A stretch of DNA of 64,000 nucleotides from Cupriavidus necator N-1 (GTDB taxonomy: Bacteria > Pseudomonadota > Gammaproteobacteria > Burkholderiales > Burkholderiaceae). The notes below the pieces were generated by a model that saw nothing but the letters and a program-made list of their open reading frames with translations, had not been told where the DNA came from and ran no database searches. Location of the stretch: assembly GCF_000219215.1 (NCBI RefSeq), contig NC_015727.1, positions 248,001-312,000 of the forward strand, given 5' to 3'. Shown one piece after another: positions 1-64,000 of the stretch (the first letter of the stretch is position 1; each line of letters begins with the position of its first letter). Made by a program: the position numbers and the translations under genes.

Positions 1-655
1 CGAAAAGGTCGGGATGGCGTTGCGCTTGAATTAGGGCTTGTCGACCACCACCGGAGCATCCCTCATAAACGAATTTGGAGTTGCTGATGGAATCACCATA
101 GCGCTTGCGTAGAATTGCCTTGGCGGATGCGAGCACCTTCGGTACAGCGCCATCCGCATAGTCTTGCAACAGTTGAGGGTCAAGCGCGAATGAACCCTGC
201 GGATGTTTCTCCCCATCGTGCCCATGATTTGTTGCGATGGTGGCGTAGCCGCTTTCCGCAACGCCCGGGCTATACGCGCTCTGATATATGGCACCGTCGA
301 AACCGCCTCCGCCCATGAAGAGAACACGATGGTTCCAGGTCGTTGGCATTCTCACTTCGAATGCGAGTTCCTTAGGCATCTCACCGCGAATTACGCAGGA
401 CTCTGGCACATTACCCCTGGCGGGCGCGAGCGTTGCCCGTGTAATCCTGGCCCCTTCAAACTCCTGATTCAATAGCTCGTTGCAAGCTGCCTCAGCCGTC
501 TTCGGCGGTGAGTCACCACCACCACAGGAAGCGAGCAACACAGCAGTTGCAGTCAGGATCAGGGTTGAACGAGTGAGCGTCCTTGGGTTTATGGCCTGCC
601 GGCTCTTTTGTGATCGATCTAGAAGGCCAGCGAACGTGTTACGAGCGAAGGTCAT
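1..655 (-). CDS. tannase/feruloyl esterase family lipoprotein, N-terminal part (cut by window edge)
   Basis: The reading frame is open from an ATG at 655 to the left edge, so at least 218 residues are present and the C-terminus is outside. Residues 1-45 look like a lipoprotein signal with the lipobox LLASCGG. The sequence then has features of the tannase/feruloyl esterase family: a VLFMGGGGFDG segment, an ATNHGHDG segment, and the nucleophile motif GCSGGGRQ with C200-S201. That family hydrolyses esters of gallic or hydroxycinnamic acids and uses a CS-D-HC arrangement, in which the Cys beside the Ser pairs with a Cys near the catalytic His. Export to the periplasm or outer membrane is inferred from the lipobox. 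A TGTC-N8-GACA palindrome lies about 155 bp upstream. The exact substrate is unknown. Confidence 0.85.
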   Translation of the reverse strand, partial: MTFARNTFAGLLDRSQKSRQAINPRTLTRSTLILTATAVLLASCGGGDSPPKTAEAACNELLNQEFEGARITRATLAPARGNVPESCVIRGEMPKELAFEVRMPTTWNHRVLFMGGGGFDGAIYQSAYSPGVAESGYATIATNHGHDGEKHPQGSFALDPQLLQDYADGAVPKVLASAKAILRKRYGDSISNSKFVYEGCSGGGRQALIQAQRHPDLF

Positions 656-1047
656 GATGTCTCCTTGAACATGGTTTTTTTGGTGCAGCCGGGCTGATCA
701 GAACCGGAACGGCCCTTTGTGGACATCGTCGCTCCTCCTGCATACCAGCCTTGGTCCGGCTGACTGTCGCCATAGACTGCCGAATCTAGCGGCTCACTAC
801 ACCCCAGAATGTCTCGCACGTGACATTGCCGAACGCTAACGTCCCGGCTCGCGCCCCTGGAATGTCAGCTACTGCTAACACCTGTTCGGCCCACGGGTTC
901 TGACCGCGGTCGCGATGGTGCAAACCGGCGAAAGCGGCTTGCCCTGATCCGGTGGCATAATTGGCTCACCGTTATCGATGTGTTCGCACTTTCCTGGCGC
1001 GAGCAGAGCGACGAGTAGCCAATCCTCGGGTTTTCGCTTGTGGGGGC
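656..1047. other. intergenic region with regulatory palindrome and dispersed repeat
   Basis: No convincing gene. It contains the first TGTC-N8-GACA palindrome (810-825), which faces the tannase gene, and most of repeat copy 1 (1021-1089), which runs into the 3' end of the acyl-CoA ligase gene. Confidence 0.6.
810..825. promoter_or_regulatory. TGTC-N8-GACA palindrome, site 1 (tannase)
   Basis: TGTCTCGCACGTGACA, extended to AATGTC...GACATT. One of four near-identical sites in the first 11 kb. It lies about 155 bp upstream of the tannase start. Which protein binds it is unknown. Confidence 0.55.
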
Positions 1048-1089
1048 TTACCCGAGTCTGTGCAATGAACCCCGAGTCCGCCGCTGTCC
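1021..1089. repeat. dispersed repeat, copy 1 (69 bp)
   Basis: Shares about 88% of bases with 12810-12878 in the same orientation; the core is GTGGGGGCTTACCCGA followed by TCTGTGCAATGAAC. It overlaps the last codons and the stop of the acyl-CoA ligase gene. Its nature is unresolved; an IS end or an IS-flanking relic is possible. Confidence 0.6.
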
Positions 1090-2736
1090 ATCAATTTCGG
1101 TAATGGCCTCGCGGCTCTTCGCGAGTTCTCGCAGGCGATACTTCTGGATCTTGCCAGTGCCCGTCTTTGGCAGCGGGCCATATACGACCCTGACCGGGCA
1201 TTTGTAATGGGCCAACCGATCACGACAGAAGTCAATGATTTCCTTTTCTGTGGGTGCGTCGACTCCGGGCTTCAGTTCGATGAAGGCACAGGGCGACTCC
1301 CCCCACTTCGGATGAGGCTGGGCGACAACGGCGGCAATCAATACCGCGGGGTGTCGATGCAAGACATCTTCAACCTCCACCGATGAGATGTTTTCCCCTC
1401 CCGATATGATCACGTCCTTGGATCGGTCCGTGATCTGTATATATCCATCGGGATGCATGACCGCGACGTCACCAGTGTGAAACCAGCCGCCACTAAATGC
1501 GGCTACGGTCGCCTGGGGGTTCTTCAGGTAACCCTTCATCACGATATTGCCGCGTAGCAGCAGCTCGCCTTGCGTCTTGCCATCGCAAGGTACCGGTTCC
1601 ATGGTGTCGGGATCGGCAACGCGCAGCCCTTCCAGGGCGGCGGCCCGATTGCCCTGGCGCGACATCAGTCGGGCTTTTTCTTCGATAGGCTTGTCATCCC
1701 AGGCCGGATCGCGATACGAGCTGACCGGCGTTCCAGAGGCCTCCGTGATGCCGTAGACATGCTCCACATCGAAGCCCATTTCCATCACGGCCTTCAAGAC
1801 ACTTGCGGGCGGCGGCGATCCGGCCGTGCGTACCCTGACCGCATGTGAAAACAGGCGACGCTCGGATTCCGATGCCGTCGCAAGAGATGCCAGGACAATG
1901 GGCGCGGCACAGAAGTGGTTCACTTTATGCGCGTCGATGGCGTGGAAGATGTTTTCCGCAGTGACCTTGCGTAAGCAGACGTGCGTGCCCGCCGCAGCAG
2001 TAATGGCCCACGCGAAGCACCAGCCATTTGCGTGGAACATGGGAAGCGTCCAGAGATACCGCGGCGCACGCGGCATGCCCCAGTCGGTCAGCTGAAGCAT
2101 GCTCATCAGGTATGCGCCTCGATGACTCGGCACCACACCCTTGGGATCCGAAGTCGTGCCGGATGTGTAGTTGAGTGCGATCGCATCCCACTCGTCATCG
2201 GGCCAGATGCCGCCGAAGTCGACATCGCCTTCGCTGAGAAGCTGCTCATAGTCGAGCGCTCCCAGTCGGGTCCCTGTCGGGCCTTCAGTGTCGAGAATGT
2301 CGACCACCAAGGGTGGATTGTCCAAGCCCTGCAGAGCGGTTGCAGCGAGCGCGGCAAATTCGCTATCTACCAACAGGATTCTGGCTTCGCCATGGGCCAG
2401 GATGAATCTCACGCCCTCCGCGTCCAGCCGGCAGTTGATGGCGTTGAGCACCGCACCGCTCAGCGGGACACCATGATGGGCCTCGACCATGGCGGGAGTG
2501 TTTGGCGCCAGAATGGAAACCGTATCGCCACCCCGGACGCCGCGCTTCACGAGCGCGCTGGCAAGGCGGCGGCAACGGTCTCGAGTCGTCCGCCAGGATT
2601 GACGAAGGCCTCCATGGACGATCGCCGTGCGTTCAGGATACTGCTCGGCGCACCGATCAAGAAACTGCAAAGGCGTCAACGGCACATGGTTGGCCGCGTT
2701 GCGCTCAAGTCGTGTCTGGTAAATGTTGGCGTTCAT
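1048..2736 (-). CDS. AMP-forming acyl-CoA synthetase/ligase
   Basis: 562 residues, the usual length for fatty-acyl/aryl-CoA ligases of the ANL superfamily (carboxylate + ATP + CoA to acyl-CoA + AMP + PPi). The P-loop-like motif [12 protein letters not shown] starts at Y190. The C-terminal half carries [19 protein letters not shown], the hinge and adenylate-binding region, and [14 protein letters not shown] with the catalytic Lys near residue 530. The ATG at 2736 follows GGAGA. The last ~12 codons ([12 protein letters not shown]) and the stop lie inside a dispersed repeat, so the native C-terminus was probably replaced; the catalytic Lys is upstream and retained. The gene is divergent from the nitroreductase, and two TGTC-N8-GACA sites sit between them. 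Substrate unknown; an aromatic or medium-chain acid fits the context. Confidence 0.9.
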
Positions 2737-2826
2737 CTTTTGTCTCCTGCCTGACGTGCCGCAGCTGGTTCATCAGCTATCGCTAGTTGTGGAAATAAAA
2801 ATGTAGCGACTGGCCACGGTCGAGAA

Positions 2827-2842
2827 TGTCTCGCACGAGACA
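2827..2842. promoter_or_regulatory. TGTC-N8-GACA palindrome, site 2
   Basis: TGTCTCGCACGAGACA in the divergent intergenic region, 91 bp upstream of the acyl-CoA ligase start and 58 bp (about 5.5 helical turns) from site 3. Confidence 0.55.
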
Positions 2843-2884
2843 ATGCCCCGATTTCCCAATTGCGTATCGCTTCCCAGGGGTGAA

Positions 2885-2900
2885 TGTCTCGCACATGACA
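2885..2900. promoter_or_regulatory. TGTC-N8-GACA palindrome, site 3
   Basis: TGTCTCGCACATGACA, 74 bp upstream of the nitroreductase ATG. With site 2 it could control both divergent genes. Confidence 0.55.
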
Positions 2901-2973
2901 GTGCGCCTCCTGTCTTGCTCCTACTCTCTTCCCTGAGTCCGTCAGATGTCTACGACATGTCGAGAGAGCAAGC

Positions 2974-3693
2974 ATGAACAGAGTTGCACCCCCACCCGCA
3001 GAACTCCAGTCTGTCCGCGAGGCTGTTGAATGGGCGATCGTCACCCGCCGCAGCGTCAGAGCCTTTCGTCCGCAGCCCGTCGACGTGGAAACCGTCCACA
3101 AGATCCTCGATGTCGCCCGGTTTGCCGCCACGGGCGTGAATATCCAGCCGTGGCAAGTGCATGTCGTGACCGGGCAGGCACGAGACCGCATTTGCGCGGC
3201 AATCAAGCAGGTCGACGATGACCCCGCACAGTCCGGCGCCCATTCTGACGAGTGGGCGTACTACCCGGACAAGTGGGTGGCACCGTATCTGGATCGGCGC
3301 CGTGAAGTTGGGTGGAGGCTTTATGGCCTGCTCGGCATCGAGAAGGGAAATAAGGCGCGCATGCATGCCCAGCATGGTCGGAACTATCAGTTCTTCGACG
3401 CACCCGTTGGCCTGTTCTTCACCGTCGACCGGCTCATGAATGAAGGCAGCCTGATCGACTACGGGATGTTCCTTCAGAACCTCATGGTCGTGGCACGCAC
3501 ATATGGTCTCAGTACCTGCCCGCAGGCTGCCTTCATGAAGTACCACGCCATTATTCGCCGGGAGCTTTCATTGGGGGCAGAGGAGAAGTTCCTGGTCGGT
3601 ATGAGCCTGGGGTACGCCGACGACGAGCGTGTGGAAAACCAACTGGTGTCGGACCGTGCGCCCGCATCCAGCTTCACCGTCGTCCACACATAA
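2974..3693 (+). CDS. nitroreductase family FMN-dependent oxidoreductase
   Basis: 239 residues. The N-terminal RRSVRAFRPQPV motif is the FMN-phosphate-binding signature of nitroreductase-fold proteins; VNIQPWQVHVV and a C-terminal LVGMSLGYADDE segment also fit. These enzymes carry out NAD(P)H-dependent two-electron reductions of nitro groups, quinones or enones, and some act on CoA esters or ring substrates. It is first in a plus-strand series with the MFS carrier (57 bp gap), the SDR and the thiolase, so a role in the same catabolic route is likely. True substrate not deducible. Confidence 0.85.
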   Translation: MNRVAPPPAELQSVREAVEWAIVTRRSVRAFRPQPVDVETVHKILDVARFAATGVNIQPWQVHVVTGQARDRICAAIKQVDDDPAQSGAHSDEWAYYPDKWVAPYLDRRREVGWRLYGLLGIEKGNKARMHAQHGRNYQFFDAPVGLFFTVDRLMNEGSLIDYGMFLQNLMVVARTYGLSTCPQAAFMKYHAIIRRELSLGAEEKFLVGMSLGYADDERVENQLVSDRAPASSFTVVHT

Positions 3694-3750
3694 ACAGGCA
3701 TGAAGCCTTACTGACAAAGCAACCCATCCATCACCGCATGGAGGAGACAG

Positions 3751-5136
3751 ATGAAAACCGAAATTAATGTACACAAGTTGGCGGAAGACGCGCGATTCTC
3801 TCGATTCCACGCCGGGATCCTGTTCTGGTGTGTCGCCATACTGATTCTCGACGGCTATGACCTTGCAGTGGTCGGGGCGGCCTTGCCCTCGATCATGAAA
3901 GAAATGCGCGTGGACGCCACCAAGGCCGGCTTCATGGCCAGTTCCGCGCTGTTCGGCATGATGGTCGGTGCGATCTACCTCGGCACAATGGCCGAGAGGA
4001 TCGGGCGCAAGCTGTCCATCTGCATCTGTGTCGCGCTGTTCAGCCTGTTTACGGCCGCGGCCGGGCTCACCACGGATCCCGTCACATTCAGCGCGACACG
4101 CTTCCTCGCAGGGCTGGGCATCGGCGGCGTGCTGCCCGTTGTCACGGCCCAGATGGGCGAATTCGCACCAAGCAGGATGCGTGCCCGGTTGGTCACCCTC
4201 GTTTTTGCCGGATATTCGATCGGCGGCATCCTCGTGGCGCTGACCGGCAAGCAACTGATCGGGACGTACGGATGGCAAGCGGTGTTCTTCGTCGCGGGCC
4301 TTCCGATTTTCTTCATCCCGTTCATTCTGTGGACCATGCCGGAGTCCCTCGCCTTCCTCGCAAAAAAGGGACGCCATGCCGAACTGGAGCGTGTAGCGCG
4401 TCGCCTGGCACCGGCGTTGAAGCAGGGTGAGCGCTATCAGTTCTTTGTTCCGTCCGAGGCACTCGCCTCCAATGCCCCGGTGGCTGCGCTCTTCTCGCAG
4501 GGGAGAGCGCTTAGCACGCTGATGATCTGGGTGGCGTTCTTCACTGGCCTCTTCATGGTGTACGCGCTTAGTTCGTGGCTGACTAAACTGATGGCGTTGT
4601 CCGGCTACAGCCTGGGCTCGGCGCTGAACTTCGTGCTCGTCTTCAACATCGGTGCGGTCTGCGGTGCCATTGGCGGCGGATGGCTGGGGGACCGATTCAA
4701 TATCAAGCACGTGCTGGTGGCGTTCTATGCCACCGGAGCCGTCTCCCTCGCCCTGATGGGCCACACCAAGTCGACCGAACTGCTCTTTGTCCTCGTATTT
4801 GTCGTGGGCGCCTCTACCCTCGGTACGCAGTTGCTGGCCTACGCGTACGCGGGTGAGTTCTACCCCGGTCCCATTCGCTCGACAGGCGTGGGATTTGCCT
4901 CCGGGATCGGACGACTGGGTGCCATCATCGCCCCGGTCCTCATCGGTACGCTGGTGGGAATGAAGCTGCCGTTGGAACAGAACTTCCTGGCCATCGGCGT
5001 TGCCGGCCTCGTCGGTACGCTCGCCGTCATCCTGGTCGACCATCGCAAGAGCGCCGCCGCGCGACAAAGCCCAGGTCAGGTGGTCTCGCAAGAGCCGCTG
5101 GCGCCGGTAGCCGCTCATCAGCCGACAAACCACTGA
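3751..5136 (+). CDS. MFS transporter, aromatic acid:H+ symporter (AAHS) type
   Basis: 461 residues with about 12 hydrophobic spans. The first span contains LDGYDLAVVGAALP; the DGYD motif is typical of AAHS carriers such as PcaK, BenK and MhpT. The loop 2-3 signature is present as ERIGRK. The start is preceded by GGAGGAGA. It presumably imports an aromatic or related carboxylate for the neighbouring acyl-CoA ligases, SDR and thiolase. The next gene begins 20 bp downstream, so co-transcription is likely. Confidence 0.9.
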   Translation: MKTEINVHKLAEDARFSRFHAGILFWCVAILILDGYDLAVVGAALPSIMKEMRVDATKAGFMASSALFGMMVGAIYLGTMAERIGRKLSICICVALFSLFTAAAGLTTDPVTFSATRFLAGLGIGGVLPVVTAQMGEFAPSRMRARLVTLVFAGYSIGGILVALTGKQLIGTYGWQAVFFVAGLPIFFIPFILWTMPESLAFLAKKGRHAELERVARRLAPALKQGERYQFFVPSEALASNAPVAALFSQGRALSTLMIWVAFFTGLFMVYALSSWLTKLMALSGYSLGSALNFVLVFNIGAVCGAIGGGWLGDRFNIKHVLVAFYATGAVSLALMGHTKSTELLFVLVFVVGASTLGTQLLAYAYAGEFYPGPIRSTGVGFASGIGRLGAIIAPVLIGTLVGMKLPLEQNFLAIGVAGLVGTLAVILVDHRKSAAARQSPGQVVSQEPLAPVAAHQPTNH

Positions 5137-5156
5137 AAAACTGAAGCTCGACCATC

Positions 5157-5915
5157 ATGAATATCTCCGGCAATGTATTTATCGTAACCGGCGGCGGATC
5201 CGGACTCGGCGCCGCCACAGTGAAGGTACTCGCACAGCAAGGTGCAATAGTCGTCATCGTCGATCTCGACGCCACGAAGGGCCAAGCCATCGCCAAGGAC
5301 ACGGGTGGCGTCTTCTGGAGGACCGACGTTTCCGACGAGGCGAGCGTCAAAGAGATGTATGCCTTTGCCTGCGGACTCGGAAAATTGCGGGGGTTGGTAA
5401 ATTGCGCCGGCATTGCCCCCGCGGAAAAGATCATCGGAAAGAGCGGCATCCACGCCATGTCTTCGTTCATGCGAACGATGCAAATCAATGTCGGGGGCAC
5501 CTTCAATCTTCTGCGCCTTGCGGCCGACATCATGGCAAGCCAGGATCCGGTGGAAACCGGCGAGCGCGGCGTCATTATCAATACGGCGTCAATCGCAGCC
5601 TTCGATGGCCAGATCGGACAAACCGCCTACGCGGCATCGAAAGGTGCGATCGTGTCGATGACGCTTCCGTTAGCCCGTGAACTGGCCCGCTTCGGCATCC
5701 GCGTGATGACCATCGCGCCGGGCATCATGGAGACGCCGATGCTGCTGGCCATGCCGCCAGAAGTGCAGAAGGCGCTCGGCGATGCGGTGCCATTTCCGCC
5801 CCGCATGGGCAAGCCCGACGAGTTTGCCGGACTTGTTGAATACATCCTTGGCAATGCCTACCTCAATGGCGACGTGATCCGTCTCGATGGCGCGATCCGG
5901 ATGCCGCCGAAATGA
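5157..5915 (+). CDS. SDR-family 3-hydroxyacyl-CoA dehydrogenase (HSD10-like)
   Basis: 252 residues, classical SDR. The cofactor motif TGGGSGLG is at about residue 11 with an acidic residue (IVDLD) after beta-2, pointing to NAD(H). The catalytic triad is S145 (NTASIAAF), Y158 and K162 (YAASK). A PGIMETPML segment and an extended 'PVETGERGVIINTAS' region resemble the type II 3-hydroxyacyl-CoA dehydrogenase/HSD17B10 group. With the thiolase 13 bp downstream it gives the last two steps of a beta-oxidation turn (3-hydroxyacyl-CoA to 3-oxoacyl-CoA to acetyl-CoA). Confidence 0.88.
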   Translation: MNISGNVFIVTGGGSGLGAATVKVLAQQGAIVVIVDLDATKGQAIAKDTGGVFWRTDVSDEASVKEMYAFACGLGKLRGLVNCAGIAPAEKIIGKSGIHAMSSFMRTMQINVGGTFNLLRLAADIMASQDPVETGERGVIINTASIAAFDGQIGQTAYAASKGAIVSMTLPLARELARFGIRVMTIAPGIMETPMLLAMPPEVQKALGDAVPFPPRMGKPDEFAGLVEYILGNAYLNGDVIRLDGAIRMPPK

Positions 5916-5928
5916 TTCAGGAGCAACC

Positions 5929-7128
5929 ATGACCACGAAAGACCCGATCGTCATTGCCTCGGCTGCCCGGACTCCCATTGGTGGATTCCAGGGCGCGCTG
6001 TCCAGCCTGGGCGCCCCGGATTTGGGCGGCGCTGCCATCCGGGCGGCAGTCGAACGTTCAGGCATTGCGAACGATGCAGTGCAGGAAGTGTTGATGGGAT
6101 GCGTACTGCCTGCAGGCGTTGGCCAGGCGCCCGCTCGCCAGGCAAGCATTAATGGTGGGCTGCCGCTCTCGGCGGCCTGCACCACCGTCAGCAAAGTGTG
6201 CGGCTCCGGCATGAAGGCAGTGATGCTGGCGCACGACCTGCTCGCTGCTGGCACCAACGACATGATGGTGGCGGGCGGTATGGAATCGATGTCCAACGCC
6301 CCCTATCTCCTACCCAAGGCGCGCAGCGGTTACCGGCTGGGACACGGCACCATGCTCGACCACATGTTCTTTGACGGCCTCGAAGACCGTTACAGTCCCG
6401 AGACAAGGGGCCGGCTCATGGGGACCTTCGCCGAGGACTGTGCAGGGGCGTACCAATTTTCTCGTGAAGCGCAAGACGAATGGGCGGTTCTTTCCACGCA
6501 GCGTGCCCAGGCGGCAATCCGGGATGGGAGCTTCGCGTGGGAGACCGCTTCGATACCGATCGTGGACCGGAAGGGCGCGACGTCCGTCGTTGCCGATGAT
6601 GAGCAACCTCTCAAGGCAAATGTCGATAAAATTGCGTCGCTGAAGCCCGCCTTCAGAAAGGATGGCACTGTCACCGCGGCCAACTCCAGTTCGATTTCGG
6701 ACGGTGCCGCAGCGTTGGTGCTGACGAAGGCCTCCATCGCTGAGAGCCTTGGCTTGAGCCCGATCGCCCGCGTGGTTGGCCATGCCACTCATGCACAGGC
6801 TCCGGCGAAGTTTGCCACCGCTCCCGTCGGTGCCATAGGGAAGCTGCTGAATTGCATTGGCTGGGACACGGATTCTGTCGATCTCTGGGAAATCAACGAG
6901 GCCTTTGCCGTGGTCACGATGGCTGCCATCCGGGACCTGTCCCTCGACCTCGCTCGCGTCAACTTTCACGGCGGCGCCTGTGCGCTCGGGCATCCGATTG
7001 GCGCTTCGGGTGCTCGGATTCTGGTGACGCTCCTTGGTGCGCTGCGCAAGACCAGGGGCCGCCGCGGCGTCGCAAGCCTGTGTATCGGGGGTGGTGAAGC
7101 AACCGCGATGGCGGTGGAGATGCTGTAG
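5929..7128 (+). CDS. thiolase (acetyl-CoA C-acyltransferase)
   Basis: 399 residues from the ATG at 5929, behind AGGAGCAACC; an upstream in-frame start would overlap the SDR gene and lacks family support. Catalytic residues are visible: C91 in KVCGSGMKA (acyl acceptor), H355 in GHPIGASG and C385 in [15 protein letters not shown] lies near residue 322. It cleaves 3-oxoacyl-CoA with CoA, or condenses acetyl-CoA in reverse. It ends the plus-strand series of nitroreductase, carrier, SDR and thiolase. It converges on the Crp/Fnr gene; the 58-bp gap shows no clear terminator. Confidence 0.92.
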
Positions 7129-7186
7129 CAGGTGGGCGCCATGGCGATTGCCACCTTGCCATGGCCGCAAGGGATCCTGGGGTGGG

Positions 7187-7945
7187 CTAGTCACCAATAT
7201 GCGCGTACCGGCGCAGTCCATCCAGGTCAATCACCACAATGGCACCATATTCCATCTCGATCATGCCCGCTTTAGCCAACTCACGGAGTGCGCGATTGGT
7301 GTTCTGGCGGGAAAGACCGGATAGCCTGCCTAGCTCTTCCTGCGACAGCGCGAGGGTGCGCTCCGTGGCAGGATAGAGCTGCCGATGGAACAACTCGGCC
7401 ACACAGAAAGCGACGCGGGCGGCGGCCTCGTGGAGCCGGAAGTTATGCACCAGCCCGACGTAGTAACCGCAGCGTGCATTGAGCTGGTCAATGACATAGC
7501 GGCTGAAGCCATGATTGCGCCCAAGCAGCCATAGGAAAGTCTCGCGCGGCACATAGGCAATGCGACTGTCCTTGATTGCCACCACCGAATACGGCCGCAT
7601 CTCCGACTTCAGCACTGCCCCTTCGCCAAACCAGGAACCAGCCGGCACACCGGCAAAGGTCACGGCGCGGCCGCAAGCCGAGGCCGTGTCTACCTTGATG
7701 ATGCCTTCGATCACGCCCAGCCAGTGATCGGCCGGATCGCCTCGATGACATGCCATGCCACCCGCGGCGCAGTAACGCTCGAACGTCTCGATTTTGACGC
7801 GCGCCTTCTCTTCGTCGGTCAATATGGCGAACCAGCTTGACGCCTGCAGGAAGTCCTCAAGCGTGCGATGGCGTGACCGCGTCGAGCCGTAGAGCGTGTG
7901 GACATGGACCGCGCTGCTTGCTTCAGCGTAGGAAATCGTCCGCAT
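7187..7945 (-). CDS. Crp/Fnr family transcriptional regulator
   Basis: 252 residues from the ATG at 7945, chosen because CCAAGGAGTTGCC precedes it. An N-terminal cyclic-nucleotide-binding-like beta-barrel (about residues 30-145, with WFGEGAVL) is followed by a winged helix (about 175-245); the recognition region reads [19 protein letters not shown]. No N-terminal Cys cluster for an Fe-S centre is seen, so it is not a canonical FNR. It lies 31 bp downstream of the acyl-CoA synthetase on the same strand, so they may be co-transcribed. It is one candidate for recognising the four TGTC-N8-GACA sites; that is inference only. Confidence 0.88.
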
Positions 7946-7976
7946 GGCAACTCCTTGGCTTTGCATAGTGTCTGGG

Positions 7977-9659
7977 CTAGTGCTTTTCATCGCCCTTGCC
8001 GTCCAAGTCCGCGTTTTTTCGCGCCTCGCGCAACACAAACCGTTGAACCTTGCCGCTCGGTGTTTTCGGTAGCTCCGAGATGAACGTGACGCGCCTCGGG
8101 TAGGCGTGTGCGGCGTATCGGGTCTTCACCCATTGCTGGAGTTCCACAGCCGCTTCGTCAGTCGCCTCAAAGCCAGGACGTAGCACGACATACGCTTCGA
8201 TCACCTCTCCCCTCACCTTGTCCGGAACTGCGATGACCGCACATTCTGCGACTGCAGGGTGGGCCGTGAGCACGGATTCCACTTCGAACGGACCTATCCG
8301 ATAGCCAGCCATGATGATCACGTCATCTTCGCGCGATGAGAAGAAGAAGGCCCCGGTCTCATCGGCCCGCGCTAGATCCCCGGAAAGATAGTACTGGCCG
8401 TCTCTGGAAAACTTCTCGGCACTCTTTTCCGGCAAGCCGTCGTACCCCGCGAACCAGGCAAGCGGGCTGTCTGCTAACTTGAAAGCGATGCGCCCGACCG
8501 TACCAGGGGGCACCTCGACGTCTTCGGTCCGATCCAGCACCACAGCCTTCCAGCCAGGCATCGAAATTCCCATGCAGCCAGATTGTATGGGGCGCACGAG
8601 GCGGGGGTCATGATGGTTATTGATCAACATCCCCGCTTCGGTCTGACCATAGTGATCGTAGACACTGACGCCGAGCGCCTGCGCGGCCCACTCGTTGACA
8701 TCGGGGGTCAACGGCTCGCCTGCGCTCGATGCCGAGCGTAGGTGCAGGCCAGCAGGCGCCGTCACGTCAGCGCACATCAGCGATCGAAAGACGGTAGGGG
8801 CCGCCGCGAAATTTGTGACGCCACACTGACGCAGGACGTCGTAGGTAAGGGCAGGATCGAAGCCCCCCTTCTGAAAGACGCTCTGGACCCCGGTGCACAG
8901 AGACCCCACCACGCCGAAGTACAGACCGTAAGCCCAGCCAGGATCGGCGGCACACCAGTAGACATCATCAGCGCGCAGGCCGATGCCGAATTCGACATAG
9001 GCGTGAAAGGCTGCAATCGCCCGCGACGGCACAACCACGCCCTTCGGCTTGCCTGTGGTTCCGGAGGTATAAATGTGAATGAAGGGGGCATCGCCGCCGA
9101 GCGCAGCGGGACTTACGCGATGACCGGCCTTCAGAACGTCTTGATATCGATGCAGCGCGGGCTCTTCGAGGCTAAGCTCATCATCGCTTATCACCACAAT
9201 GTCGTACCTCGGCGCCGGCTCCCCGTCCTCGGAAGAAGAAAGCTTGCTGCGTTGTGAGGCATCGCAGACCACGACCCTCGCCCCACTGCCCTCCAGGCGC
9301 AGCGCGACCGCCGGTGGCGCAAACGCGGTGAACAGCGGCACGTGCACGGCACCGATCCGCCATATGCCAAGCAGCGCGACGAGGTATTCCAAGCTTTTGC
9401 CCGCAAGCGTCGCCACACGATCGCCGGATCTGACACCCAGGTCGAGCAGGCCGGCGGCAAAGGCTTCGGATTGGACTCTCAGCTCACCGTATGTCAGCCG
9501 CTCGACCCTGAGATTCGCATCGACGATATCGTAGGCAACACTGGCCGGATCATGCCGGTCGCACAACATCCACGCCAGGCTCGCCGAAGAATCGGCATAG
9601 TGATCGATGAGCTCGCTGACGCGCTCGCCCAACTCGGCTAAAGGGGAAAGGATTTCCAC
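7977..9659 (-). CDS. AMP-forming acyl-CoA synthetase (acetyl/short-medium chain type)
   Basis: 560 residues from a GTG at 9659 with AGGAGACG upstream. YTSGTTGKPKGVV is the ATP-binding motif at about residue 200. AADPGWAYGLYFG, YGQTEAGM and REDDVIIMAGYRIGPFEVES resemble acetyl-/medium-chain (ACS/ACSM-like) ligases. LPKTPSGKVQRFVLR near the C-terminus contains the catalytic Lys. It has a different subfamily look from the ligase at 1048-2736. A perfect 13-bp-arm palindrome 37 bp upstream and the TetR gene beyond it suggest local repression relieved by an acyl ligand. Confidence 0.9.
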   Translation of the reverse strand: MEILSPLAELGERVSELIDHYADSSASLAWMLCDRHDPASVAYDIVDANLRVERLTYGELRVQSEAFAAGLLDLGVRSGDRVATLAGKSLEYLVALLGIWRIGAVHVPLFTAFAPPAVALRLEGSGARVVVCDASQRSKLSSSEDGEPAPRYDIVVISDDELSLEEPALHRYQDVLKAGHRVSPAALGGDAPFIHIYTSGTTGKPKGVVVPSRAIAAFHAYVEFGIGLRADDVYWCAADPGWAYGLYFGVVGSLCTGVQSVFQKGGFDPALTYDVLRQCGVTNFAAAPTVFRSLMCADVTAPAGLHLRSASSAGEPLTPDVNEWAAQALGVSVYDHYGQTEAGMLINNHHDPRLVRPIQSGCMGISMPGWKAVVLDRTEDVEVPPGTVGRIAFKLADSPLAWFAGYDGLPEKSAEKFSRDGQYYLSGDLARADETGAFFFSSREDDVIIMAGYRIGPFEVESVLTAHPAVAECAVIAVPDKVRGEVIEAYVVLRPGFEATDEAAVELQQWVKTRYAAHAYPRRVTFISELPKTPSGKVQRFVLREARKNADLDGKGDEKH

Positions 9660-9695
9660 GGCGACCGTCTCCTACTACGGTGGCCGGTTGGCTCC

Positions 9696-9728
9696 AGCCT
9701 TAAGTGAAATCATGATTCACTTAAGGCT
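9696..9728. promoter_or_regulatory. perfect palindromic operator (13-bp arms)
   Basis: Arms AGCCTTAAGTGAA and TTCACTTAAGGCT separated by 7 bp. It lies 37 bp upstream of the acyl-CoA synthetase GTG and 146 bp downstream of the TetR stop, a likely TetR operator. No T-tract follows, so it is not an obvious terminator. Confidence 0.7.
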
Positions 9729-9873
9729 AAGATGGCCGCCTCGAGAAGTCAAGGACTGACTCGGCAGGGTAATTACTTACCGACCTGACATAGGAAGTGA
9801 CAACATCTTCCAATGGGCCCGAACATGAATTGCGCTTCTACTTATTTACGCCTTCTTCATCACATTCAGATTT

Positions 9874-10518
9874 TCACGCCGGTGGAACGAACGTGACGGA
9901 GGTTCCTGCGACGCCACGCAGGCAGAAAGTAATAATGGACGTGGCCTGACTCTGCATTGGGACGCCCGCCAACGCTGCTTCGCTGCTCAAGGGAGCGACG
10001 AGGCCCTCGAAAAGGCACCCGACGATACAGTCTGCCGAGGCAGTCGAATCCTGTTCGGGAAACTCGCCTGCAGCAATGCCCTGTTCAATGATGGTGCGAA
10101 ACACCCGCGAGAGCGCACGGTGATAGGTCAGCCTCGCTGCCTCGACCTCCGGTTCAACCGGTTCGGCCACCAACGCGTGCGCCAGCCGCCGGCCACGCAA
10201 GGCCCGGCTCGCGAAAGTCCACGCTGCAATGCCCAGCCGGTCGCAAGCGGTGCCGTCTCGCATGGCGATGCCGGCCACGACATCAACTTCCCGCTGTGCC
10301 GTGAATTTGACGACCTCGACAAGCAGTTCGGTCTTAGACGGGAAATACCGATACAGCGTCCCAATCGCTAGGCCAGCCGCCTCCGCGATCGCCGTCATCT
10401 GGGCCTCCCTGAACCCCGACTGCGCGATGAGGGTGCGTGCGGCCTTCAGGATAAGGGGATGCTTGTCGGCGCCCCGTCGACGAAGGCGTACCCTGGGAGA
10501 AGTCAGTAGATCATGCAT
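9874..10518 (-). CDS. TetR/AcrR family transcriptional regulator
   Basis: 214 residues from the ATG at 10518; a longer form could begin at 10578, but the first 20 residues there are low-complexity basic sequence. The TetR DNA-binding domain begins at KHPLILKAARTLIAQSGF and includes the helix-turn-helix AIAEAAGLAIGTLYRYFPSK; the rest is an unclassified helical ligand domain. It lies upstream of the acyl-CoA synthetase on the same strand, with a perfect palindrome between them. It probably senses an acyl-CoA or a related acid. Confidence 0.87.
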   Translation of the reverse strand: MHDLLTSPRVRLRRRGADKHPLILKAARTLIAQSGFREAQMTAIAEAAGLAIGTLYRYFPSKTELLVEVVKFTAQREVDVVAGIAMRDGTACDRLGIAAWTFASRALRGRRLAHALVAEPVEPEVEAARLTYHRALSRVFRTIIEQGIAAGEFPEQDSTASADCIVGCLFEGLVAPLSSEAALAGVPMQSQATSIITFCLRGVAGTSVTFVPPA

Positions 10519-10645
10519 CTCAGTCCGCTTGCCTAGGGCCCTTCCCCGCCTTGAACGCGTGGGCACCTTTGCGGCCAATTATGCCACGCCCGGCCGGGCC
10601 GACATGCTAGCGCCGCGCAACCACCGGCACACGTCCGCGCACAAA

Positions 10646-10661
10646 TGTCCCGCATATGACA
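10646..10661. promoter_or_regulatory. TGTC-N8-GACA palindrome, site 4
   Basis: TGTCCCGCATATGACA, 94 bp upstream of the start of the broken second tannase gene; same consensus as sites 1-3. Confidence 0.5.
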
Positions 10662-10754
10662 GTTGTCCTGCACTTCAATGTCTAGCCTTTGCCAAAAAGG
10701 GGCTACCGAACCGAGTAGGGTGCATCCCTGCTCACGACATCTGAGGAGACTACT

Positions 10755-11015
10755 GTGCGCCGTACCGAAATATCGCGTTCGTTGTTCCTGTCTGTAGGTT
10801 GTGCCGCCGTCATCGGCAGTCTTGCCGGTTGCGGCGGATCCGACGAAGGCAAGGGCGCGGCAGCGCCACCGCCGTCGGACAGCACCTCCATGGCAACCCC
10901 GCAGGCCCAACGGACTACTACACGAAGGTCGTGGCTCAAGCTGGGGGGCAGGCGGAAGCGGACAAGTTCGTCGAGTACTTCACGGCGCCGGGTGTGAATC
11001 ACTGCGTGGAACAGC
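10755..11015 (+). pseudogene. tannase/feruloyl esterase remnant (signal peptide joined to C-terminal tail)
   Basis: A GTG at 10755 behind GAGGAG starts a lipoprotein signal (SLAGCGGS). After about 45 codons the frame changes and the tail GPTDYYTKVVAQAGG...DKFVEYFTAPGVNHC follows, which resembles the C-terminal catalytic-His region (HC of the CS-D-HC set) of tannases. The whole middle of the enzyme is missing and the end abuts an IS5-type fragment. Site 4 still sits upstream. This is a decayed paralogue of the gene at the left edge. Confidence 0.65.
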
Positions 11016-11340
11016 CAAGCTTCAGGAATGCTTCGTGAATATCAGCCCGACGCTCGAAGCGAATGCGAAGACGACGGAGTTTGTGGAACCACGCATGAGT
11101 GCGTTCGACCACCCAGTTTCGCCCGCCCCGACAGCTCGCACCGACGACGAATCGACGGCCGCTCGTGAGAAATCGAGTTGGCCGGCCTCGCGCAGCTTCG
11201 CGAGCAGCAACTCATGTAGTCGGACCCATACGCCCGCCCTCTGCCAGTCGCGCAAACACTGCCAGAAGGTCGGGCCAGAACCAAATCCCAATGCGTGTCT
11301 GAATGCCGTGGGCGCGCTGGGCACGTACCCACACAGGCTT
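11016..11340 (-). pseudogene. IS5-family transposase remnant
   Basis: On the minus strand, an N-terminal part with GFGSGPTFWQCLRDWQRAG and AAVDSSSVRAVGAG (first Asp of the DDE set) is joined, with loss of the centre and a frame change, to VVERTHAWFHKLRRLRIRFE (the Glu region) and its C-terminal tail. This is a deleted IS5-like element. It abuts the tannase remnant and may have caused or accompanied its loss. Confidence 0.7.
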
Positions 11341-11359
11341 GGCGCCGGCCCCGAGCCGC

Positions 11360-12664
11360 TCAGGGCAGCGTCACATCGAAGCAACCGTGCGCTGCAGCGA
11401 CGCCGGCCAGTCGTTGCGCTATCCAGTCGATCCCGTCCGGCGGTCCTGCAAAGTTGCCGGTTCCGTGCTCAAGCCCGATGAGCCCTTTGAACGTCACGTC
11501 GGCGCCGCGCGAGCACCAGCTGCTAAACAGCAATTGTCCCAGCGCGAACGGAACGACCTGGTCCGCGGTGCCGTGATAGATGAAGGCGGGTGCTCCCGGA
11601 ACCTTGGTGCCGAGCAAAGAGGCCTTGAATCGCTGCTGCCATTGGGAGTCGGAGAGGGCATTTGGTTGCGTCACGTCGGCCGCCGATGTGGTTCCATACG
11701 CTGTGAGGTATTTGTCGAAGCACGACGTGCGGACGTCTTGCATGACTTGGCGACCGAAGTCAGTGAGACGCCCATCGAGGTTCAATTCGGGGAACGCATG
11801 GTCGAGACCGGAGAGGGCGGCAAGGCCGAATCCGGCTCCCGCGGTGGGGTTGCCGTTCAAGTGGTTGACCTCCACCAGCATGTCGGTCGGCACGCCGCCG
11901 ACCAGCGCGCCGCGGAAGTTCAGTTCTGGCGCATAGGTTGGTTGCAGTTCTGCGACCCAGCCGGCCGCCTGCCCGCCTTGAGAGTAGCCGACGACACCGA
12001 CGGGCGCGCCCGCGGGCACGCCCGCGCCGGGCAGTCGTTGCGCAGCCCGCAAGGCGTCGAGGCCGTTGTATCCCTCGGACCGGCCGACCAGGTACGACGT
12101 CAGACCCGGTGTGCCCTGGCCCTCGTAGTCGGTCAGGACGACCGAGATGCCGCGAGCCAGCAATTGCTGGGTTGTTCCGGATTCGTAATCGAGCCCATCG
12201 GGCGAAGCGCTCGTGACGCCGAACTGCCTGGACGGTGCACATTGATCACCAGTCCCGCGTGTCCCGGGCGTCATGACCACGAGGGGCTGACCGGCCGCGC
12301 GGAGTAGCGGCGTGGCGACAACGCCGGTCACGGCAACCGGCTTGCCCGAGGCGGTCGACGAAAGATACATGATCTGCTGTATGAGCGCATTCGGGAAAAG
12401 CGGCGCGGTGATCGTGCGGGTTCGAATCACGTCACCGGGCTTGCCGGGCGGCAGGGGATTCGGCGGCACGTAGAAGTAGTCCTGCGGAATGATCTGGGCC
12501 GATGACGCCGTGACGACGCCAATGGAAAGCGCGACCATCAGAAAGGCAGCCCTGCAACCGCGCCACCCTTTGCGGTGCCCGGAAGACGCCGCCCTTGCTA
12601 GGTCCGCCGTCCCGGATGCCGCTCCGACGTTGACGTCGTCGCACTTCGCTTTGCCTACTTTCAT
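11360..12664 (-). CDS. secreted lipase, LIP family (alpha/beta hydrolase)
   Basis: 434 residues from the ATG at 12664, which has AAGGAGACAGAC upstream. A long basic N-region followed by the hydrophobic stretch AAFLMVALSIGVVTASSAQ (about residues 40-58) indicates a signal peptide with cleavage near Ala-Gln. The body matches secretory lipases: TPGTRGTGDQCAPS, the nucleophile elbow GYSQGG with S228, FIYHGTADQVVPF (Asp region) and a late EHGTGN (His). It should hydrolyse triacylglycerols or other esters outside the cytoplasm. Its neighbours are remnants and a repeat, so no operon is evident. Confidence 0.85.
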   Translation of the reverse strand: MKVGKAKCDDVNVGAASGTADLARAASSGHRKGWRGCRAAFLMVALSIGVVTASSAQIIPQDYFYVPPNPLPPGKPGDVIRTRTITAPLFPNALIQQIMYLSSTASGKPVAVTGVVATPLLRAAGQPLVVMTPGTRGTGDQCAPSRQFGVTSASPDGLDYESGTTQQLLARGISVVLTDYEGQGTPGLTSYLVGRSEGYNGLDALRAAQRLPGAGVPAGAPVGVVGYSQGGQAAGWVAELQPTYAPELNFRGALVGGVPTDMLVEVNHLNGNPTAGAGFGLAALSGLDHAFPELNLDGRLTDFGRQVMQDVRTSCFDKYLTAYGTTSAADVTQPNALSDSQWQQRFKASLLGTKVPGAPAFIYHGTADQVVPFALGQLLFSSWCSRGADVTFKGLIGLEHGTGNFAGPPDGIDWIAQRLAGVAAAHGCFDVTLP

Positions 12665-12809
12665 GTCTGTCTCCTTGCGCCGGCCATGACCGGCAAGACG
12701 CTGTGAATGAAGCGTCAAAAGTTGAAGCCGTTAAGCAAGATGGCGCGCGCCAAACTGTCCGCAGTGCAGTTTGGCAACGAGTTTGACGCCGGATTGTCCT
12801 TGCGACGAC

Positions 12810-12878
12810 AATCCTGGGGTTTTGCCTTGTGGGGGCTTACCCGAATCTGTGCAATGAACGCCGAGTTCGCCACCGTCG
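12810..12878. repeat. dispersed repeat, copy 2 (69 bp)
   Basis: Second copy of the repeat at 1021-1089, same orientation, about 8 mismatches. Here it lies outside any intact gene. Confidence 0.6.
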
Positions 12879-13009
12879 TTCCCCATCCCGCTGCGGGCGT
12901 CATGTTGGCGCGGTCCCGCGCGGCGCATCGGAACGAGCTCAATTCCATCCCGTGGCTTCTGCTCCGATTTCTCGAGCAAGCACGCGGACGCCTTCAACGC
13001 CGCACGCGT

Positions 13010-13085
13010 TTGATGTCCAACGGCACTGAGCTTGCGGTGGCAAGCGTGCCGCCGATGTTGCCAGTTCCAATGATCCGAATTTCAT
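13010..13085 (-). pseudogene. N-terminal fragment of an NADP-binding (F420-reductase-like) oxidoreductase
   Basis: An ATG at 13085 with a GGAGGG upstream is followed, after what looks like a one-base deletion, by EIRIIGTGNIGGTLA, the glycine-rich dinucleotide-binding start of NADP-dependent F420-reductase-like or pyrroline-carboxylate-reductase-like proteins. The frame is lost after about 25 codons. Confidence 0.4.
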
Positions 13086-13133
13086 TACATGACCCTCCGG
13101 CTTTTTCAAAAGCGGCTTTGCTGCGCCTTGCTG

Positions 13134-13679
13134 TCAAGCCGCTGGCACATCGAAGACAAAGCAGGTGGTGGTCGCATGAGCGTAGAGCTTGCCTTTCGCA
13201 TCTTCGACACGCGCCTCCGCAGTCGCTATCTGACGACCCGAGTGGACAACCGTGGCGACCCCGCGCAACGGACCGGTCTTGTGAGAAGCCGCCCGCACAA
13301 TATTGATGCTAAGTTCGGCCGTCGTGTAGGAACGCCGGGCTGGCAGCATAGTTTGCACTGAGCAGCCAAGCGCTGAGTCCAGAAGCGTGGCAAACCAGCC
13401 CCCGTGCACCGTCCCCAGTGGGTTGTAATGCTGCCGCAGCGGGATGCCTTGAAACACGGCGCGGCCGTTGTCCACTTCCAGCAACGTCATGTTCATGGTT
13501 TCGTTCATGGGTGGATATGGCAATTGGCCAGACATCATGGCCTCGAGAATCTCTAGCCCGCTCTTGCCGGCGACCTGATCGATTCGGGCGAGGCCAGGCG
13601 CTCCACCGCCTTTACGTATGCGCTGCTTTGCGTCTGACTGCTGGCTTATCCAAACAAGTGATTCTTGATTGTTTTCCAT
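13134..13679 (-). CDS. PaaI-like hotdog-fold thioesterase
   Basis: 181 residues from the ATG at 13679, preceded by TTGGAGACATCG. The hotdog signature is clear: HYNPLGTVHGGWFATLLDSALGCSVQTMLP, in which the HGG motif and the following Asp are usual for PaaI/YdiI-type acyl-CoA thioesterases; a beta-strand GVATVVHSGRQIATAEARVED follows. It hydrolyses acyl-CoA esters. It lies 29 bp downstream of the DHA2 exporter gene on the same strand and may be co-transcribed with it. Confidence 0.87.
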   Translation of the reverse strand: MENNQESLVWISQQSDAKQRIRKGGGAPGLARIDQVAGKSGLEILEAMMSGQLPYPPMNETMNMTLLEVDNGRAVFQGIPLRQHYNPLGTVHGGWFATLLDSALGCSVQTMLPARRSYTTAELSINIVRAASHKTGPLRGVATVVHSGRQIATAEARVEDAKGKLYAHATTTCFVFDVPAA

Positions 13680-13708
13680 CGATGTCTCCAACACGGTATG
13701 CGCGAATT

Positions 13709-15184
13709 TCACGCTGTGGCTTCTGGACTGGACCCGGCGTCACGGGTTTTGGTTTTGGCGATGGCTGCGGACAACGTGTTGACGGGCAGACACAAGGCTG
13801 CGGTCACCAGTGCCAAGCTCATATGGCACAGGTAGACTGCATTGAAGTCGGCACGCTGCAAACCGGTACTGCCGAGCAGCAGTACCGTGAGGGCGACCCC
13901 CATGACTGAACCAATTTGCCGTATCGCCTGGTTGATAGCACCGCCGACAGCGTAATGGTCTGCGGGTAAGCGGCTGACTGCAGCGCCCGCCAGCGACGGC
14001 AACACCATGCCCACGCCGACCCCACTGAGCAGCATGCCCGGCAGCCACTGCGAGAGATAAGCGGGTTCAATTCCTGGCACCAGCAAGAACCACAGTGCAC
14101 TGGTCGCGTAGAGCAGGCTGCCCGCCACTAACAGCGGGCGATGGCCGTGCCGACTCGCGATTCGACCTGACATGGCGGCGACCGGGATCACCAGCAGCGG
14201 CCCCGGCGTTATGGCAAGACCCGCCAGTGGCAGCGAGTAGTGCCAGATTGAACTCATGTAGAAAAAGAAGGCGAAAAACATCATCGAAAACGCGATGCCG
14301 AAACTCAACGTTGCGAGATTGGCGTAACGGTAAGCTCGGTTGCGAAATAAGGCCAAGTCCACCAGCGGTGAAGTGGCGACCCGAGCCCAAGCCACAAATC
14401 CGACTATGCTCATTAACCCGACGCCCGCAACACCCAGCAGTTCATGGCGTGACCAGGCAGGCGACTCCGATTGCACAATGGATAGTGCCAAGGCGCCAGT
14501 ACCAACAATCAATAGGCTCATACCGAACAGATCCAGTGGGCGAGTGCTGGCTTGCTGCTTTGTCTCGGTGAGCAGTGTTGCGCCGCGCCACATTGCAACA
14601 ATGCCCAAAGGCAAGTTCAGGTAGAAAGCCCATTGCCAGCCGACCGATGCGATCACGAATGCCCCGAGGCTGGGGCCCACCGCTGCAGCCAGGGCACCGA
14701 CCGCTCCCCATAGACTGATAGCCACAGCACGCTTGCTTGTCGGAAACGCCGCCAGCACGAGCGAGAGAGATGCGGGTGTCAACAATGCGGCGCCTATGGC
14801 CTGCAGTACTCTTGCCGCAACGAGCCACCCTACGCTAACTGCTAAACCACATGCAACGGACGCCGCCAGAAATAGCCCAACACCGCCCAGGAATATCTTC
14901 TTGCGCCCATGCTTATCAGCCAATCCGCCAGACGGGATGAGTGTTGCAGCATAGGCGACGGTGTAGGCATTGAGAACCCAGGAGAGGTCTGCCGCAGTTG
15001 CGTGAGGAAAACCCGCGCGTAAGGCGCTGAAGGCCGCGAACAGCATCGTGCCGTCCATTGAGACAAGAAACACCGCAACGCTGGCCACCCAGAACACCGG
15101 CCACGGTGATGCGGGGTGCGCATTTTGTAGAGCCAGAGCAACGCTGGCAGAGAGCGCGGTTGCGGGGCGGTCAGGATTGGTCAT
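13709..15184 (-). CDS. MFS transporter, DHA2 (EmrB/QacA-like, 14-TM) exporter
   Basis: 491 residues from the ATG at 15184 (GGAAGAG upstream). About 14 hydrophobic spans. Motif A occurs as GGLADKHGRKKIFL between spans 2 and 3; the first span reads FLVSMDGTMLFAAF (motif D1-like), and motif C-like glycines follow in GAVGALAAAVGPSLGAF. This is the drug:H+ antiporter-2 type, inner membrane. Downstream is the thioesterase; the SDR lies 80 bp upstream, also on the minus strand. Substrate unknown. Confidence 0.88.
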   Translation of the reverse strand: MTNPDRPATALSASVALALQNAHPASPWPVFWVASVAVFLVSMDGTMLFAAFSALRAGFPHATAADLSWVLNAYTVAYAATLIPSGGLADKHGRKKIFLGGVGLFLAASVACGLAVSVGWLVAARVLQAIGAALLTPASLSLVLAAFPTSKRAVAISLWGAVGALAAAVGPSLGAFVIASVGWQWAFYLNLPLGIVAMWRGATLLTETKQQASTRPLDLFGMSLLIVGTGALALSIVQSESPAWSRHELLGVAGVGLMSIVGFVAWARVATSPLVDLALFRNRAYRYANLATLSFGIAFSMMFFAFFFYMSSIWHYSLPLAGLAITPGPLLVIPVAAMSGRIASRHGHRPLLVAGSLLYATSALWFLLVPGIEPAYLSQWLPGMLLSGVGVGMVLPSLAGAAVSRLPADHYAVGGAINQAIRQIGSVMGVALTVLLLGSTGLQRADFNAVYLCHMSLALVTAALCLPVNTLSAAIAKTKTRDAGSSPEATA

Positions 15185-15264
15185 GGGGCTCTTCCGAATA
15201 TCGGTGTGCACGGATCCCTCTGGACAAAGCTTTTTCGCTCGTGAGGTGAGAGCAGAGATCGATT

Positions 15265-16071
15265 TCAGGAGAGTCCAAATGTCTTCCTCAGACTTGCGTC
15301 GACCGGGCCTGCAGGCATGAAACGGCGCAGTTTGCTCAGCAGATAGGCTTGGCCTTTCGGAGGACGTCGCATTCCCCATGCACCCACGGCGGCATCGACA
15401 ATCGTGGTTGCGACACCATCGGGGTCCGGTGCGTCCTTGACGTTTTTCTGAATGGCTTGGAGAACGATGTTGCGCTCATCGTCATAAGCTGAGATCTTGG
15501 AAGCCGCATGGGGCGCGTTGGTATCCAGGCCGGTCTTGGTGAAGGAAGGTTCGACCAGCACCACGCGGATCCCGAATTTGCGCACTTCATGGTCCAAGGT
15601 CTCGGACATCCCTTCAACGGCATGCTTGGATGCCGAATAGAGCCCCATGTACGGAGCCGGAAGAAAGCCGAGCACCGAACTGATGTTCACAATTCTTCCC
15701 GAACGTTGCGCGCGCATGTGCGGCAGAACGGCTTGGGTTGTGCGCAGGATGCCAAAAACGTTGGTGTCGAACAGCGACTGGGCTTCGGCAATCGACGTTT
15801 CTTCGGTCGAGCCGAGCAGGGTCACGCCTGCACTGTTGACCAGCACGTCGATGCGTTTGGCGTGAGCGATGATGGCCTGGATTCCATGTTGAACCGACGC
15901 TTCATCACGGATGTCCATCTCGACCAGTTCAACACCCGATATCGGCTGCGCTTTTGCGGAGTTGCGCACAGTGCCGAATACCCGGTAGCCTTGCTGGGCA
16001 AACTTCGCGGCGGTGGCGCGGCCGATGCCCGATGACACGCCGGTAATCACGACAACTTTGGAATTCGACAC
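15265..16071 (-). CDS. SDR-family oxidoreductase
   Basis: 268 residues from a GTG at 16071, preferred because AAAGGAACTGCC precedes it; an upstream start at 16152 has no such site. Classical SDR: TGVSSGIG near the N-terminus, VNSAGVTLLG, NISSVLGFLPAPYMGLYSASK (Ser, Tyr, Lys of the catalytic set). VEPSFTKTGLD is the loop after the active site. The long C-terminus with a basic SKLRRFMPAG segment resembles 'oxidoreductases' often paired with efflux genes. Substrate unknown. Confidence 0.85.
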   Translation of the reverse strand: MSNSKVVVITGVSSGIGRATAAKFAQQGYRVFGTVRNSAKAQPISGVELVEMDIRDEASVQHGIQAIIAHAKRIDVLVNSAGVTLLGSTEETSIAEAQSLFDTNVFGILRTTQAVLPHMRAQRSGRIVNISSVLGFLPAPYMGLYSASKHAVEGMSETLDHEVRKFGIRVVLVEPSFTKTGLDTNAPHAASKISAYDDERNIVLQAIQKNVKDAPDPDGVATTIVDAAVGAWGMRRPPKGQAYLLSKLRRFMPAGPVDASLRKTFGLS

Positions 16072-16181
16072 GGCAGTTCCTTTCTGTATGCGGGAATTGA
16101 GATGGCGGCAGTTCAGCTTTACCGATGAGGCCTGCTTGATGAGCGACCTCATTCATTCCGGTTCATGAGAGGCACAGGGCG

Positions 16182-17660
16182 CTATTGGGCGAACTCTGGC
16201 GGCTTGGTTGCCACGACGGCGGATTCATCGGGTTGCCAACCACCACCGAGCGCCTTGAATGCCGAGACCGCAGCGCGTGCCGCTTCCGTTTGTGCCTGCG
16301 CTCGCGCGTCCGATGCGCGCAGCAGGCTTTCGTCGGCTTGCAGGACTTCGATCAGGCTGACGACGCCTTTCTGGTAGGCGGCAAACGAAGCATTTCTCGC
16401 GCGATTGAGCGAATCCACGCCTTGCGCGAGCACGGCCGCTTGCTCCTCGCGCTTGACCAGGGCGGAGAAAGCGTCTTCCACGTCCTCTGTTGCGCGCAGC
16501 ACGGCGAGCCGGTACGCGGCGAGCATCTCAGCCTCTTGACCCTTGGCCTGATCGATTTGCGCGTTGATGCGGCCGAAGTCGAACAGGCGCCAGCGCAGAC
16601 CGAGCACGCCGGCAAATTGACTTGCGCCGCTGCCGAACAGACTTCCGGCGCCCACCGACGTTGCGCTGCCAAGGAGCCCGCTGAGCGAGAACTTCGGGTA
16701 GTACTCCGCAATGGCGACGCCGATTCGTGCGTTGGAGGCCGCAAGGCGCCGCTCGGCGACGATGAGGTCGGGACGGCGCCTCAGCAATTCGCCAGGCGAT
16801 CCGCTGATCGCAATCTGCGGAGCGGCCGGGACATCACCGCCTTGCGCAAGCTCGGCTCGGTGCGTGCCAGGCAGCGAGCCCAGCATCACGTCTAGCGCGT
16901 TCATTGCCGCATCCAGGCCGGCTTCAAGCTGAGGGATCGACGCACGAACCTGAGCGAGCGCGCCTTCGGCCTGCCTGACTTGAAGTTCAGCGGCCAGGCC
17001 CTTGCCGTACAGCAGTTTGATGGTGGAGAGCAATTCCTCTTGCGTCTGTACCTGGTGGCGGGCCACCTTCAGGCGCGTCTGCAAGCCGCGGATGGTGATG
17101 TAGATATCGGCAGTCTGTGCGGCCACGGCCAGCCGTGTGGCGACTGCGCCCGCCTGGGAGGCTTGGTAATCGGCAAGTGCCGCCTCGCGGCCACGGCGCA
17201 GGCCGCCGAATACGTCCAACTCCCAGCTTGCGTTGACATCGGCCTCAAAAGCGCTGCCGTAGCGATCGAAGCCGGGCCTCGAATTCAAGACGCGGCCCAA
17301 AGGGGTTTCGACGGACTGATACACACGCGCGGCCTGGCCAGTGATATTTCCGGAGGGCAGCAACGCGGCATTGGCAGCGCCCAAGCCCGCACGGGCTTGC
17401 GTGACGCGGGCGAAGGCCTGTGCAAGGTCCAGGTTCTGTTCCAGTGCGATCTGCACGAACCGCGTGAGTTGCGGATCGCCAAAGCCAGCCCACCATGCGG
17501 ACAGATCGGCTTCGGCATTGGCAATGCGCTGCTCAACGGCGGCCTGGCCCTGGAATCGTTCGGAAACCGGCATATCGGGCTTCACATAGTCTGGGCCGAC
17601 GGCACAACCGGTTGCCAGGCTGGCAACGAAGAGGGCCGCAAGGGAGCGCTTTGGCAACAT
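16182..17660 (-). CDS. RND efflux outer-membrane lipoprotein, NodT/OprM family
   Basis: 492 residues from the ATG at 17660 (GGAAGAACCC upstream). Lipobox LATGCAVGPDYVKP at the N-terminus, then two outer-membrane-factor repeats typical of TolC/OprM-type channels, with long heptad-like helices rich in Ala and Gln. FGDPQLTRFVQIALEQNLDL and GVVSLIEVLQADESLLRA are the conserved repeat segments. It forms the outer-membrane duct of the RND pump encoded divergently across the TetR gene. Operator A lies 24 bp upstream of its start. Confidence 0.92.
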   Translation of the reverse strand: MLPKRSLAALFVASLATGCAVGPDYVKPDMPVSERFQGQAAVEQRIANAEADLSAWWAGFGDPQLTRFVQIALEQNLDLAQAFARVTQARAGLGAANAALLPSGNITGQAARVYQSVETPLGRVLNSRPGFDRYGSAFEADVNASWELDVFGGLRRGREAALADYQASQAGAVATRLAVAAQTADIYITIRGLQTRLKVARHQVQTQEELLSTIKLLYGKGLAAELQVRQAEGALAQVRASIPQLEAGLDAAMNALDVMLGSLPGTHRAELAQGGDVPAAPQIAISGSPGELLRRRPDLIVAERRLAASNARIGVAIAEYYPKFSLSGLLGSATSVGAGSLFGSGASQFAGVLGLRWRLFDFGRINAQIDQAKGQEAEMLAAYRLAVLRATEDVEDAFSALVKREEQAAVLAQGVDSLNRARNASFAAYQKGVVSLIEVLQADESLLRASDARAQAQTEAARAAVSAFKALGGGWQPDESAVVATKPPEFAQ

Positions 17661-17683
17661 GGGTTCTTCCATCTGAATCTCAA

Positions 17684-17707
17684 GTGACTATAGTACAAAA
17701 TGGTCAC
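17684..17707. promoter_or_regulatory. operator A of the RND system
   Basis: 24-bp inverted repeat with arms GTGAC and GTCAC and an inner TAT...AAAATG. It matches operator B at 18379-18402 in nearly all positions. It lies between the outer-membrane factor and TetR starts. Confidence 0.7.
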
Positions 17708-17746
17708 AAGTTGTTCAACTATCGCGACTCGCGTAAGCTGGAGCCC

Positions 17747-18361
17747 ATGAAGACCACCCCTTACCCCGTTCCCGCCCGCGGCCCGGCGGACCATGACGTG
17801 CGAGACCAGATCGTCGCTGCCGCCACCGAGCACTTCAGCCGCTACGGCTACGAGAAGACCGCCGTTTCCGATCTGGCCAAGGCCATTGGTTATTCCAAGG
17901 CTTACATCTACAAGTTCTTCGAGTCCAAGCAGGCCATTGGCGAGATGATTTGCGCCAACTGCCTGCGCGAGATCGAGGCCGACGTGAGTGCCGCCCTGGC
18001 CGAGGCCGACTCCCCGCCGGAGAAGCTCCGGCGCATGTTCAAAGCCTTGACGGAGGCCAGCCTCCGGTTGTTTTCCCACGACCGCAAGCTGTACGAGATC
18101 GCCGCCTCGGCAGCGACTGAGCGCTGGCAAGCGGTGATCGCCTACGAAGAGCGCATCCAGAAGGTGCTGCGCGATGTGCTGCAGGAAGGTCGGGAGACGG
18201 GAGACTTCGAGCGCAAGACGCCGTTGGACGAGGCCACGACGGCCATCTACCTTGTCATGCGCCCGTACCTGAATCCGTTGCTTTTGCAGCACAGCTTTGA
18301 CTACACGGAAAGTGCGCCCGGGCTGCTCTCCAGCCTCGTGCTTCGGAGTCTTTCCCCCTGA
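17747..18361 (+). CDS. TetR/AcrR family repressor of RND efflux
   Basis: 204 residues from the ATG at 17747. The N-terminal domain reads DQIVAAATEHFSRYGYEKTAVSDLAKAIGYSKAYIYKFFESK, a full TetR helix-turn-helix. It sits between the divergent outer-membrane-factor gene and the adaptor/pump operon, and identical operators flank it on both sides, so it likely represses all three transcripts including its own. The inducer is probably a pump substrate. Confidence 0.9.
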   Translation: MKTTPYPVPARGPADHDVRDQIVAAATEHFSRYGYEKTAVSDLAKAIGYSKAYIYKFFESKQAIGEMICANCLREIEADVSAALAEADSPPEKLRRMFKALTEASLRLFSHDRKLYEIAASAATERWQAVIAYEERIQKVLRDVLQEGRETGDFERKTPLDEATTAIYLVMRPYLNPLLLQHSFDYTESAPGLLSSLVLRSLSP

Positions 18362-18378
18362 CGCGCGGATTTCTCTTT

Positions 18379-18402
18379 GTGACTATTGACTAAAATGGTC
18401 AC
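18379..18402. promoter_or_regulatory. operator B of the RND system
   Basis: GTGAC...GTCAC inverted repeat with the same spacing and inner bases as operator A, 45 bp upstream of the adaptor ATG. It contains a TTGACT that could be a -35 element. Confidence 0.7.
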
Positions 18403-18446
18403 ACGAACCAGAATGAAAGCCAGATCATCCTGTCGATGGGGCTTTC

Positions 18447-19559
18447 ATGCTTTCGCGTCGCTTTGTTACCTCTACCGTTTGTGCGTTGCCGCTCGCATTG
18501 AGCGCTTGCGGCGAAAAGGCCCCTGCCGATCCGCGCACCGAGGCGCCCTTGGTGCGGGCCGCGTTCGTCCAGCCAGTCGCTTCCGCATCGCGTTCATTCA
18601 CTGGGGTCGTCGCTGCCAGGGTGCAGAGCGACCTCGGCTTCCGCGTGCCCGGCAAGGTGCTGGAACGGCTTGTGGACGCGGGCCAAAGCGTCAAGCGCGG
18701 CCAGCCGCTCATGCGCATCGACCCTGTCGATCTGAAGCTCGCCGCGCATGCGCAGCAAGAAGCCGTGACCGCTGCACGGGCACGCGCGCAACAGACGGCG
18801 GAAGACGAAGCCCGCTACCGTGATCTGCGCGGAACGGGCGCGATTTCTGCCTCGGCCTATGACCAGGCCAAGGCCGCGGCGGACGCGGCCAAAGCCCAGT
18901 TGAGCGCGGCAGAAGCGCAGGCCGATGTTGCGCGTAACGCCAGCCGTTACGCCGAGCTTGTTGCCGATGGCGAAGGCGTGGTCATGGAAACGCTGGCCGA
19001 GCCCGGCCAGGTGGTCAACGCGGGGCAGGCGGTTGTGCGCCTGGCCCACGCTGGCCGCCGTGAAGCGGTGGTCCAGTTGCCGGAAACGTTGCGGCCAGCG
19101 ATCGGCTCTCTCGCACAGGCCACGCTTTTCGGTGGGGAAAGCGCGCGCGTACCTGCCAAGCTGCGGCAGCTGTCAGATGCCGCCGATCGGCTTACCCGCA
19201 CCTTCGAAGCACGCTATGTGCTGGATGGGGAACTGGCCAATGCGCCGCTGGGCGCCACCGTGACGATCCAGATTCCCGATCGCCTTGCCATCGCGCAAGG
19301 CGATCTGCAGGTGCCGCTGGGCGCCGTGTTCGATGCGGGCAAGGGCCCCGGCGTGTGGGTCATCCAGGGGGATCCGGCCAAGGTGTCGTGGCGATCCGTC
19401 ACCATCGTGCGCCTCGGCGACGAAGGGGCACGGGTTGCCGGCCAAGTCAAGCAAGGGGACCGGATTGTCGCGCTTGGCGCACAACTGCTGCGTGAAGGCC
19501 AACAAGTCCGTGTGGCAGGCCAGGGCGCCAGCACTGCCATCGCGGGGGTGCGCCCGTGA
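18447..19559 (+). CDS. RND efflux periplasmic adaptor (membrane fusion protein)
   Basis: 370 residues. Lipobox LALSACGEK at about residue 20. Lipoyl-like half GFRVPGKVLERLVDAGQSVKRGQPLMRIDP, an alpha-helical hairpin rich in Ala/Gln/Arg (about residues 95-165), the second lipoyl half GVVMETLAEPGQVVNAGQAVVRLA, then beta-barrel and membrane-proximal domains. It bridges the inner-membrane pump and the outer-membrane duct. Its TGA overlaps the GTG of the pump gene by four bases (GTGA), indicating translational coupling. Confidence 0.92.
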   Translation: MLSRRFVTSTVCALPLALSACGEKAPADPRTEAPLVRAAFVQPVASASRSFTGVVAARVQSDLGFRVPGKVLERLVDAGQSVKRGQPLMRIDPVDLKLAAHAQQEAVTAARARAQQTAEDEARYRDLRGTGAISASAYDQAKAAADAAKAQLSAAEAQADVARNASRYAELVADGEGVVMETLAEPGQVVNAGQAVVRLAHAGRREAVVQLPETLRPAIGSLAQATLFGGESARVPAKLRQLSDAADRLTRTFEARYVLDGELANAPLGATVTIQIPDRLAIAQGDLQVPLGAVFDAGKGPGVWVIQGDPAKVSWRSVTIVRLGDEGARVAGQVKQGDRIVALGAQLLREGQQVRVAGQGASTAIAGVRP

Positions 19560-22500
19560 GCCAAGTTCGTTTTAACCTATCGGCACTCGCCGTGCGCGAG
19601 CGCGCCGTTACTCTGTTCCTCATCTGCCTGATCTCTCTGGCGGGACTCATTTCCTTCTTCAAGCTGGGCCGCGCGGAAGACCCGGCGTTTACGGTCAAGG
19701 TGATGACCATCATCACCGCGTGGCCTGGCGCCACCGCGCAGGAAATGCAGGACCAGGTGGCCGAGAAGATCGAAAAGCGCATGCAGGAGCTGCGCTGGTA
19801 TGACCGCACGGAGACCTATACCCGGCCTGGCCTGGCCTTCACAACGTTGACCTTGCTCGACAGCACGCCGCCGTCGGAAGTCCAGGAGGAGTTCTATCAA
19901 GCGCGCAAGAAAGTCAGCGATGAGGTGGCCAACCTTCCGCCCGGCGTGATCGGGCCGATGGTCAATGACGAATATGCAGACGTGACCTTTGCGCTGTTTG
20001 CGCTCAAGGCACAGGGCGAGCCGCAACGCGTGCTCGTGCGCGACGCGGAGACACTGCGCCAGCGGTTGCTGCACGTGCCCGGCGTCAAGAAGGTCAACAT
20101 CATCGGCGAGCAGTCGGAGCGCATCTATGTCGAGTTTTCGCATGAGCGCCTCGCAACCCTTGGTTTGAGTCCGCAAGAGGTGTTTGCCGCGCTCAACAGC
20201 CAGAATGCCCTGACGGCGGCCGGCTCGGTAGAAACGAAAGGTCCGCAGGTCTTCATCCGTCTGGACGGTGCGTTCGACGAGCTACAGAAGATTCGTGATA
20301 CGCCGGTTGTGTCGCAGGGCCGCACGTTGAAGCTGTCGGACATTGCCACGGTCAAACGCGGCTATGAAGACCCGGCCACGCTCATGGTGCGCAATGGTGG
20401 GCAGCCTGCCTTGCTGCTGGGCATCGTCATGCGCGAAGGCTGGAACGGTCTGGATCTGGGCAAGGCGCTCGACAAGGAGGTCGGCGCCGTCAATGCCGAC
20501 ATGCCGCTCGGCATGAGCCTGACCAAGGTGACGGACCAGGCAGTCAACATCAGTTCTGCCGTCGACGAGTTCATGCTCAAGTTCTTCGCCGCGCTCCTGG
20601 TTGTCATGCTGGTGAGCTTCGTCAGCATGGGCTGGCGCGCCGGCTTGGTGGTAGCCGCAGCCGTTCCGCTGACACTGGCGGTGGTCTTCGTGGTGATGGC
20701 CGCAACGGGCAAGAACTTCGACCGCATCACGCTGGGGTCCTTGATTCTGGCGCTGGGCCTGCTGGTGGACGACGCCATCATCGCCATCGAAATGATGGTG
20801 GTGAAGATGGAAGAGGGCTACAGCCGCGTGGCCGCTTCGGCCTATGCGTGGAGCCACACCGCCGCGCCCATGCTGTCGGGCACGCTGGTGACCGCCGTCG
20901 GCTTCATGCCCAACGGCTTTGCCCGCTCCACCGCGGGTGAATACACCAGCAACATGTTTTGGATTGTCGGCATTGCGCTGATCGCGTCGTGGGTTGTCGC
21001 GGTGGTGTTCACGCCTTATCTGGGCGTGAAGATGCTGCCCGACTTCAAGAAGGTCGAAGGCGGCCACGATGCGATTTACGACACCCCGCGCTACAACCGC
21101 TTCCGTGCGCTGCTCGGGCGCGTGATTGCGCGCAAATGGCTGGTCGCTGGCTCGGTGGTGGGGCTCTTCGCCTTGGCTATTCTCGGCATGGCGGTGGTCA
21201 AGAAACAGTTCTTCCCGATTTCGGATCGACCCGAAGTGCTGGTCGAAGTGCAGATGCCCTATGGCGCGTCGATCAACCAGACCAGCGCCGCCACGGCCAA
21301 GCTGGAAGCGTGGCTGGCCAAACAGAAGGAAGCCAGAATCGTGACGGCTTACGTTGGCCAGGGCGCGCCGCGCTTCTATCTGGCGATGGGGCCGGAACTG
21401 CCCGATCCGTCGTTCGCCAAGATCGTGATCCGTACGGATAGCCAGGAAGAGCGCGACGCGGTGAAGCAGCGCCTGCGCCAGGCCATTGCCGACGGTCTTG
21501 CCCCCGAGGCGCGCGTGCGGGTCACGCAACTCGTGTTCGGTCCATATTCGCCGTTCCCGGTTGCTTACCGCGTGAGCGGACCGGATGCGCAGACGTTGCG
21601 CCGCATCGCGGCCGATGTCCAGCAGGTGATGGACGCAAGCCCGATGATGCGCACCGTCAATACCGACTGGGGCATGCGTGTGCCCACGCTGCACTTCACC
21701 TTGCAGCAGGATCGTTTGCAGGCCGTGGGGTTGGGCTCCAGCGCCGTCGCGCAACAACTGCAATTCCTGCTCAACGGCATTCCGGTGACGGCCGTGCGCG
21801 AGGACATCCGTACCGTGCAGGTGACGGCCCGCTCGGCTGGCGACGTTCGACTCGACCCCGCCAAGATTGGCGACTTCACGCTGGCAGGCGCCAACGGGCA
21901 ACGCATTCCGCTCTCACAGGTGGGAAAGATCGATGTGCGCATGGAAGAGCCCATCATGCGCAGGCGCGACCGCATGCCGACCATCACGGTGCGCGGCGAT
22001 ATTGCCGATGGGCTGCAGCCGCCCGACGTGTCGACGGCGATCAGCAAGCAGCTTCAGCCCATCATCGAGAAACTGCCGAGCGGATATCGTATTGAGCAAG
22101 CGGGCTCCATTGAAGAGTCGGGCAAGGCGACGAAAGCCATGCTACCGCTGTTCCCGATCATGCTGGCGGTGACCCTGCTGATCCTCATCTTTCAGGTGCG
22201 GTCCATCCCGGCGCTGGTGATGGTTTTCCTGACCAGCCCACTCGGCTTGATTGGCGTGGTGCCGACCTTGATTCTGTTTGGGCAGCCATTCGGCATCAAC
22301 GCGTTGGTCGGCTTGATCGCCCTGTCGGGCATCTTGATGCGCAACACGTTGATCCTGATCGGGCAGATTCAGCACAACAAGGAGGAAGGGTTGGATCCGT
22401 TCAGGGCCGTCGTGGAAGCCACCGTCCAGCGTGCGCGTCCTGTGATTCTCACCGCATTGGCCGCCATCCTGGCTTTCATCCCGCTGACCCATTCGGTGTT

Positions 22501-22678
22501 CTGGGGGGCACTCGCTTACACGCTCATCGGCGGGACGTTTGCGGGGACGATCTTGACCCTGGTGTTCCTGCCGGCCATGTACTCCATCTGGTTCAGGATC
22601 CGGCCCGGCAACGCGGCCGATGCGCAGCGCGATCGGCACGAGACCGCGCAGCCCGCCGCAGAACTGGTGCCCGAGTAA
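19556..22678 (+). CDS. RND efflux pump permease (AcrB/HAE1-like)
   Basis: 1040 residues from a GTG start overlapping the adaptor stop. Typical RND layout: TM1 near the N-terminus, a periplasmic porter loop, TMs 2-7, a second loop, and TMs 8-12. TM4 carries LGLLVDDAIIAIEMM with the paired Asp of the proton relay. It uses the proton gradient to export hydrophobic or amphipathic compounds. The N-terminal FKLGRAEDPAFTVKVM is a feature of a subgroup often paired with NodT-type channels. A hairpin followed by T5 lies about 106 bp after the stop. Confidence 0.93.
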   Translation: MSQVRFNLSALAVRERAVTLFLICLISLAGLISFFKLGRAEDPAFTVKVMTIITAWPGATAQEMQDQVAEKIEKRMQELRWYDRTETYTRPGLAFTTLTLLDSTPPSEVQEEFYQARKKVSDEVANLPPGVIGPMVNDEYADVTFALFALKAQGEPQRVLVRDAETLRQRLLHVPGVKKVNIIGEQSERIYVEFSHERLATLGLSPQEVFAALNSQNALTAAGSVETKGPQVFIRLDGAFDELQKIRDTPVVSQGRTLKLSDIATVKRGYEDPATLMVRNGGQPALLLGIVMREGWNGLDLGKALDKEVGAVNADMPLGMSLTKVTDQAVNISSAVDEFMLKFFAALLVVMLVSFVSMGWRAGLVVAAAVPLTLAVVFVVMAATGKNFDRITLGSLILALGLLVDDAIIAIEMMVVKMEEGYSRVAASAYAWSHTAAPMLSGTLVTAVGFMPNGFARSTAGEYTSNMFWIVGIALIASWVVAVVFTPYLGVKMLPDFKKVEGGHDAIYDTPRYNRFRALLGRVIARKWLVAGSVVGLFALAILGMAVVKKQFFPISDRPEVLVEVQMPYGASINQTSAATAKLEAWLAKQKEARIVTAYVGQGAPRFYLAMGPELPDPSFAKIVIRTDSQEERDAVKQRLRQAIADGLAPEARVRVTQLVFGPYSPFPVAYRVSGPDAQTLRRIAADVQQVMDASPMMRTVNTDWGMRVPTLHFTLQQDRLQAVGLGSSAVAQQLQFLLNGIPVTAVREDIRTVQVTARSAGDVRLDPAKIGDFTLAGANGQRIPLSQVGKIDVRMEEPIMRRRDRMPTITVRGDIADGLQPPDVSTAISKQLQPIIEKLPSGYRIEQAGSIEESGKATKAMLPLFPIMLAVTLLILIFQVRSIPALVMVFLTSPLGLIGVVPTLILFGQPFGINALVGLIALSGILMRNTLILIGQIQHNKEEGLDPFRAVVEATVQRARPVILTALAAILAFIPLTHSVFWGALAYTLIGGTFAGTILTLVFLPAMYSIWFRIRPGNAADAQRDRHETAQPAAELVPE

Positions 22679-22783
22679 TGGTGATCTGCAAGGGTATCTG
22701 CCCGCCACATTGCCCCTGGTTTCAATTCATTTGCATCGCGCCCACGCCGTAGCCGGATAGGAGCAGCAGCTTTTTTTTTCACC

Positions 22784-22838
22784 CCCGCCTGCCCATTTCT
22801 ACCTCCGTGTCTCCATACCTTAGGGCAGGCGGGTTTTT
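22784..22838 (+). terminator. probable intrinsic terminator after the RND operon
   Basis: Perfect 11-bp arms CCCGCCTGCCC and GGGCAGGCGGG followed by TTTTT. The 28-nt loop is long, so efficiency is uncertain. Confidence 0.55.
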
Positions 22839-23024
22839 CTCTGTGCCGGAATGTCTGTTCATGACAGAGCGGTACTGCGCAAGATATACATCTACGGTTA
22901 TCTCAACCGCGTGTAGCCGCGCCCACGCCAGGAGCGTAGGCGACGCGCCGTTCTCTACCTGCAGATCGCTAGATGTATACGCCGGCGTTATCCTGCCAAT
23001 GCTCAATGGTTGACGCGGCCTTTG

Positions 23025-23345
23025 GTCAGGCGGTCCCATTTTCGGTGAGACTGAGTTCCCTCGACATCGCTTCGCGCATGACGAACTTCTGCACCTTCCC
23101 GTGATGGTCATCGGCATCTCGGCGACGAAGCAGATGTAGCGCGGGATTTTGTAATGCGCCATGACGCAGATTCGCAGGCAAGAGAAATCAACTTCCGGGT
23201 GATCGACCTGGGGCGATGAACATCGTCGGCACGTCTTGCAGGGCCGTGCTGCGTTCCTCGCGCACCGCCGACATGGTTGCAACGACGTCGAACGCCTCGC
23301 CCGGGAAGACCATATACGCACCTGTGGACGCGCGCGCCATTACGG
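23025..23345 (-). pseudogene. decayed AMP-forming acyl-CoA ligase
   Basis: On the minus strand, MVFPGEAFDVVATMSAV and STALQDVPTMFIA match the middle of fatty-acyl-CoA ligases. The frame then shifts and VDHPEVDFSCLR is joined directly to AHYKIPRYICFVAEMPMTITG, which belongs about 150 residues further on, so a deletion is present. A one-base loss in the GKVQK segment gives a further frameshift before a QKFVMREAMSREL-like tail. Non-functional. It may once have belonged to the neighbouring catabolic cluster. Confidence 0.7.
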
Positions 23346-23383
23346 CCACTACCATTCTGAAACAGTGGTAGAAAGCGCGGCGT

Positions 23384-23659
23384 TCAGATGGCAGACGGAT
23401 GCTTCGCCAGCGGCGTTACCTGGATCGTCATATAGGGAAACAGCGGAAGCGATGAGAGCAATTCGTGCAATTCGTCGTTGCTCTCGACATCAAAAACGCT
23501 GACGTTGGAATAGCGCCCAACGACGCGCCAGAGGTGCGGCCACTTGCCCGCTTTCTGGATCTCGATGGCACGGGCTTTCTCTGCTGCCTTGAGGGTGTCG
23601 ACCCGGTCTGCCGGGAGGGATTCAGGAATCTTTACGTCCATTTGAACACAGTAAAGCAT
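23384..23659 (-). CDS. mmlJ: methylmuconolactone isomerase (muconolactone isomerase family)
   Basis: 91 residues from the ATG at 23659 with AAGGAGACACC upstream. Strong resemblance to muconolactone delta-isomerase (CatC): MLYCVQMDVKIPESLP, LQ-type EKARAIEIQKAGKWPHLWRVVGRYSNVSVFDV, and LPLFPYMTIQV...HPSAI. The family shifts the ring double bond of (methyl)muconolactone to the enol-lactone. I assign mmlJ rather than catC because it lies directly after an mmlI-like gene and an mmlH-like carrier, the gene set described for Cupriavidus necator JMP134. The separation from CatC rests on this context. Confidence 0.8.
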   Translation of the reverse strand: MLYCVQMDVKIPESLPADRVDTLKAAEKARAIEIQKAGKWPHLWRVVGRYSNVSVFDVESNDELHELLSSLPLFPYMTIQVTPLAKHPSAI

Positions 23660-23747
23660 GGTGTCTCCTTGTCTGTCGACTGTTGTGGCGAGGCCAGTCC
23701 GGTCCCGAACAGGCCTGCTGTGGTGGCGCTTTCCGTCGGATCGGCGC

Positions 23748-24092
23748 TCAGCCAGCGACGTTGTCGTCGCCGGAAACCGGCGCGGTACGGAAGGGTTTGA
23801 GCTGGCCGATGAAGGTCTTCCCATGCTCGAACCATTCCTTGCGGATGTCGGACGCAAGATAGCTTTCGTAAGCCGCTTCGTTCTCGAACCAGCATTCGCC
23901 AATGGCATCGACGTGCCCGATGTCGAAGAAGGGTACATGGGTGTCGGTTGGCTGCTCGGCGACAAGACGGACTTCATACTTGTGCAGGCCCGGCACTCCG
24001 CGCGACATTTCATCGTGGCGCAGGCATTCCGCGCGGAAGGTATCGTCGGACATGCCCTCTGGCTTGACTAGCAGGTACAGCATGCGAATCAT
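23748..24092 (-). CDS. mmlI: 4-methylmuconolactone methylisomerase-like protein (EthD/dimeric alpha-beta barrel)
   Basis: 114 residues, a small ferredoxin-like alpha/beta fold. From memory it follows the Cupriavidus necator JMP134 methylisomerase almost segment by segment: [72 protein letters not shown]26, Y39 and C67 fall where that enzyme has residues reported to matter for catalysis. The reaction converts 4-methyl- to 3-methylmuconolactone, allowing the otherwise dead-end 4-methyl lactone to be degraded. It lies between the carrier and the muconolactone isomerase on one strand. Confidence 0.8.
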
Positions 24093-24161
24093 GTTGGCTC
24101 CCCTGTCTCTGAATAGGTTGGTATCTTGGTTCTGCGTTTTCTACTGCGATAGCGCCGTACT

Positions 24162-25448
24162 TCAGGTTTGCGCCCGCACCGAGTGTGCCAGCGCTCCGGC
24201 CTCATAGTGATTGTCTTCTTCCCCGATGTTCTCGATGGCAATGCCGCGCGTCTCCGGCAGTAGCAGGATGCCGAACACCGCGAAAGTATAGGCAACCAGG
24301 CAGAATGCGCCCATGGCATTGGCCAAGCCGATGTGGGTAGACAGCACGCCGACACCGACGACGGATCCTGCGCCTACCGACTTGCCCACGTTGTAGGAAA
24401 AGCCCATACACGTGGTGCGCACATGGGTGGGAAACAGTTCGCTGAGGAAGGGCCCCAGGGCAGCGAACATGCCAATCGCCGAGAAGCCGACCAGGAAGCC
24501 CAGGATGGCGGTGAGGGTGGAGTTCAGCGGCAGCAGCATATAGCTGACCGTAACGATCCATGCGCAGACCGATAGCAGAATCAGCGTGGGCCGCCGACCG
24601 ATTCGATCGCAAAGATCGGCCGCCACTGCGAAACCGCAGAACGAGCCGAAGGCCATGATGAAGACTGTGACGATTTTCGATGCGGCAGCGACCTCCCGCT
24701 GGCTGAGCAAGGAAGGCAGCCAGATCAGGATGGCGTAGCAGCCTGCCTGCAGCCCGATCACCAGCACGCTTGACAGGATCAGTGAACGTGCGTACTTGCG
24801 GTTGAACACCGAGGCCAGCGAAGCGCGCGGTGCGCAGCTCCGCCGGGCGCGCTCGAACATCGGCGCGTCCTTGATATGGCGCCGGATGAACAGCACGCTC
24901 GAGGCCGGAATGATGCCGCTCCAAAACGCTACGCGCCACGCCATTTCCGAGGGCAGCCACGCCAGCAGTAGGGTGGCCACGACGACTGATAGCGCCCAGC
25001 CCAGGGCAAAGCCCGATTGCACATAGCCCATAGCCTTGCCGCGATGCTTGGCATCGATCACCTCGGCCATCAGCGCCGCGCCCACCGCCCATTCACCGCC
25101 AAAGCCGAGGCCTTGCAGTGTGCGAGCGATCAGCAGCTGGTTATACGTCTGGGCGAAGCCCGCAAGCACGCCGAACAACGTGAACCAGATGATGGCCAGC
25201 ACCAGGATGCGGGCGCGGCCGTATCGGTCGCTGAGGATGCCGGCGCCCCAGCCACCGATGGCCGTGACGATCAATGCCACGGTGCCGAGCACGCCAACTT
25301 CCGGCTTGGTCAGCCCCCACGCAATCGTCAGGGCGGGCAGCAGGAAACTGAACATCTGCATGTCGAACGAGTCCAGCGCCCAGCCCGAATAGCAGGCCCA
25401 GAACGTCTTTTTCTGCTGGGGTGTCCCATTCTTGTACCAATCAAGCAT
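24162..25448 (-). CDS. mmlH: MFS transporter, probable (methyl)muconolactone carrier
   Basis: 428 residues with about 12 hydrophobic spans. Motifs: ALDSFDMQMFSFLLPAL in span 1, GILSDRYGRARIL (motif A) and RTLQGLGFGGEWAVGAALMAEV. This is the sugar/aromatic-acid or sialate-like MFS group. A carrier gene immediately upstream of methylisomerase and isomerase genes is the arrangement of mmlH in Cupriavidus necator JMP134, hence the symbol. It presumably imports 4-methylmuconolactone excreted by other cells. Substrate assignment is by synteny. Confidence 0.75.
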   Translation of the reverse strand: MLDWYKNGTPQQKKTFWACYSGWALDSFDMQMFSFLLPALTIAWGLTKPEVGVLGTVALIVTAIGGWGAGILSDRYGRARILVLAIIWFTLFGVLAGFAQTYNQLLIARTLQGLGFGGEWAVGAALMAEVIDAKHRGKAMGYVQSGFALGWALSVVVATLLLAWLPSEMAWRVAFWSGIIPASSVLFIRRHIKDAPMFERARRSCAPRASLASVFNRKYARSLILSSVLVIGLQAGCYAILIWLPSLLSQREVAAASKIVTVFIMAFGSFCGFAVAADLCDRIGRRPTLILLSVCAWIVTVSYMLLPLNSTLTAILGFLVGFSAIGMFAALGPFLSELFPTHVRTTCMGFSYNVGKSVGAGSVVGVGVLSTHIGLANAMGAFCLVAYTFAVFGILLLPETRGIAIENIGEEDNHYEAGALAHSVRAQT

Positions 25449-25534
25449 ACCTGTCTCCTTTGTCTGTCGAATATTGTGTGTGCTTTGCCAACGCTCGCTG
25501 GATCTGCGCCAGGACGGCAGTGGGATGTGAGAGG

Positions 25535-26206
25535 CTAGGCGTATTCGCCGATCACCATGGAGGTGAACTCGAGCTTCACGTCAGTGAGGGACTGAAGCGA
25601 TTGCGGCGACATGTCGCCGACAATCTCGATGACCGAAACGCCGTGTGGGCCGATGGCGAAGGTGCCGAGTTCGGTGTACACGCGGCTCACGCAGGCGAGA
25701 CCTGTCAACGGATAGCTGCACTCGCGGCGCAGCTTGCTCGTCCCGTCCTTGGTCAGATGGTCCATCATGACGAACACGCGCTTGGCCCCGATGGCTAGGT
25801 CCATCGCGCCGCCCACGGCGGGAATGGCATCCGGCGCGCCGGTGTGCCAGTTGGCCAGGTCGCCGCGCTCCGATACCTGAAATGCGCCAAGCACGCAGAT
25901 GTCGAGATGGCCGCCGCGCATCATCCCGAACGCGTCGGCGTGGTGGAAGAATGCGGCGCCCTTTTCGAGGCGAATCGCCTCCTTTCCCGCGTTGATCAGG
26001 TCCCAGTCCTCCTGCCCGGGTTCGGCAGCCGACCATTGGCCGAGCACACCGTTCTCGCTGTGCAGGATGACTTCCCGGTATCGGGGCAGGTGGTTGGCCA
26101 CCAGGGTGGGCAAACCAATACCGAGGTTCACATAGGACCCGTTCGGGATGTCGCGCGCCACGCGCGCGGCCAGCAGGCTTCTTGCCACGTGATCCATTAC
26201 GCTCAC
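25535..26206 (-). CDS. 3-oxoadipate-type CoA-transferase, subunit B
   Basis: 223 residues from a GTG at 26206 that overlaps the TGA of subunit A (GTGA); an ATG three codons on is an alternative. The SENG motif (HSENGVLG) with E51 is the catalytic glutamate of family I CoA-transferase beta subunits, and NLGIGLPTLVANHLP is the usual entry segment. With subunit A it transfers CoA from succinyl-CoA to a 3-oxoacid. In this setting the acceptor is probably 3-oxoadipate or 4-methyl-3-oxoadipate, produced from the (methyl)enol-lactone. Confidence 0.9.
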   Translation of the reverse strand: MSVMDHVARSLLAARVARDIPNGSYVNLGIGLPTLVANHLPRYREVILHSENGVLGQWSAAEPGQEDWDLINAGKEAIRLEKGAAFFHHADAFGMMRGGHLDICVLGAFQVSERGDLANWHTGAPDAIPAVGGAMDLAIGAKRVFVMMDHLTKDGTSKLRRECSYPLTGLACVSRVYTELGTFAIGPHGVSVIEIVGDMSPQSLQSLTDVKLEFTSMVIGEYA

Positions 26207-26898
26207 CCTGCCAGCATGGCTTCAGCTTGTGCTACGGCGCCGCGCAGCACCACGCGGTTGACGAAGATTCCAGGCGTCACGACGTCCTCGGGGTCAAGCT
26301 CGCCCAGTTCGCAGACGCGAGCCACGGCGGCGATCGTCTGGCTTGCCGCCATCGCCATGACGGGCGCGAAGTTGCGCGCGGTCTTGTTATAGATGAGATT
26401 GCCCCAGCGGTCGGCGGCCGCAGCGTTGATTAGCGCGACATCGACATGGAGGGGGTGTTCGAGAACGTAGCCGCGACCGTCGATTTGGCGAGTCTCCTTG
26501 CCCTGCGCCAGCAGCGTGCCGTAGCCGGTGGGGGTGTAGAAGGCGCCGATGCCGCTGCCCGCGGCACGCAGACGCTCCGCCAGGGTGCCTTGCGGCACGA
26601 CTTCCAGTTCGATCTGGCCGGCGCGGTACAGTTCTTCAAATACGTACGCATCGCGTTGGCGCGGGAAGGAGCACAGCAGCTTGCGCACCCGGCGGGTCTT
26701 GAGCAGCGCCGCCAGCCCGGTGTCGCCATTGCCGGCGTTGTTGCTGATCACTGTCAGTTCCTTGGCGCCCTGTTCGATCAGGGCGTCAATCAGTTCGTCA
26801 GGCATGCCGGCGCCACCGAAGCCCCCGATCGCGATCGTGGCACCGTCTTGGACGTCGTCCATGGCATCGCGCGCCGTTGTGTAAAGCTTGTCGATCAT
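26203..26898 (-). CDS. 3-oxoadipate-type CoA-transferase, subunit A
   Basis: 231 residues. GATIAIGGFGGAGMPDELIDAL is the conserved CoA-transferase alpha-subunit glycine region; ISNNAGNGDTGLAALL and GTLAERLRAAGSGIGAFYTPTGYGT follow in order. Translationally coupled to subunit B. The start has GAGCGAAAC in front. A block of three perfect hairpins lies 110-188 bp upstream, between it and the LysR gene, and may terminate the LysR transcript or regulate this operon. Confidence 0.9.
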   Translation of the reverse strand: MIDKLYTTARDAMDDVQDGATIAIGGFGGAGMPDELIDALIEQGAKELTVISNNAGNGDTGLAALLKTRRVRKLLCSFPRQRDAYVFEELYRAGQIELEVVPQGTLAERLRAAGSGIGAFYTPTGYGTLLAQGKETRQIDGRGYVLEHPLHVDVALINAAAADRWGNLIYNKTARNFAPVMAMAASQTIAAVARVCELGELDPEDVVTPGIFVNRVVLRGAVAQAEAMLAG

Positions 26899-27007
26899 GT
26901 TTCGCTCGATTGTTGTCTGGCGAAGCTAGATTGCCACGCAGCCTGTGGGCGCTCAATTTTGCCTTTTGCAAGCGCCCTTAGCGCTGGGTTAATTCGGGGG
27001 TGACCGC

Positions 27008-27086
27008 GGTCTCATTGAGTGATGAGACCAGCGCTCGTCGCTCTCTCATTGAGAGCGACAACCTTGCTCATTCGATGCAGCAAGGT
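27008..27086. promoter_or_regulatory. three tandem perfect hairpins upstream of the CoA-transferase genes
   Basis: Hairpin 1: GGTCTCAT/ATGAGACC (27008-27029, 6-nt loop). Hairpin 2: GTCGCTCTC/GAGAGCGAC (27037-27059, 5-nt loop). Hairpin 3: ACCTTGCT/AGCAAGGT (27061-27086, 10-nt loop). None is followed by a T-tract on either strand. They could be operators, a processed leader or a termination region for the LysR gene. Confidence 0.5.
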
Positions 27087-27125
27087 GAATCGGAGAAAGG
27101 GTAAGAGGGCAGAACGTGCACGGCT

Positions 27126-28040
27126 CTACGAGCCATCACCACCGGGGGCGTAGCGGCCGATCAGTCGGTTCGCAAACTCCCTTGCGAAGCTGGACAAGCC
27201 TTCAATGTCGCGCGCGCAGACCTGGAAGGTGCGAACGGCCCAGTCATCGCGCAGATTGCAGGCTCCGATGGGCTGGTTGCCTTTGAGGCGGGCGAAAGCG
27301 GCCTTAGGCATGATGGCAATGCCGGCGTTGGCGGCTACCATGCGGCAGATGGCATCGTAGCTGGCCACATGGACGCGGATGGTCATGGGCTTGTGCAAGG
27401 CGCCTGCAGCGCGCGTCATGAATACCTGGAACGCGCTGCCTTCGAGCAGGGCGACAAAGGCATATTCCAGCGCTTGCTCGAACCAGACCTCTTCCTCTGC
27501 CAGCAAGGGATGCCCCAGCGGAGCGACCAGGATCAGCCCGCTCTTGACGAAGGGCACAGCCTGCAGCCCGGCGGTGGGCACATTGCCGGAGATGATGCCC
27601 AGGTCGGCACCGCCTTCGCGCACGAGGCGGACAATGTCGTCGCTGAGCCGCTCGCGCACGTCGATGCGCACGTCGGGGTGGGTCGCGAGATAGTCGCCGA
27701 TAACTGGCGGCAGGTACTCAGTGATAGCCGTGGTATTGGCCACCAGCTTGAGCTGTCCGCTCAGGCCCGCCGTGAAAGGCTGGAGATTGCCGGTGAGCCG
27801 TTCCAGTTCTGCAAGCACCACGCGCGCATGCTGGAGATAGACGTCGCCGGCGGCCGTCAACGTTACGCCCTGGGGCGAGCGCTCCAGCAGGCGGACCCCC
27901 AGCGTATCCTCAAGGTTCTTGATGCGGTTGCTGACCGCTGGGACCGAGAGAAACGAACGCTCGGCGCCCCGGGTCAGGCTGTGCGTTTCCGCGACATTGA
28001 CGAAAAGGCGGAAATCGGTGATGTCGAAGGGGACGGCCAT
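27126..28040 (-). CDS. LysR family transcriptional regulator
   Basis: 304 residues from the ATG at 28040 (a start 16 codons upstream is less likely because the domain begins at FDITDFRLFVNVAE). Winged helix in residues 1-65 (LTRGAERSFLSVPAVSNRIKNLEDTLGVRLLER), effector domain from about 95 on. It lies between the CoA-transferase operon downstream and the MBL-fold gene upstream, all on the minus strand. It is closer in look to the LysR at 29599 than to CatR/CatM: both carry a conserved MQV/HVxSYDA(I/V)CxMVxA(N/D)xGI block. Likely regulates this cluster. Confidence 0.88.
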   Translation of the reverse strand: MAVPFDITDFRLFVNVAETHSLTRGAERSFLSVPAVSNRIKNLEDTLGVRLLERSPQGVTLTAAGDVYLQHARVVLAELERLTGNLQPFTAGLSGQLKLVANTTAITEYLPPVIGDYLATHPDVRIDVRERLSDDIVRLVREGGADLGIISGNVPTAGLQAVPFVKSGLILVAPLGHPLLAEEEVWFEQALEYAFVALLEGSAFQVFMTRAAGALHKPMTIRVHVASYDAICRMVAANAGIAIMPKAAFARLKGNQPIGACNLRDDWAVRTFQVCARDIEGLSSFAREFANRLIGRYAPGGDGS

Positions 28041-28159
28041 GCTGCGGATCTCGCGGCGAGATGTTAGAGCCGCTATGGCAGGGCGCAACAGCGGCGGGGA
28101 AGCGGTCGGCCGAGACGGGCAGCGTCAAGCCGTGCCGCGGCACGGCCGCCCGCGGGCCG

Positions 28160-29050
28160 TTACCAGGTGGCGGGCTCAAAGAGGAAACCCTGGCCCTCTC
28201 GCCTGATGTAGCCGCAGTGGGGCTGGCCGAAATGCACCGGCAAGACCAGCGCTTCGCTGTCGGCGGCCTGATTGAGCAAGGCCAGCCGCGTGGTGCGCGC
28301 CAGGTCGGGACGGATGCAGTAGCCGGAGTTTACATCCGGGCGCACGATCTGCAACGGACTGTGCAGGATGTCGCCGCAGAACACCGCCTCCTCGCCCCGC
28401 GAGCGCACGCGGAAGGCTACCTGTCCCGGGCTGTGTCCCGCAGCCGGTTCTACCTGCAGGCACCCGGCGATTTCTTGCCCTGGCACGATCATCTCCGCCA
28501 GGCCTTCCTTGACGACCGGCATCACGCTGTCGAAAAACGCCTCGCCAAACACGTCCACCACGCCGGGCTCCTTGTTGCGCCCCGCGTCGCAGAAAACAAA
28601 GTCGTCCTTGGGGATGTAGTAGCGCGCATTGGGGAAGGTCGGCGCCCAGCGGCCGTCCTGCCAGGTGGTATTCCAGCCGACGTGGTCGGCATGCAGATGC
28701 GTCATCACCACATGGGTGACCTGCTCCGGTGCGGCGCCGGCCGCAATCATCCATTCACGCACCAGCGTGTTGAGCATGTGCATGCGCGCAATACCGGCGC
28801 GGGGCTTGAAGTTGCCCACGCCGGTATCGACGACGACGACCTTGTCGCCCGCATGCACGATCCAGAACTGGATCGTCACAATCAGCTTGTTCATGTGCGG
28901 GATCCAGTGGTGTGGCGCCATCAGGTCCACATTCGCATCGAGCACGGACCGGTCGAGGTCCGGAAAGAGAAAGGCCGGATCATGCGTCGGCCCAGCGTAC
29001 TCGAGAATTCGGGTGATTTTTATGTCACCAAGGGTGCGTGATTGCATCAT
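28160..29050 (-). CDS. MBL-fold metallo-hydrolase (possible lactone hydrolase)
   Basis: 296 residues from the tandem ATGATG at 29050, preceded by GAGACAAGGCAC. The metal-binding motif THLHADHVGWN (HxHxDH) is present, with later ligands in AAGHSPGQV and CGDILHSP and a final VHFGQPHCG. VVVVDTGVGN precedes it. This is the AHL-lactonase/organophosphate-hydrolase-like branch that often acts on lactones or esters. In this cluster an enol-lactone hydrolase step between mmlJ and the CoA-transferase is otherwise missing, and this protein is a candidate; that is inference only. No signal peptide. Confidence 0.82.
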   Translation of the reverse strand: MMQSRTLGDIKITRILEYAGPTHDPAFLFPDLDRSVLDANVDLMAPHHWIPHMNKLIVTIQFWIVHAGDKVVVVDTGVGNFKPRAGIARMHMLNTLVREWMIAAGAAPEQVTHVVMTHLHADHVGWNTTWQDGRWAPTFPNARYYIPKDDFVFCDAGRNKEPGVVDVFGEAFFDSVMPVVKEGLAEMIVPGQEIAGCLQVEPAAGHSPGQVAFRVRSRGEEAVFCGDILHSPLQIVRPDVNSGYCIRPDLARTTRLALLNQAADSEALVLPVHFGQPHCGYIRREGQGFLFEPATW

Positions 29051-29358
29051 GTGCCTTGTCTCCCAGATATGGATGGCGAGCCCCGTTCGTGGCTCATACG
29101 GCATAGCCATCCCGGCGCCAGGCGCAAAGGATCGGCGATATCCGGCTTTGCGCCAATTTTGCGTTCTGAAAGAGGGCTTTCAAGCAGGTTTATAGAGCGG
29201 ACCCGCTGCCATAATGCGCCTACCGGCGCGGCATCCGAAAGCCCGGACCCTGCTGGATCTGTCGTGAGCCGTTCCTGCCCGTTCGCTGCAGGCATACTTG
29301 GCCTCGGAGTATGTGCAGGCAAACCTTCTCGTGTCCAAGACCGATTAGGTCTTCTTCC

Positions 29359-29373
29359 ATACCTACAAGGTAT
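29359..29373. promoter_or_regulatory. LysR-type binding site ATAC-N7-GTAT
   Basis: ATACCTACAAGGTAT. ATAC-N7-GTAT is the consensus reported for the muconate-responsive regulators BenM and CatM, and it also fits T-N11-A. Confidence 0.55.
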
Positions 29374-29375
29374 TC

Positions 29376-29404
29376 TTGACGGAATAGCAGACCGGATGTT
29401 TAGA
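29376..29404 (+). promoter_or_regulatory. putative sigma70 promoter
   Basis: TTGACG, 17-bp spacer, TTTAGA, placed immediately downstream of the ATAC-N7-GTAT site. No recognisable gene follows on the plus strand, so it may be the stump of a deleted operon. Confidence 0.35.
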
Positions 29405-29598
29405 AAATGCAATTAATCGCCAACAGCCTACATCCATGATGCTGGGTTATCGCCACCTCGAGAAGGCGCGCGCTTTGAAACCAGCTGGTGGAAGCGAGCA
29501 AGGCGTAGATGATCGGCCCACAGAACCTGCATGGCTGATCGGAATTGTGAGGCTCTGCTGCGCGCCGACCTTCCGGGTCTTTCTACCGACTTCACTCA

Positions 29599-30513
29599 CT
29601 ACCCGCTGCAACCGACAATGGCTCGCGCTGACGAGCACAGGTGATCGACGAGTTGCCGTGCCGCGACGGGCAAGCCCTCATAGGACCGTATGCAAAGGTT
29701 CAACTTGCGATGCGCCCAGGGCGCATCGAATGCGATTACGCGAATGGCCAGTGTCTTGGCATAGCGCCGGGCCAGGCTGATGGGCAAGATGCCGATTCCC
29801 ATATCAGCTTCCACCATCAGGCAGACGGCATCGTAGCTGTTGACCTGCATGCGGAATTTCACTGGGACGCCGTTCTCGCTGGCAAAGCGCAGCAATTGCA
29901 TATTGATGTAGCTGCCGGTTTGCAGTCCGATCAGGTAGTGATCGAGTACCTCTGTTGTGGTCAGCTTCTTGCGCGAGGCTAGCGCATGACGCCGCGACAC
30001 TACCACGACGAGGTCGTCCTCGCGATACGGCAGCGTGATCACGCCTTGCGGCGACGTGCCGAGGTCCGCGAAGCAGCCGATGTCTGCCGCGTTCTCTGCG
30101 ACGCCCCTCAGGATCGCGGTGCTGATGCGCTCCTCGAGCTGCAGTTGTACGTCAGGGTACTTCTCAATGAAGCCATGCAGATCCGCGGGCAGGAACTGGG
30201 CGATCGAGGAGACGTTGGCATAGATGCGAACCAGGCCGCGGGTGCCGGTGGCGTAGTCCTGCATCATCGCGGCGATATTCTCGAGGTCGTTGACGATGCC
30301 GCGCGACAGGTTCTGCAGGGCGATGCCGGCCGGCGTCGGCACGATGCCCTTGTTGCTGCGTTCGAGCAATTGTGTGCGCAAGGTATCCTCTAGATCGCTG
30401 ATGCGCTTGCTGACTGCTGAGGCGGCGATATGCTCCCGTTCCGCGGCGGCCGCGATCGTACCGAGTTCGGAAACTGCAAGGAATAGCCGCAGCGAAAGGG
30501 GGTCTATCTTCAT
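29599..30513 (-). CDS. LysR family transcriptional regulator
   Basis: 304 residues. Winged helix at the N-terminus (LFLAVSELGTIAAAAEREHIAASAVSKRISDLEDTL), effector domain following, with MQVNSYDAVCLMVEADMGIGILP. It ends HRKLNLCIRSYEGLPVAARQLVDHLCSSA; a closely similar tail survives as an isolated fragment at 35995-36129. It is 33 bp downstream of the iron alcohol dehydrogenase gene on the same strand and may be co-transcribed with it. Confidence 0.88.
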   Translation of the reverse strand: MKIDPLSLRLFLAVSELGTIAAAAEREHIAASAVSKRISDLEDTLRTQLLERSNKGIVPTPAGIALQNLSRGIVNDLENIAAMMQDYATGTRGLVRIYANVSSIAQFLPADLHGFIEKYPDVQLQLEERISTAILRGVAENAADIGCFADLGTSPQGVITLPYREDDLVVVVSRRHALASRKKLTTTEVLDHYLIGLQTGSYINMQLLRFASENGVPVKFRMQVNSYDAVCLMVEADMGIGILPISLARRYAKTLAIRVIAFDAPWAHRKLNLCIRSYEGLPVAARQLVDHLCSSARAIVGCSG

Positions 30514-30546
30514 GACGTCAGCGGACCGGGCGACAGATAGCTGGCA

Positions 30547-31731
30547 TTATGCGCGCCACGCAAGTTCCAGGATAGCGCGCAGGTCGGCTTCGGTCGTGAT
30601 TGGCCTGACGTTGTTGCGCGTCACCATCGGATGCTCGAGCGCAGGCCCGATCATGGCATCGACTTGTGCCCGCGTCAGGCCCAGATCGTCCAGCGTGGTT
30701 GGCATGCCCAGGCGAACCAGCAAGTTGTGAAGGATGGCATGAAACGGCATGCCTGGCTGGCCGATGGCGGCGGCCAGGCGCTCGTGCTGCGGCTTGATCC
30801 AACCCTCGAGCCATTTGGACTGGGCGAGCATCAGCACACATGCCGCATCGCTGTGCGCAATGCCACCATAGGGACCGATGATATGGACCATCCAGTGGCT
30901 GAAGCCGTGCGGCACGGACATCTGGCCCATGCCAGTGTACCAGGTGGCCAACTGGCACTGCGTGAAGGCTTCGGTCGCGCTCGCGTCGCCGAGCTTTGGC
31001 AGGTTTTGCACGTACAGCGCGATGGCTCGCTCGGCCAGCAGGCTCGTAAAGGGATGCGGCGACGACGAGCAGGCCGTGTTGATGGCGTGGTCCAGGCCGC
31101 GAATACCGGTAGACCACAACAGCCGCACCGGTGTCTGGTGCAACAGGTCCGGGTCATAGAGGACGGCCACGGGCGATCCGTCGGGCACCACGAAACGGGC
31201 TTTCAGCCGGGTTTCGTCGTCGATCGGCGTGCTGACCGGGGTCCATTCCGACGTAGCCAGTGTCGTCGGGATCGCGATCTGGCGGATGGCAGCAGGCGCC
31301 TGCGATGTCGTCAGCATCTCAGTGCCGTCCGCTGACACGACGAACTGCAGCTTGAGCAGGCTATCGCGGTCGTAGGCATTCTCCGAGATGCACAACTGCA
31401 TCGCCTTACACATGTCCATGACCGAGCCGCCACCGACGGAGACAATGACATCCGCACGGGCGTCGCGCGCTTGCCTGGCAGCCCGCAGGACGTTGGACAG
31501 CGGAGAATGCTCGCCCACTTCGTCGGTCAGCCCGACGATCATCTCCCCAAGCCGCGCCTGCAACCGGTCGATAAATGCGGTCTTTGTCCGGATTGAGCGG
31601 GAACACACAACAAAGACGCGATGGTATCCGAACAGCGTCAAGACGTCAGGCAAGGCCTCGATGGCCGAAACATTGTGGATGACCCGCTCATGTCCGGTAA
31701 AGCGGTAGCGCTTGGGCTCGGTGTTTTCCAT
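30547..31731 (-). CDS. iron-containing alcohol dehydrogenase (maleylacetate reductase-like)
   Basis: 394 residues. Fe-ADH features: VSVGGGSVMDMCKAM (cofactor glycine motif), AIPTTLATSEWTPVS, and the metal-ligand region GLDHAINTACSS, VPHGFSHWMVHIIGPYGGIAHSD. Members include maleylacetate reductases, which form 3-oxoadipate from maleylacetate. That product would enter the adjacent CoA-transferase step, but alcohol dehydrogenase activity is equally possible from sequence. A second, more typical maleylacetate reductase is encoded at 60570-61652. Confidence 0.82.
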   Translation of the reverse strand: MENTEPKRYRFTGHERVIHNVSAIEALPDVLTLFGYHRVFVVCSRSIRTKTAFIDRLQARLGEMIVGLTDEVGEHSPLSNVLRAARQARDARADVIVSVGGGSVMDMCKAMQLCISENAYDRDSLLKLQFVVSADGTEMLTTSQAPAAIRQIAIPTTLATSEWTPVSTPIDDETRLKARFVVPDGSPVAVLYDPDLLHQTPVRLLWSTGIRGLDHAINTACSSSPHPFTSLLAERAIALYVQNLPKLGDASATEAFTQCQLATWYTGMGQMSVPHGFSHWMVHIIGPYGGIAHSDAACVLMLAQSKWLEGWIKPQHERLAAAIGQPGMPFHAILHNLLVRLGMPTTLDDLGLTRAQVDAMIGPALEHPMVTRNNVRPITTEADLRAILELAWRA

Positions 31732-31979
31732 CTGGCATCCTCGTGAAGGTAGGGAAGGTAGCCAGATGATGGCACCGGAACCGCTGCCAGGAAATCAGTG
31801 AATCGAGAGCCTGCCATCGCCGATGGCGATGGCACGGCGCGTGGCATTCGACCGACATGTCCGCCGACGATCAGGCTGTTGCGTCTTCGGGTCTCGAAGA
31901 CACGATGTCGGGTTCGCATCCCATGGGCAAATGCACGCACCGGCAGCGGACGCTTCCATGATTGAGTCGAGCGCAGCCA

Positions 31980-32255
31980 TCAAACAATGTTTCGCTTGAG
32001 TTGGAACGCCACGGATACGCGATCCGCCGGATAAATTGTGCCCGAAATCTCGAGAATCTTGCCGGCCCGTTTATAGTGACGAACCAGGTGCAGACCGGCT
32101 GATCTAGCTGCTACGCCAAGCCTATCGGCCAAAGGCTCTGAGATCACCACGGCAGTGACGATCTGTCGGATTTCATCGATTGCCATGCCGCGCTCGCTCT
32201 CGATGATTGCACTGACCAATGTGGTGGACTGACTGAGGATGATGGTGAGGGTGGG
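31980..32255 (-). pseudogene. GntR-family regulator, C-terminal (UTRA) fragment
   Basis: On the minus strand the tail LVSAIIESERGMAIDEIRQI ... ISEPLADRLGVAARSAGLHLVRHYKRAGKILEIS, then PADRVSVAFQLKR, matches the end of the UTRA ligand domain of HutC/GntR regulators. The DNA-binding half is absent: upstream sequence to 32633 gives no matching frame. A short in-frame ATG form of 79 codons is unlikely to be functional. Confidence 0.6.
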
Positions 32256-32633
32256 GCTGCATGCCCATCCGACTCGCTGCTGGGACCTATTGCATTGCGG
32301 TGCGCGAAGTCAGCTACTGGCTGCGGAGGCCCATGGCCAGTCATGTGGGTGATCACGAGTTCGAAAACTCCTCCGGGGGGACTGGCGAGTGGCAGTTCGT
32401 CGATCGTGTGCGAATGCAAAATCAGGATCGTGCGGGCCTGGGCGGATTCGTGGCGACGGGAAGCCCAGCGAAGTCGCATGCGTCGCTTACGAAAGCGCGC
32501 GCGGGGGCGCTCCTATCTAACGACATCACGCGCAATGCCAAGGAAGTCTCCACTGGGAACGCAGACACGCCGATAGCCGGGCTGTCCACGCCCTCTTGGG
32601 CGCCATGTTGATTGAACATCTTGGCGGCCGTCG
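32256..32633. other. no gene recognised
   Basis: 378 bp between the GntR remnant and the LysR gene. I see no supported gene, terminator or repeat; the open frames here lack family features. Confidence 0.4.
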
Positions 32634-33497
32634 CTACGCCAGGCTGGCGTTCTCCGTGAAGCATGATCCCAGGAACTGCATGACAGCCTGGATCCGCGGC
32701 GCACGTCGGATGTCAGCGTGCACGGCGAGCCAGATCTCGCGTTCGAAGCGCTTGCCCTTGCTCCTCACGCGCTGGAGACCATCGTCCCGGTCGCCCAGGA
32801 AGTACGGCAGCGCGGCGATGCCGACACCCGCGCGTGCCGCCGCGGCCTGGATTTCCAGTTCGTTGCTGACCATCACGATCGGCCGGGTTCCCGCCTGCTG
32901 CTTCAGCCAATTCTGCTGGGGCGAGCCCTCCATGCTGTCGTCGTAGGCGATAAAGCCATAGTCGGATGGCGTGGTGGCACTCAGGTAGCTGGCGGAGCTA
33001 TAGAGTGAAAACACGACGACACCAAGCTTGCGCACCACCAGATCGCCTTCGCTGGGTCGAGTCAGCCGTACGGCCAGATCGGCCTCGCGCCGCGACAGCG
33101 AGGCCATGTGCGTGGTCCCCGTCAGGCAGATGCGCAGAGCCGGATGCTGTTCACGCAAGCGGCCTAGCTGGGGCGCGATCACCGCCGCGGCCATCGAAGG
33201 CGGCGCACTGATCGTGACATCGCCGCTGACGCCGGTCTGCCCGGCCGCCGCCGTACGCTCCACCGCGAACGATTCCTGCTCCATGCGGGCGCCCAGCGCG
33301 GCTACGCGTTCGCCTTCGCCGGTCAGCAGATAGGCACGCGGACGCCGGTCAACCAGCTTGAGGCAAAGCGCTGCCTCCAGCGCCGAGATGCGCCGGGCCA
33401 CCGTGGCGTGGTCCACCTTAAGCCGCCGCGCCGCGCCGGACAGTGAGCCTTCCTGCGCAAAGACGCTGAAATGGCGAAGATCCTCCCAGTCGAACAT
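32634..33497 (-). CDS. LysR family transcriptional regulator
   Basis: 287 residues. N-terminal winged helix FDWEDLRHFSVFAQEGSLSGAARRLKVDHATVARRISALE, the subgroup with DHATVARRI in the recognition helix that commonly sits beside DMT/EamA exporters. The effector domain starts at about residue 88 (GDVTISAPPSMAAAVIAPQL). It is divergent from the DMT transporter, and a TTCAC-N7-GTGAA site lies just upstream of its start, so mutual control is likely. Confidence 0.9.
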   Translation of the reverse strand: MFDWEDLRHFSVFAQEGSLSGAARRLKVDHATVARRISALEAALCLKLVDRRPRAYLLTGEGERVAALGARMEQESFAVERTAAAGQTGVSGDVTISAPPSMAAAVIAPQLGRLREQHPALRICLTGTTHMASLSRREADLAVRLTRPSEGDLVVRKLGVVVFSLYSSASYLSATTPSDYGFIAYDDSMEGSPQQNWLKQQAGTRPIVMVSNELEIQAAAARAGVGIAALPYFLGDRDDGLQRVRSKGKRFEREIWLAVHADIRRAPRIQAVMQFLGSCFTENASLA

Positions 33498-33506
33498 GGT
33501 TAATTT

Positions 33507-33523
33507 TTCACAGATGATGTGAA
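33507..33523. promoter_or_regulatory. LysR-type operator TTCAC-N7-GTGAA
   Basis: Perfect 5-bp arms, 7-bp centre, 9 bp upstream of the LysR start and 168 bp upstream of the divergent transporter ATG; fits T-N11-A autoregulatory geometry. Confidence 0.55.
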
Positions 33524-33691
33524 TAAATAGGGAATTCTACACAAGTTAGAAAACTCGCAAAATGGCACCCATGCCGTCGCGGGGCGGGAATTGCCAAGCG
33601 GTTCCTCCGCCTTGCCGCCGGCCATCGTCCACCATGTTTGCCCAGACCGGCCCGAGGCCTGCATGGCGCACGCAAAGACAAGGAGTCAGCC

Positions 33692-34612
33692 ATGCGCAAG
33701 CCAGACAGCCTCGCCTATGTCGGCATCATTGTTTCGACCTTCTTCTGGGGTACCAACTTCAACGCCGGCGCATTGATCATCCGGCATATGACGCCAATCA
33801 GCGCATCGATCGAGCGCTTCCTGATCTCGACGACCCTGCTGTTGTTGATCTTCGGGCTGCAAGGCAAGCTTCGGCTCAGCGTGCTGCGCGAAAACTTGTG
33901 GGCATACGTGGGCCTCGGGCTGCTTGGCTTTACCGCCTTCAATCTCGCCACCTTCTTTGGCCTGCAAACGACCACGCCGATCAATGGAGCGCTGATTCTC
34001 GCCACTACGCCGCTGTGGACCATGCTTCTTGCCGTGGTCTTCGAGCGCGAGCGCATCGATACCGCGCGCGCCATCGGCTTGTTCTTCGGGCTACTCGGCG
34101 TGGGGTTGGTCATCACGCGCGGCGACGTACAGATGCTGCTCGCGCTCAAGGTGGCGCGGGGCGATGCGATCATCCTCGCCGGCAGTCTCGCGTGGGCCGC
34201 CAACATGGTGGGCACCCGGCGCTTCGTCAAGCAGGCCACGCCACTGGAAAACACCACGTTCTCGATGCTGTTCGGCACCATCGGCCTGATCGTCCTCGGC
34301 TTCATGTTCGAGCGTCCGCTGGCGAGCATTGCCGCAACACCCGGCAACATCCATGCCGCCGTGCTGTACCTCGCCGTTGGTGGATCGTTGCTGGCCTACC
34401 TGCTGTGGTTCCGCGGCATCCACCAGATCGGCGCGGCACGGACCTCGATCTTCTTCAATCTCGCCCCGGTCTTCACGATGCTGGTCTCGACCGTGCTGGG
34501 TGTACCTCCCAACGCATGGCAACTGGTCGGAGCGGTGGCGGTCATCCTGGGTGTGGTCTTCGCCTCGGGACTCGTGGGCATTCCGACCAGAGCCAGGGCC
34601 GCTCAAACGTGA
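33692..34612 (+). CDS. DMT-superfamily transporter (EamA domains)
   Basis: 306 residues from the ATG at 33692, behind AAGGAGTCAGCC; an upstream in-frame start lacks such a site. Ten hydrophobic spans in two EamA repeats: the first begins VGIIVSTFFWGTNFNAGALIIRHM, the second GDAIILAGSLAWAANMVGTR. Inner-membrane exporter or permease of small metabolites (amino acids, purines or similar). Divergent from a LysR gene that probably controls it. Confidence 0.9.
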   Translation: MRKPDSLAYVGIIVSTFFWGTNFNAGALIIRHMTPISASIERFLISTTLLLLIFGLQGKLRLSVLRENLWAYVGLGLLGFTAFNLATFFGLQTTTPINGALILATTPLWTMLLAVVFERERIDTARAIGLFFGLLGVGLVITRGDVQMLLALKVARGDAIILAGSLAWAANMVGTRRFVKQATPLENTTFSMLFGTIGLIVLGFMFERPLASIAATPGNIHAAVLYLAVGGSLLAYLLWFRGIHQIGAARTSIFFNLAPVFTMLVSTVLGVPPNAWQLVGAVAVILGVVFASGLVGIPTRARAAQT

Positions 34613-34779
34613 GGCGGGAAGGCACGGAAGCAGTCTTGGTCTCATCGCTCCCGGCACCAGAAGGCAGTTCAAAGCCAATTTCGATGCCGCGAAGAGTTGC
34701 TCTGGTGGCGCGGTATGGGGATAGGACGCTGCCGAGCGCGCCAAGCCGGCTCCATGCAACTTCATGCCGCCTGCTGCGG

Positions 34780-34862
34780 GCATGACCTACGTCTGGGCCG
34801 GCGAAGGCTAGCTGTACTGGCCGTCGTGCCCGATGTGTTCAATCGCGAATTCAGTAGCGCAG
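34780..34862 (+). pseudogene. IS3-family OrfB scrap
   Basis: MTYVWAGEG followed, after a frame change, by LAVLAVVPDVFNREFSSAV resembles the first-Asp region of IS3-type OrfB (DITYIWTGEGWLYLAVVxDLF...). Only about 25 codons remain. Confidence 0.45.
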
Positions 34863-34911
34863 TTTCCGGCCGATGGCATCTGACGTACAAGCTAGCCATC
34901 TGAATTCGCGA
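34843..34911. repeat. nested inverted repeat upstream of the Bug receptor gene
   Basis: Outer arms TCGCGAATTCA (34843-34853) and TGAATTCGCGA (34901-34911) are perfect; inner GATGGC and GCCATC pair within them. Possible operator or leader structure about 120 bp upstream of the receptor gene, or an IS relic. Confidence 0.4.
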
Positions 34912-35032
34912 TGGTGGAATCGCGAAATGCTGTTTTGCGACAGCCTGCCAGTCAGTCACCATCAAAGAAGGCGTTCAGGTATGCCGTATGACGGTACAAC
35001 CGGTGACCATTTCCATGAAAGGAGACAAAAAA

Positions 35033-35998
35033 ATGGCAGTCAGACAACTCTTGCAAACCTTCCTTGCGTTCAGTGTGGCAACGGCAGCGGTTGCGCAGGA
35101 ATCATATCCGTCTAAGCCGGTGACCGTGGTGGTTCCCCAGGCGCCAGGCGGAGCCAACGATGCCATCGCCCGTATCGTCACCCAAAAGCTGTCCGGACAA
35201 TTCGGGCGGCAGTTCGTCGTCGAGAACCGGCCGGGCGCCGGCGGCAACATCGGCACGGCCTACGTGGGTAAGTCGGCCGCCGATGGCTACACGCTGTTGT
35301 TCACCGTTAGTAGCGCCCATGTCATCAATCCTGCTCTCTACAAACGCACGGGCTTTGACCCCGTACGAGATTTCGCGCCGGTGGGCAGCGTTGCGACCGC
35401 GGGGTACGTACTCGTCGCCAATCCTTCGTTCGGGCCGAACAATGTCAAGGAACTGGTTGACGCGGCGCGCGCGAAGCCGGACACGATCATGTATGCGTCG
35501 GCAGGCAACGGCACCCTCAATCATCTGATCGGTGAAATGCTACAGCACAGCGCCGGCATCCGGCTCGTCCACATTCCTTACAAAGGCGCCTCCGCTGCCG
35601 TGGCGGATGTCGTGGGCGGTCAGGTGCCCTTGTCGGTGCAGAGCCTTCCATCCGCACTTTCCTTCATTCGAGCAGGCAAACTGAAGGTGCTTGCGGTGAC
35701 CAACGAGAAGCGCCTGGCCTCCATGCCGGAGGTGCCGACTGTGGGAGAGACGCTCCGCGGCTTTGGCGCCACGCCTTGGTATGGACTCTTCGCGCCCGCT
35801 GGAACGCCACCCGCCGTGGTGTCCCGCCTGCAGGCCGCATTGAGTAAGGTACTTGACAGTCCAGATGTGCGCGACACCCTTGCACGCCAGGGATGTCAAC
35901 CGTTTCCGTCCGGCGCCCCGCAGTTCGAGGCGCTAATTCGTGACGAGTTGCCGCGCTGGTCGGCAATCGTCAAGGCGGCCGGCGCCACCGTCGACTAG
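35033..35998 (+). CDS. Bug family (TctC-like) tripartite tricarboxylate transporter solute receptor
   Basis: 321 residues from the ATG at 35033 (GGAGA upstream). Signal peptide QLLQTFLAFSVATAAVAQ. The mature start QESYPSKPVTVVVPQAPGGANDAIARI has the Bug signature with Asp in the substrate-proximal loop; GQFGRQFVVENRPGAGGNIGTAYVGKSAADGYTLL, GNGTLNHLIGEML and IPYKGASAAVADVVGGQV follow. It is a periplasmic binding protein for a carboxylate. No TctA/TctB membrane genes are adjacent, as is usual for orphan Bug proteins in this group. Its stop overlaps the end of a LysR fragment on the other strand. Confidence 0.92.
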   Translation: MAVRQLLQTFLAFSVATAAVAQESYPSKPVTVVVPQAPGGANDAIARIVTQKLSGQFGRQFVVENRPGAGGNIGTAYVGKSAADGYTLLFTVSSAHVINPALYKRTGFDPVRDFAPVGSVATAGYVLVANPSFGPNNVKELVDAARAKPDTIMYASAGNGTLNHLIGEMLQHSAGIRLVHIPYKGASAAVADVVGGQVPLSVQSLPSALSFIRAGKLKVLAVTNEKRLASMPEVPTVGETLRGFGATPWYGLFAPAGTPPAVVSRLQAALSKVLDSPDVRDTLARQGCQPFPSGAPQFEALIRDELPRWSAIVKAAGATVD

Positions 35999-36129
35999 TC
36001 CGGGCGCGGGCTGGCGGAGCTTGCCGCCGTACGGGCCGATGGGCACACGTGGTCGACGAGCAGCCGTGCCACTACCGGCAGGCTGTCGTAGGACCGAAAG
36101 AACAGCTTGAGCTTGCGCCACGCCCAAGA
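35995..36129 (-). pseudogene. LysR C-terminal fragment
   Basis: SWAWRKLKLFFRSYDSLPVV followed by ARLLVDHVCPSAR is the C-terminal end of a LysR regulator similar to the one at 29599-30513. All of the DNA-binding and most of the effector domain are missing. Confidence 0.65.
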
Positions 36130-36412
36130 CTCCTGAGTCCGACCGGCCGGATCCTGAGCAGACCCACTCGGCAACCTTCGAGGCCAAGTTGGCCATGGCC
36201 GCGCTCAAGGGCGACAAGACTCTGGCGGAGCTGGCCTGCAGTATGACGTGCACCCGAGCCAGATCACGGAGTGGAAGCAGCAGTTGGCGGCGCATGCCGC
36301 GGCCGTGTTCGGCGGGCGGCAAAATCAAGACTGCGGTCGAGTCGCCCGTGGACCTGAAGGCGCTACATGCAAAGATAGGCCAGCCGACGCTGGAGAATGA
36401 TTTCGTTACGGT
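36130..36412 (+). pseudogene. IS3-family OrfA remnant
   Basis: ATFEAKLAMAALKGDKTLAE in one frame, QYDVHPSQITEWKQQLAAHA in another, and VDLKALHAKIGQPTLENDF back in the first: the OrfA helix-turn-helix/leucine-zipper protein of an IS3-type element with two frameshifts. OrfB is absent. Confidence 0.7.
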
Positions 36413-36618
36413 CGCCGCGCACAACACGGGGAGCCACGGCACGTCCGGCAATGACTCTCAGGGCATTGTTGGCGAAATTCGCCGGAAGTGACATATGCGG
36501 ATGCCCGACTTGGTGCAATGCCTGACGCAGGATAGGCTGCAAGTGGTGAGGCCGGCGCTTGGTCGGCCCGGCTTGCCTGCAACTGCACCAAACCGTGCGC
36601 TGGTGCATTGCAGCAAGA

Positions 36619-36897
36619 TCAGTGGCGCACGTCGTCGTGGTCGGTCGACACCGCCAGCGCCTGCCACGCGGCCAGTTCGCTTTCTACCTGGCGGTTCTTC
36701 TCGGTGATGCGGTAGACCGTGTCCGAGCCCAGCGGCAGGCGCACCGGCGGGGTTTCGCTGTCGGCCAGGGTCAGCAGGGCCGTAGCCAGCTTGGCAGGAT
36801 CGCCGGGCTGCTGGTGGTTGGCCGAAGCCATGTGCTCGCGCATTGCCCCGACCGGATCGGCGTACGCCGCGATCTCGGTGCGGACGCGCACCAGCGA
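36619..36897 (-). pseudogene. SDR oxidoreductase C-terminal fragment
   Basis: YADPVGAMREHMASANHQQP, then DPAKLATALLTLADSETPPVRLPLG and a closing SDTVYRITEK segment form the C-terminal end of an SDR of the 'ketoreductase with substrate loop' type. The Rossmann core is gone; it is fused directly to an IS4-type fragment at its upstream side. Confidence 0.6.
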
Positions 36898-37200
36898 GCT
36901 CGGTCGTATCGGCGATGCACAACACCACCGGGAATTGGCCTGCCCTGACCGCAGTGCGCTCCCAATGAGGCTGCATCACGTCTGTCCACTCGATCTCTTC
37001 GTAACCCAGAAATCTATACGCCGCAATGGTCTCCGACCATCCATCGCATGCGCCTGGTATGCTGGCCGTCGGCTTGGCCGCAAACCGCTTGAGCAATTCC
37101 TTCGCCCGCCGGTCCCGCCTCGGATCGCCAAGATCCTGCCCCTCGAATTGGCACGATCCAGTCGGTGCAAGTGCGACGCAGGTAGGGGGTAGCGCCTGCC
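36898..37200 (-). pseudogene. IS4/Tn5-like transposase N-terminal fragment
   Basis: FEGQDLGDPRRDRRAKELLKRFAAKPTASIPGACDGWSETIAAYRFL, then IEWTDVMQPHW and VVLCIADTTEL, is the N-terminal domain of IS4-type (Tn5-like) transposases up to the first catalytic Asp. The rest is replaced by the SDR fragment. Confidence 0.65.
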
Positions 37201-37333
37201 TGCCAGCGAGTGTTGCGCCGTGGAAGGGGTCATTTTGGGAAGGCACTTCGCTGAGATGGAGCGTCCGACTGAACTGGAGGGACCTTGGAAAGTGCTGCAC
37301 TTGGCGGTCTGCCGGCGCGCAAGCCGATTCCCT

Positions 37334-37690
37334 CTAGCCCGTCGATCTGGGGCGGTTGTCACTGTGGAGTGATGCGGCGTTCATTAGCTGAAGCCCGTGA
37401 ATAAGCCGCGGGTCGCACCTTACGTCTTGCTGGCCCAGCGGTTCCGATGCCGCTCGGGCTTCGTGCCGAGCATCCTCCTCGCTGCGCAGGTACCCGCTCG
37501 TCGAAATCGACGAATGCCCAAAATTATCCCTGACATAGCGCAAATCAACCTGCCGGTCGGTCATGTGCGAGCCGGCGGTGTGGCGCAGCCAGTGGGCCGA
37601 GGCACCGGCCAGGACATCGGCCTGCGCCGCCCACTCGGGCCCGCGCGCGCAGGCGTGCGGCCGCCAGGCCGAACACTTCCTTCAGGATCA
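37334..37690 (-). pseudogene. tyrosine recombinase/integrase C-terminal fragment
   Basis: ASAHWLRHTAGSHMTDRQVD then LRYVRDNFGHSSISTSGYL carries the HxLR, the GH-S and the nucleophile Tyr in the correct order for the C-terminal catalytic half of a phage-type integrase. The N-terminal half is not found upstream, where an unrelated cupin gene ends. No tRNA or att site is visible nearby. Confidence 0.65.
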
Positions 37691-37725
37691 GATGCAGCGC
37701 GCCGAGCAGCGGTGGACCAGCTGTC

Positions 37726-38130
37726 TCACTTCACGGGAGTCAGAATTGGTGCTCCCTTATTCTTGATCAAGAACACAACAAACCTGGCCGGCTGTGTGGA
37801 ACTGGCATTGCGCCCGACGGTATGGATGTCATTGGTGCCTTCGTGGAAGGTATCCCCGGCCTTGAGTGTCACCTCTTTGCCACCCTTGACCGCCATGACA
37901 ATGCTCCCCTCGAGCACATAGACAAAGGCGTGTGCATCATGTCGATGCACAGGGTCGACCGAGCCGGGCGGATATTCTACGATGATCATCTGAACTTCCT
38001 TGCCCGGATACTCAGGCAACGGTTCCGTCCGCAGCGGCGTGACTTTCGCTTCCGGTGCGGCCACCGCAGGCTGCGCCGCCATCAGGCACGACAGCATCAG
38101 CGCCGCCACAAATGACACGATTGCTTTCAT
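37726..38130 (-). CDS. secreted cupin-domain protein
   Basis: 134 residues from the ATG at 38130 (GGAG upstream). Signal peptide MKAIVSFVAALMLSCLMAAQ ending at an AVAA cleavage site. One small cupin barrel: PGSVDPVHRHDAHAFVYVLEGSIVM (first His/Glu motif) and AGDTFHEGTNDIHTVGRN (second motif). Metal-binding, enzymatic role unknown. It starts 4 bp after the preceding NAD(P)-binding protein gene, so the two form an operon divergent from the MocR regulator. Confidence 0.87.
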   Translation of the reverse strand: MKAIVSFVAALMLSCLMAAQPAVAAPEAKVTPLRTEPLPEYPGKEVQMIIVEYPPGSVDPVHRHDAHAFVYVLEGSIVMAVKGGKEVTLKAGDTFHEGTNDIHTVGRNASSTQPARFVVFLIKNKGAPILTPVK

Positions 38131-38134
38131 GGCA

Positions 38135-38887
38135 TTACTCCACATTGGCTTGCGAGAGCCACTGGCCGAGGCTGATGCGACCGATCCGCGCGTCGCCGAG
38201 CGGTACGAGCGACAGTTCTTCGACGTGGCCGCCATAGTACAGGGCGTCGCGGTCCGTCACGACCGAGCGGGCGTCGCCTGTCGACTTCAGATAGCGCGCA
38301 ACGATCTCCGCGAACGGGGCGCGGTCCGGGCCGGCAATCTCGATGGTGCCGTTCCGCGGTGCTTCCAGTGCGACTTGCGCAAGGAATGCCGCGACGTCTT
38401 GCGAAGCGATCGGCTGAAACAGCCCATCGCCCATGCGCACGGTGGTGCCGTCCGTGCCAAAGTCCGCGATACCGCCGAGAAACTCCATAAACTGGGTGGC
38501 GCGCACGATCGTGTACGGCACGCCGGCAGCTTCGATCGCCTCTTCCTGGGCGACCTTGGCCGTGAAATATGCATTCCCCGGCATGCGGTCGGTGCCGACG
38601 ATTGATAGCGCGACATGATTGCGCACGCCCGCGGCCACTTCGGCCTTTCCGAGATTGCGCGCGGAGGTGCGGAAGAAATCGAGTACCGCCTGTGGCTCCC
38701 AGGATGGTGCGTTCGCCACATCCACAACGACGTCTGCGTCCTTGAGCGCCAGATCCAATCCTTCGCCCGTCACGCTGTTCACGCCGGTACGCGGAGACGC
38801 CGCGACCGCCGCATGGCCAGCATTGGTGAGCAGCGCGACAAGTTGGGAGCCGATCAGGCCGGAACCACCGATTACAACGATCTTCAT
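38135..38887 (-). CDS. NAD(P)H-binding SDR-like protein (NmrA/YesF type)
   Basis: 250 residues from the ATG at 38887 with CTGGAGAATCTGCC upstream. Rossmann motif VIGGSGLIGSQLV at the N-terminus; ALSIVGTDRMPGNAYFTAKVAQE and VPYTIVRATQFMEFLGGI are typical of atypical extended SDRs (NmrA-like) that bind NAD(P) and may act as redox sensors or reductases. Paired with the cupin gene. Confidence 0.87.
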   Translation of the reverse strand: MKIVVIGGSGLIGSQLVALLTNAGHAAVAASPRTGVNSVTGEGLDLALKDADVVVDVANAPSWEPQAVLDFFRTSARNLGKAEVAAGVRNHVALSIVGTDRMPGNAYFTAKVAQEEAIEAAGVPYTIVRATQFMEFLGGIADFGTDGTTVRMGDGLFQPIASQDVAAFLAQVALEAPRNGTIEIAGPDRAPFAEIVARYLKSTGDARSVVTDRDALYYGGHVEELSLVPLGDARIGRISLGQWLSQANVE

Positions 38888-39047
38888 GGCAGATTCTCCA
38901 GATGAGAGTAGTGAAATGCGCGGTGCGGCTGGTCGGGCGGCATCGCATGTAGGTGCCTGTCCCTGTCGCATCGTGTGAGACCATTGTGAAACAATCATGC
39001 CCCAGGGATAAGGGCCAAGAATTGTCGAAATGACTAGGCCAAGTCCT

Positions 39048-39075
39048 TTCTGCCGACATTGTTCTGCCGACATTG
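39048..39075. repeat. tandem 14-bp direct repeat upstream of mocR-type gene
   Basis: TTCTGCCGACATTG occurs twice with no spacer (39048-39061 and 39062-39075), 13 bp before the MocR ATG and 161 bp upstream of the divergent operon. MocR/PdxR regulators are known to bind direct repeats. Confidence 0.65.
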
Positions 39076-39087
39076 CCCGAACTCATC

Positions 39088-40605
39088 ATGACCGCACTGA
39101 CTTCCCCATTGGCCATCGAAATCGATCGCCAGAACCGCTTGCCGATCTATCTGCAGATTTGCGAGCGGTTCAGGACAGCGATCGCGGCCGGGCACCTGCG
39201 TCCCGGCGATCGGGTGCCCGCGCTTCGGGGGCTCGCCACGCAATTGAATACGGCCCGGGGTACGGTCGAAATGGCCTATACCATCCTTGTCGATGAGGGC
39301 TACCTGCAGATGCGCGGTGCGGCCGGGACGTTCGTATCCGCCTCGCTACCGGCGGCGGTGACGCGTTCTGCAAGTGGACAGGATCGGGAGCACATGCGTG
39401 CGAGGGAGGGGGGCGCGTCCGCGGTGTCTGATGCATCGCGCAGTCGGCAGCCGGCGCCGCGTCAGCTGGCAATCGCGGTGGCGATGAGCGGGGAGCCGAA
39501 GCCGTTGCAACCCGGGCTGCCGGCACTGGACGCGTTCCCGCGCAAGCTTTGGAACCGGCTCGTTTCGCGTTGCGCGCGCAGCGGTCAACGCGCGATGCTC
39601 GCCTACCCGGACCCGGTTGGTTATCGGGCGCTGCGCGAACACATTGCCACCTATCTTGGCTTGTCGCGGGGCGTCGCGTGCCTGCCGGAACAGGTATTCA
39701 TTACCGCTGGCTACCGCGCGACGCTGGAACTCTTGTTGCGCAGTCTCGCGAGCCCCAGCGACCGCATGTGGTTCGAAGACCCCGGCTATCTGCTCGCGCG
39801 CAGCTTTCTGGCCGAAGCCGGTGTTCAACTGGTACCGGTGCCAATCGATAGCGAAGGCATCGATGTCGAGCGCGGCATCGCACTGGACCGGCAGGCGCGT
39901 TTTGCACTGGTTACCCCATCGCATCAGGCCCCGCTCGGGCACACGTTGTCGCTCGCCCGGCGCATGGCGCTGCTGGATTGGGCGTCGAAAGGGTCTCGCT
40001 GGATCATCGAAGACGACTACGACAGCGAATTTCGATATGTGGGCCGGCCACTGCCGGCTTTGAAAAGCCTCGACAAGCACGATCGCGTGATTTATTGCGG
40101 CACGTTCAGCAAGGTGATGTTTCCCGGGCTGCGGCTGGCGTATGCCGTGGTGCCGGAGCGCGCTGTCGAACGCGTCGGGCGCGTGGCGTGCAGCATGAAT
40201 GCCGGCTCTCCGATGCTATTGCAGGCGGCCGTGGCGGACTTCATCGAACAGGGGCATTTTGCGCGGCACGTGAAGCGGATGCGTGCGTTGTACGGACAGC
40301 GACGCATGCTGATTGCGCATGCGCTGAACCAGGCGTTCGGGGAGCGCATGATTGTCGCCTTGCCGCACGGCGGAATCCAGTTCGCGGTCGAGTTTGCCGA
40401 AGGCCCCGATGGTCCCGTCGACGACGTGGCCTTTGCCTCGCGCGCACGCGACGCGGGGCTCGCGGTGCTGCCGCTGTCGATCTGGTACGCGAACGCACGC
40501 ACGCGGCGCACCCCACGCGGCCTGGTATTGGGCTTCGCGAACGTCACCGATGCGAGGGAAGCGTCTCGTCTCGCGCGAACGTTGCACGGATGCCTCGACG
40601 GCTAG
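39088..40605 (+). CDS. MocR/PdxR family regulator (GntR winged helix fused to aminotransferase domain)
   Basis: 505 residues from the ATG at 39088. Residues 1-80: GntR winged helix (LPIYLQICERFRTAIAAGHLRPGDRVPALRGLATQLN, GTVEMAYTILVDEGYL). From about 135: fold-type I aminotransferase-like domain with FEDPGYLLARSFL, IIEDDYDSEFRYVG and CGTFSKVMFPGLRL, where the Lys is the PLP-binding residue. Such proteins use PLP as effector. Divergent from the cupin/NAD(P)-binding operon, which is the natural target. Confidence 0.92.
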   Translation: MTALTSPLAIEIDRQNRLPIYLQICERFRTAIAAGHLRPGDRVPALRGLATQLNTARGTVEMAYTILVDEGYLQMRGAAGTFVSASLPAAVTRSASGQDREHMRAREGGASAVSDASRSRQPAPRQLAIAVAMSGEPKPLQPGLPALDAFPRKLWNRLVSRCARSGQRAMLAYPDPVGYRALREHIATYLGLSRGVACLPEQVFITAGYRATLELLLRSLASPSDRMWFEDPGYLLARSFLAEAGVQLVPVPIDSEGIDVERGIALDRQARFALVTPSHQAPLGHTLSLARRMALLDWASKGSRWIIEDDYDSEFRYVGRPLPALKSLDKHDRVIYCGTFSKVMFPGLRLAYAVVPERAVERVGRVACSMNAGSPMLLQAAVADFIEQGHFARHVKRMRALYGQRRMLIAHALNQAFGERMIVALPHGGIQFAVEFAEGPDGPVDDVAFASRARDAGLAVLPLSIWYANARTRRTPRGLVLGFANVTDAREASRLARTLHGCLDG

Positions 40606-41075
40606 GCCAGCGCCGAGCTGAAGAAGCGCACCGACACCGCGCTGCCGGGCGTCGGCGCGAACTGCGCGTCGCTGAGCACGCTCGCCATCCCGTCTGCATT
40701 CCCCAGTTGCACGAGCGCCGGGCGCCAGTGCGGGTACCCGTCTGAATTCGGACCGCGCCAGCGTATTGCCCCACAGGAGCCACGCAGATGCCCTTCGGGA
40801 GGCGTATCTCCACCGCGCCGCTGGCCCGGGAGGGCATCTCGGCGTTTAATTTGGCTTGCGGACGTTTAAAGATCCCGCTATTTCTTGATTATCGTTTAAA
40901 CGACACTTTGTTGTTGACATTGAACGCTTTGGGGATGCATGCCTGGGCCCGGAAGCGCATGCCTTGGCTTGGGCAAGCGGCGGCGCAGGCGGCCAACGTT
41001 GCAGGGGTGCGTAAGGGCGCGCCGCGATCGGGTCGGCTATCGATCTCAGTTGCCTCGCACGATTGACGTAGCCTC
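40606..41075. other. gene-poor stretch, possible IS66 scrap
   Basis: 470 bp without a supported intact gene. On the minus strand SGAVEIRLPKGICVAPVG (about 40770-40840) resembles the C-terminal end of IS66 TnpA-type proteins, weakly. Beside 40606, the frame VQLGNADGMASVLSDAQFAP may be the tail of an unidentified protein. An AT-richer island at 40850-40925 contains CGTTTAAACG. Confidence 0.3.
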
Positions 41076-41528
41076 ATGGCAGCCAGTGACGCCATACATT
41101 TTGACGTCATGGCTTCGAGACGTCCCTTGCGGGAGGAGACCGGTGATCACTCGCCGCGCAACTGGGTGCACGATCCGACGAAACCCCTTACCTTGAAACT
41201 TGCGCGGGCAGTCTTTGGAGAACCGAATGCGCCTTGGAGTCAGGCGCATGCCGCAAGGATGCTCAATCTTTCACTGCAAGACCTCAGTGCGTGGATGCTC
41301 AGAGAGGAGGCAGCACTGACAAGCCTGGTTTGCGAGCAGCGTCTGATGCGAGCATTGATCGAGGTCTCGCAAGGCAAGGGCCAACATGGCAGGTATGGCT
41401 TTGTATCGCGCGAGCGCCGTGATACCGCCTTCTTTGACCGCTTCGGTGTATGCGTAAAACAGGCTGCCGTGATCGGCCGAGTCGGTACGGTGACTTGGTC
41501 CGGTGACTTGGTCCTGGAACCCGGTTGA
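41076..41528 (+). CDS. AraC-like helix-turn-helix protein
   Basis: 150 residues. The middle segment WSQAHAARMLNLSLQDLSAWMLREEAALTSLVCEQRLMRALIEVSQG has the spacing of the first AraC/XylS helix-turn-helix (LA..LNLS...L...L.RE.A.L..LV.EQRL.RAL). Only one such half is present, and there is no evident ligand domain, so it is either a short stand-alone HTH protein or a truncated regulator. Start uncertain. The porin gene lies 354 bp downstream on the same strand. Confidence 0.6.
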   Translation: MAASDAIHFDVMASRRPLREETGDHSPRNWVHDPTKPLTLKLARAVFGEPNAPWSQAHAARMLNLSLQDLSAWMLREEAALTSLVCEQRLMRALIEVSQGKGQHGRYGFVSRERRDTAFFDRFGVCVKQAAVIGRVGTVTWSGDLVLEPG

Positions 41529-41882
41529 CGCGGGTCGGTGGCAGGGCCGTCGGTCTTCATCGACGGTCAGGCGCAATCGTGCCCCGGCATGCCCCACGGT
41601 CTCGTCGGTCATGCAACTGCCAAGCGTTCATAACCGGGAAATCGGGGGACAGGATTGGGGCAGACCGATATCGGCGCGCCCCGGCGATGGAGTTTAGCTG
41701 CCGGACGTGCACATATTGTTCTTCCTTTTGAAATGATTGTGCGAATCTCTGCATAATTGTTGACTCATTACTGTCACATTCCTGTCGCACTATCTGGCGG
41801 CCGCGTCGGTGGGTGGTTTTCGGCTCGCATGCAAGCCGTGACGCCACCGGCTGGACCCTCCGCCAAATACCTGGAATTGACA
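41529..41882. other. intergenic region upstream of the porin gene
   Basis: 354 bp; no gene recognised. Promoter of the porin should lie here; TTGACT at 41759 is a possible -35, without a clear -10 match. Confidence 0.35.
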
Positions 41883-42950
41883 GTGAAAAAAGCTCTCTTC
41901 GCAGTGGCAGCCGCAGCGTGCGCCATGTCCGGCTCTGCCTTTGCCCAATCGTCGTCCAATGTGACGCTCTATGGCATCGCTGATGCCGGTATCAGTTTCC
42001 AAAACCACGTCAATGGTGGCGCCAACGGTAGTGGTTCGGTCGTTGGCGTAACTTCCGGCGGCCTCTCAGGTTCGCGCTGGGGGCTGCGCGGGGTCGAGGA
42101 CCTCGGCAGCAACCTGAAGGGCATCTTCGTGCTGGAAAGCGGCTTCGATATCGATAGCGGTAAATCCGCGCAGGGTGGCCGGCTGTTCGGTCGCCAGGCC
42201 TATGTTGGCCTGCAAGGTAATTTCGGTGCCGTCACGCTCGGCAGACAGCAGAATTCGCTGTATGACCTGTTCGGAGCCTACGACCCCATGGCGGCGGGCC
42301 CAATGTACTCGCTGAATTCGGTCGACAATCAATTTAACGGTCGCGCCGACAACGCCATCAAGTACACCGGCAAGTTCGGCGGCTTGACGGCAACCGGCTT
42401 CTACAGCTTCGGCCGTGACGTCAACGCTGGTCTCGGCGGCGAAGTGCCGGGCCACTTCAAGGTCGGCACCAACTTTGGCGGTGGTGTGGCCTACGCGAAC
42501 GGGCCATTCTCGGTGGGCGTCGCGTACGACCAGTTCCAGGGCAGCACCCTGGCTTCCGCGGACCTCGCCGCGAAGCGTGCTGCGATTGGTACGTCGTATG
42601 CTTTTGGAGCGGCCAAGGTGTTTGGCGGCTACCGCTGGATGCGTGACGAAGTCACGACTGGTACGGCCCGTCACGACAACCTGTACTGGCTCGGCGCCAA
42701 CTACAAGTTCACTCCCGCTTTTACGTTGACTGGTGCGGCTTACTACACCGACGCCCGCACCGACAGCAAGGACTCGTGGATGTTCGTGCTGAACGCCGAC
42801 TACGCCTTGTCCAAGCGCACTGACGCGTATCTGTCGCTCGGCTACGTGAACAACAAAGGCAATGCGACTTTCGGTGTGACCGGTACGCCCAATACGATGT
42901 CAGGCCAAAATCAGACCGGCGCAATGCTCGGCATGCGCCATCGCTTCTAA
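41883..42950 (+). CDS. Gram-negative outer-membrane porin (beta-proteobacterial OmpC-like)
   Basis: 355 residues from the GTG at 41883, giving the standard signal VKKALFAVAAAACAMSGSAFA with mature start QSSSNVTLYGIADAGISF. Conserved strand motifs follow: SRWGLRGVEDLGSNLKGIFVLESGF, LFGRQAYVGLQGNFGAVTLGRQ, and the C-terminal MLGMRHRF ending in Phe, the Bam recognition residue. About 16 strands are expected in a trimeric general-diffusion porin. A strong intrinsic terminator lies 84 bp downstream. Confidence 0.93.
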   Translation: MKKALFAVAAAACAMSGSAFAQSSSNVTLYGIADAGISFQNHVNGGANGSGSVVGVTSGGLSGSRWGLRGVEDLGSNLKGIFVLESGFDIDSGKSAQGGRLFGRQAYVGLQGNFGAVTLGRQQNSLYDLFGAYDPMAAGPMYSLNSVDNQFNGRADNAIKYTGKFGGLTATGFYSFGRDVNAGLGGEVPGHFKVGTNFGGGVAYANGPFSVGVAYDQFQGSTLASADLAAKRAAIGTSYAFGAAKVFGGYRWMRDEVTTGTARHDNLYWLGANYKFTPAFTLTGAAYYTDARTDSKDSWMFVLNADYALSKRTDAYLSLGYVNNKGNATFGVTGTPNTMSGQNQTGAMLGMRHRF

Positions 42951-43033
42951 TTTCCTGCAGGCAGGACGAGGCGCGCTTCCGGGCGTGCCGGCGACAACTT
43001 CATATCGGCCTTCTCTCACTGTTAAGGTCGTTT

Positions 43034-43062
43034 GGCCGGCAGAAATGCCGGCCATTTTTTAA
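43034..43062 (+). terminator. intrinsic terminator after the porin gene
   Basis: Perfect 8-bp stem GGCCGGCA/TGCCGGCC with a GAAA tetraloop, followed by ATTTTTTAA. Confidence 0.85.
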
Positions 43063-43133
43063 TCCGAAGTTTGACTCGGATACCAAGCTAACCTGTTGAA
43101 GCGCCGAGAGATTTTCAAGCGGCAGGGGGTTGG

Positions 43134-43335
43134 CTACTGGGAACAGCCGGGGTCGATGCCGAGCAGCGCAAAGGCTTTGCGCTGCAACGGCGTGGGACGG
43201 GTCGTGATGACGATCTTGGTCTGTGGATTGACCGAGGTCGACGTGATGTTATAGGTCAACGTGGCGAGGTCCTGCAGCAGCGTGGCGTGCGCAGAGCACG
43301 GCGCTGTTCCTCCGACAAGGCAGCGACCGTATGCA
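43134..43335 (-). pseudogene. transposase C-terminal remnant (IS1634-like)
   Basis: ATLLQDLATLTYNITSTSVN then TTRPTPLQRKAFALLGIDP and a stop at 43134 resembles the tail of IS1634-type transposases. Upstream the frame changes (SEEQRRALRTPRCC). Family assignment tentative. Confidence 0.5.
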
Positions 43336-43536
43336 GCGGCTGCTCGAACATCCGTAAGGCATCGACTCAGTGAAGCTGGGGTCGATGCGCCACACCAAAC
43401 CGTCCTGACAAATCGTCGAGACGCCTATCCATTGGCCATAGCTGTGCGCCTGGTGTGATCAAAGTGGAAGCCAGCAGTGAGACTTCAACTAGGCCGCAAC
43501 CCAGCCCATACAATTTCTCGCGCTCGATGAACGCCA

Positions 43537-44006
<470 letters not shown>

Positions 44007-44010
<4 letters not shown>

Positions 44011-44262
44011 GAATTCGTACCCTTGTCGGGCAGCCTGTCGGTCTCCCGGGCGAACCAGGCCGCGGCTTTTGCAAGTATCTCCCTCTCCATTTTGAGCTGC
44101 CGGTTCTCACGGCGTAGCCGTGTGAGTTCCTGGCGCTCGGCCGTCGTCAGACCGTCCTGACGAAGTCCGGCATCGCGTTCCGCTTGGGCTACAGATCGTC
44201 TGGGCCGTCGGTTCGAACTCCCTGGCCAGATCCTCGGGGCGGCGACCCGCAAGTCGTGACAA
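44007..44262 (-). pseudogene. IS3-family OrfA, frameshifted
   Basis: [18 protein letters not shown] in one frame continues as [20 protein letters not shown] and [20 protein letters not shown] in another: helix-turn-helix and leucine zipper of OrfA with one frameshift. It ends overlapping OrfB, the usual programmed-frameshift layout of IS3 elements. Its upstream end lies next to the start of the large sensor kinase gene. Confidence 0.75.
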
Positions 44263-44352
44263 TTTTATTTTCGTATGCGATTCGCCGAGGCTAGAGGCGA
44301 CCATTCCATCTACACTGCACGGCTGTTGAAGGAAGCCGTTAAAAATCAGCCA

Positions 44353-47300
44353 ATGCATTCAGTTTTTCGTTTCGATGCTGACCGTCTCGTCAGCTTCCAG
44401 GTCTTGTGGAAGGACGGCGAACGCGTCCTGGGTCGGGGCTGGCGCCTCGCTGCCGATGGCCAGCGCGAGGCGGTGCTGGCCTTGTGGCTCGCGACCGAGC
44501 ATCCGATGCCTGCCAATCTCGGGCGCCTGGCACACGAATTCAGCCTGAAGGAGGCGCTGGACCCCGCTTGGGCCGCCCGGCCCCTGGAACTGGTGCGCGA
44601 ACATGGCCGGACGGTCCTGCTGCTGGAGGATCCCGGCGGTGAGCCGCTCGATCGCCTGATGGGCACCCCCATGGAGGCTGGCCGCTTCCTGCGCCTGGCG
44701 ATTGCCATGAGTGGGGCCCTTGGCCAGTTCCACCAGCGCGGCTTCATTCACAAGGACCTCAAGCCAGCACACATCCTGGTGAACCAGGCCGATGGGGCGG
44801 TGCGACTCACCGGCTTCGGGCTGGCTTCGCGGCTGCTGCGCGAGACACAGGCGCCGACGCAACCAGACGAGATCGCCGGCACGCTGGCCTATATGGCGCC
44901 TGAGCAGACCGGCCGCATGAACCGGTCGGTCGATGCGCGCAGCGATCTCTATGCGTTGGGCGTGACGCTCTACCAGATGCTGACGGGAACGCTGCCGTTC
45001 TCCGCTGGCAACCCAATGGACTGGGTCCACTGCCACCTCGCCCGGCAGCCGATGGCGCCGGCCGAGCGGGTACCGGCGAGCCCGGTCCAGCTCTCTGCCG
45101 TGGTGATGAAGCTGCTCGCCAAGACGGCGGAGGAGCGCTACCAGACGGCCGGCGGGCTGGAGGCGGATCTGCGGCGCTGCCTGGCCGCATGGGAAAGCCG
45201 GGGGCGCATCGACACGTTCGCGCCTGGCGAGCATGACCTGCCGGACCGGCTGATGATCCCGGAGCGGCTCTACGGTCGGGATCGCGAGATTGGGGTGCTG
45301 CTCGGCGCCTTCGACCGCGTGGTGTCCGGGGGCGCGCCGGAGCTGGTGCTGGTGTCCGGCTACTCGGGTATCGGCAAGACCTCGGTCGTGCACGAGTTGC
45401 ACCGTGCGCTGGTGCCGCATCGCGGCCTGTTCGCTTCAGGCAAGTTCGATCAGTATAAGCGGGACATCCCTTATGCAACGCTGGCGCAGGCGCTGCAGGG
45501 ACTGGTACGCCCGCTGCTGGGCAAGAGCGAGGCGGAACTGGCACCGTGGCGCGCCGCGCTGGCCGAGGCGCTGGGCCCGAACATCGGGCTCATGGTGCCG
45601 CTCATCCCGGAACTGGCGCTCATCCTTGGCCCGCAGCCGCCAATGTCGGAAGTTCCGCCGCGCGACGAACAGCACCGCTTCCAGCTCGTGTTCCGCCGCC
45701 TCATCGGCGTCTTTGCGCAGGCTGCGCATCCGCTGGCGCTCTTCCTTGACGACCTGCAGTGGCTGGACGCGGCAACACTGGACCTGCTCGAGCATCTCGC
45801 GACCCAGCCGGAGGTACGGCATCTGCTGCTGATCGGCGCCTATCGCGATAACGAAGTCACGCCCGGGCACCCGCTGCTGGCGCGACTGACGGCCATCCGC
45901 CAGGGCGGGGCAAGCGTGGGGGAGATCATGCTGACGAGCCTAGGGCGCGACGATGTCGGCCGGCTTCTCGGCGATGCCCTGCATTGCACGCCGGAGCGCG
46001 GCGAGGCGCTCGCCAGACTGGTGCACGAGAAGACCGCGGGCAATCCATTCTTTGCGATCCAGTTCCTCACCGCCCTGGCGGAAGAGGGGCTGTTTGCATT
46101 CAATCATCGCGAGGCGCGCTGGTCGTGGGACCTTGGACAGATCCGCGCCAAGGGTTTCACCGACAACGTGGTGGACCTGATGCTCGGCAAGCTCGGCCGC
46201 CTGCCCGCAGCGACCCAGGAAGCGCTGAAGCAGCTCGCCTGTCTTGGCAACGAAGCCGCGGTAGGCATCATGACCATGGTCCTGGGCGGCAGTGAAGGGA
46301 CGCTGGATGCGGCGCTGTGGGAGGCGGTCCAGGGCGGCCTGGTGTTGCGGCGCGAGGAGACTTATCGCTTTCCGCACGACCGAGTCCACGAGGCGGCCTA
46401 CGCGCTGATTGCCGAAGCCGCGCGGCCCGCGGCGCACCTTGCGATCGGGCGCAGGCTTGCCGCGCACACGTCCCAGGAAGCGCTTGCGGAGCGCGTCTTC
46501 GAGATCGTTGGCCAGCTCAATCGCGGTGCCGCACTGATTACCGCACCCGAGGAGAGGTGGCGGCTGGCCGAGCTGAACCTGCTCGCCGGCCAGCGTGCCA
46601 AGGGATCGACGGCCTACGCCAGCGCATTGGCCTATCTGGCCACGGGCGCGGCGCTGTTGCCCGCGGATGCCTGGGAATGCCGGCACGCGCTTGCCTTTGC
46701 ACTGGCGTTCGAACGGGCCGCATGCGAATTCCTTACCGGTGCCTCGGGGGCGGCGGAGCCACGCCTCGCCGACCTCGCGAGCCGTGTGGTCGGCCTCCCT
46801 GAGTTGGCCGCGGTGACCCAATTGCGACTGGAGCACTTCATGGCCCTCGGTCAGAGAGGCCGTGCGGTCGAGGTCGGTCTCGATTACCTGCGTCGGGCTG
46901 GCGTGGAATGGTCGGCGCACCCTGCGAAGGCGGAGGTAGAGCAGGAGTACGCGCGGATGTGGCGGCAGATCGGGGACCGGCCGATCGATGCGCTGATTGA
47001 CTTGCCGCGCATGGCCGACCCCGATGCAGTCGGGACCATGGACGTCCTGACCGCGCTGATGCCGCCGGCCTGGTACACCGACGAGAACTTGCGTGCGCTC
47101 GTGATTGGCCGGATGGCGAACCTGAGTCTCGAACATGGCAACAGCGATGCGTCGTGCCTTGGCTATGCCTGGCTCAGCATGGTGCTGGCGCCGCAATCGG
47201 GCGACTACGCGGCGGGATACCGCTTCGGCAAGCTGGGCCTGGACCTGGTGGACCAGCGCGGGCTGGACCGGTTCAAGGCCCGCGTCTACCAAGTCGTGGG

Positions 47301-49860
47301 CGGCCACGTCCTGCAATGGACGCATCCGATCCGCGACGCGAGCAGCCTGGTGCGGCGCGGCTTCGATCTGTCCAACAAGCAGGGCGACCGCACCTTTGCG
47401 GCCTTCACCAGCAACAACCTCATTACGCACCTGCTGGCCAGCGGCGCGCCGCTGGCCGATATGGAACGCGAAGCCGAAGCTGCGATCGCCTTCGCGCGCG
47501 AAGCGGGGTTTGGTCTTGTTGTTGACCGCATTACCCCGCAACGCCAGCTTGCCCGGACACTGCGTGGTCTGACATCGGTCTTCGGCTCGTTCAACGATAG
47601 CGGGTTCGACGAAGACCGGTTCGAGCGGCATCTGGAGCAGGATCGGGGCCTCGCACTCGTTACCTGCTGGTACTGGATCCGCAAGCTGCAGGCGCGCTTT
47701 TTTGCCGCCGACCATGCCGGCGCGATTGCGGCGGCGGAGCGCGCCCGGCCGCTGCTCTGGACCTCACCGTCATTCTTCGAGCAGGCGGAATACCACTTCT
47801 ATGCAGCGCTGGCACGGGCGGCCTGCTGCGATGCGGTCGCTGCGGCAGACCGGGTCCGGCACCTTGAGGCCCTGGCTGGACACCACCGCCAGTTGCAGGC
47901 CTGGGCCGAGCATTGTCCGGGGAATTTCGAAAACCGGGCTGCATTGATCGGTGCGGAGATCGCCCGTATGGGTGGGCGCGAGGCCGACGCCATGCGCCTG
48001 TACGAACAGGCCATCCTGTCCGCGCGCGACAACGACTTTATCCACAACCAGGCACTCGCTAACGAGCTGGCGGCACGATTCTATGCGGCGCGGGGCTTCG
48101 AGAAGATAGCGTGGGTGTATCTGCGGGATGCCCGTCACGGCTATCGCCGCTGGGGCGCCGAGGGCAAGGTGCGGCAGCTCGACGGGTTATATCCGGCACT
48201 CGGCGAAGAAGAGTCGGCACCTGCTTCGACCCGGACGATCGGCGCTTCTGTCGAACACCTGGACCTCGCCACGGTGATCGCCGTCTCGCAGGCGGTGTCG
48301 GGTGAAATCTTCCTGGACAAGCTGGTCGACACGCTGATGCGTACCGCAATCGAGCAGGCCGGCGCGCAACGAGGCCTGCTGATCCTGCACCAGGGTGCCG
48401 GGCTGCGCATTGCGGCCGAAGCGACCACCTGCGGCCATGCCATCACCGTGCAACTGCACGACCAGAGCGTGCCCGGCACCGCGCTGCCGCTATCGATCCT
48501 TCACCATGTTTTGCGCAGCCGCGAGACCGTCGTGCTGGACAATGCCGAGGCGCAGGGGCCGTTCTCCGTCGATCCTTACATTCGGCTGCATCGCGCCCGC
48601 TCGATTCTGTGCCTGCCGCTCCTCACTCAGGCCAAGCTGATCGGCGTCCTTTACCTGGAGAACAGCCTGGCTCCACGCGTCTTCGTGCCGGCCAGGGCGG
48701 CGGTGCTGAAGCTGGTGGCCTCGCAGGCGGCGACCGCGCTGGAGAACAGCCGTTTGTATCGCGATCTCGAGCAACGCGAAGCAAAGATCCAGCGTCTGGT
48801 CGAAGCCAACATTATCGGCATCTGCATCTGGCAACTCGATGGCCGGATTCTGGAGGCCAACGACGCGTTCCTGCGCATGTCGGGTTACGACCGCGAGGAT
48901 CTCCGCTCGGGCCGCCTGGGATGGGCGGACCTGATGCCTGCGTCAGCGCAGGCGCCCGGTGCACCCCTGGCTGCGTTCAGCGTGGCGGGGACTGTGCCGC
49001 CGTTCGAGAAGGACTTGGTCCGCAAGGATGGGAGGCGTGTGCCCGTGCTGCTCGGGTCTGCGAACTTCGAGGATGGGGTGGACCAGGGGGTGTCTTTCGT
49101 GCTCGACCTGACCGAGCGCAAGCGCGCCGAGCAGGCGCTGCACCAGGCGCGGGCCGAACTCGCCCACGTCGCGCGCGTGACCACGCTGAACGCGCTGACT
49201 GCCTCGATCGCCCACGAGGTGAGTCAGCCGCTGGCGGCCATTGTCGCGAACGCCAGTGCAGCATTGCGCTGGCTCGGCCGCCAGCCCCCCGATCTTGCTG
49301 AGGTGCGGGAGGCGGTGGAGGGCATTGTCCAGAACGGGCATAGGGCCAGCGCGGTGATCGAGGGAATGCGGGGGCTGCTGAGGAAGACGGCCGCGGTAAC
49401 GGTTCGACTTGACCTCAACGAGCTGGTCAAAGAGACGATCACGCTGATCAGCGGCGAGGTGTCGCGACATCAGATCCTGCTGCGGACCGAGCTCGCGCCC
49501 GGGCTACCGCTGGTGGCGGGTGATCGGGTACAGTTGCAGCAGGTGCTGCTGAACCTGGTGATGAATGGCATCGAGGCGATGACAGAAGTGGCCGACCGGC
49601 CGCGGGAACTCGTGATCCGGTCACTGTGCGCGAAACCCCAGACAGTGCGGGTCGCCGTGGAGGACGCTGGCATCGGGCTGGCTCCGCAGGTGATGGAGCG
49701 GGTGTTCGATGCCTTCTACACCACCAAGGCGCAGGGTCTGGGCATGGGCCTGGCGATTTGTCAGTCGCTGGTCGAGTCGCATGGCGGGCGGCTGTGGGCG
49801 AGCGCAAATTCGCCTTGCGGGTCGGTGTTCCAGTTCGCTTTGCCGGCTAGGCAGGAGTAG
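44353..49860 (+). CDS. trifunctional protein-kinase-like / AAA ATPase / GAF-PAS sensor histidine kinase
   Basis: 1835 residues from the ATG at 44353 (a start 26 codons upstream would run into IS3 debris). Order: protein-kinase-like domain about 1-285 with HKDLKPAHIL (H133, D135) and GTLAYMAPEQTGR, but the DFG triplet reads GFG (G154); AAA/NACHT-like ATPase about 310-600 with Walker A GYSGIGKTS (K342) and Walker B LFLDDLQW (D466/D467); a long helical, TPR-like middle about 600-1290; GAF about 1302-1470; PAS about 1477-1590; histidine kinase with ASIAHEVSQPLAA (H1621), N-box NLVMNGIEAM, DAGIGL (D1771) and GLGMGLAICQ. No membrane spans, so cytoplasmic. No response regulator is adjacent. The family is known as trifunctional serine/threonine kinase/ATP-binding/sensor histidine kinase; its signal is unknown. 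Confidence 0.9.
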   Translation: MHSVFRFDADRLVSFQVLWKDGERVLGRGWRLAADGQREAVLALWLATEHPMPANLGRLAHEFSLKEALDPAWAARPLELVREHGRTVLLLEDPGGEPLDRLMGTPMEAGRFLRLAIAMSGALGQFHQRGFIHKDLKPAHILVNQADGAVRLTGFGLASRLLRETQAPTQPDEIAGTLAYMAPEQTGRMNRSVDARSDLYALGVTLYQMLTGTLPFSAGNPMDWVHCHLARQPMAPAERVPASPVQLSAVVMKLLAKTAEERYQTAGGLEADLRRCLAAWESRGRIDTFAPGEHDLPDRLMIPERLYGRDREIGVLLGAFDRVVSGGAPELVLVSGYSGIGKTSVVHELHRALVPHRGLFASGKFDQYKRDIPYATLAQALQGLVRPLLGKSEAELAPWRAALAEALGPNIGLMVPLIPELALILGPQPPMSEVPPRDEQHRFQLVFRRLIGVFAQAAHPLALFLDDLQWLDAATLDLLEHLATQPEVRHLLLIGAYRDNEVTPGHPLLARLTAIRQGGASVGEIMLTSLGRDDVGRLLGDALHCTPERGEALARLVHEKTAGNPFFAIQFLTALAEEGLFAFNHREARWSWDLGQIRAKGFTDNVVDLMLGKLGRLPAATQEALKQLACLGNEAAVGIMTMVLGGSEGTLDAALWEAVQGGLVLRREETYRFPHDRVHEAAYALIAEAARPAAHLAIGRRLAAHTSQEALAERVFEIVGQLNRGAALITAPEERWRLAELNLLAGQRAKGSTAYASALAYLATGAALLPADAWECRHALAFALAFERAACEFLTGASGAAEPRLADLASRVVGLPELAAVTQLRLEHFMALGQRGRAVEVGLDYLRRAGVEWSAHPAKAEVEQEYARMWRQIGDRPIDALIDLPRMADPDAVGTMDVLTALMPPAWYTDENLRALVIGRMANLSLEHGNSDASCLGYAWLSMVLAPQSGDYAAGYRFGKLGLDLVDQRGLDRFKARVYQVVGGHVLQWTHPIRDASSLVRRGFDLSNKQGDRTFAAFTSNNLITHLLASGAPLADMEREAEAAIAFAREAGFGLVVDRITPQRQLARTLRGLTSVFGSFNDSGFDEDRFERHLEQDRGLALVTCWYWIRKLQARFFAADHAGAIAAAERARPLLWTSPSFFEQAEYHFYAALARAACCDAVAAADRVRHLEALAGHHRQLQAWAEHCPGNFENRAALIGAEIARMGGREADAMRLYEQAILSARDNDFIHNQALANELAARFYAARGFEKIAWVYLRDARHGYRRWGAEGKVRQLDGLYPALGEEESAPASTRTIGASVEHLDLATVIAVSQAVSGEIFLDKLVDTLMRTAIEQAGAQRGLLILHQGAGLRIAAEATTCGHAITVQLHDQSVPGTALPLSILHHVLRSRETVVLDNAEAQGPFSVDPYIRLHRARSILCLPLLTQAKLIGVLYLENSLAPRVFVPARAAVLKLVASQAATALENSRLYRDLEQREAKIQRLVEANIIGICIWQLDGRILEANDAFLRMSGYDREDLRSGRLGWADLMPASAQAPGAPLAAFSVAGTVPPFEKDLVRKDGRRVPVLLGSANFEDGVDQGVSFVLDLTERKRAEQALHQARAELAHVARVTTLNALTASIAHEVSQPLAAIVANASAALRWLGRQPPDLAEVREAVEGIVQNGHRASAVIEGMRGLLRKTAAVTVRLDLNELVKETITLISGEVSRHQILLRTELAPGLPLVAGDRVQLQQVLLNLVMNGIEAMTEVADRPRELVIRSLCAKPQTVRVAVEDAGIGLAPQVMERVFDAFYTTKAQGLGMGLAICQSLVESHGGRLWASANSPCGSVFQFALPARQE

Positions 49861-50003
49861 ACCGACACAGTCTGCCATGCGAGAGGAGGCCAAGCCTTCA
49901 GACTACCGGAGCTCCCCATGCGTGCTTGGTGCGCGCTGGCGCGCGACCACGGCCCGGAAAAGGGGCGCCAATCCGGTTGGCTGCCGTAGAACGAAGTAAT
50001 TCT

Positions 50004-51691
50004 GGGTCTTCCGCACTTTTTGTGACGGCCGCGTCGAGGGCTTGATCTCGGGCCGATCTGGCCCCACGTTGATCGTTACCATGAGCCAAGTTCTCGGTGG
50101 GATCGATCGTACTCTCGCCCGTGTGGGTAAGCGCGTCGTCTCCAGCGACGCGCGAGGGGGGACCATCACCGTCGAAGCCCGCAGTACGGTTCGTGCGGCA
50201 CATTGTCCTGCCTGCCGTCGTTAGAGTAGCCGACTCCACGGCAGCTATGTGCGTAGTCTGGAAGAACGACCTATGCTCGAGCAGCGGGTCGTACTCGCCG
50301 TTGAGGTGCGTCGCTTCAAGTGTACGAACGCCGGCTGCCCGCGTTGTACGTTTGCCGAGAACATCCACGCACTGGCCGGTCGGCATCAACGTCGAACGCG
50401 ATCGCAGGCTCGGGCGTTGCACGCGCTGGGCCACGCCCTCGGTGGTGAGGCGGCAGCCCGGCTTGCTAACGCCTTGGGCATGCGCACCAGTGCCGACACC
50501 GTGCTGCGGGAGTTGCGAAGAGCTCCTGGGCGCAAGCGCAAACCACGACCGCGGGTCGTCGGCATCGATGACTGGGCGATTGCCCGCGGTCATCAATACG
50601 GAACGATCATCGTCAATTTGGAGCGACGTGAGCCGATCGAAGTGTTTGCCGGCAGGGGAACAACTGCGGTGACCGCGTGGGTGCGTGCGCGCTCATCGAT
50701 CGAGATCGTCGCCAGGGACGGGGCCGGGGCCTACTCCGAGGCGGTCGACATCGCGCTGCCGGCAGCCAGGCAAGCCTCCGATCGCTGGCATCTGCTGTGC
50801 AACCTGCGCGACAACGTCGAGAGACTGCTGTGCCGACTCGGACCGCAACTGCGCCAAGCCGCGCAGCAAGTCGAGGTCCGTGGCGTGACCCTGGGCCGGC
50901 AGCGGGAGCTGAGCCGCAACTCACTGTGGTCATGGCAGCGTCTGAGCGATCAGCGACGCGCCTCGCGGCTGGAGCTGTACGAGCGGGTGATGGCGCTACA
51001 CGCCCAGGGCGGCACGATGAAAGGAATCGGGCAAGAGCTCTCAATCGACCATCGAACCGTGCGCAACTTCATCACTGCGGGGGCCTTCCCCGAGCGTGCA
51101 CCCAGGGCGCGAGGTCCGACGCCTTTGGATGCCCATCTCAGGCCAGGCGCGTGTTCGGATGGCTCGTCGGATGGAGGAAGCTCGCCATCGAGGAACCTAA
51201 GAGCTCCGACCACGAGCGCTTCGTGCAGGCGCTTTGCAAGAACGAACCCGTGGTGGGCGAAGTTCGCAGCCTCGCGCGGGAGTTTCTCGGACTCATGCAC
51301 CGGCGAAGTCCGCGGCAGTTCGATCGATGGCTAAAGCGTCTGTCACGCTGCGACGCTGTGGAAATGCGCAGATTCGCGCAAAGCTGCGCGCCGACTTACC
51401 GGCTGTGCGGGCGGCCTTCAAACTGCCATGGAGCAATGGCCAGACCGAGGGTCACGTCAACCGGCTCAAGTTCCTCAAGCGTCAGATGTATGGCCGCGCG
51501 AGCATCGAGCTTCTGCGGTTGCGGGTTCCGATCGCCATCGCAGGCGGTTGAGACCGTGCGGCCGGCACAAGGCTACCAGACTCGCCCACATGGTCATCAA
51601 AAATGGTGGTGGGCGCCGGAGATGACCCCGTTCCACGCTAAAACATCCTCCAACGCAAGGTCGCCGTCGTCACACAAAGTGCCGAAGACCC
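50004..51691 (+). mobile_element. ISL3-family insertion sequence (decayed)
   Basis: Imperfect terminal inverted repeats: left GGGTCTTCCGCACTTTTTG, right (reverse complement) GGGTCTTCGGCACTTTGTG, extending to about 25 bp. Length 1688 bp, normal for ISL3. The only transposase frame inside is interrupted. The 8-bp flanks do not match, so either no target duplication is preserved or the flanks have been rearranged. Confidence 0.75.
50081..51551 (+). pseudogene. ISL3 transposase with in-frame amber and two frameshifts
   Basis: From the ATG at 50081 the frame runs through a zinc-finger-like HCPACRR, meets TAG at 50222, then continues in the same frame (EERPMLEQRVVLAVEVRRFK, CTNAGCPRCTFAEN, VVGIDDWAIARGHQYGTIIV with the first Asp, WHLLCNLRDNVERLL, a helix-turn-helix IGQELSIDHRTVRNFI). 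A frameshift near 51150 moves to GWLVGWRKLAIEEPK ... LMHRRSPRQFDRWL, and another near 51380 to AFKLPWSNGQTEGHVNRLKF, the Glu region. It ends at 51551. Inactive. Confidence 0.8.
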
Positions 51692-51759
51692 ATCCTTATT
51701 ACGCTTCACGGTTCTGTCACGAAATTTGGCTCTGCGCAGGCTGAGTCCGCCTATTTGGA

Positions 51760-52440
51760 CTACGTTGCCGTCCTGGTGGGCAGCTTGCCGCCGCCATTAG
51801 CGTTCTGCGGATCGGCCGGTTGCTGAATGCTAGAGGCACTCCGCTCAAGCGAAGAAGCGCTTGCTGTCGCGGCCGCGCGCAGTGAGGCGAGAATCTCGTC
51901 GCGGCAAACCTTCAGGATTTCGTCGGCCAGCGGCGAGTCGTCCGGACACGCCCGGGACATGACAATGGCGCCCACCGCATGCGCCAGTATGTCCAGGGAC
52001 TGGGCACGCAACCGCCCCGGATCGGCACCGTCCGACGCGGTGCCATCGGGTTTCAGTGCAGCCAGCAGGCTCTCAATGCCCGCCGCAAACGTGGCCCGAA
52101 CTGCCTCCGGCTGACGCGCGGCATCCCCGCCCAGTGCGGCCATCGTGCAGCCGGTCCCACGCTTGTCGCGGTGCTCGCGGGAAAGGTAGTACCGCACAAA
52201 CTCCGGCGCGTTGACGCCCGCGCTCAGCGCGACGGTCTGCGCGATGCCGCAGGTCGCCGATTCCGCCATAAGGTCGGCCTTGGAGCGGAACTGCTTGTAA
52301 AAGCCGCCGTGCGTGAAGCCGGCGGCGGCCATCAAATCGGCAACGCCAACCCCATCGTAGCCGCGCTCCCGAAACAGCTGGGACGCCGTCTCGACCACGT
52401 GCTGCCGGTTGGCCTGTGCCTGTGCCTTGGTGATCTTCAT
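51760..52440 (-). CDS. TetR/AcrR family regulator
   Basis: 226 residues. N-terminal NRQHVVETASQLFRERGYDGVGVADLMAAAGFTHGGFYKQFRSK is a TetR helix-turn-helix of the group (NemR/AcrR-like) with the GFTHGGFY recognition helix. Cys residues in the ligand domain (ATCGIAQ, GTGCTMAALGG, MSRACPDD, LKVCRDE) could sense electrophiles, as in NemR; that is inference. Divergent from the old yellow enzyme gene, with an inverted repeat between the two starts. Confidence 0.9.
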   Translation of the reverse strand: MKITKAQAQANRQHVVETASQLFRERGYDGVGVADLMAAAGFTHGGFYKQFRSKADLMAESATCGIAQTVALSAGVNAPEFVRYYLSREHRDKRGTGCTMAALGGDAARQPEAVRATFAAGIESLLAALKPDGTASDGADPGRLRAQSLDILAHAVGAIVMSRACPDDSPLADEILKVCRDEILASLRAAATASASSLERSASSIQQPADPQNANGGGKLPTRTAT

Positions 52441-52490
52441 TTCCTGACCACTGTCGATTCATGTCTGCGAAGGCTTCATCATACATTGAT

Positions 52491-52514
52491 GTCAATCGTA
52501 ATCAAAAGATTGAC
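52491..52514. promoter_or_regulatory. inverted-repeat operator between tetR and OYE genes
   Basis: GTCAATC-N10-GATTGAC, 50 bp from the TetR start and 57 bp from the OYE start: a probable shared operator. Confidence 0.6.
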
Positions 52515-52571
52515 ACTTTAGATTATGATCGTCATCATTGGTACCGTTCCCACCCTGGAAGCTAAGGCAAT

Positions 52572-53654
52572 ATGAACGACAAGACTCTTTTTGAACCTTA
52601 CGCCCTTGGCCGCCTGGCGCTCGCGAACCGCATTGTCATGGCACCGCTGACCCGCAACCGGGCAGGCGCGGGGCTGGTGCCTAGCGAACTGGCCGCGACC
52701 TACTACGCCCAGCGCGCCTCGGCCGGCCTGATCATCACGGAGGCCACTCAAGTGTCAGCCCAGGCTCAGGGCTATCAGGACACCCCGGGCCTGTACACAC
52801 CCGAACAAGTGGTCGGCTGGCGCAAGGTCACCGAGGCTGTACATGCAAAGGGCGGACGCATCTTCGCCCAACTCTGGCACGTCGGCCGTGTTTCGCACGT
52901 CGATGTCCAGCCTGACGGCGCTGCGCCGGTCGCGCCTTCGGCCATCCGCGCCGCGACGAAGACCTTTGTCAACAACGGATTTGTCGACGTGTCGCAGCCG
53001 CGCGCCCTCGAGCTCAACGAATTGCCGGGCATCGTTAACGACTTTCGTCGAGCCGCGGCCAATGCCTTGGCCGCCGGCTTCGACGGCGTGGAAATCCACG
53101 GTGCTAACGGCTACCTGCTGGAGCAGTTCATCAAAGACGGGGCCAATCAGCGCACTGACCCCTACGGCGGCTCGATAGAGAATCGTGCGCGCCTGCTATT
53201 GGAAGTCGTCACGGCGGTGGTGGAAGAAATCGGCGCCGATCGCACCGGTGTGCGCATCTCGCCCGTGTCACCGGCAAATGGGATTTCGAGCAGCGATCCT
53301 CAGCCACAGTACGACTACATCGCCGATCAGCTCAGCGCGCTGGGCATCGTCTACCTGCACGTGGTCGAGGGCGCGACCGGCGGCCCACGCGCTGTCGCGC
53401 CGTTCGACTACGACGCACTGCGCCGTCGCTTCAGGCAAACCTACCTGGCCAACAACGGCTACGACCTGGAACTCGCCACCGCCAGGCTCAACGAGGGCAA
53501 GGCAGACCTGTTCGCCTTCGGCCGTGCCTTCATAAGCAACCCCGACCTGGTCGAACGCCTGAAGACCGGCGCTCCGCTGGCCCAGCCCGATCTCGCCACG
53601 CTCTACGGTGGCGGTGCTGCTGGCTACAGCGACTATCCGACCATCACCGCTTGA
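52572..53654 (+). CDS. old yellow enzyme family alkene reductase (NemA-like)
   Basis: 360 residues, FMN-dependent TIM barrel. LTRNRAGAGLVPSELAATYY (Thr that tunes FMN), GRIFAQLWHVGRVSH, the substrate pair H176/N179 in VEIHGANGYLLEQFIKDGANQRTDPYGGS, and C-terminal FAFGRAFISNPDLVERL are in order. It reduces activated C=C bonds in enones, maleimides and nitro compounds using NAD(P)H. First gene of a plus-strand run with SDR, hydrolase and quinone oxidoreductase; likely derepressed when TetR reacts with an electrophile. Confidence 0.93.
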   Translation: MNDKTLFEPYALGRLALANRIVMAPLTRNRAGAGLVPSELAATYYAQRASAGLIITEATQVSAQAQGYQDTPGLYTPEQVVGWRKVTEAVHAKGGRIFAQLWHVGRVSHVDVQPDGAAPVAPSAIRAATKTFVNNGFVDVSQPRALELNELPGIVNDFRRAAANALAAGFDGVEIHGANGYLLEQFIKDGANQRTDPYGGSIENRARLLLEVVTAVVEEIGADRTGVRISPVSPANGISSSDPQPQYDYIADQLSALGIVYLHVVEGATGGPRAVAPFDYDALRRRFRQTYLANNGYDLELATARLNEGKADLFAFGRAFISNPDLVERLKTGAPLAQPDLATLYGGGAAGYSDYPTITA

Positions 53655-53707
53655 GGCGCGTGCCGGTCGTGTCCACGTCCGAACCGTTATTGCAAAGGAA
53701 TCAACTC

Positions 53708-54496
53708 ATGACCACGCTTCCGACTGTTCTCATCACCGGCGCCTCTTCCGGCATCGGGGCAACCTACGCCGCGCGATTCGCCGGTCGCGGCCATAACCTT
53801 GTGCTGGTTGCTCGCGACAAGACGCGCCTCGATACGCTGGCCGCGCGCCTGCGTGCAGAAAACGGTGTGAGCGTCGACGTTCTGCAGGCCGACCTGACCC
53901 AGCCCGCGGATCTGGCCGTGGTCGAGACTCGTCTGAGGGACGACTCTCGCATTGGCATCCTGATCAACAACGCCGGGATGGCTCAGTCGGGCGATTTCCT
54001 GCAGCAGAGCGCCGAGGGCATCGACCGCCTGGTCACGCTCAACACCACGGCGCTCACGCGGCTCGCGGCCGCGGTGGCTCCGCGCTTTGTGCAGTCAGGT
54101 AACGGCGCGATCGTCAACATTGGCTCGGTGGTGGGCTTCGCGCCCGAGTTCGGCATGTCTATCTACGGCGCCACCAAGGCCTTTGTCCTGTTCCTGTCGC
54201 AAGGACTGAATCTCGAGTTGTCGCCAAGCGGCGTCTATGTGCAGGCGGTGCTTCCGGCGTCGACCCGCACTGAAATCTGGGGACGCGCCGGCATCGACGT
54301 CAACATGCTTCCCGAGGTGATGGAAGTGGACGAACTGGTCGATGCAGCGTTGGTTGGCTTCGATCGCCGCGAACTGGTCACCATCCCGCCGCTGCATGTG
54401 GCCGGGCGCTGGGATGCACTGGATGGCGCGCGCCAGGGGCTGATGTCGGATATTCGGCAAGCCCGCGCGGCCGATCGCTATCGGTCGGAAGCCTGA
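53708..54496 (+). CDS. SDR-family NAD(P)-dependent oxidoreductase
   Basis: 262 residues from the ATG at 53708 (AAGGAATCAACTC upstream). TGASSGIG cofactor motif, NNAGMAQ, GSVVGFAPEFGMSIYGATK with catalytic Ser, Tyr and Lys. LVARDKTRLDTLAARLR after beta-2 with a basic residue favours NADP(H). It lies 53 bp after the OYE gene and 31 bp before the alpha/beta hydrolase; operon likely. Confidence 0.9.
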   Translation: MTTLPTVLITGASSGIGATYAARFAGRGHNLVLVARDKTRLDTLAARLRAENGVSVDVLQADLTQPADLAVVETRLRDDSRIGILINNAGMAQSGDFLQQSAEGIDRLVTLNTTALTRLAAAVAPRFVQSGNGAIVNIGSVVGFAPEFGMSIYGATKAFVLFLSQGLNLELSPSGVYVQAVLPASTRTEIWGRAGIDVNMLPEVMEVDELVDAALVGFDRRELVTIPPLHVAGRWDALDGARQGLMSDIRQARAADRYRSEA

Positions 54497-54527
54497 CCAC
54501 TGCGGATTCTGTCTTACACGGGGAGGC

Positions 54528-55487
54528 ATGGCTTTAGCGACCGACACGCCGGACTCAGGCTTCACAGGTAACCCGATGACAAACTTACAGAACCTCGACA
54601 CCAACGATGTGAGGACCATGCCCCTTAAAGCGCTGCAGACGACTTATGTCCATGTCCCGACTAACCTGGTCAGCGCGGCTGGAACCACTTTCGCTTACCG
54701 CGAACTGGGACACCGTGGCGGTGTCCCGCTGGTTCTGCTCAATCACTGGGGCGCCGTGCTAGACAACTTCGACCCGCAAATCGTCGATGGCCTGGCTCGT
54801 GAGCATCACGTTATTACCATCGACTATCGCGGAATCGGCTTGTCCGGCGGAACCGCCCCGGTGACGGTGGACGAAATGGCGCGCGATACCATCGCCGTGA
54901 TTCGTGCGATGGGCTTCGAACAGATAGACCTGTTCGGCTTTTCTCTAGGCGGCTTCGTGGCGCAGGACGTGGCGCTGAAGGCTCCGGGGTTGGTGCGCAG
55001 GCTCATCCTTACCGGCACGGGTCCCGCGGGAGGTCAAGGTATCGACCATGTCGGTCCGGTGTCGTGGCCGCTCATACTCAAGGGCTTGCTGACACGACAT
55101 GACCCCAAGACCTATCTATTCTTCACCGCCACGGAAAACAGCCGGCAGGCAGCAGGCGCCTTCCTGAACAGGCTAAAGGAACGCCGCGCCGGCCGAGACA
55201 AGGGACCGACGCCTCGCGCTTTCCTTCGCCAGCTCAAAGCGATCAAGGCCTGGGGCCAGCAGGTACCGCAGGACCTCGCCGGCCTGCACATGCCGGTTTT
55301 GATTGTCAATGGCGACAACGACATCATGGTGCCCACCCCACTGAGTCGCGACATGGCCCGCCGCATTCCCCATGCGCAGCTGGTCATCTACGAAGACGCG
55401 GGGCATGGCAGCATCTTTCAATACCACGCGGACTTCGTGCCGAAGGCGCTGGCGTTCCTGGCGGCATTCACCCCACATTGGCATTGA
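54528..55487 (+). CDS. alpha/beta-fold hydrolase
   Basis: 319 residues if the ATG at 54528 is used, but GGGGAGG lies only 1 bp from it; ATGs at 54576 or 54618 (GAGG-ACC-ATG) may be the real start. Core begins VSAAGTTFAYRELG. Features: NHWGAVLDNFDP (oxyanion region), DYRGIGLSGG, nucleophile elbow GFSLGG, Asp in NGDNDIMVP and His in EDAGHGSIF. Resembles haloperoxidase/esterase-like hydrolases. It sits 5 bp before the oxidoreductase gene. Substrate unknown. Confidence 0.85.
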   Translation: MALATDTPDSGFTGNPMTNLQNLDTNDVRTMPLKALQTTYVHVPTNLVSAAGTTFAYRELGHRGGVPLVLLNHWGAVLDNFDPQIVDGLAREHHVITIDYRGIGLSGGTAPVTVDEMARDTIAVIRAMGFEQIDLFGFSLGGFVAQDVALKAPGLVRRLILTGTGPAGGQGIDHVGPVSWPLILKGLLTRHDPKTYLFFTATENSRQAAGAFLNRLKERRAGRDKGPTPRAFLRQLKAIKAWGQQVPQDLAGLHMPVLIVNGDNDIMVPTPLSRDMARRIPHAQLVIYEDAGHGSIFQYHADFVPKALAFLAAFTPHWH

Positions 55488-55492
55488 GCAAC

Positions 55493-56494
55493 ATGAAGGC
55501 TCTCACATTCAAACGCTATGGCAATTCGCCCGAAATCGGCTTCGCCGATGTTCCGCGCCCCACACTGAAGCCCGATGACCTGCTGGTTCAGGTCCACGCG
55601 GCGGGGTTGAACCCCATCGACAACATGATCCCGGCGGGAACGTTCAAGCCCGTCCTGAAGTTCGAACTACCGGCGACGCTGGGCAGCGATATTGCCGGCG
55701 TGGTAGTGGAGGTCGGCAGCCACGTGACACGTTTCAAGCCGGGCGATGCCGTGTTCGCCAGCCTCTTCGATCTGGGCAGGGGATCGCTCGCCGAATTCGC
55801 GGCGGTGCCCGAAGGCGTTGCCGCGTTAAAGCCGGCCAGGCTCGATTTTGTGCAGGCGGCCTCCGTTCCGATGGTCGGGCTCACCTCGTGGCAGGCATTG
55901 AAGGAGCGCGCCAACGTTCGAGCAGGTCAGAAGGTGTTGATCCCGGCGGGGTCGGGCGGCATCGGCACGTTTGCGATTCAACTGGCGAAGTCCCTGGGCG
56001 CAACGGTTGGCACCACCACCAGCACGGGCAATGTCCAGATGGTTGCCGATCTCGGCGCAGACGAAGTGGTCGACTACAGGAAGCAGGACTTCGAAAAGCT
56101 GCTGCACGACTATGACGTGGTGCTCGGCACGCTGCGGGGCGACGCAATTGCAAAATCAGTTGGCATCCTCAAGCCGGGCGGCAGGATTGTCTCGCTCATC
56201 GGCCCATTGGATGCCGCGTTCGCACGCGCACGACGCCTGAATTTCTTTCTTGCATTCGTGTTTAGCTTGATGAGCCGCAAGATCATGCGCCTGGCAAGAA
56301 AGCGGAACATTAATTACTCGTTTCTCTTCGTGCGCCCCGATGGCGCCCAACTCTGGGAAATTGGCGGACTCCTCGAATCGGAACGCATTCGTCCGGTGAT
56401 CGATAAGGTATTTGCGTTCGAGCAGGCGAAGGAAGCGCTTGAATACCTGGCCCAGGGGCGCGCCAAGGGTAAGGTCGTCGTGAGGGTCAAGTGA
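55493..56494 (+). CDS. NADP-dependent zinc-independent MDR oxidoreductase (quinone reductase-like)
   Basis: 333 residues from the ATG at 55493. MDR superfamily: GroES-like N-terminus (MKALTFKRYGNSPE, VQVHAAGLNPIDNMI, LGSDIAGVVVEVG), then a Rossmann motif PAGSGGIGTFAIQLAKSLGA. The structural and catalytic zinc ligands of alcohol dehydrogenases are absent, as in zeta-crystallin-like quinone reductases and enone reductases. Last gene of the OYE/SDR/hydrolase run. Confidence 0.9.
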   Translation: MKALTFKRYGNSPEIGFADVPRPTLKPDDLLVQVHAAGLNPIDNMIPAGTFKPVLKFELPATLGSDIAGVVVEVGSHVTRFKPGDAVFASLFDLGRGSLAEFAAVPEGVAALKPARLDFVQAASVPMVGLTSWQALKERANVRAGQKVLIPAGSGGIGTFAIQLAKSLGATVGTTTSTGNVQMVADLGADEVVDYRKQDFEKLLHDYDVVLGTLRGDAIAKSVGILKPGGRIVSLIGPLDAAFARARRLNFFLAFVFSLMSRKIMRLARKRNINYSFLFVRPDGAQLWEIGGLLESERIRPVIDKVFAFEQAKEALEYLAQGRAKGKVVVRVK

Positions 56495-56519
56495 GCTGCC
56501 AGACGGTTGACAGTGCAGG

Positions 56520-56720
56520 AGCTTCCCCTATCTGACGCTGGTCTATCGAGGCTGGTTGCATCCGTTTGCTGTGGGTCGGCAAGGAACGCACGACCGAGAG
56601 CTTCGAGAAGTTCTTTGCCCTCCCTCATCGGCACCGAGATCGCCGCCAAGGTCGAATTCGTCTGCTCGGATATGTGGAAGTCCTATCTGAAGCTGATCGC
56701 CAAACATTGCCACTATCAGT
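56520..56720 (+). pseudogene. ISL3-family transposase fragment (different lineage)
   Basis: RLLWVGKERTTESFEKFFAL in one frame and GTEIAAKVEFVCSDMWKSYL in another form the first-Asp region of an ISL3-type transposase unlike that at 50 kb. One frameshift; about 65 codons remain. Confidence 0.65.
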
Positions 56721-56789
56721 GTGTGTCTGTCGACTACATTTGGCAGACGCCATCTTCGAAATTTCCTAGCCGGCTGCTGTAGCCGGCGC

Positions 56790-57243
56790 GCTTCGTCGCG
56801 TGGTTTCGGCCCGCCAGAGACGCTCGGGGCCGGTACGGCGCACAAGTTGCCGCGCTTCGCATAGAGAGCCCGCATGCGCTTGATGTGGCGCGCGAAATGC
56901 CCCTCCTCGATGAAGTCGGCCACCACGGCCTGCATCAGTTCGGGGCAGCCACCGTGCAGCGAGCGTCGGCAGGCGGCCGTGAACGCCGCTATCTGGCTGT
57001 CCGGCACGACCACATAACCCAAGCGCAGCCCTGCAAACAGGACCTTGCTGAACGTGCCGCAATAGACCACGCGCTCGTGCCGGTCCAGGCTTTTAAGGGC
57101 TGGCAAGGGGGGGCCGCGATAGCGGTACTCGCCGTCGTAGTCATCCTCCAGGATCCAGCCGCCGGCGGCTTCGGCCCAGTCCAGCAAGGCGGTACGCCGC
57201 GGCAGCGTCATCGACACGCCGGTGGGACCGGGGGAGAGCCAAG
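56790..57243 (-). pseudogene. MocR/PdxR regulator fragment (aminotransferase part)
   Basis: PTGVSMTLPRRTALLDWAEA, ILEDDYDGEYRYRG and CGTFSKVLFAGLRLGYVVVP, then GGCPELMQAVVADFIEEGHF, align with the PLP domain of the intact MocR gene at 39088. The GntR domain and the last part are missing. Confidence 0.65.
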
Positions 57244-57253
57244 GAGCCGGCGG

Positions 57254-57405
57254 CGGTGCACGCGATAGTGCGCACACATCCTGAGACCGGACGCAAGTCG
57301 CTTTATATCGGCCCTCCCGAAACCACGGGGACATCGAAGACCATGACAGAGGCGGAAAGACAGCCCGCTACTCGAGAAGAGCTGGTTTCGCCGGATAACG
57401 TCTAG
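57254..57405 (+). pseudogene. TauD/TfdA dioxygenase fragment
   Basis: AVHAIVRTHPETGRKSLYIG followed by MTEAE resembles the HPVVRTHPETGR block of alpha-ketoglutarate dioxygenases of the TauD/TfdA family. Upstream and downstream parts are absent. Confidence 0.5.
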
Positions 57406-57448
57406 CGCCATATGTGACCGGAGGCGATGTGGTGATGTCTGTATAACC

Positions 57449-57539
57449 GGGTATTCCGCAATTTGTGTGGCGACGGCCGTTCCAGGCGACAAGATCCTCT
57501 ACGCCAGTTCACCGTCGTCACACAAATTGCGGAAGACCC
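57449..57539. mobile_element. 91-bp ISL3 deletion derivative (MITE-like)
   Basis: Left end GGGTATTCCGCAATTTGTG, right end (reverse complement) GGGTCTTCCGCAATTTGTG; the arms pair over about 27 bp. The interior near the right end (CAAGATCCTCTACGCCAGTT) resembles the equivalent part of the ISL3 element ending at 51691. No coding capacity. Confidence 0.7.
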
Positions 57540-57750
57540 AAGAAGTTGTTCCCCCGGCCAACGCTTGAAGCGATTTTGTACCTTTCCCCAACCCATCGGT
57601 CAGTCGTTTTGCACCCTCCCGGCCGGCGCGGGGCGATCCTATGGACAGGATTCGGCTGAGCAATGCGATGACGTTCGCTGTCAGGCGCGCCGCGTGAGGT
57701 GTCACCTCTTTATAATTTCACATTCGTGAAAGTTATTCCACATCTATGCC

Positions 57751-57980
57751 GTAAGCGTCAGCGGAACCCATCTGGCGAGGCGGGAACAGCGATGAGAAGG
57801 TAGCGGCTTCACGGTATATGGGGGTGAAGCGGTGGCCGAGCAACGAGATGGCAGTGACGGACACGAAGGGACGAGGTATTACCGGCATGACGAAGCCTTC
57901 TGGCGGGAGATGGTGGCGCAGTGGAACAATAGCTGGCTGAGCATCCGCGCCTTCTGCCGGCAGCATGGCCTGGCGGTCAG
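57751..57980 (+). pseudogene. IS66-type left end and TnpA N-terminus
   Basis: GTAAGCGTCAGCGGAACCC at 57751 looks like an IS66 terminal repeat. From a GTG at 57832, YYRHDEAFWREMVAQWNNSW and LSIRAFCRQHGLAV are typical of the IS66 accessory protein TnpA. The frame is broken by an IS256-type insertion and resumes at 59356 as STFGLWRKRVDHDQP. TnpB and TnpC are absent. Confidence 0.65.
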
Positions 57981-59355
57981 GAGCCTGTCAGATTTCTTGT
58001 GTGTTGAGGTCATGAGACGATATCGAAAGAAACGCCCTTATGACCGAAACAAAAAGCATGACCAAGAAGAGCAAGAAATCAAGCGCGCCGAAGCTGTTTC
58101 CGGATGAGTTGATCGATCAACTGCTGGCTCAGGTACAGAACAAGGACGCCGAGTCGATTCTCGGTGAATCAGGTTTGGCCGGCCTGCTCAAGAAGCAGTT
58201 GGCCGAGCGTATGCTTGCCGCCGAACTGACGCACCATCTGGCCAGCGAGGCCAAGCAAGGCAAGAGCGGCAATCACCGCAACGGCAGCAGTGCAAAGACC
58301 GTCATCACGCCCAACGGCGAGCTGGAACTGGACATTCCGCGCGACCGGCAAGCCACCTTCGAGCCGCAACTGGTCGCCAAGTACCAACGCCGGCTGTCCG
58401 GCTTCGACGACCACGTAATCAGCATGTATGCACGCGGGATGAGCGTGCGTGAGATTCAGGGCCATTTGCAGGAACTGTATGGGCTGCAGGTCTCGCCTGA
58501 CCTGATTTCCACCATCACCGACGAAGTGCTGGCCGAGGTCGACCAATGGCAGCAGCGCCCGCTGGAGGCGATGTACCCCATCGTCTACTTCGACGCGCTG
58601 CGCCTGAAGATCCGCGACGAAGGCACCGTCAGGAACAAGGCCGTCTACCTGGCCTTGGGTATCCGCGCCGACGGGCGCAAGGAGGTGCTCGGGCTGTGGA
58701 TCGAGCAAACCGAGGGCGCCAAGTTCTGGCTCAAGGTCTTCAACGAGTTGAAGAACCGCGGCCTGGACGACATCCTGGTCGCCGTCGTCGACGGCCTGCG
58801 TGGCTTCCCCGAAGCGATCGAGGCCGTCTACCCGGGCGCACAAATCCAGACCTGTATCGTCCACCTGATCCGCAACTCGCTGAACCTGGCGAGCTGGAAG
58901 GACCGCAAGGGCCTGGCGGCCGCGCTCAAGCCGATTTACCAGGCTGCCACGGCCGACGCCGCCGCCGGCGCGCTGCAGGCGTTCGCCGCCAGCGATTGGG
59001 GCCGGAAATTCCCCACGGTGGCCGACATGTGGCGCCGCCAATGGGAACAGGTCATCCCGTTCTTCGCCTATCCGCCGGAAGTGCGCAGAATCATCTACAC
59101 CACTAATGCCATCGAGAGCATGCACATGCAGTTGCGCAAGATCGTCAAGAACCGGGGCCACTTCCCCAGCGACGAAGCCGCCAGCAAGCTGCTGTACCTG
59201 GCCTTGCGCAACATCGAGAAAGATTGGAAGATGCCGCCCATCACCTGGAAACAAGCGGCCAACCAGTTCGCCATTCTCTTCGGTGACCGCTTCACCAACG
59301 CCCTACGCTGAGATTTATTTAACCGACCTCAGCACACAGAATTCCTGACACCTCC
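57981..59355 (+). mobile_element. IS256-family insertion sequence with 8-bp target duplication
   Basis: 1375 bp. Ends pair imperfectly: TGTCAG and TGTGTGTTGAGGTC on the left against TGTCAG and TGTGTGCTGAGGTC on the right. It is flanked by the direct repeat GCGGTCAG (57973-57980 and 59356-59363), the 8-bp duplication expected for IS256. Removing it restores the IS66 TnpA frame. Confidence 0.88.
58040..59311 (+). CDS. IS256-family transposase
   Basis: 423 residues, full length for the family (IS256 TnpA about 390-430). MUtator-type DDE features: an N-terminal ELTHHLASEAKQGKSGNHRNGSSAKTV, helix-turn-helix VREIQGHLQELYGLQVSPDLIS, first Asp in PIVYFDALRLKIRD, second in DDILVAVVDGLRGFPEAI followed by CIVHLIRNSL, and Glu in IYTTNAIESMHMQLRK. 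No stop or frameshift, so it may be active. Confidence 0.93.
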   Translation: MTETKSMTKKSKKSSAPKLFPDELIDQLLAQVQNKDAESILGESGLAGLLKKQLAERMLAAELTHHLASEAKQGKSGNHRNGSSAKTVITPNGELELDIPRDRQATFEPQLVAKYQRRLSGFDDHVISMYARGMSVREIQGHLQELYGLQVSPDLISTITDEVLAEVDQWQQRPLEAMYPIVYFDALRLKIRDEGTVRNKAVYLALGIRADGRKEVLGLWIEQTEGAKFWLKVFNELKNRGLDDILVAVVDGLRGFPEAIEAVYPGAQIQTCIVHLIRNSLNLASWKDRKGLAAALKPIYQAATADAAAGALQAFAASDWGRKFPTVADMWRRQWEQVIPFFAYPPEVRRIIYTTNAIESMHMQLRKIVKNRGHFPSDEAASKLLYLALRNIEKDWKMPPITWKQAANQFAILFGDRFTNALR

Positions 59356-59420
59356 GCGGTCAGCACCTTCGGCCTGTGGCGCAAGCGCGTAGACCATGAC
59401 CAGCCGGCTGTGCCTGAAAC
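59356..59420 (+). pseudogene. IS66 TnpA continuation after the IS256 insertion
   Basis: AGCACC... reads STFGLWRKRVDHDQPAVPE in the frame that follows GLAV at 57972. The junction to the next fragment is not resolved. Confidence 0.55.
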
Positions 59421-59672
59421 GTTGACCGCCGACACCGCCTTCATCGCGGCGGCCACACTTCACGACTACGGAAAAGGCAAGACGCTGCAGAATGCCGATG
59501 CCAACATCACGCTCGACCGTGACACGCTTGACGACATCGCCCTTGGCAAGCTGAAGCTGCGTGAACTGACAGCAAGCGGCAAGGTGACCTTCGATGGCAA
59601 TCGCGGGGACAAATTCCGCTGCTCGCCCTGTTCGACAAGTTCGACTTCTGGTTCATGATTTCAGAACCATGA
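59421..59672 (+). pseudogene. alkylsulfatase (MBL-type) C-terminal fragment
   Basis: NADANITLDRDTLDDIALGK then LRELTASGKVTFDGNRG, and after a frameshift LLALFDKFDFWFMISEP with TGA at 59670-59672, matches the SCP2-like C-terminal domain of linear alkyl/aryl sulfatases. The metallo-beta-lactamase domain is missing. Confidence 0.65.
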
Positions 59673-59740
59673 TGGCCTGAACCTGCCGGATGATTGCATT
59701 GCCACAGCCTGTTTGGCCCGCTCCGCGAAGCGATCCGGAT

Positions 59741-60361
59741 TCAGTGCATGGACGCGTTCGCTTCGCTGTCGATCTGTTTGCGCAAGGTCGCAAAGCGCTT
59801 CTGCACATTGGCGCCAAATAGCGGATCAGCACTGGCCGGATCGGTGGCGGCGACCTCCGCCCAGTCCGCTTCAGTCAGGAACCGGGCGGCACGCGGCATG
59901 ACCTGTTTCTCCTCGGTGGAGAGATGGTTGCGGTAGTACACCAGGTACATGGCGGCGGCCGCTTCCAGTGCCGCTCGCGAGGTGACCACTTCGCTCTGGG
60001 CTTCACGCAGGCGGTCGAGCAATTCCGCGCCGACCGTGGCGATCACGCGATGTTCCTGCAGTAACCGGCTGATGATGATCCGCGTGCCCGGATCTCGTTC
60101 CACCAGCAGGGCGTAGGCGACATCCTCGCGGGGGTGGTGCACGCAATCGCCATAGCTGCGCAGGTATTGGATGATCGTGGCCATCAGGCCGTAGTCGGGC
60201 TGCTCGCCCTGATGGAAGTTGCTGACCTGCTTTTCCAGCAGGTCGAGCAGTGAGGCGAAATGGATATGGTCGCTATGCTAGGCGGCAAGCGGTGTCGGGC
60301 TCGGGGTGGAAAGCGCGGCGGAAGCTGAGGTCGGAAGCGAGGTGACGAGCGGGGTGGCCAT
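59741..60361 (-). pseudogene. hemerythrin-domain protein interrupted by an amber codon
   Basis: From the ATG at 60361, with CAGGAGGGCGCC upstream, the frame reads MATPLVTSLPTSASAALSTP, then TAG at codon 28 (60278-60280), then continues in phase as HSDHIHFASLLDLLEKQVSN. The rest (RSYGDCVHHPREDVAYALLV, LLQEHRVIATVGAELL, MYLVYYRNHLSTEEKQVMP) is a complete hemerythrin fold with metal-ligand His and Glu residues. Hemerythrin-like proteins bind O2 or NO at a di-iron site. Translation could restart at an ATG at 60184 but would lose the first helix and its His ligands. An FNR/ANR-like box lies upstream. Confidence 0.75.
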
Positions 60362-60396
60362 GGCGCCCTCCTGGGAAGCTGGGCAAGCAGACCGTT

Positions 60397-60420
60397 GAGT
60401 CCGATACGATATCGGGACTC
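60397..60420. promoter_or_regulatory. imperfect palindrome upstream of the hemerythrin gene
   Basis: GAGTCCGATA...TATCGGGACTC, arms of 10 bp with one bulged G, 36 bp upstream of the ATG. Possible operator. Confidence 0.4.
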
Positions 60421-60464
60421 GCGGGGCCCTCAGTGACACAATAGTTTCCCTGCATGATTTGAGT

Positions 60465-60478
60465 CTGACGCAGATCAA
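60465..60478 (-). promoter_or_regulatory. FNR/ANR-like box
   Basis: Minus strand TTGATCTGCGTCAG, against TTGAT-N4-ATCAA; the left half is perfect, the right half matches three of five. Located 104 bp upstream of the hemerythrin ATG. Confidence 0.5.
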
Positions 60479-60481
60479 TGC

Positions 60482-60508
60482 AGCGCTAAGCGCTAAGCGC
60501 TAAGCGCT
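60482..60508. repeat. 7-bp tandem repeat
   Basis: AGCGCTA repeated three times and ending in AGCGCT. It lies between the end of the maleylacetate reductase gene and the FNR-like box. Confidence 0.7.
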
Positions 60509-60569
60509 GATGCGGAAGTGCGCAAATGGCGGCTCGGGGGGGCTGGAGTAGGGCGCGCAAGGGCGCATT

Positions 60570-61652
60570 TCAGCCCGGCCGCTGGCCGTGGAATGCATCG
60601 TCCAATAGCTGCCGGATTTCCCTCTGGGCCAGCGGCCGCGGGTTCGGATACTGCGCCAGCAGCGCCAGTTCGCAGGCGCGGTCGAGATCCTTCTCGCGCA
60701 TGCCAATATCGCGCAGCGCCACGGCAGCACCCAAAGAAGCAGCCAGGTCGAACACCGCCTGCGGGCCGGTGGCGTCAGGGCGGCCCAACGCGGCGGCAAT
60801 CGCCGCCATCGCCTGGGGTGCCGCGGGCGCGTTGTAGGCCAGCGCGTGCGGCAGCACGATCGTGTGCGTCTCGGCATGGGGCAGGTTGTAGCTGCCGCCA
60901 AGCGTGTGGCACAGCTTATGATGCAGGCCAACAGTGGCGCTGCCCAACACGGCGCCGCAGAGCCAGGCGCCATACAGCGCATCGCTCCTGGCCGCGCGCA
61001 GTTGGGCGCTGTCCCGCTCGCCACCGGCTGTCGCGATCACCGGAAGCGCACGTCCCAACGCCGCGATGCCTTCCCGGCACATCCAGTCGCTGACGGGCGT
61101 CCGATCGCCCGCGTACAGCCCTTCGGCGGCGTGGGCAATGGCGTTGATGCCGCTGGTCACGCTCATCGCCACCGGCAGGCCGAGGGTCAGGTCGGGGTCG
61201 TAGACTACCGTCCGCGGCAGCACGCGTGCATCGCGCCCGGTACGCTTCAGGCCGCCTTCGGTCAGGCCGTAGATCGGCGTCATCTCCGAGCCGGCGTAGG
61301 TCGTCGGGACGGCAAGGATGGGCAAGTCCGATTCGAGGGCAATGGCCTTGCCAAGCCCGATGGTCGAGCCGCCGCCGATCGCCACCACGGCATCGGCGCC
61401 GAGTTCCGCCGCGCAGGACCGCGCCAGCCGCGCCTGCTCCACCGGCACGTGCATGACAGCGCCATCGAAGATGCCGGCGCAGCGCGCGCCCAGCACCTCG
61501 GCGGCGCGCTCGGCCAGGTCGCGTTGTTGGGGGGTGCAGAGCACCAGCAGCTTGCGTGCGTGCAGGGTGTCGGCTTCGGCGCCGAGCGTCGCGAGCGCGC
61601 CGGCACGGAACACAATACGCTGCGGGTGGGTCTGGTAGATAAAGGGTTGCAT
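60570..61652 (-). CDS. maleylacetate reductase
   Basis: 360 residues from the ATG at 61652; a GTG four codons upstream is possible. Fe-ADH superfamily, maleylacetate reductase branch: MQPFIYQTHPQRIVFRAGAL, AIGGGSTIGLGKAIAL, AVPTTYAGSEMTPIYGLTE, GINAIAHAAEGLY, and HHKLCHTLGGSYNLPHAETHT with the metal-ligand His residues. It reduces maleylacetate with NADH to 3-oxoadipate, the funnel for hydroxyquinol, resorcinol and chlorocatechol pathways. It sits 12 bp after the Bug receptor gene; no ring-cleavage gene is in the window beside it. Confidence 0.9.
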   Translation of the reverse strand: MQPFIYQTHPQRIVFRAGALATLGAEADTLHARKLLVLCTPQQRDLAERAAEVLGARCAGIFDGAVMHVPVEQARLARSCAAELGADAVVAIGGGSTIGLGKAIALESDLPILAVPTTYAGSEMTPIYGLTEGGLKRTGRDARVLPRTVVYDPDLTLGLPVAMSVTSGINAIAHAAEGLYAGDRTPVSDWMCREGIAALGRALPVIATAGGERDSAQLRAARSDALYGAWLCGAVLGSATVGLHHKLCHTLGGSYNLPHAETHTIVLPHALAYNAPAAPQAMAAIAAALGRPDATGPQAVFDLAASLGAAVALRDIGMREKDLDRACELALLAQYPNPRPLAQREIRQLLDDAFHGQRPG

Positions 61653-61664
61653 GATGCCAGGCAC

Positions 61665-62669
61665 CTATTCAATGACGATATGACGCGACTTGATAAGCCG
61701 GCCCCAGCGGACGGATTCTTCCCGTATCAGCTTGTTGGCCTGGGCGCTGTCGCCGGCGATGACATCGAAGCCGCCGTCGCTGAGTACCTTGCCGATGGCC
61801 GGATCGCGCAGCGTGGCGTTGACCTCGGCGGCGAGCCTGCCGAGGACGTTTAGCGGCGTGCGCGCCGGCGCGATCATCGCCACCCACGAATAGGCCTCGA
61901 AGCCCTTGTAGGACTCCGCCACTGCCGGCACGCCCGGCAGGCGCGCGTCGCGCTGGGCGGCTGTCACGGCCAGTGCGCGCAGCTTGCCGGCCTGCACGTA
62001 GGGCATCACCAGCGGCAGGCTGGCGATCATCGAATCGACATGGCCGCCCAGCAGGTCGTTGATGGCCGGGCCGCCGCCCTTGTACGGGGTATGCGTGCCG
62101 CTGGTCCCCGCGGCTTCATGGAACAGTTCGGCCACCAGCTGGTTGGAACTGCCGGCGCCGACCGACGCGTACGACACGGTATCTGGCTTCTTCGCCGCCG
62201 CGACATAGTCCTGCAGCGTCTTGTACGGCGAGCTGGCAGGAACGACCAGCACCATCGGCGAGCGGACCATGTACGAGACGCCGGTCAGGTCCTTCTGCGA
62301 GGCGTACGGCAGTTTCGGGTAGATATGCGACTCGGTGGCGAAGCCATCGAACACCATGCCGATGGTGTAGCCGTCCGCCGCGCTGCGCGCGATCTGTGCG
62401 GTGCCGATGGTGCCGCCCGCGCCGGCGCGGTTGTCGATCATCACCGGCTGCGCCAGGCGCTTGCGCAGGCCCTCCTGGATCTGCCGCGCCACCTTGTCCA
62501 CGGTGCCGCCGGCGGCATAGGGCACGATCAGCGTGACCGGCTTGGCCGGCCAGGTTTCGGCGCGGGCACTGGCGGGGGACATCGACGCGGCCGTCACCGT
62601 GACCAGCGCCGCTGCCGCCAGCCGTAGCAGCGCGAAGCGCCGGATCGTCTTTGCTGCGGTAGTCTCCAT
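61665..62669 (-). CDS. Bug family (TctC-like) tripartite tricarboxylate transporter solute receptor
   Basis: 334 residues from the ATG at 62669, behind GAGGAGCAGACCCC. Signal peptide FALLRLAAAALVTVTAASMS with cleavage near ASARA. WPAKPVTLIVPYAAGGTVDKVAR, QPVMIDNRAGAGGTIGTAQIARSAADGYTIGM and THTPYKGGGPAINDLLGGHVD are Bug signatures. Periplasmic receptor for an aromatic or dicarboxylic acid, probably the precursor handled by the maleylacetate reductase pathway. Divergent from a LysR gene. Confidence 0.92.
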   Translation of the reverse strand: METTAAKTIRRFALLRLAAAALVTVTAASMSPASARAETWPAKPVTLIVPYAAGGTVDKVARQIQEGLRKRLAQPVMIDNRAGAGGTIGTAQIARSAADGYTIGMVFDGFATESHIYPKLPYASQKDLTGVSYMVRSPMVLVVPASSPYKTLQDYVAAAKKPDTVSYASVGAGSSNQLVAELFHEAAGTSGTHTPYKGGGPAINDLLGGHVDSMIASLPLVMPYVQAGKLRALAVTAAQRDARLPGVPAVAESYKGFEAYSWVAMIAPARTPLNVLGRLAAEVNATLRDPAIGKVLSDGGFDVIAGDSAQANKLIREESVRWGRLIKSRHIVIE

Positions 62670-62713
62670 TGGGGTCTGCTCCTCTCTGTGATCGGGATGC
62701 CCGGCATGCTCCA

Positions 62714-62735
62714 CTTTTGCTTTATTTGCTAAAAG
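62714..62735. promoter_or_regulatory. AT-rich inverted repeat between Bug and LysR genes
   Basis: CTTTTGC...GCTAAAAG, with outer GCCCGGCA (62698 region) and TGCCGGG (62743 region) also pairing. Candidate LysR operator in the divergent promoter region. Confidence 0.4.
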
Positions 62736-62829
62736 CCGACGTGCCGGGATCGGTCACTGGATGTTAGACTGGGCCGCATCGTGCGGGAAGCCGGTTCGCC
62801 TGCGCAACGCCTTTGCGGAGATTGCAAAA

Positions 62830-63768
62830 ATGGAGTTCAGCCGATTCGCGGAAAACCTGTCTATCTTCGTCGAAGTCGCCCAGTCAGGCAGCTTCTCGGC
62901 GGTAGCCCGCCAGCGCGGCCTGGTCGCCTCTTCGGTGGCGCGGCAAATCGATACGCTGGAGCGCGAACTGGGGGTGCCGCTGTTCACGCGCTCGACCCGG
63001 GCGCTGGTCCGCACCGATGCCGGCGAACTGCTGTTCGCGCGCGCCACGCGCATCCTGCATGAGCTGAGCGATACGCGCGATGCGGTGACGGCGCTGGAGC
63101 AGGGCGTCAGCGGACTGATCCGGGTCGCGTGCCTGCCCGCGTTCGGCCGGCGCCACGTGGTGCCGCACCTCGGCGCGCTGTACGCCCAGTATCCGCGGCT
63201 GACGGTGGAGCTGGCGCTGACCGAGCGCATCGTCGATCCCGTGGTCGAACGGTTCGATGTCGTGATCCGCGTCGGCCAGCAGGCCGACAGCTCGCTGGTT
63301 GCCCGCTGCATCTCCAGCCAGCGTTACATCATCTGCGCGACGCCTGGCTATCTGGCCCTGTATGGCCGTCCGGCGCATGCCGACGAGATCGGCAGGCACC
63401 GCCTGATCGACCGTGGCCACAGCACCAGCATGCGCGGCTGGCGTGAGCTGCTGACGCCGGCGCACGCCGCCGAGGCAACGTTTGCGCTCGAGTGTGACGA
63501 CTGCGATGCGCGGCGGCTGTCCGTGCTGCAGGGCCTCGGCATTGCGCTGATGCCCGACTGGTCGGTCGGGCCGGATATCGGCGCGGGCAGGCTCGTGGAG
63601 CTGGCGCTTGACGGCTTGCTGCCACAGGTGCCCGGCGGCATCTACCTGCTGCGCGCCACCCAGCATGCCAGCGCGAAAGTGAAGGCTTTCTGCACCCACC
63701 TGACCGCCAGCATGGGCAGCCCGCCGACCTGGCAACAGGCGATGGCAGGGGAAGCCGTGCTGGCGTAA
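62830..63768 (+). CDS. LysR family transcriptional regulator
   Basis: 312 residues from the ATG at 62830 (GGAGATTGCAAAA upstream). Winged helix FAENLSIFVEVAQSGSFSAVARQRGLVASSVARQIDTLERELG, then GLIRVACLPAFGRRHVVPHL starting the effector domain, of the GcvA/DsdC-like 'AphB' group. Divergent from the Bug/maleylacetate reductase genes, which it presumably controls. Confidence 0.9.
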   Translation: MEFSRFAENLSIFVEVAQSGSFSAVARQRGLVASSVARQIDTLERELGVPLFTRSTRALVRTDAGELLFARATRILHELSDTRDAVTALEQGVSGLIRVACLPAFGRRHVVPHLGALYAQYPRLTVELALTERIVDPVVERFDVVIRVGQQADSSLVARCISSQRYIICATPGYLALYGRPAHADEIGRHRLIDRGHSTSMRGWRELLTPAHAAEATFALECDDCDARRLSVLQGLGIALMPDWSVGPDIGAGRLVELALDGLLPQVPGGIYLLRATQHASAKVKAFCTHLTASMGSPPTWQQAMAGEAVLA

Positions 63769-63894
63769 GACGGCCGGGGGGCCGGCTTTCGCGGTCTCCG
63801 CAAAATACTGTTCGGAAGACCACGTCAATGAGGCACACGAGTGATGACGTCCCGGTGTGCCGCAGGGCATAGTAGCGGGCTATCGTAGAGCGAA

Positions 63895-64000
63895 GCGATT
63901 GTGCCACCGGTCCGCCCCCGATATCTCCGGCCTGTTGGCAATGGCGGTGGCATTCAAGTGCGCGAACGCCGGCTGCCCCCGTCGTACGTCTGCCGAGAAC
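63895..64000 (+). pseudogene. ISL3 transposase fragment at the window edge
   Basis: AMAVAFKCANAGCPRRTSAE corresponds to VLAVEVRRFKCTNAGCPRCT of the ISL3 transposase at 50 kb; about 42 of the last 51 bases match 50311-50361. The 5' part of the element, including its left end, is not visible upstream, so this is a truncated copy that continues beyond the window. Confidence 0.65.

Follow-up and report, generated by a model that had tools for sequence, protein, structure and literature searches.

Class II activation by Crp/Fnr-family proteins is a well-known type of switch. In the accounts cited here, the CRP half-site is TGTGA (PMC5449483), and the class II position of CRP is −41.5 (PMC2859248). 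The site of CooA is given as TGTC-N8-GACA (PMC7306483), with the sequence TGTCGGCNNGCCGACA, and the CooA targets described are genes for CO dehydrogenase and hydrogenase (PMC545781). CprK is presented as a Crp/Fnr activator that serves genes of its own, with an FNR-like box, a 4-nt spacer, and a valine at the specificity position (PMC2610375).

Here we analyze a locus of Cupriavidus necator N-1 in which four copies of a 16-bp palindrome accompany genes for ester and acid catabolism (Table 1). The window is the whole stretch of DNA analyzed, 64,000 nucleotides long. An earlier note on this DNA took the four copies to mark one regulon, and named two possible binders: a sigma54 activator and the local Crp/Fnr protein. 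The evidence makes it very probable that the four sites are class II operators of the neighboring Crp/Fnr protein (7187–7945), which would activate the set; a TetR step at 9699–9725 is a further inferred element. The open-access literature searched, a scope that takes in few subscription papers, yielded nothing on the regulator itself, the genes it would control, or its relatives.

Table 1. Features of the ester/acid catabolism cluster (positions in the window)
Feature	Position	Strand	Remarks
Intact tannase-family esterase, 5' part	1..655	-	531 aa; extends past the window's left end
-10-like hexamer TAGATT	783..788	-	First base 22 bp past palindrome
Crp/Fnr-type candidate operator, intact tannase-family gene	810..825	-	TGTCACGTGCGAGACA read towards gene; pattern scans
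Acyl-CoA ligase 1	1048..2736	-	NF006020, PRK08162 family
-10-like hexamer TACATT	2800..2805	-	Fixed spacing
Candidate operator, acyl-CoA ligase 1	2827..2842	-	Pattern scans, promoter geometry
Candidate operator, nitroreductase and MFS-SDR-thiolase genes behind	2885..2900	+	Pattern scans, promoter geometry
-10-like hexamer TACTCT	2922..2927	+	Fixed spacing
Nitroreductase-family protein	2974..3693	+	PF00881
MFS transporter	3751..5136	+	Best NCBIfam match: aromatic acid/H+ symport family
SDR-family dehydrogenase	5157..5915	+	Profile match
Thiolase, acetyl-CoA C-acyltransferase family	5929..7128	+	Profile match
Crp/Fnr-family regulator, proposed binder	7187..7945	-	Recognition helix, residues 210-220
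Acyl-CoA ligase 2	7977..9659	-	Upstream of and co-directional with Crp/Fnr gene
Second palindrome CTTAAGTGAAATCATGATTCACTTAAG, candidate TetR operator	9699..9725	.	Precedes ligase 2-Crp/Fnr unit
TetR-family regulator	9874..10578	-	PF00440
Candidate operator, broken second tannase	10646..10661	+	Pattern scans
-10-like hexamer TAGCCT	10683..10688	+	Fixed spacing
Second-tannase remnant	10755..11005	+	Comparison with intact relative

The intact tannase frame was read across adjoining stretches of the same contig, and its family name comes from the earlier note rather than from a profile. Pieces of the second-tannase remnant match residues 1–69 and 438–469 of an intact relative's 543-codon open frame. 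The MFS transporter scores 346 bits against the aromatic acid/H+ symport model, under that model's cut-off of 419. Judging from gene spacing, the nitroreductase, MFS, SDR, and thiolase genes probably form one transcript.

Sites and promoter geometry

All four palindromes are present with zero mismatches. They lie 155 bp from the start codon of the tannase (655), 91 bp from that of acyl-CoA ligase 1 (2736), 74 bp from that of the nitroreductase (2974), and 94 bp from the GTG of the broken tannase (10755), in agreement with the 74–155 bp first reported. The pattern TGTCNCGCANNNGACA matches four times in the whole 8.48-Mb genome, always in the window, which bears out the claim that the window holds no further copy; a reversed-pattern control has no match genome-wide. 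With up to two mismatches allowed, the window gives five matches against 0.52 expected (the fifth being the other strand of 2827–2842), and none of 100 shuffles of the window reaches five. The motif is thus not frequent and scattered at random, the outcome that the earlier note had named as fatal to its regulon. The reading that the sites mark one dedicated ester/acid catabolism gene set is supported. The conserved central CGCA is indeed present, but was dropped as an oriented element because the four sites face genes either way round. Across relatives the half-site extends inward, most commonly as TGTC-T-Y-G.

A -10-like hexamer, TANNNT, has its first base exactly 22 bp beyond the palindrome (spacing N21) in all 41 counted site/gene pairs from 21 loci, pair and locus counts that are not independent because the loci share ancestry. 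Among non-identical sequences the figure is 37 of 37. Counted pairs are proximal sites facing ligase, nitroreductase, or tannase genes; five of the 48 palindromes in these loci have no counted gene within 330 bp and were excluded. The spacing places the site centre at −41.5, so that every pair, judged by the position of its -10 element, has the class II Crp/Fnr arrangement with a sigma70-type -10. Further loci, a set of 80 less 12 whose contigs were already in the first set, include 16 ortholog loci from named genomes. These 16 give 20 hits at N21, in 12 loci, and six at N22; every other spacing between 10 and 40 has four or fewer. TGTC ranks first there among 256 half-sites (20 hits; runner-up, two).

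This geometry bears on the sigma54 reading, in which the palindromes would be upstream activating sites. Their placement 70–160 bp upstream of genes could suit such an activator. However, each site has a sigma70-type -10-like hexamer, at a single exact distance in every counted pair. Moreover, the window shows no surplus of loose −24/−12 matches (at most two mismatches): 20 were found against 25.8 expected, and the four promoters contain none of them. We consider sigma54 control extremely improbable.

Might the 16-bp palindromes be operators of the local TetR-family repressor (9874–10578)? TetR proteins bind palindromes, the TetR gene adjoins the 10646 site, and several relatives have sites next to a TetR gene. 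Yet the fixed −41.5 position fits an activator, and the N21 hexamer occurs in none of the eight pairs facing TetR genes. Nor are sites kept only alongside TetR: four of 20 stretches retain site pairs with no TetR ortholog found in the stretch, although the rest of those genomes may contain one. The second palindrome, single-copy in the genome, is a better partner, its type being present in nine of 17 loci with TetR and in none of four without. The repressor is thus quite unlikely to use the four sites; its candidate operator is 9699–9725, which precedes the transcription unit of the Crp/Fnr regulator.

One more bare TGTC-N8-GACA, the fifth, is found at 12795–12810, 77 bp ahead of an esterase gene. 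It was rejected as an operator, and is probably a chance occurrence, because it lacks a -10 element at the class II spacing seen at the other sites (none in one pair facing esterase).

The regulator and its relatives

The product of 7187–7945 belongs to the Crp/Fnr superfamily: its cNMP-binding-type domain matches PF00027 (E = 4.6e-16) and its Crp-like HTH matches PF13545 (E = 1.5e-13), each above cut-off. Sites of the proposed kind follow its gene. Among family genomes, exact TGTCYCGCAYRWGACA occurs in six of 18 with an ortholog of at least 64% identity and in one of 281 without; in two of the seven genomes with the exact motif (G087 and G229), it lies away from any such Crp/Fnr gene. All 20 fetched loci around orthologs of 64–94% identity contain one to four copies of TGTC-N8-GACA, against 0.15–0.35 expected per locus. 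In the reciprocal test, all 16 nitroreductase loci examined in genomes that have the Crp/Fnr ortholog contain the composite site (nitroreductases 64–100% identical), whereas the 14 in genomes that lack it are without even the bare palindrome; the nitroreductases of these 14 are more distant (53–63%) and so may not be true orthologs. The local Crp/Fnr protein, the second of the two binders proposed at the outset, is thus the likely one.

Several features qualify this association. Among the 16 further ortholog loci, the exact palindrome is missing from three, all from Ramlibacter with an ARQ helix (L100, L102, and L103). L102 keeps a composite with one mismatch ahead of its nitroreductase gene, so these loci were dropped as a case of clean site loss. 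L100 and L103 have no composite within one mismatch; by eye, L100 has the left half TGTC and a right half with two differences. The own-genome paralog of L067, whose helix is SRQ, shows neither a palindrome over 19 kb nor a one-mismatch composite. The palindrome occurs in one of 30 control loci (L186), these being the top-ranked 30 of a longer match list and covering 3.2 kb each, against 12–19 kb for ortholog stretches. In 19 of the 30 control loci the helix is FNR-type, reading LETVSR or LETASR; the other 11, including L186, are read in another frame or cut. In none of the ortholog loci does a site stand immediately ahead of the Crp/Fnr gene, and thus the usual autoregulation is not seen.

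The recognition helix reads SRQNTN in the window protein, SRQTTS in CooA (PDB chain 1ft9), and SRETVG in E. coli CRP. Distant SRQ relatives mostly have such a site, often ahead of acyl-CoA ligases. The residue after SRQ covaries with base 7 of the half-site: N goes with G (115 of 146 half-sites), R with C (50 of 64), and V with T (8 of 8). On a tree built without 13 rows (near-copies or rows containing a stop), SRQN needs two origins. The N21 hexamer is missing in 18 of 52 distant loci, 12 of them from an alphaproteobacterial SRQNA clade (eight Bradyrhizobium). A structure model, moderate in quality (mean pLDDT 65.3), was used for fold comparison only.

These relatives raise a further alternative, that another Crp/Fnr protein of the same genome uses the sites, instead of or along with the local one. 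Eight composite hits occur in the genome: four are the sites described here, and three adjoin other SRQ-type Crp/Fnr genes, which are example candidates. Because several such genes have TGTC-N8-GACA alongside, cross-talk is possible. However, the sites beside them have different inner bases, which by and large change along with the residue that follows SRQ; site occurrence tracks the local ortholog; and a relative of 47–49% identity is listed for many genomes of the genus without the exact motif. This alternative is unlikely, and the local protein remains the preferred binder.

A proposed circuit

We infer binding, activation, the TetR step, and the effector from sequence patterns. A dimer of the Crp/Fnr protein would bind TGTC-N8-GACA through its CooA-like SRQ helix, reading most commonly the half-site TGTC-T-Y-G. 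With operators centred at −41.5 of a predicted sigma70-type promoter with a TANNNT -10, the bound protein would thus act as a class II activator, aiding RNA polymerase. Predicted targets are the tannase-family esterase; acyl-CoA ligase 1; and the nitroreductase gene together with those for the transporter, SDR, and thiolase that follow it. The second tannase, now broken, would formerly have belonged to the set. TetR probably holds down transcription of the regulator and ligase 2 through the 9699–9725 palindrome. As effector we presume one of the pathway's acids or acyl-CoAs.

More broadly, we lean slightly toward an SRQ subfamily in the beta- and alphaproteobacteria, distinct from CooA, whose members would be class II activators reading TGTC. 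The residue after SRQ (N, R, or V) would set the inner bases, and, since many members adjoin acyl-CoA ligases, their signals would be acids or acyl-CoAs; here, TetR control of the Crp/Fnr gene would make a two-step circuit. If so, the helix/half-site pairing would be a readable recognition code. The covariation of one helix residue with inner bases can help to predict the specificity of Crp/Fnr proteins. For this ester/acid catabolism cluster, sequence alone yields a precise, testable assignment of regulator, operators, and promoters.

Comparison with known systems

E. coli CRP shares with the window protein the Crp/Fnr domains, a 16-bp two-fold site, and the −41.5 centre. It differs in sequence (21% identity), in its SRE rather than SRQ helix, and in its half-site, TGTC being found here. 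The serine of CRP's ERSA stretch has a role in cAMP binding; the alignment shows that it is not conserved in the window protein. Thus the cAMP-CRP combination of helix and half-site is absent here. CprK, whose ligand is an aryl acid, is likewise a Crp/Fnr activator with its own gene set, but differs in its box, spacer, and specificity residue.

CooA has the same SRQ recognition helix and TGTC-N8-GACA palindrome as the window protein and its sites. However, the two proteins are 20–30% identical over aligned parts, and the inner bases are GGC in the CooA site but mostly TYG here. The targets differ as well: the four sites precede genes for esterase, ligase, and nitroreductase, which belong to ester/acid catabolism rather than CO oxidation. 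TGTC-N8-GACA alone is no mark of CO sensing. Because such sites often precede acyl-CoA ligase genes in the loci examined, a hit is best judged with the neighboring regulator in view.

Four palindromes as probable operators of a local Crp/Fnr activator

The four 16-bp palindromes (TGTC-N8-GACA) proposed in the earlier note all match at their coordinates with 0 mismatches, and their number was reached in 0 of 100 shuffles of the window; they are real, and not due to chance. The genome-wide scan that the note had called for returned just these four matches to TGTCNCGCANNNGACA in 8.48 Mb, and the reversed-pattern control gave 0 matches across the same 8.48 Mb.

Exact TGTCYCGCAYRWGACA is present in 7 of 299 genomes of the family: 6 of the 18 that carry an ortholog (at least 64% identity) of the Crp/Fnr protein encoded in the window, versus 1 of the 281 others, G229, which has no close ortholog. 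In five of the seven (the window's genome, G045, G231, G237, and G296) it lies inside the same gene cluster. In G087, motif and ortholog are on different contigs, and the motif separates two divergent genes, which we take to encode polyphosphate kinase and exopolyphosphatase. Locus L064 has two TGTC-N8-GACA palindromes, 25 bp apart (8983-9023), between divergent genes that presumably encode the same two enzymes.

In the cluster, an acyl-CoA ligase gene diverges from genes for a nitroreductase, an MFS transporter, an SDR protein, and a thiolase; the other members encode a tannase-family esterase, the Crp/Fnr and TetR regulators, a second acyl-CoA ligase, and a second tannase, broken through a large internal loss. 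The pieces that remain of this broken copy match a 543-codon open frame in locus L045 at residues 1-69 and 438-469, and the broken copy's promoter region (341 bp) is 85% identical to the L045 counterpart. The one-mismatch site in this region possibly marks a weaker second start for the broken tannase, or else is due to chance.

Sites and genes in the window
Feature	Position	Strand	Remark
Palindrome	810-825
Palindrome	2827-2842
Palindrome	2885-2900
Palindrome	10646-10661
One-mismatch site	10679-10694		TGTCTAGCCTTTGCCA, with TAGGGT at offset 21; 33 bp downstream of the 10646 site
Second palindrome	9699-9725		CTTAAGTGAAATCATGATTCACTTAAG, upstream of the ligase 2-Crp/Fnr unit
Ligase 1	1048-2736	-
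Crp/Fnr protein	7187-7945	-
Ligase 2	7977-9659	-
TetR gene	9874-10578	-
Broken second tannase plus adjoining frame	10755-11384
Frame adjoining broken tannase	11022-11384	-	No Pfam match

Promoter geometry

Site/gene pairs without another site in between numbered 50 in 21 loci; 5 of the 48 palindromes contributed none, for lack of a counted gene within 330 bp. A hexamer TANNNT, resembling a −10 element, begins at offset 21 in all 41 pairs facing ligase, nitroreductase, or tannase genes (37 of 37 by distinct sequence; the pair labelled lig2 in L063 involves a ligase 1 ortholog), and in none of the eight facing TetR or the one facing an esterase. The window hexamers are TAGATT, TACATT, and TACTCT, plus TAGCCT towards the broken tannase, outside the 41. 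At a TANNNT frequency of 0.0029 in the window, four of four at one offset gives p ~2e-9, allowing 31 offsets, a rough value because promoters are richer in A+T than the window. If the hexamer spans −12 to −7, the centre of the palindrome falls at −41.5, where CRP sits at class II promoters (PMC2859248). This fixed spacing supports an activator, and speaks against the sigma54 activator site that the earlier note had offered as one reading.

Which regulator?

These sites are best described as putative class II operators of the local Crp/Fnr activator, with CooA-type half-sites. Around Crp/Fnr orthologs of 64-94% identity, 20 of 20 stretches, each 12-19 kb long, carry TGTC-N8-GACA, where 0.15-0.35 copies per stretch would be expected, although shared descent limits the weight of locus counts and L050-L053 are near-copies. 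In most stretches it occupies the ligase/nitroreductase gap, the region upstream of tannase, or both. No TetR ortholog was found in four of the 20 (L059, L061, L062, and L063), and the site pairs are kept there.

Reciprocally, among 30 nitroreductase loci (the best of many matches), the composite of palindrome and spaced hexamer occurs in 16 of 16 whose genomes encode the Crp/Fnr ortholog, and neither palindrome nor composite in the 14 whose genomes lack it, these 14 nitroreductases being more distant (53-63%) than the 16 (64-100%). In control loci of 3.2 kb, taken around 30 top-ranked Crp/Fnr genes from the genus, the palindrome was found once; it was absent from all 19 with a readable recognition helix, each FNR-type. 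It was absent, too, from 19 kb around a paralog in L067 with the recognition-helix residues SRQ.

The composite occurs at eight places in the window's genome, four being the window sites. Three others adjoin further SRQ-type Crp/Fnr genes, and face a FadD11-like ligase, a PRK08162-type ligase, and an Mpo1-like gene; in L070, from this genome, an SRQ-type gene (675-1427) has a class II-spaced TGTC-N8-GACA (1501-1516) towards an Mpo1-like gene. The eighth (G000:C3:3600880-3600922, L072) is upstream of a PRK12583-type fatty-acid CoA ligase. Across 21 genomes including this one, 45 matches compare with 3 for the reversed control.

More distant relatives

A wider set was drawn from named genomes, where 326 relatives were found and the best 80 kept; 12 of these 80 duplicate contigs of the first set. 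Sixteen loci belong to additional orthologs (53-81% identity). The palindrome occurs in 13 of them, and the hexamer at offset 21 in 12 (20 matches), with 6 matches at offset 22 and at most 4 at every other spacing from 10 to 40. Here TGTC ranks best of 256 half-sites, 20 versus 2 for the next.

The 52 distant loci (40-52% identity) include 15 from Pandoraea with near-identical sites; 50 contain the palindrome, 46 close to the Crp/Fnr gene, and 34 have the offset-21 hexamer (best other half-site, 4). Twelve of the 18 without that hexamer belong to an alphaproteobacterial clade with SRQNA helices (8 Bradyrhizobium). Allowing one palindrome mismatch yields 87 composites in the 80 loci, whereas two rotated half-sites gave 1 each. 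Among 40 frames lying behind distant-locus sites (spacing 20-22), 29 match acyl-CoA ligases (15 Pandoraea), three nitroreductase, and one the Crp/Fnr protein; seven match no window protein, and include LivG and 2-methylcitrate synthase. Three Ramlibacter loci with ARQ helices lack the exact palindrome: L102 has a one-mismatch composite upstream of nitroreductase, and L100 and L103 have no composite even at one mismatch.

A candidate TetR operator

The second palindrome is perfect (CTTAAGTGAA-N7-TTCACTTAAG), and its core is single-copy in the genome. Repeats of this sequence that keep 9 or all 10 arm pairs and lie no more than 500 bp upstream of the Crp/Fnr or ligase 2 gene occur in nine of 17 loci with TetR versus none of four without; the other eight TetR loci have no such repeat within that distance. 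We infer a candidate TetR operator, and therefore a possible two-step circuit, in which TetR would act ahead of the ligase 2-Crp/Fnr unit.

Recognition helix and known systems

Among 109 distinct composite sites (offset 21 or 22), half-site base 7 follows the helix: for SRQN it is G in 115 of 146 half-sites, for SRQR C in 50 of 64, and for SRQV T in 8 of 8. On a tree of 75 rows, built with the helix masked, SRQN requires two origins, forced by starred branches. In the second SRQN clade, which is alphaproteobacterial, TTG occurs as an inner triplet in 11 of 14 rows; many rows of the first clade show it too. The two origins support the helix/half-site pairing without deciding it, because this is a quick tree with long branches that meet.

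Within the open-access literature searched, and as far as those searches reach, the regulon and the broad-subfamily view are new. The proposed mechanism of the operator set is ordinary; its sites are specific. The helix of the window protein, SRQNTNR, aligns to SRETVGR of E. coli CRP, and shares SRQ with the SRQTTST helix of Rhodospirillum rubrum CooA, whose published site consensus is 5'-TGTC-N8-GACA (PMC7306483).
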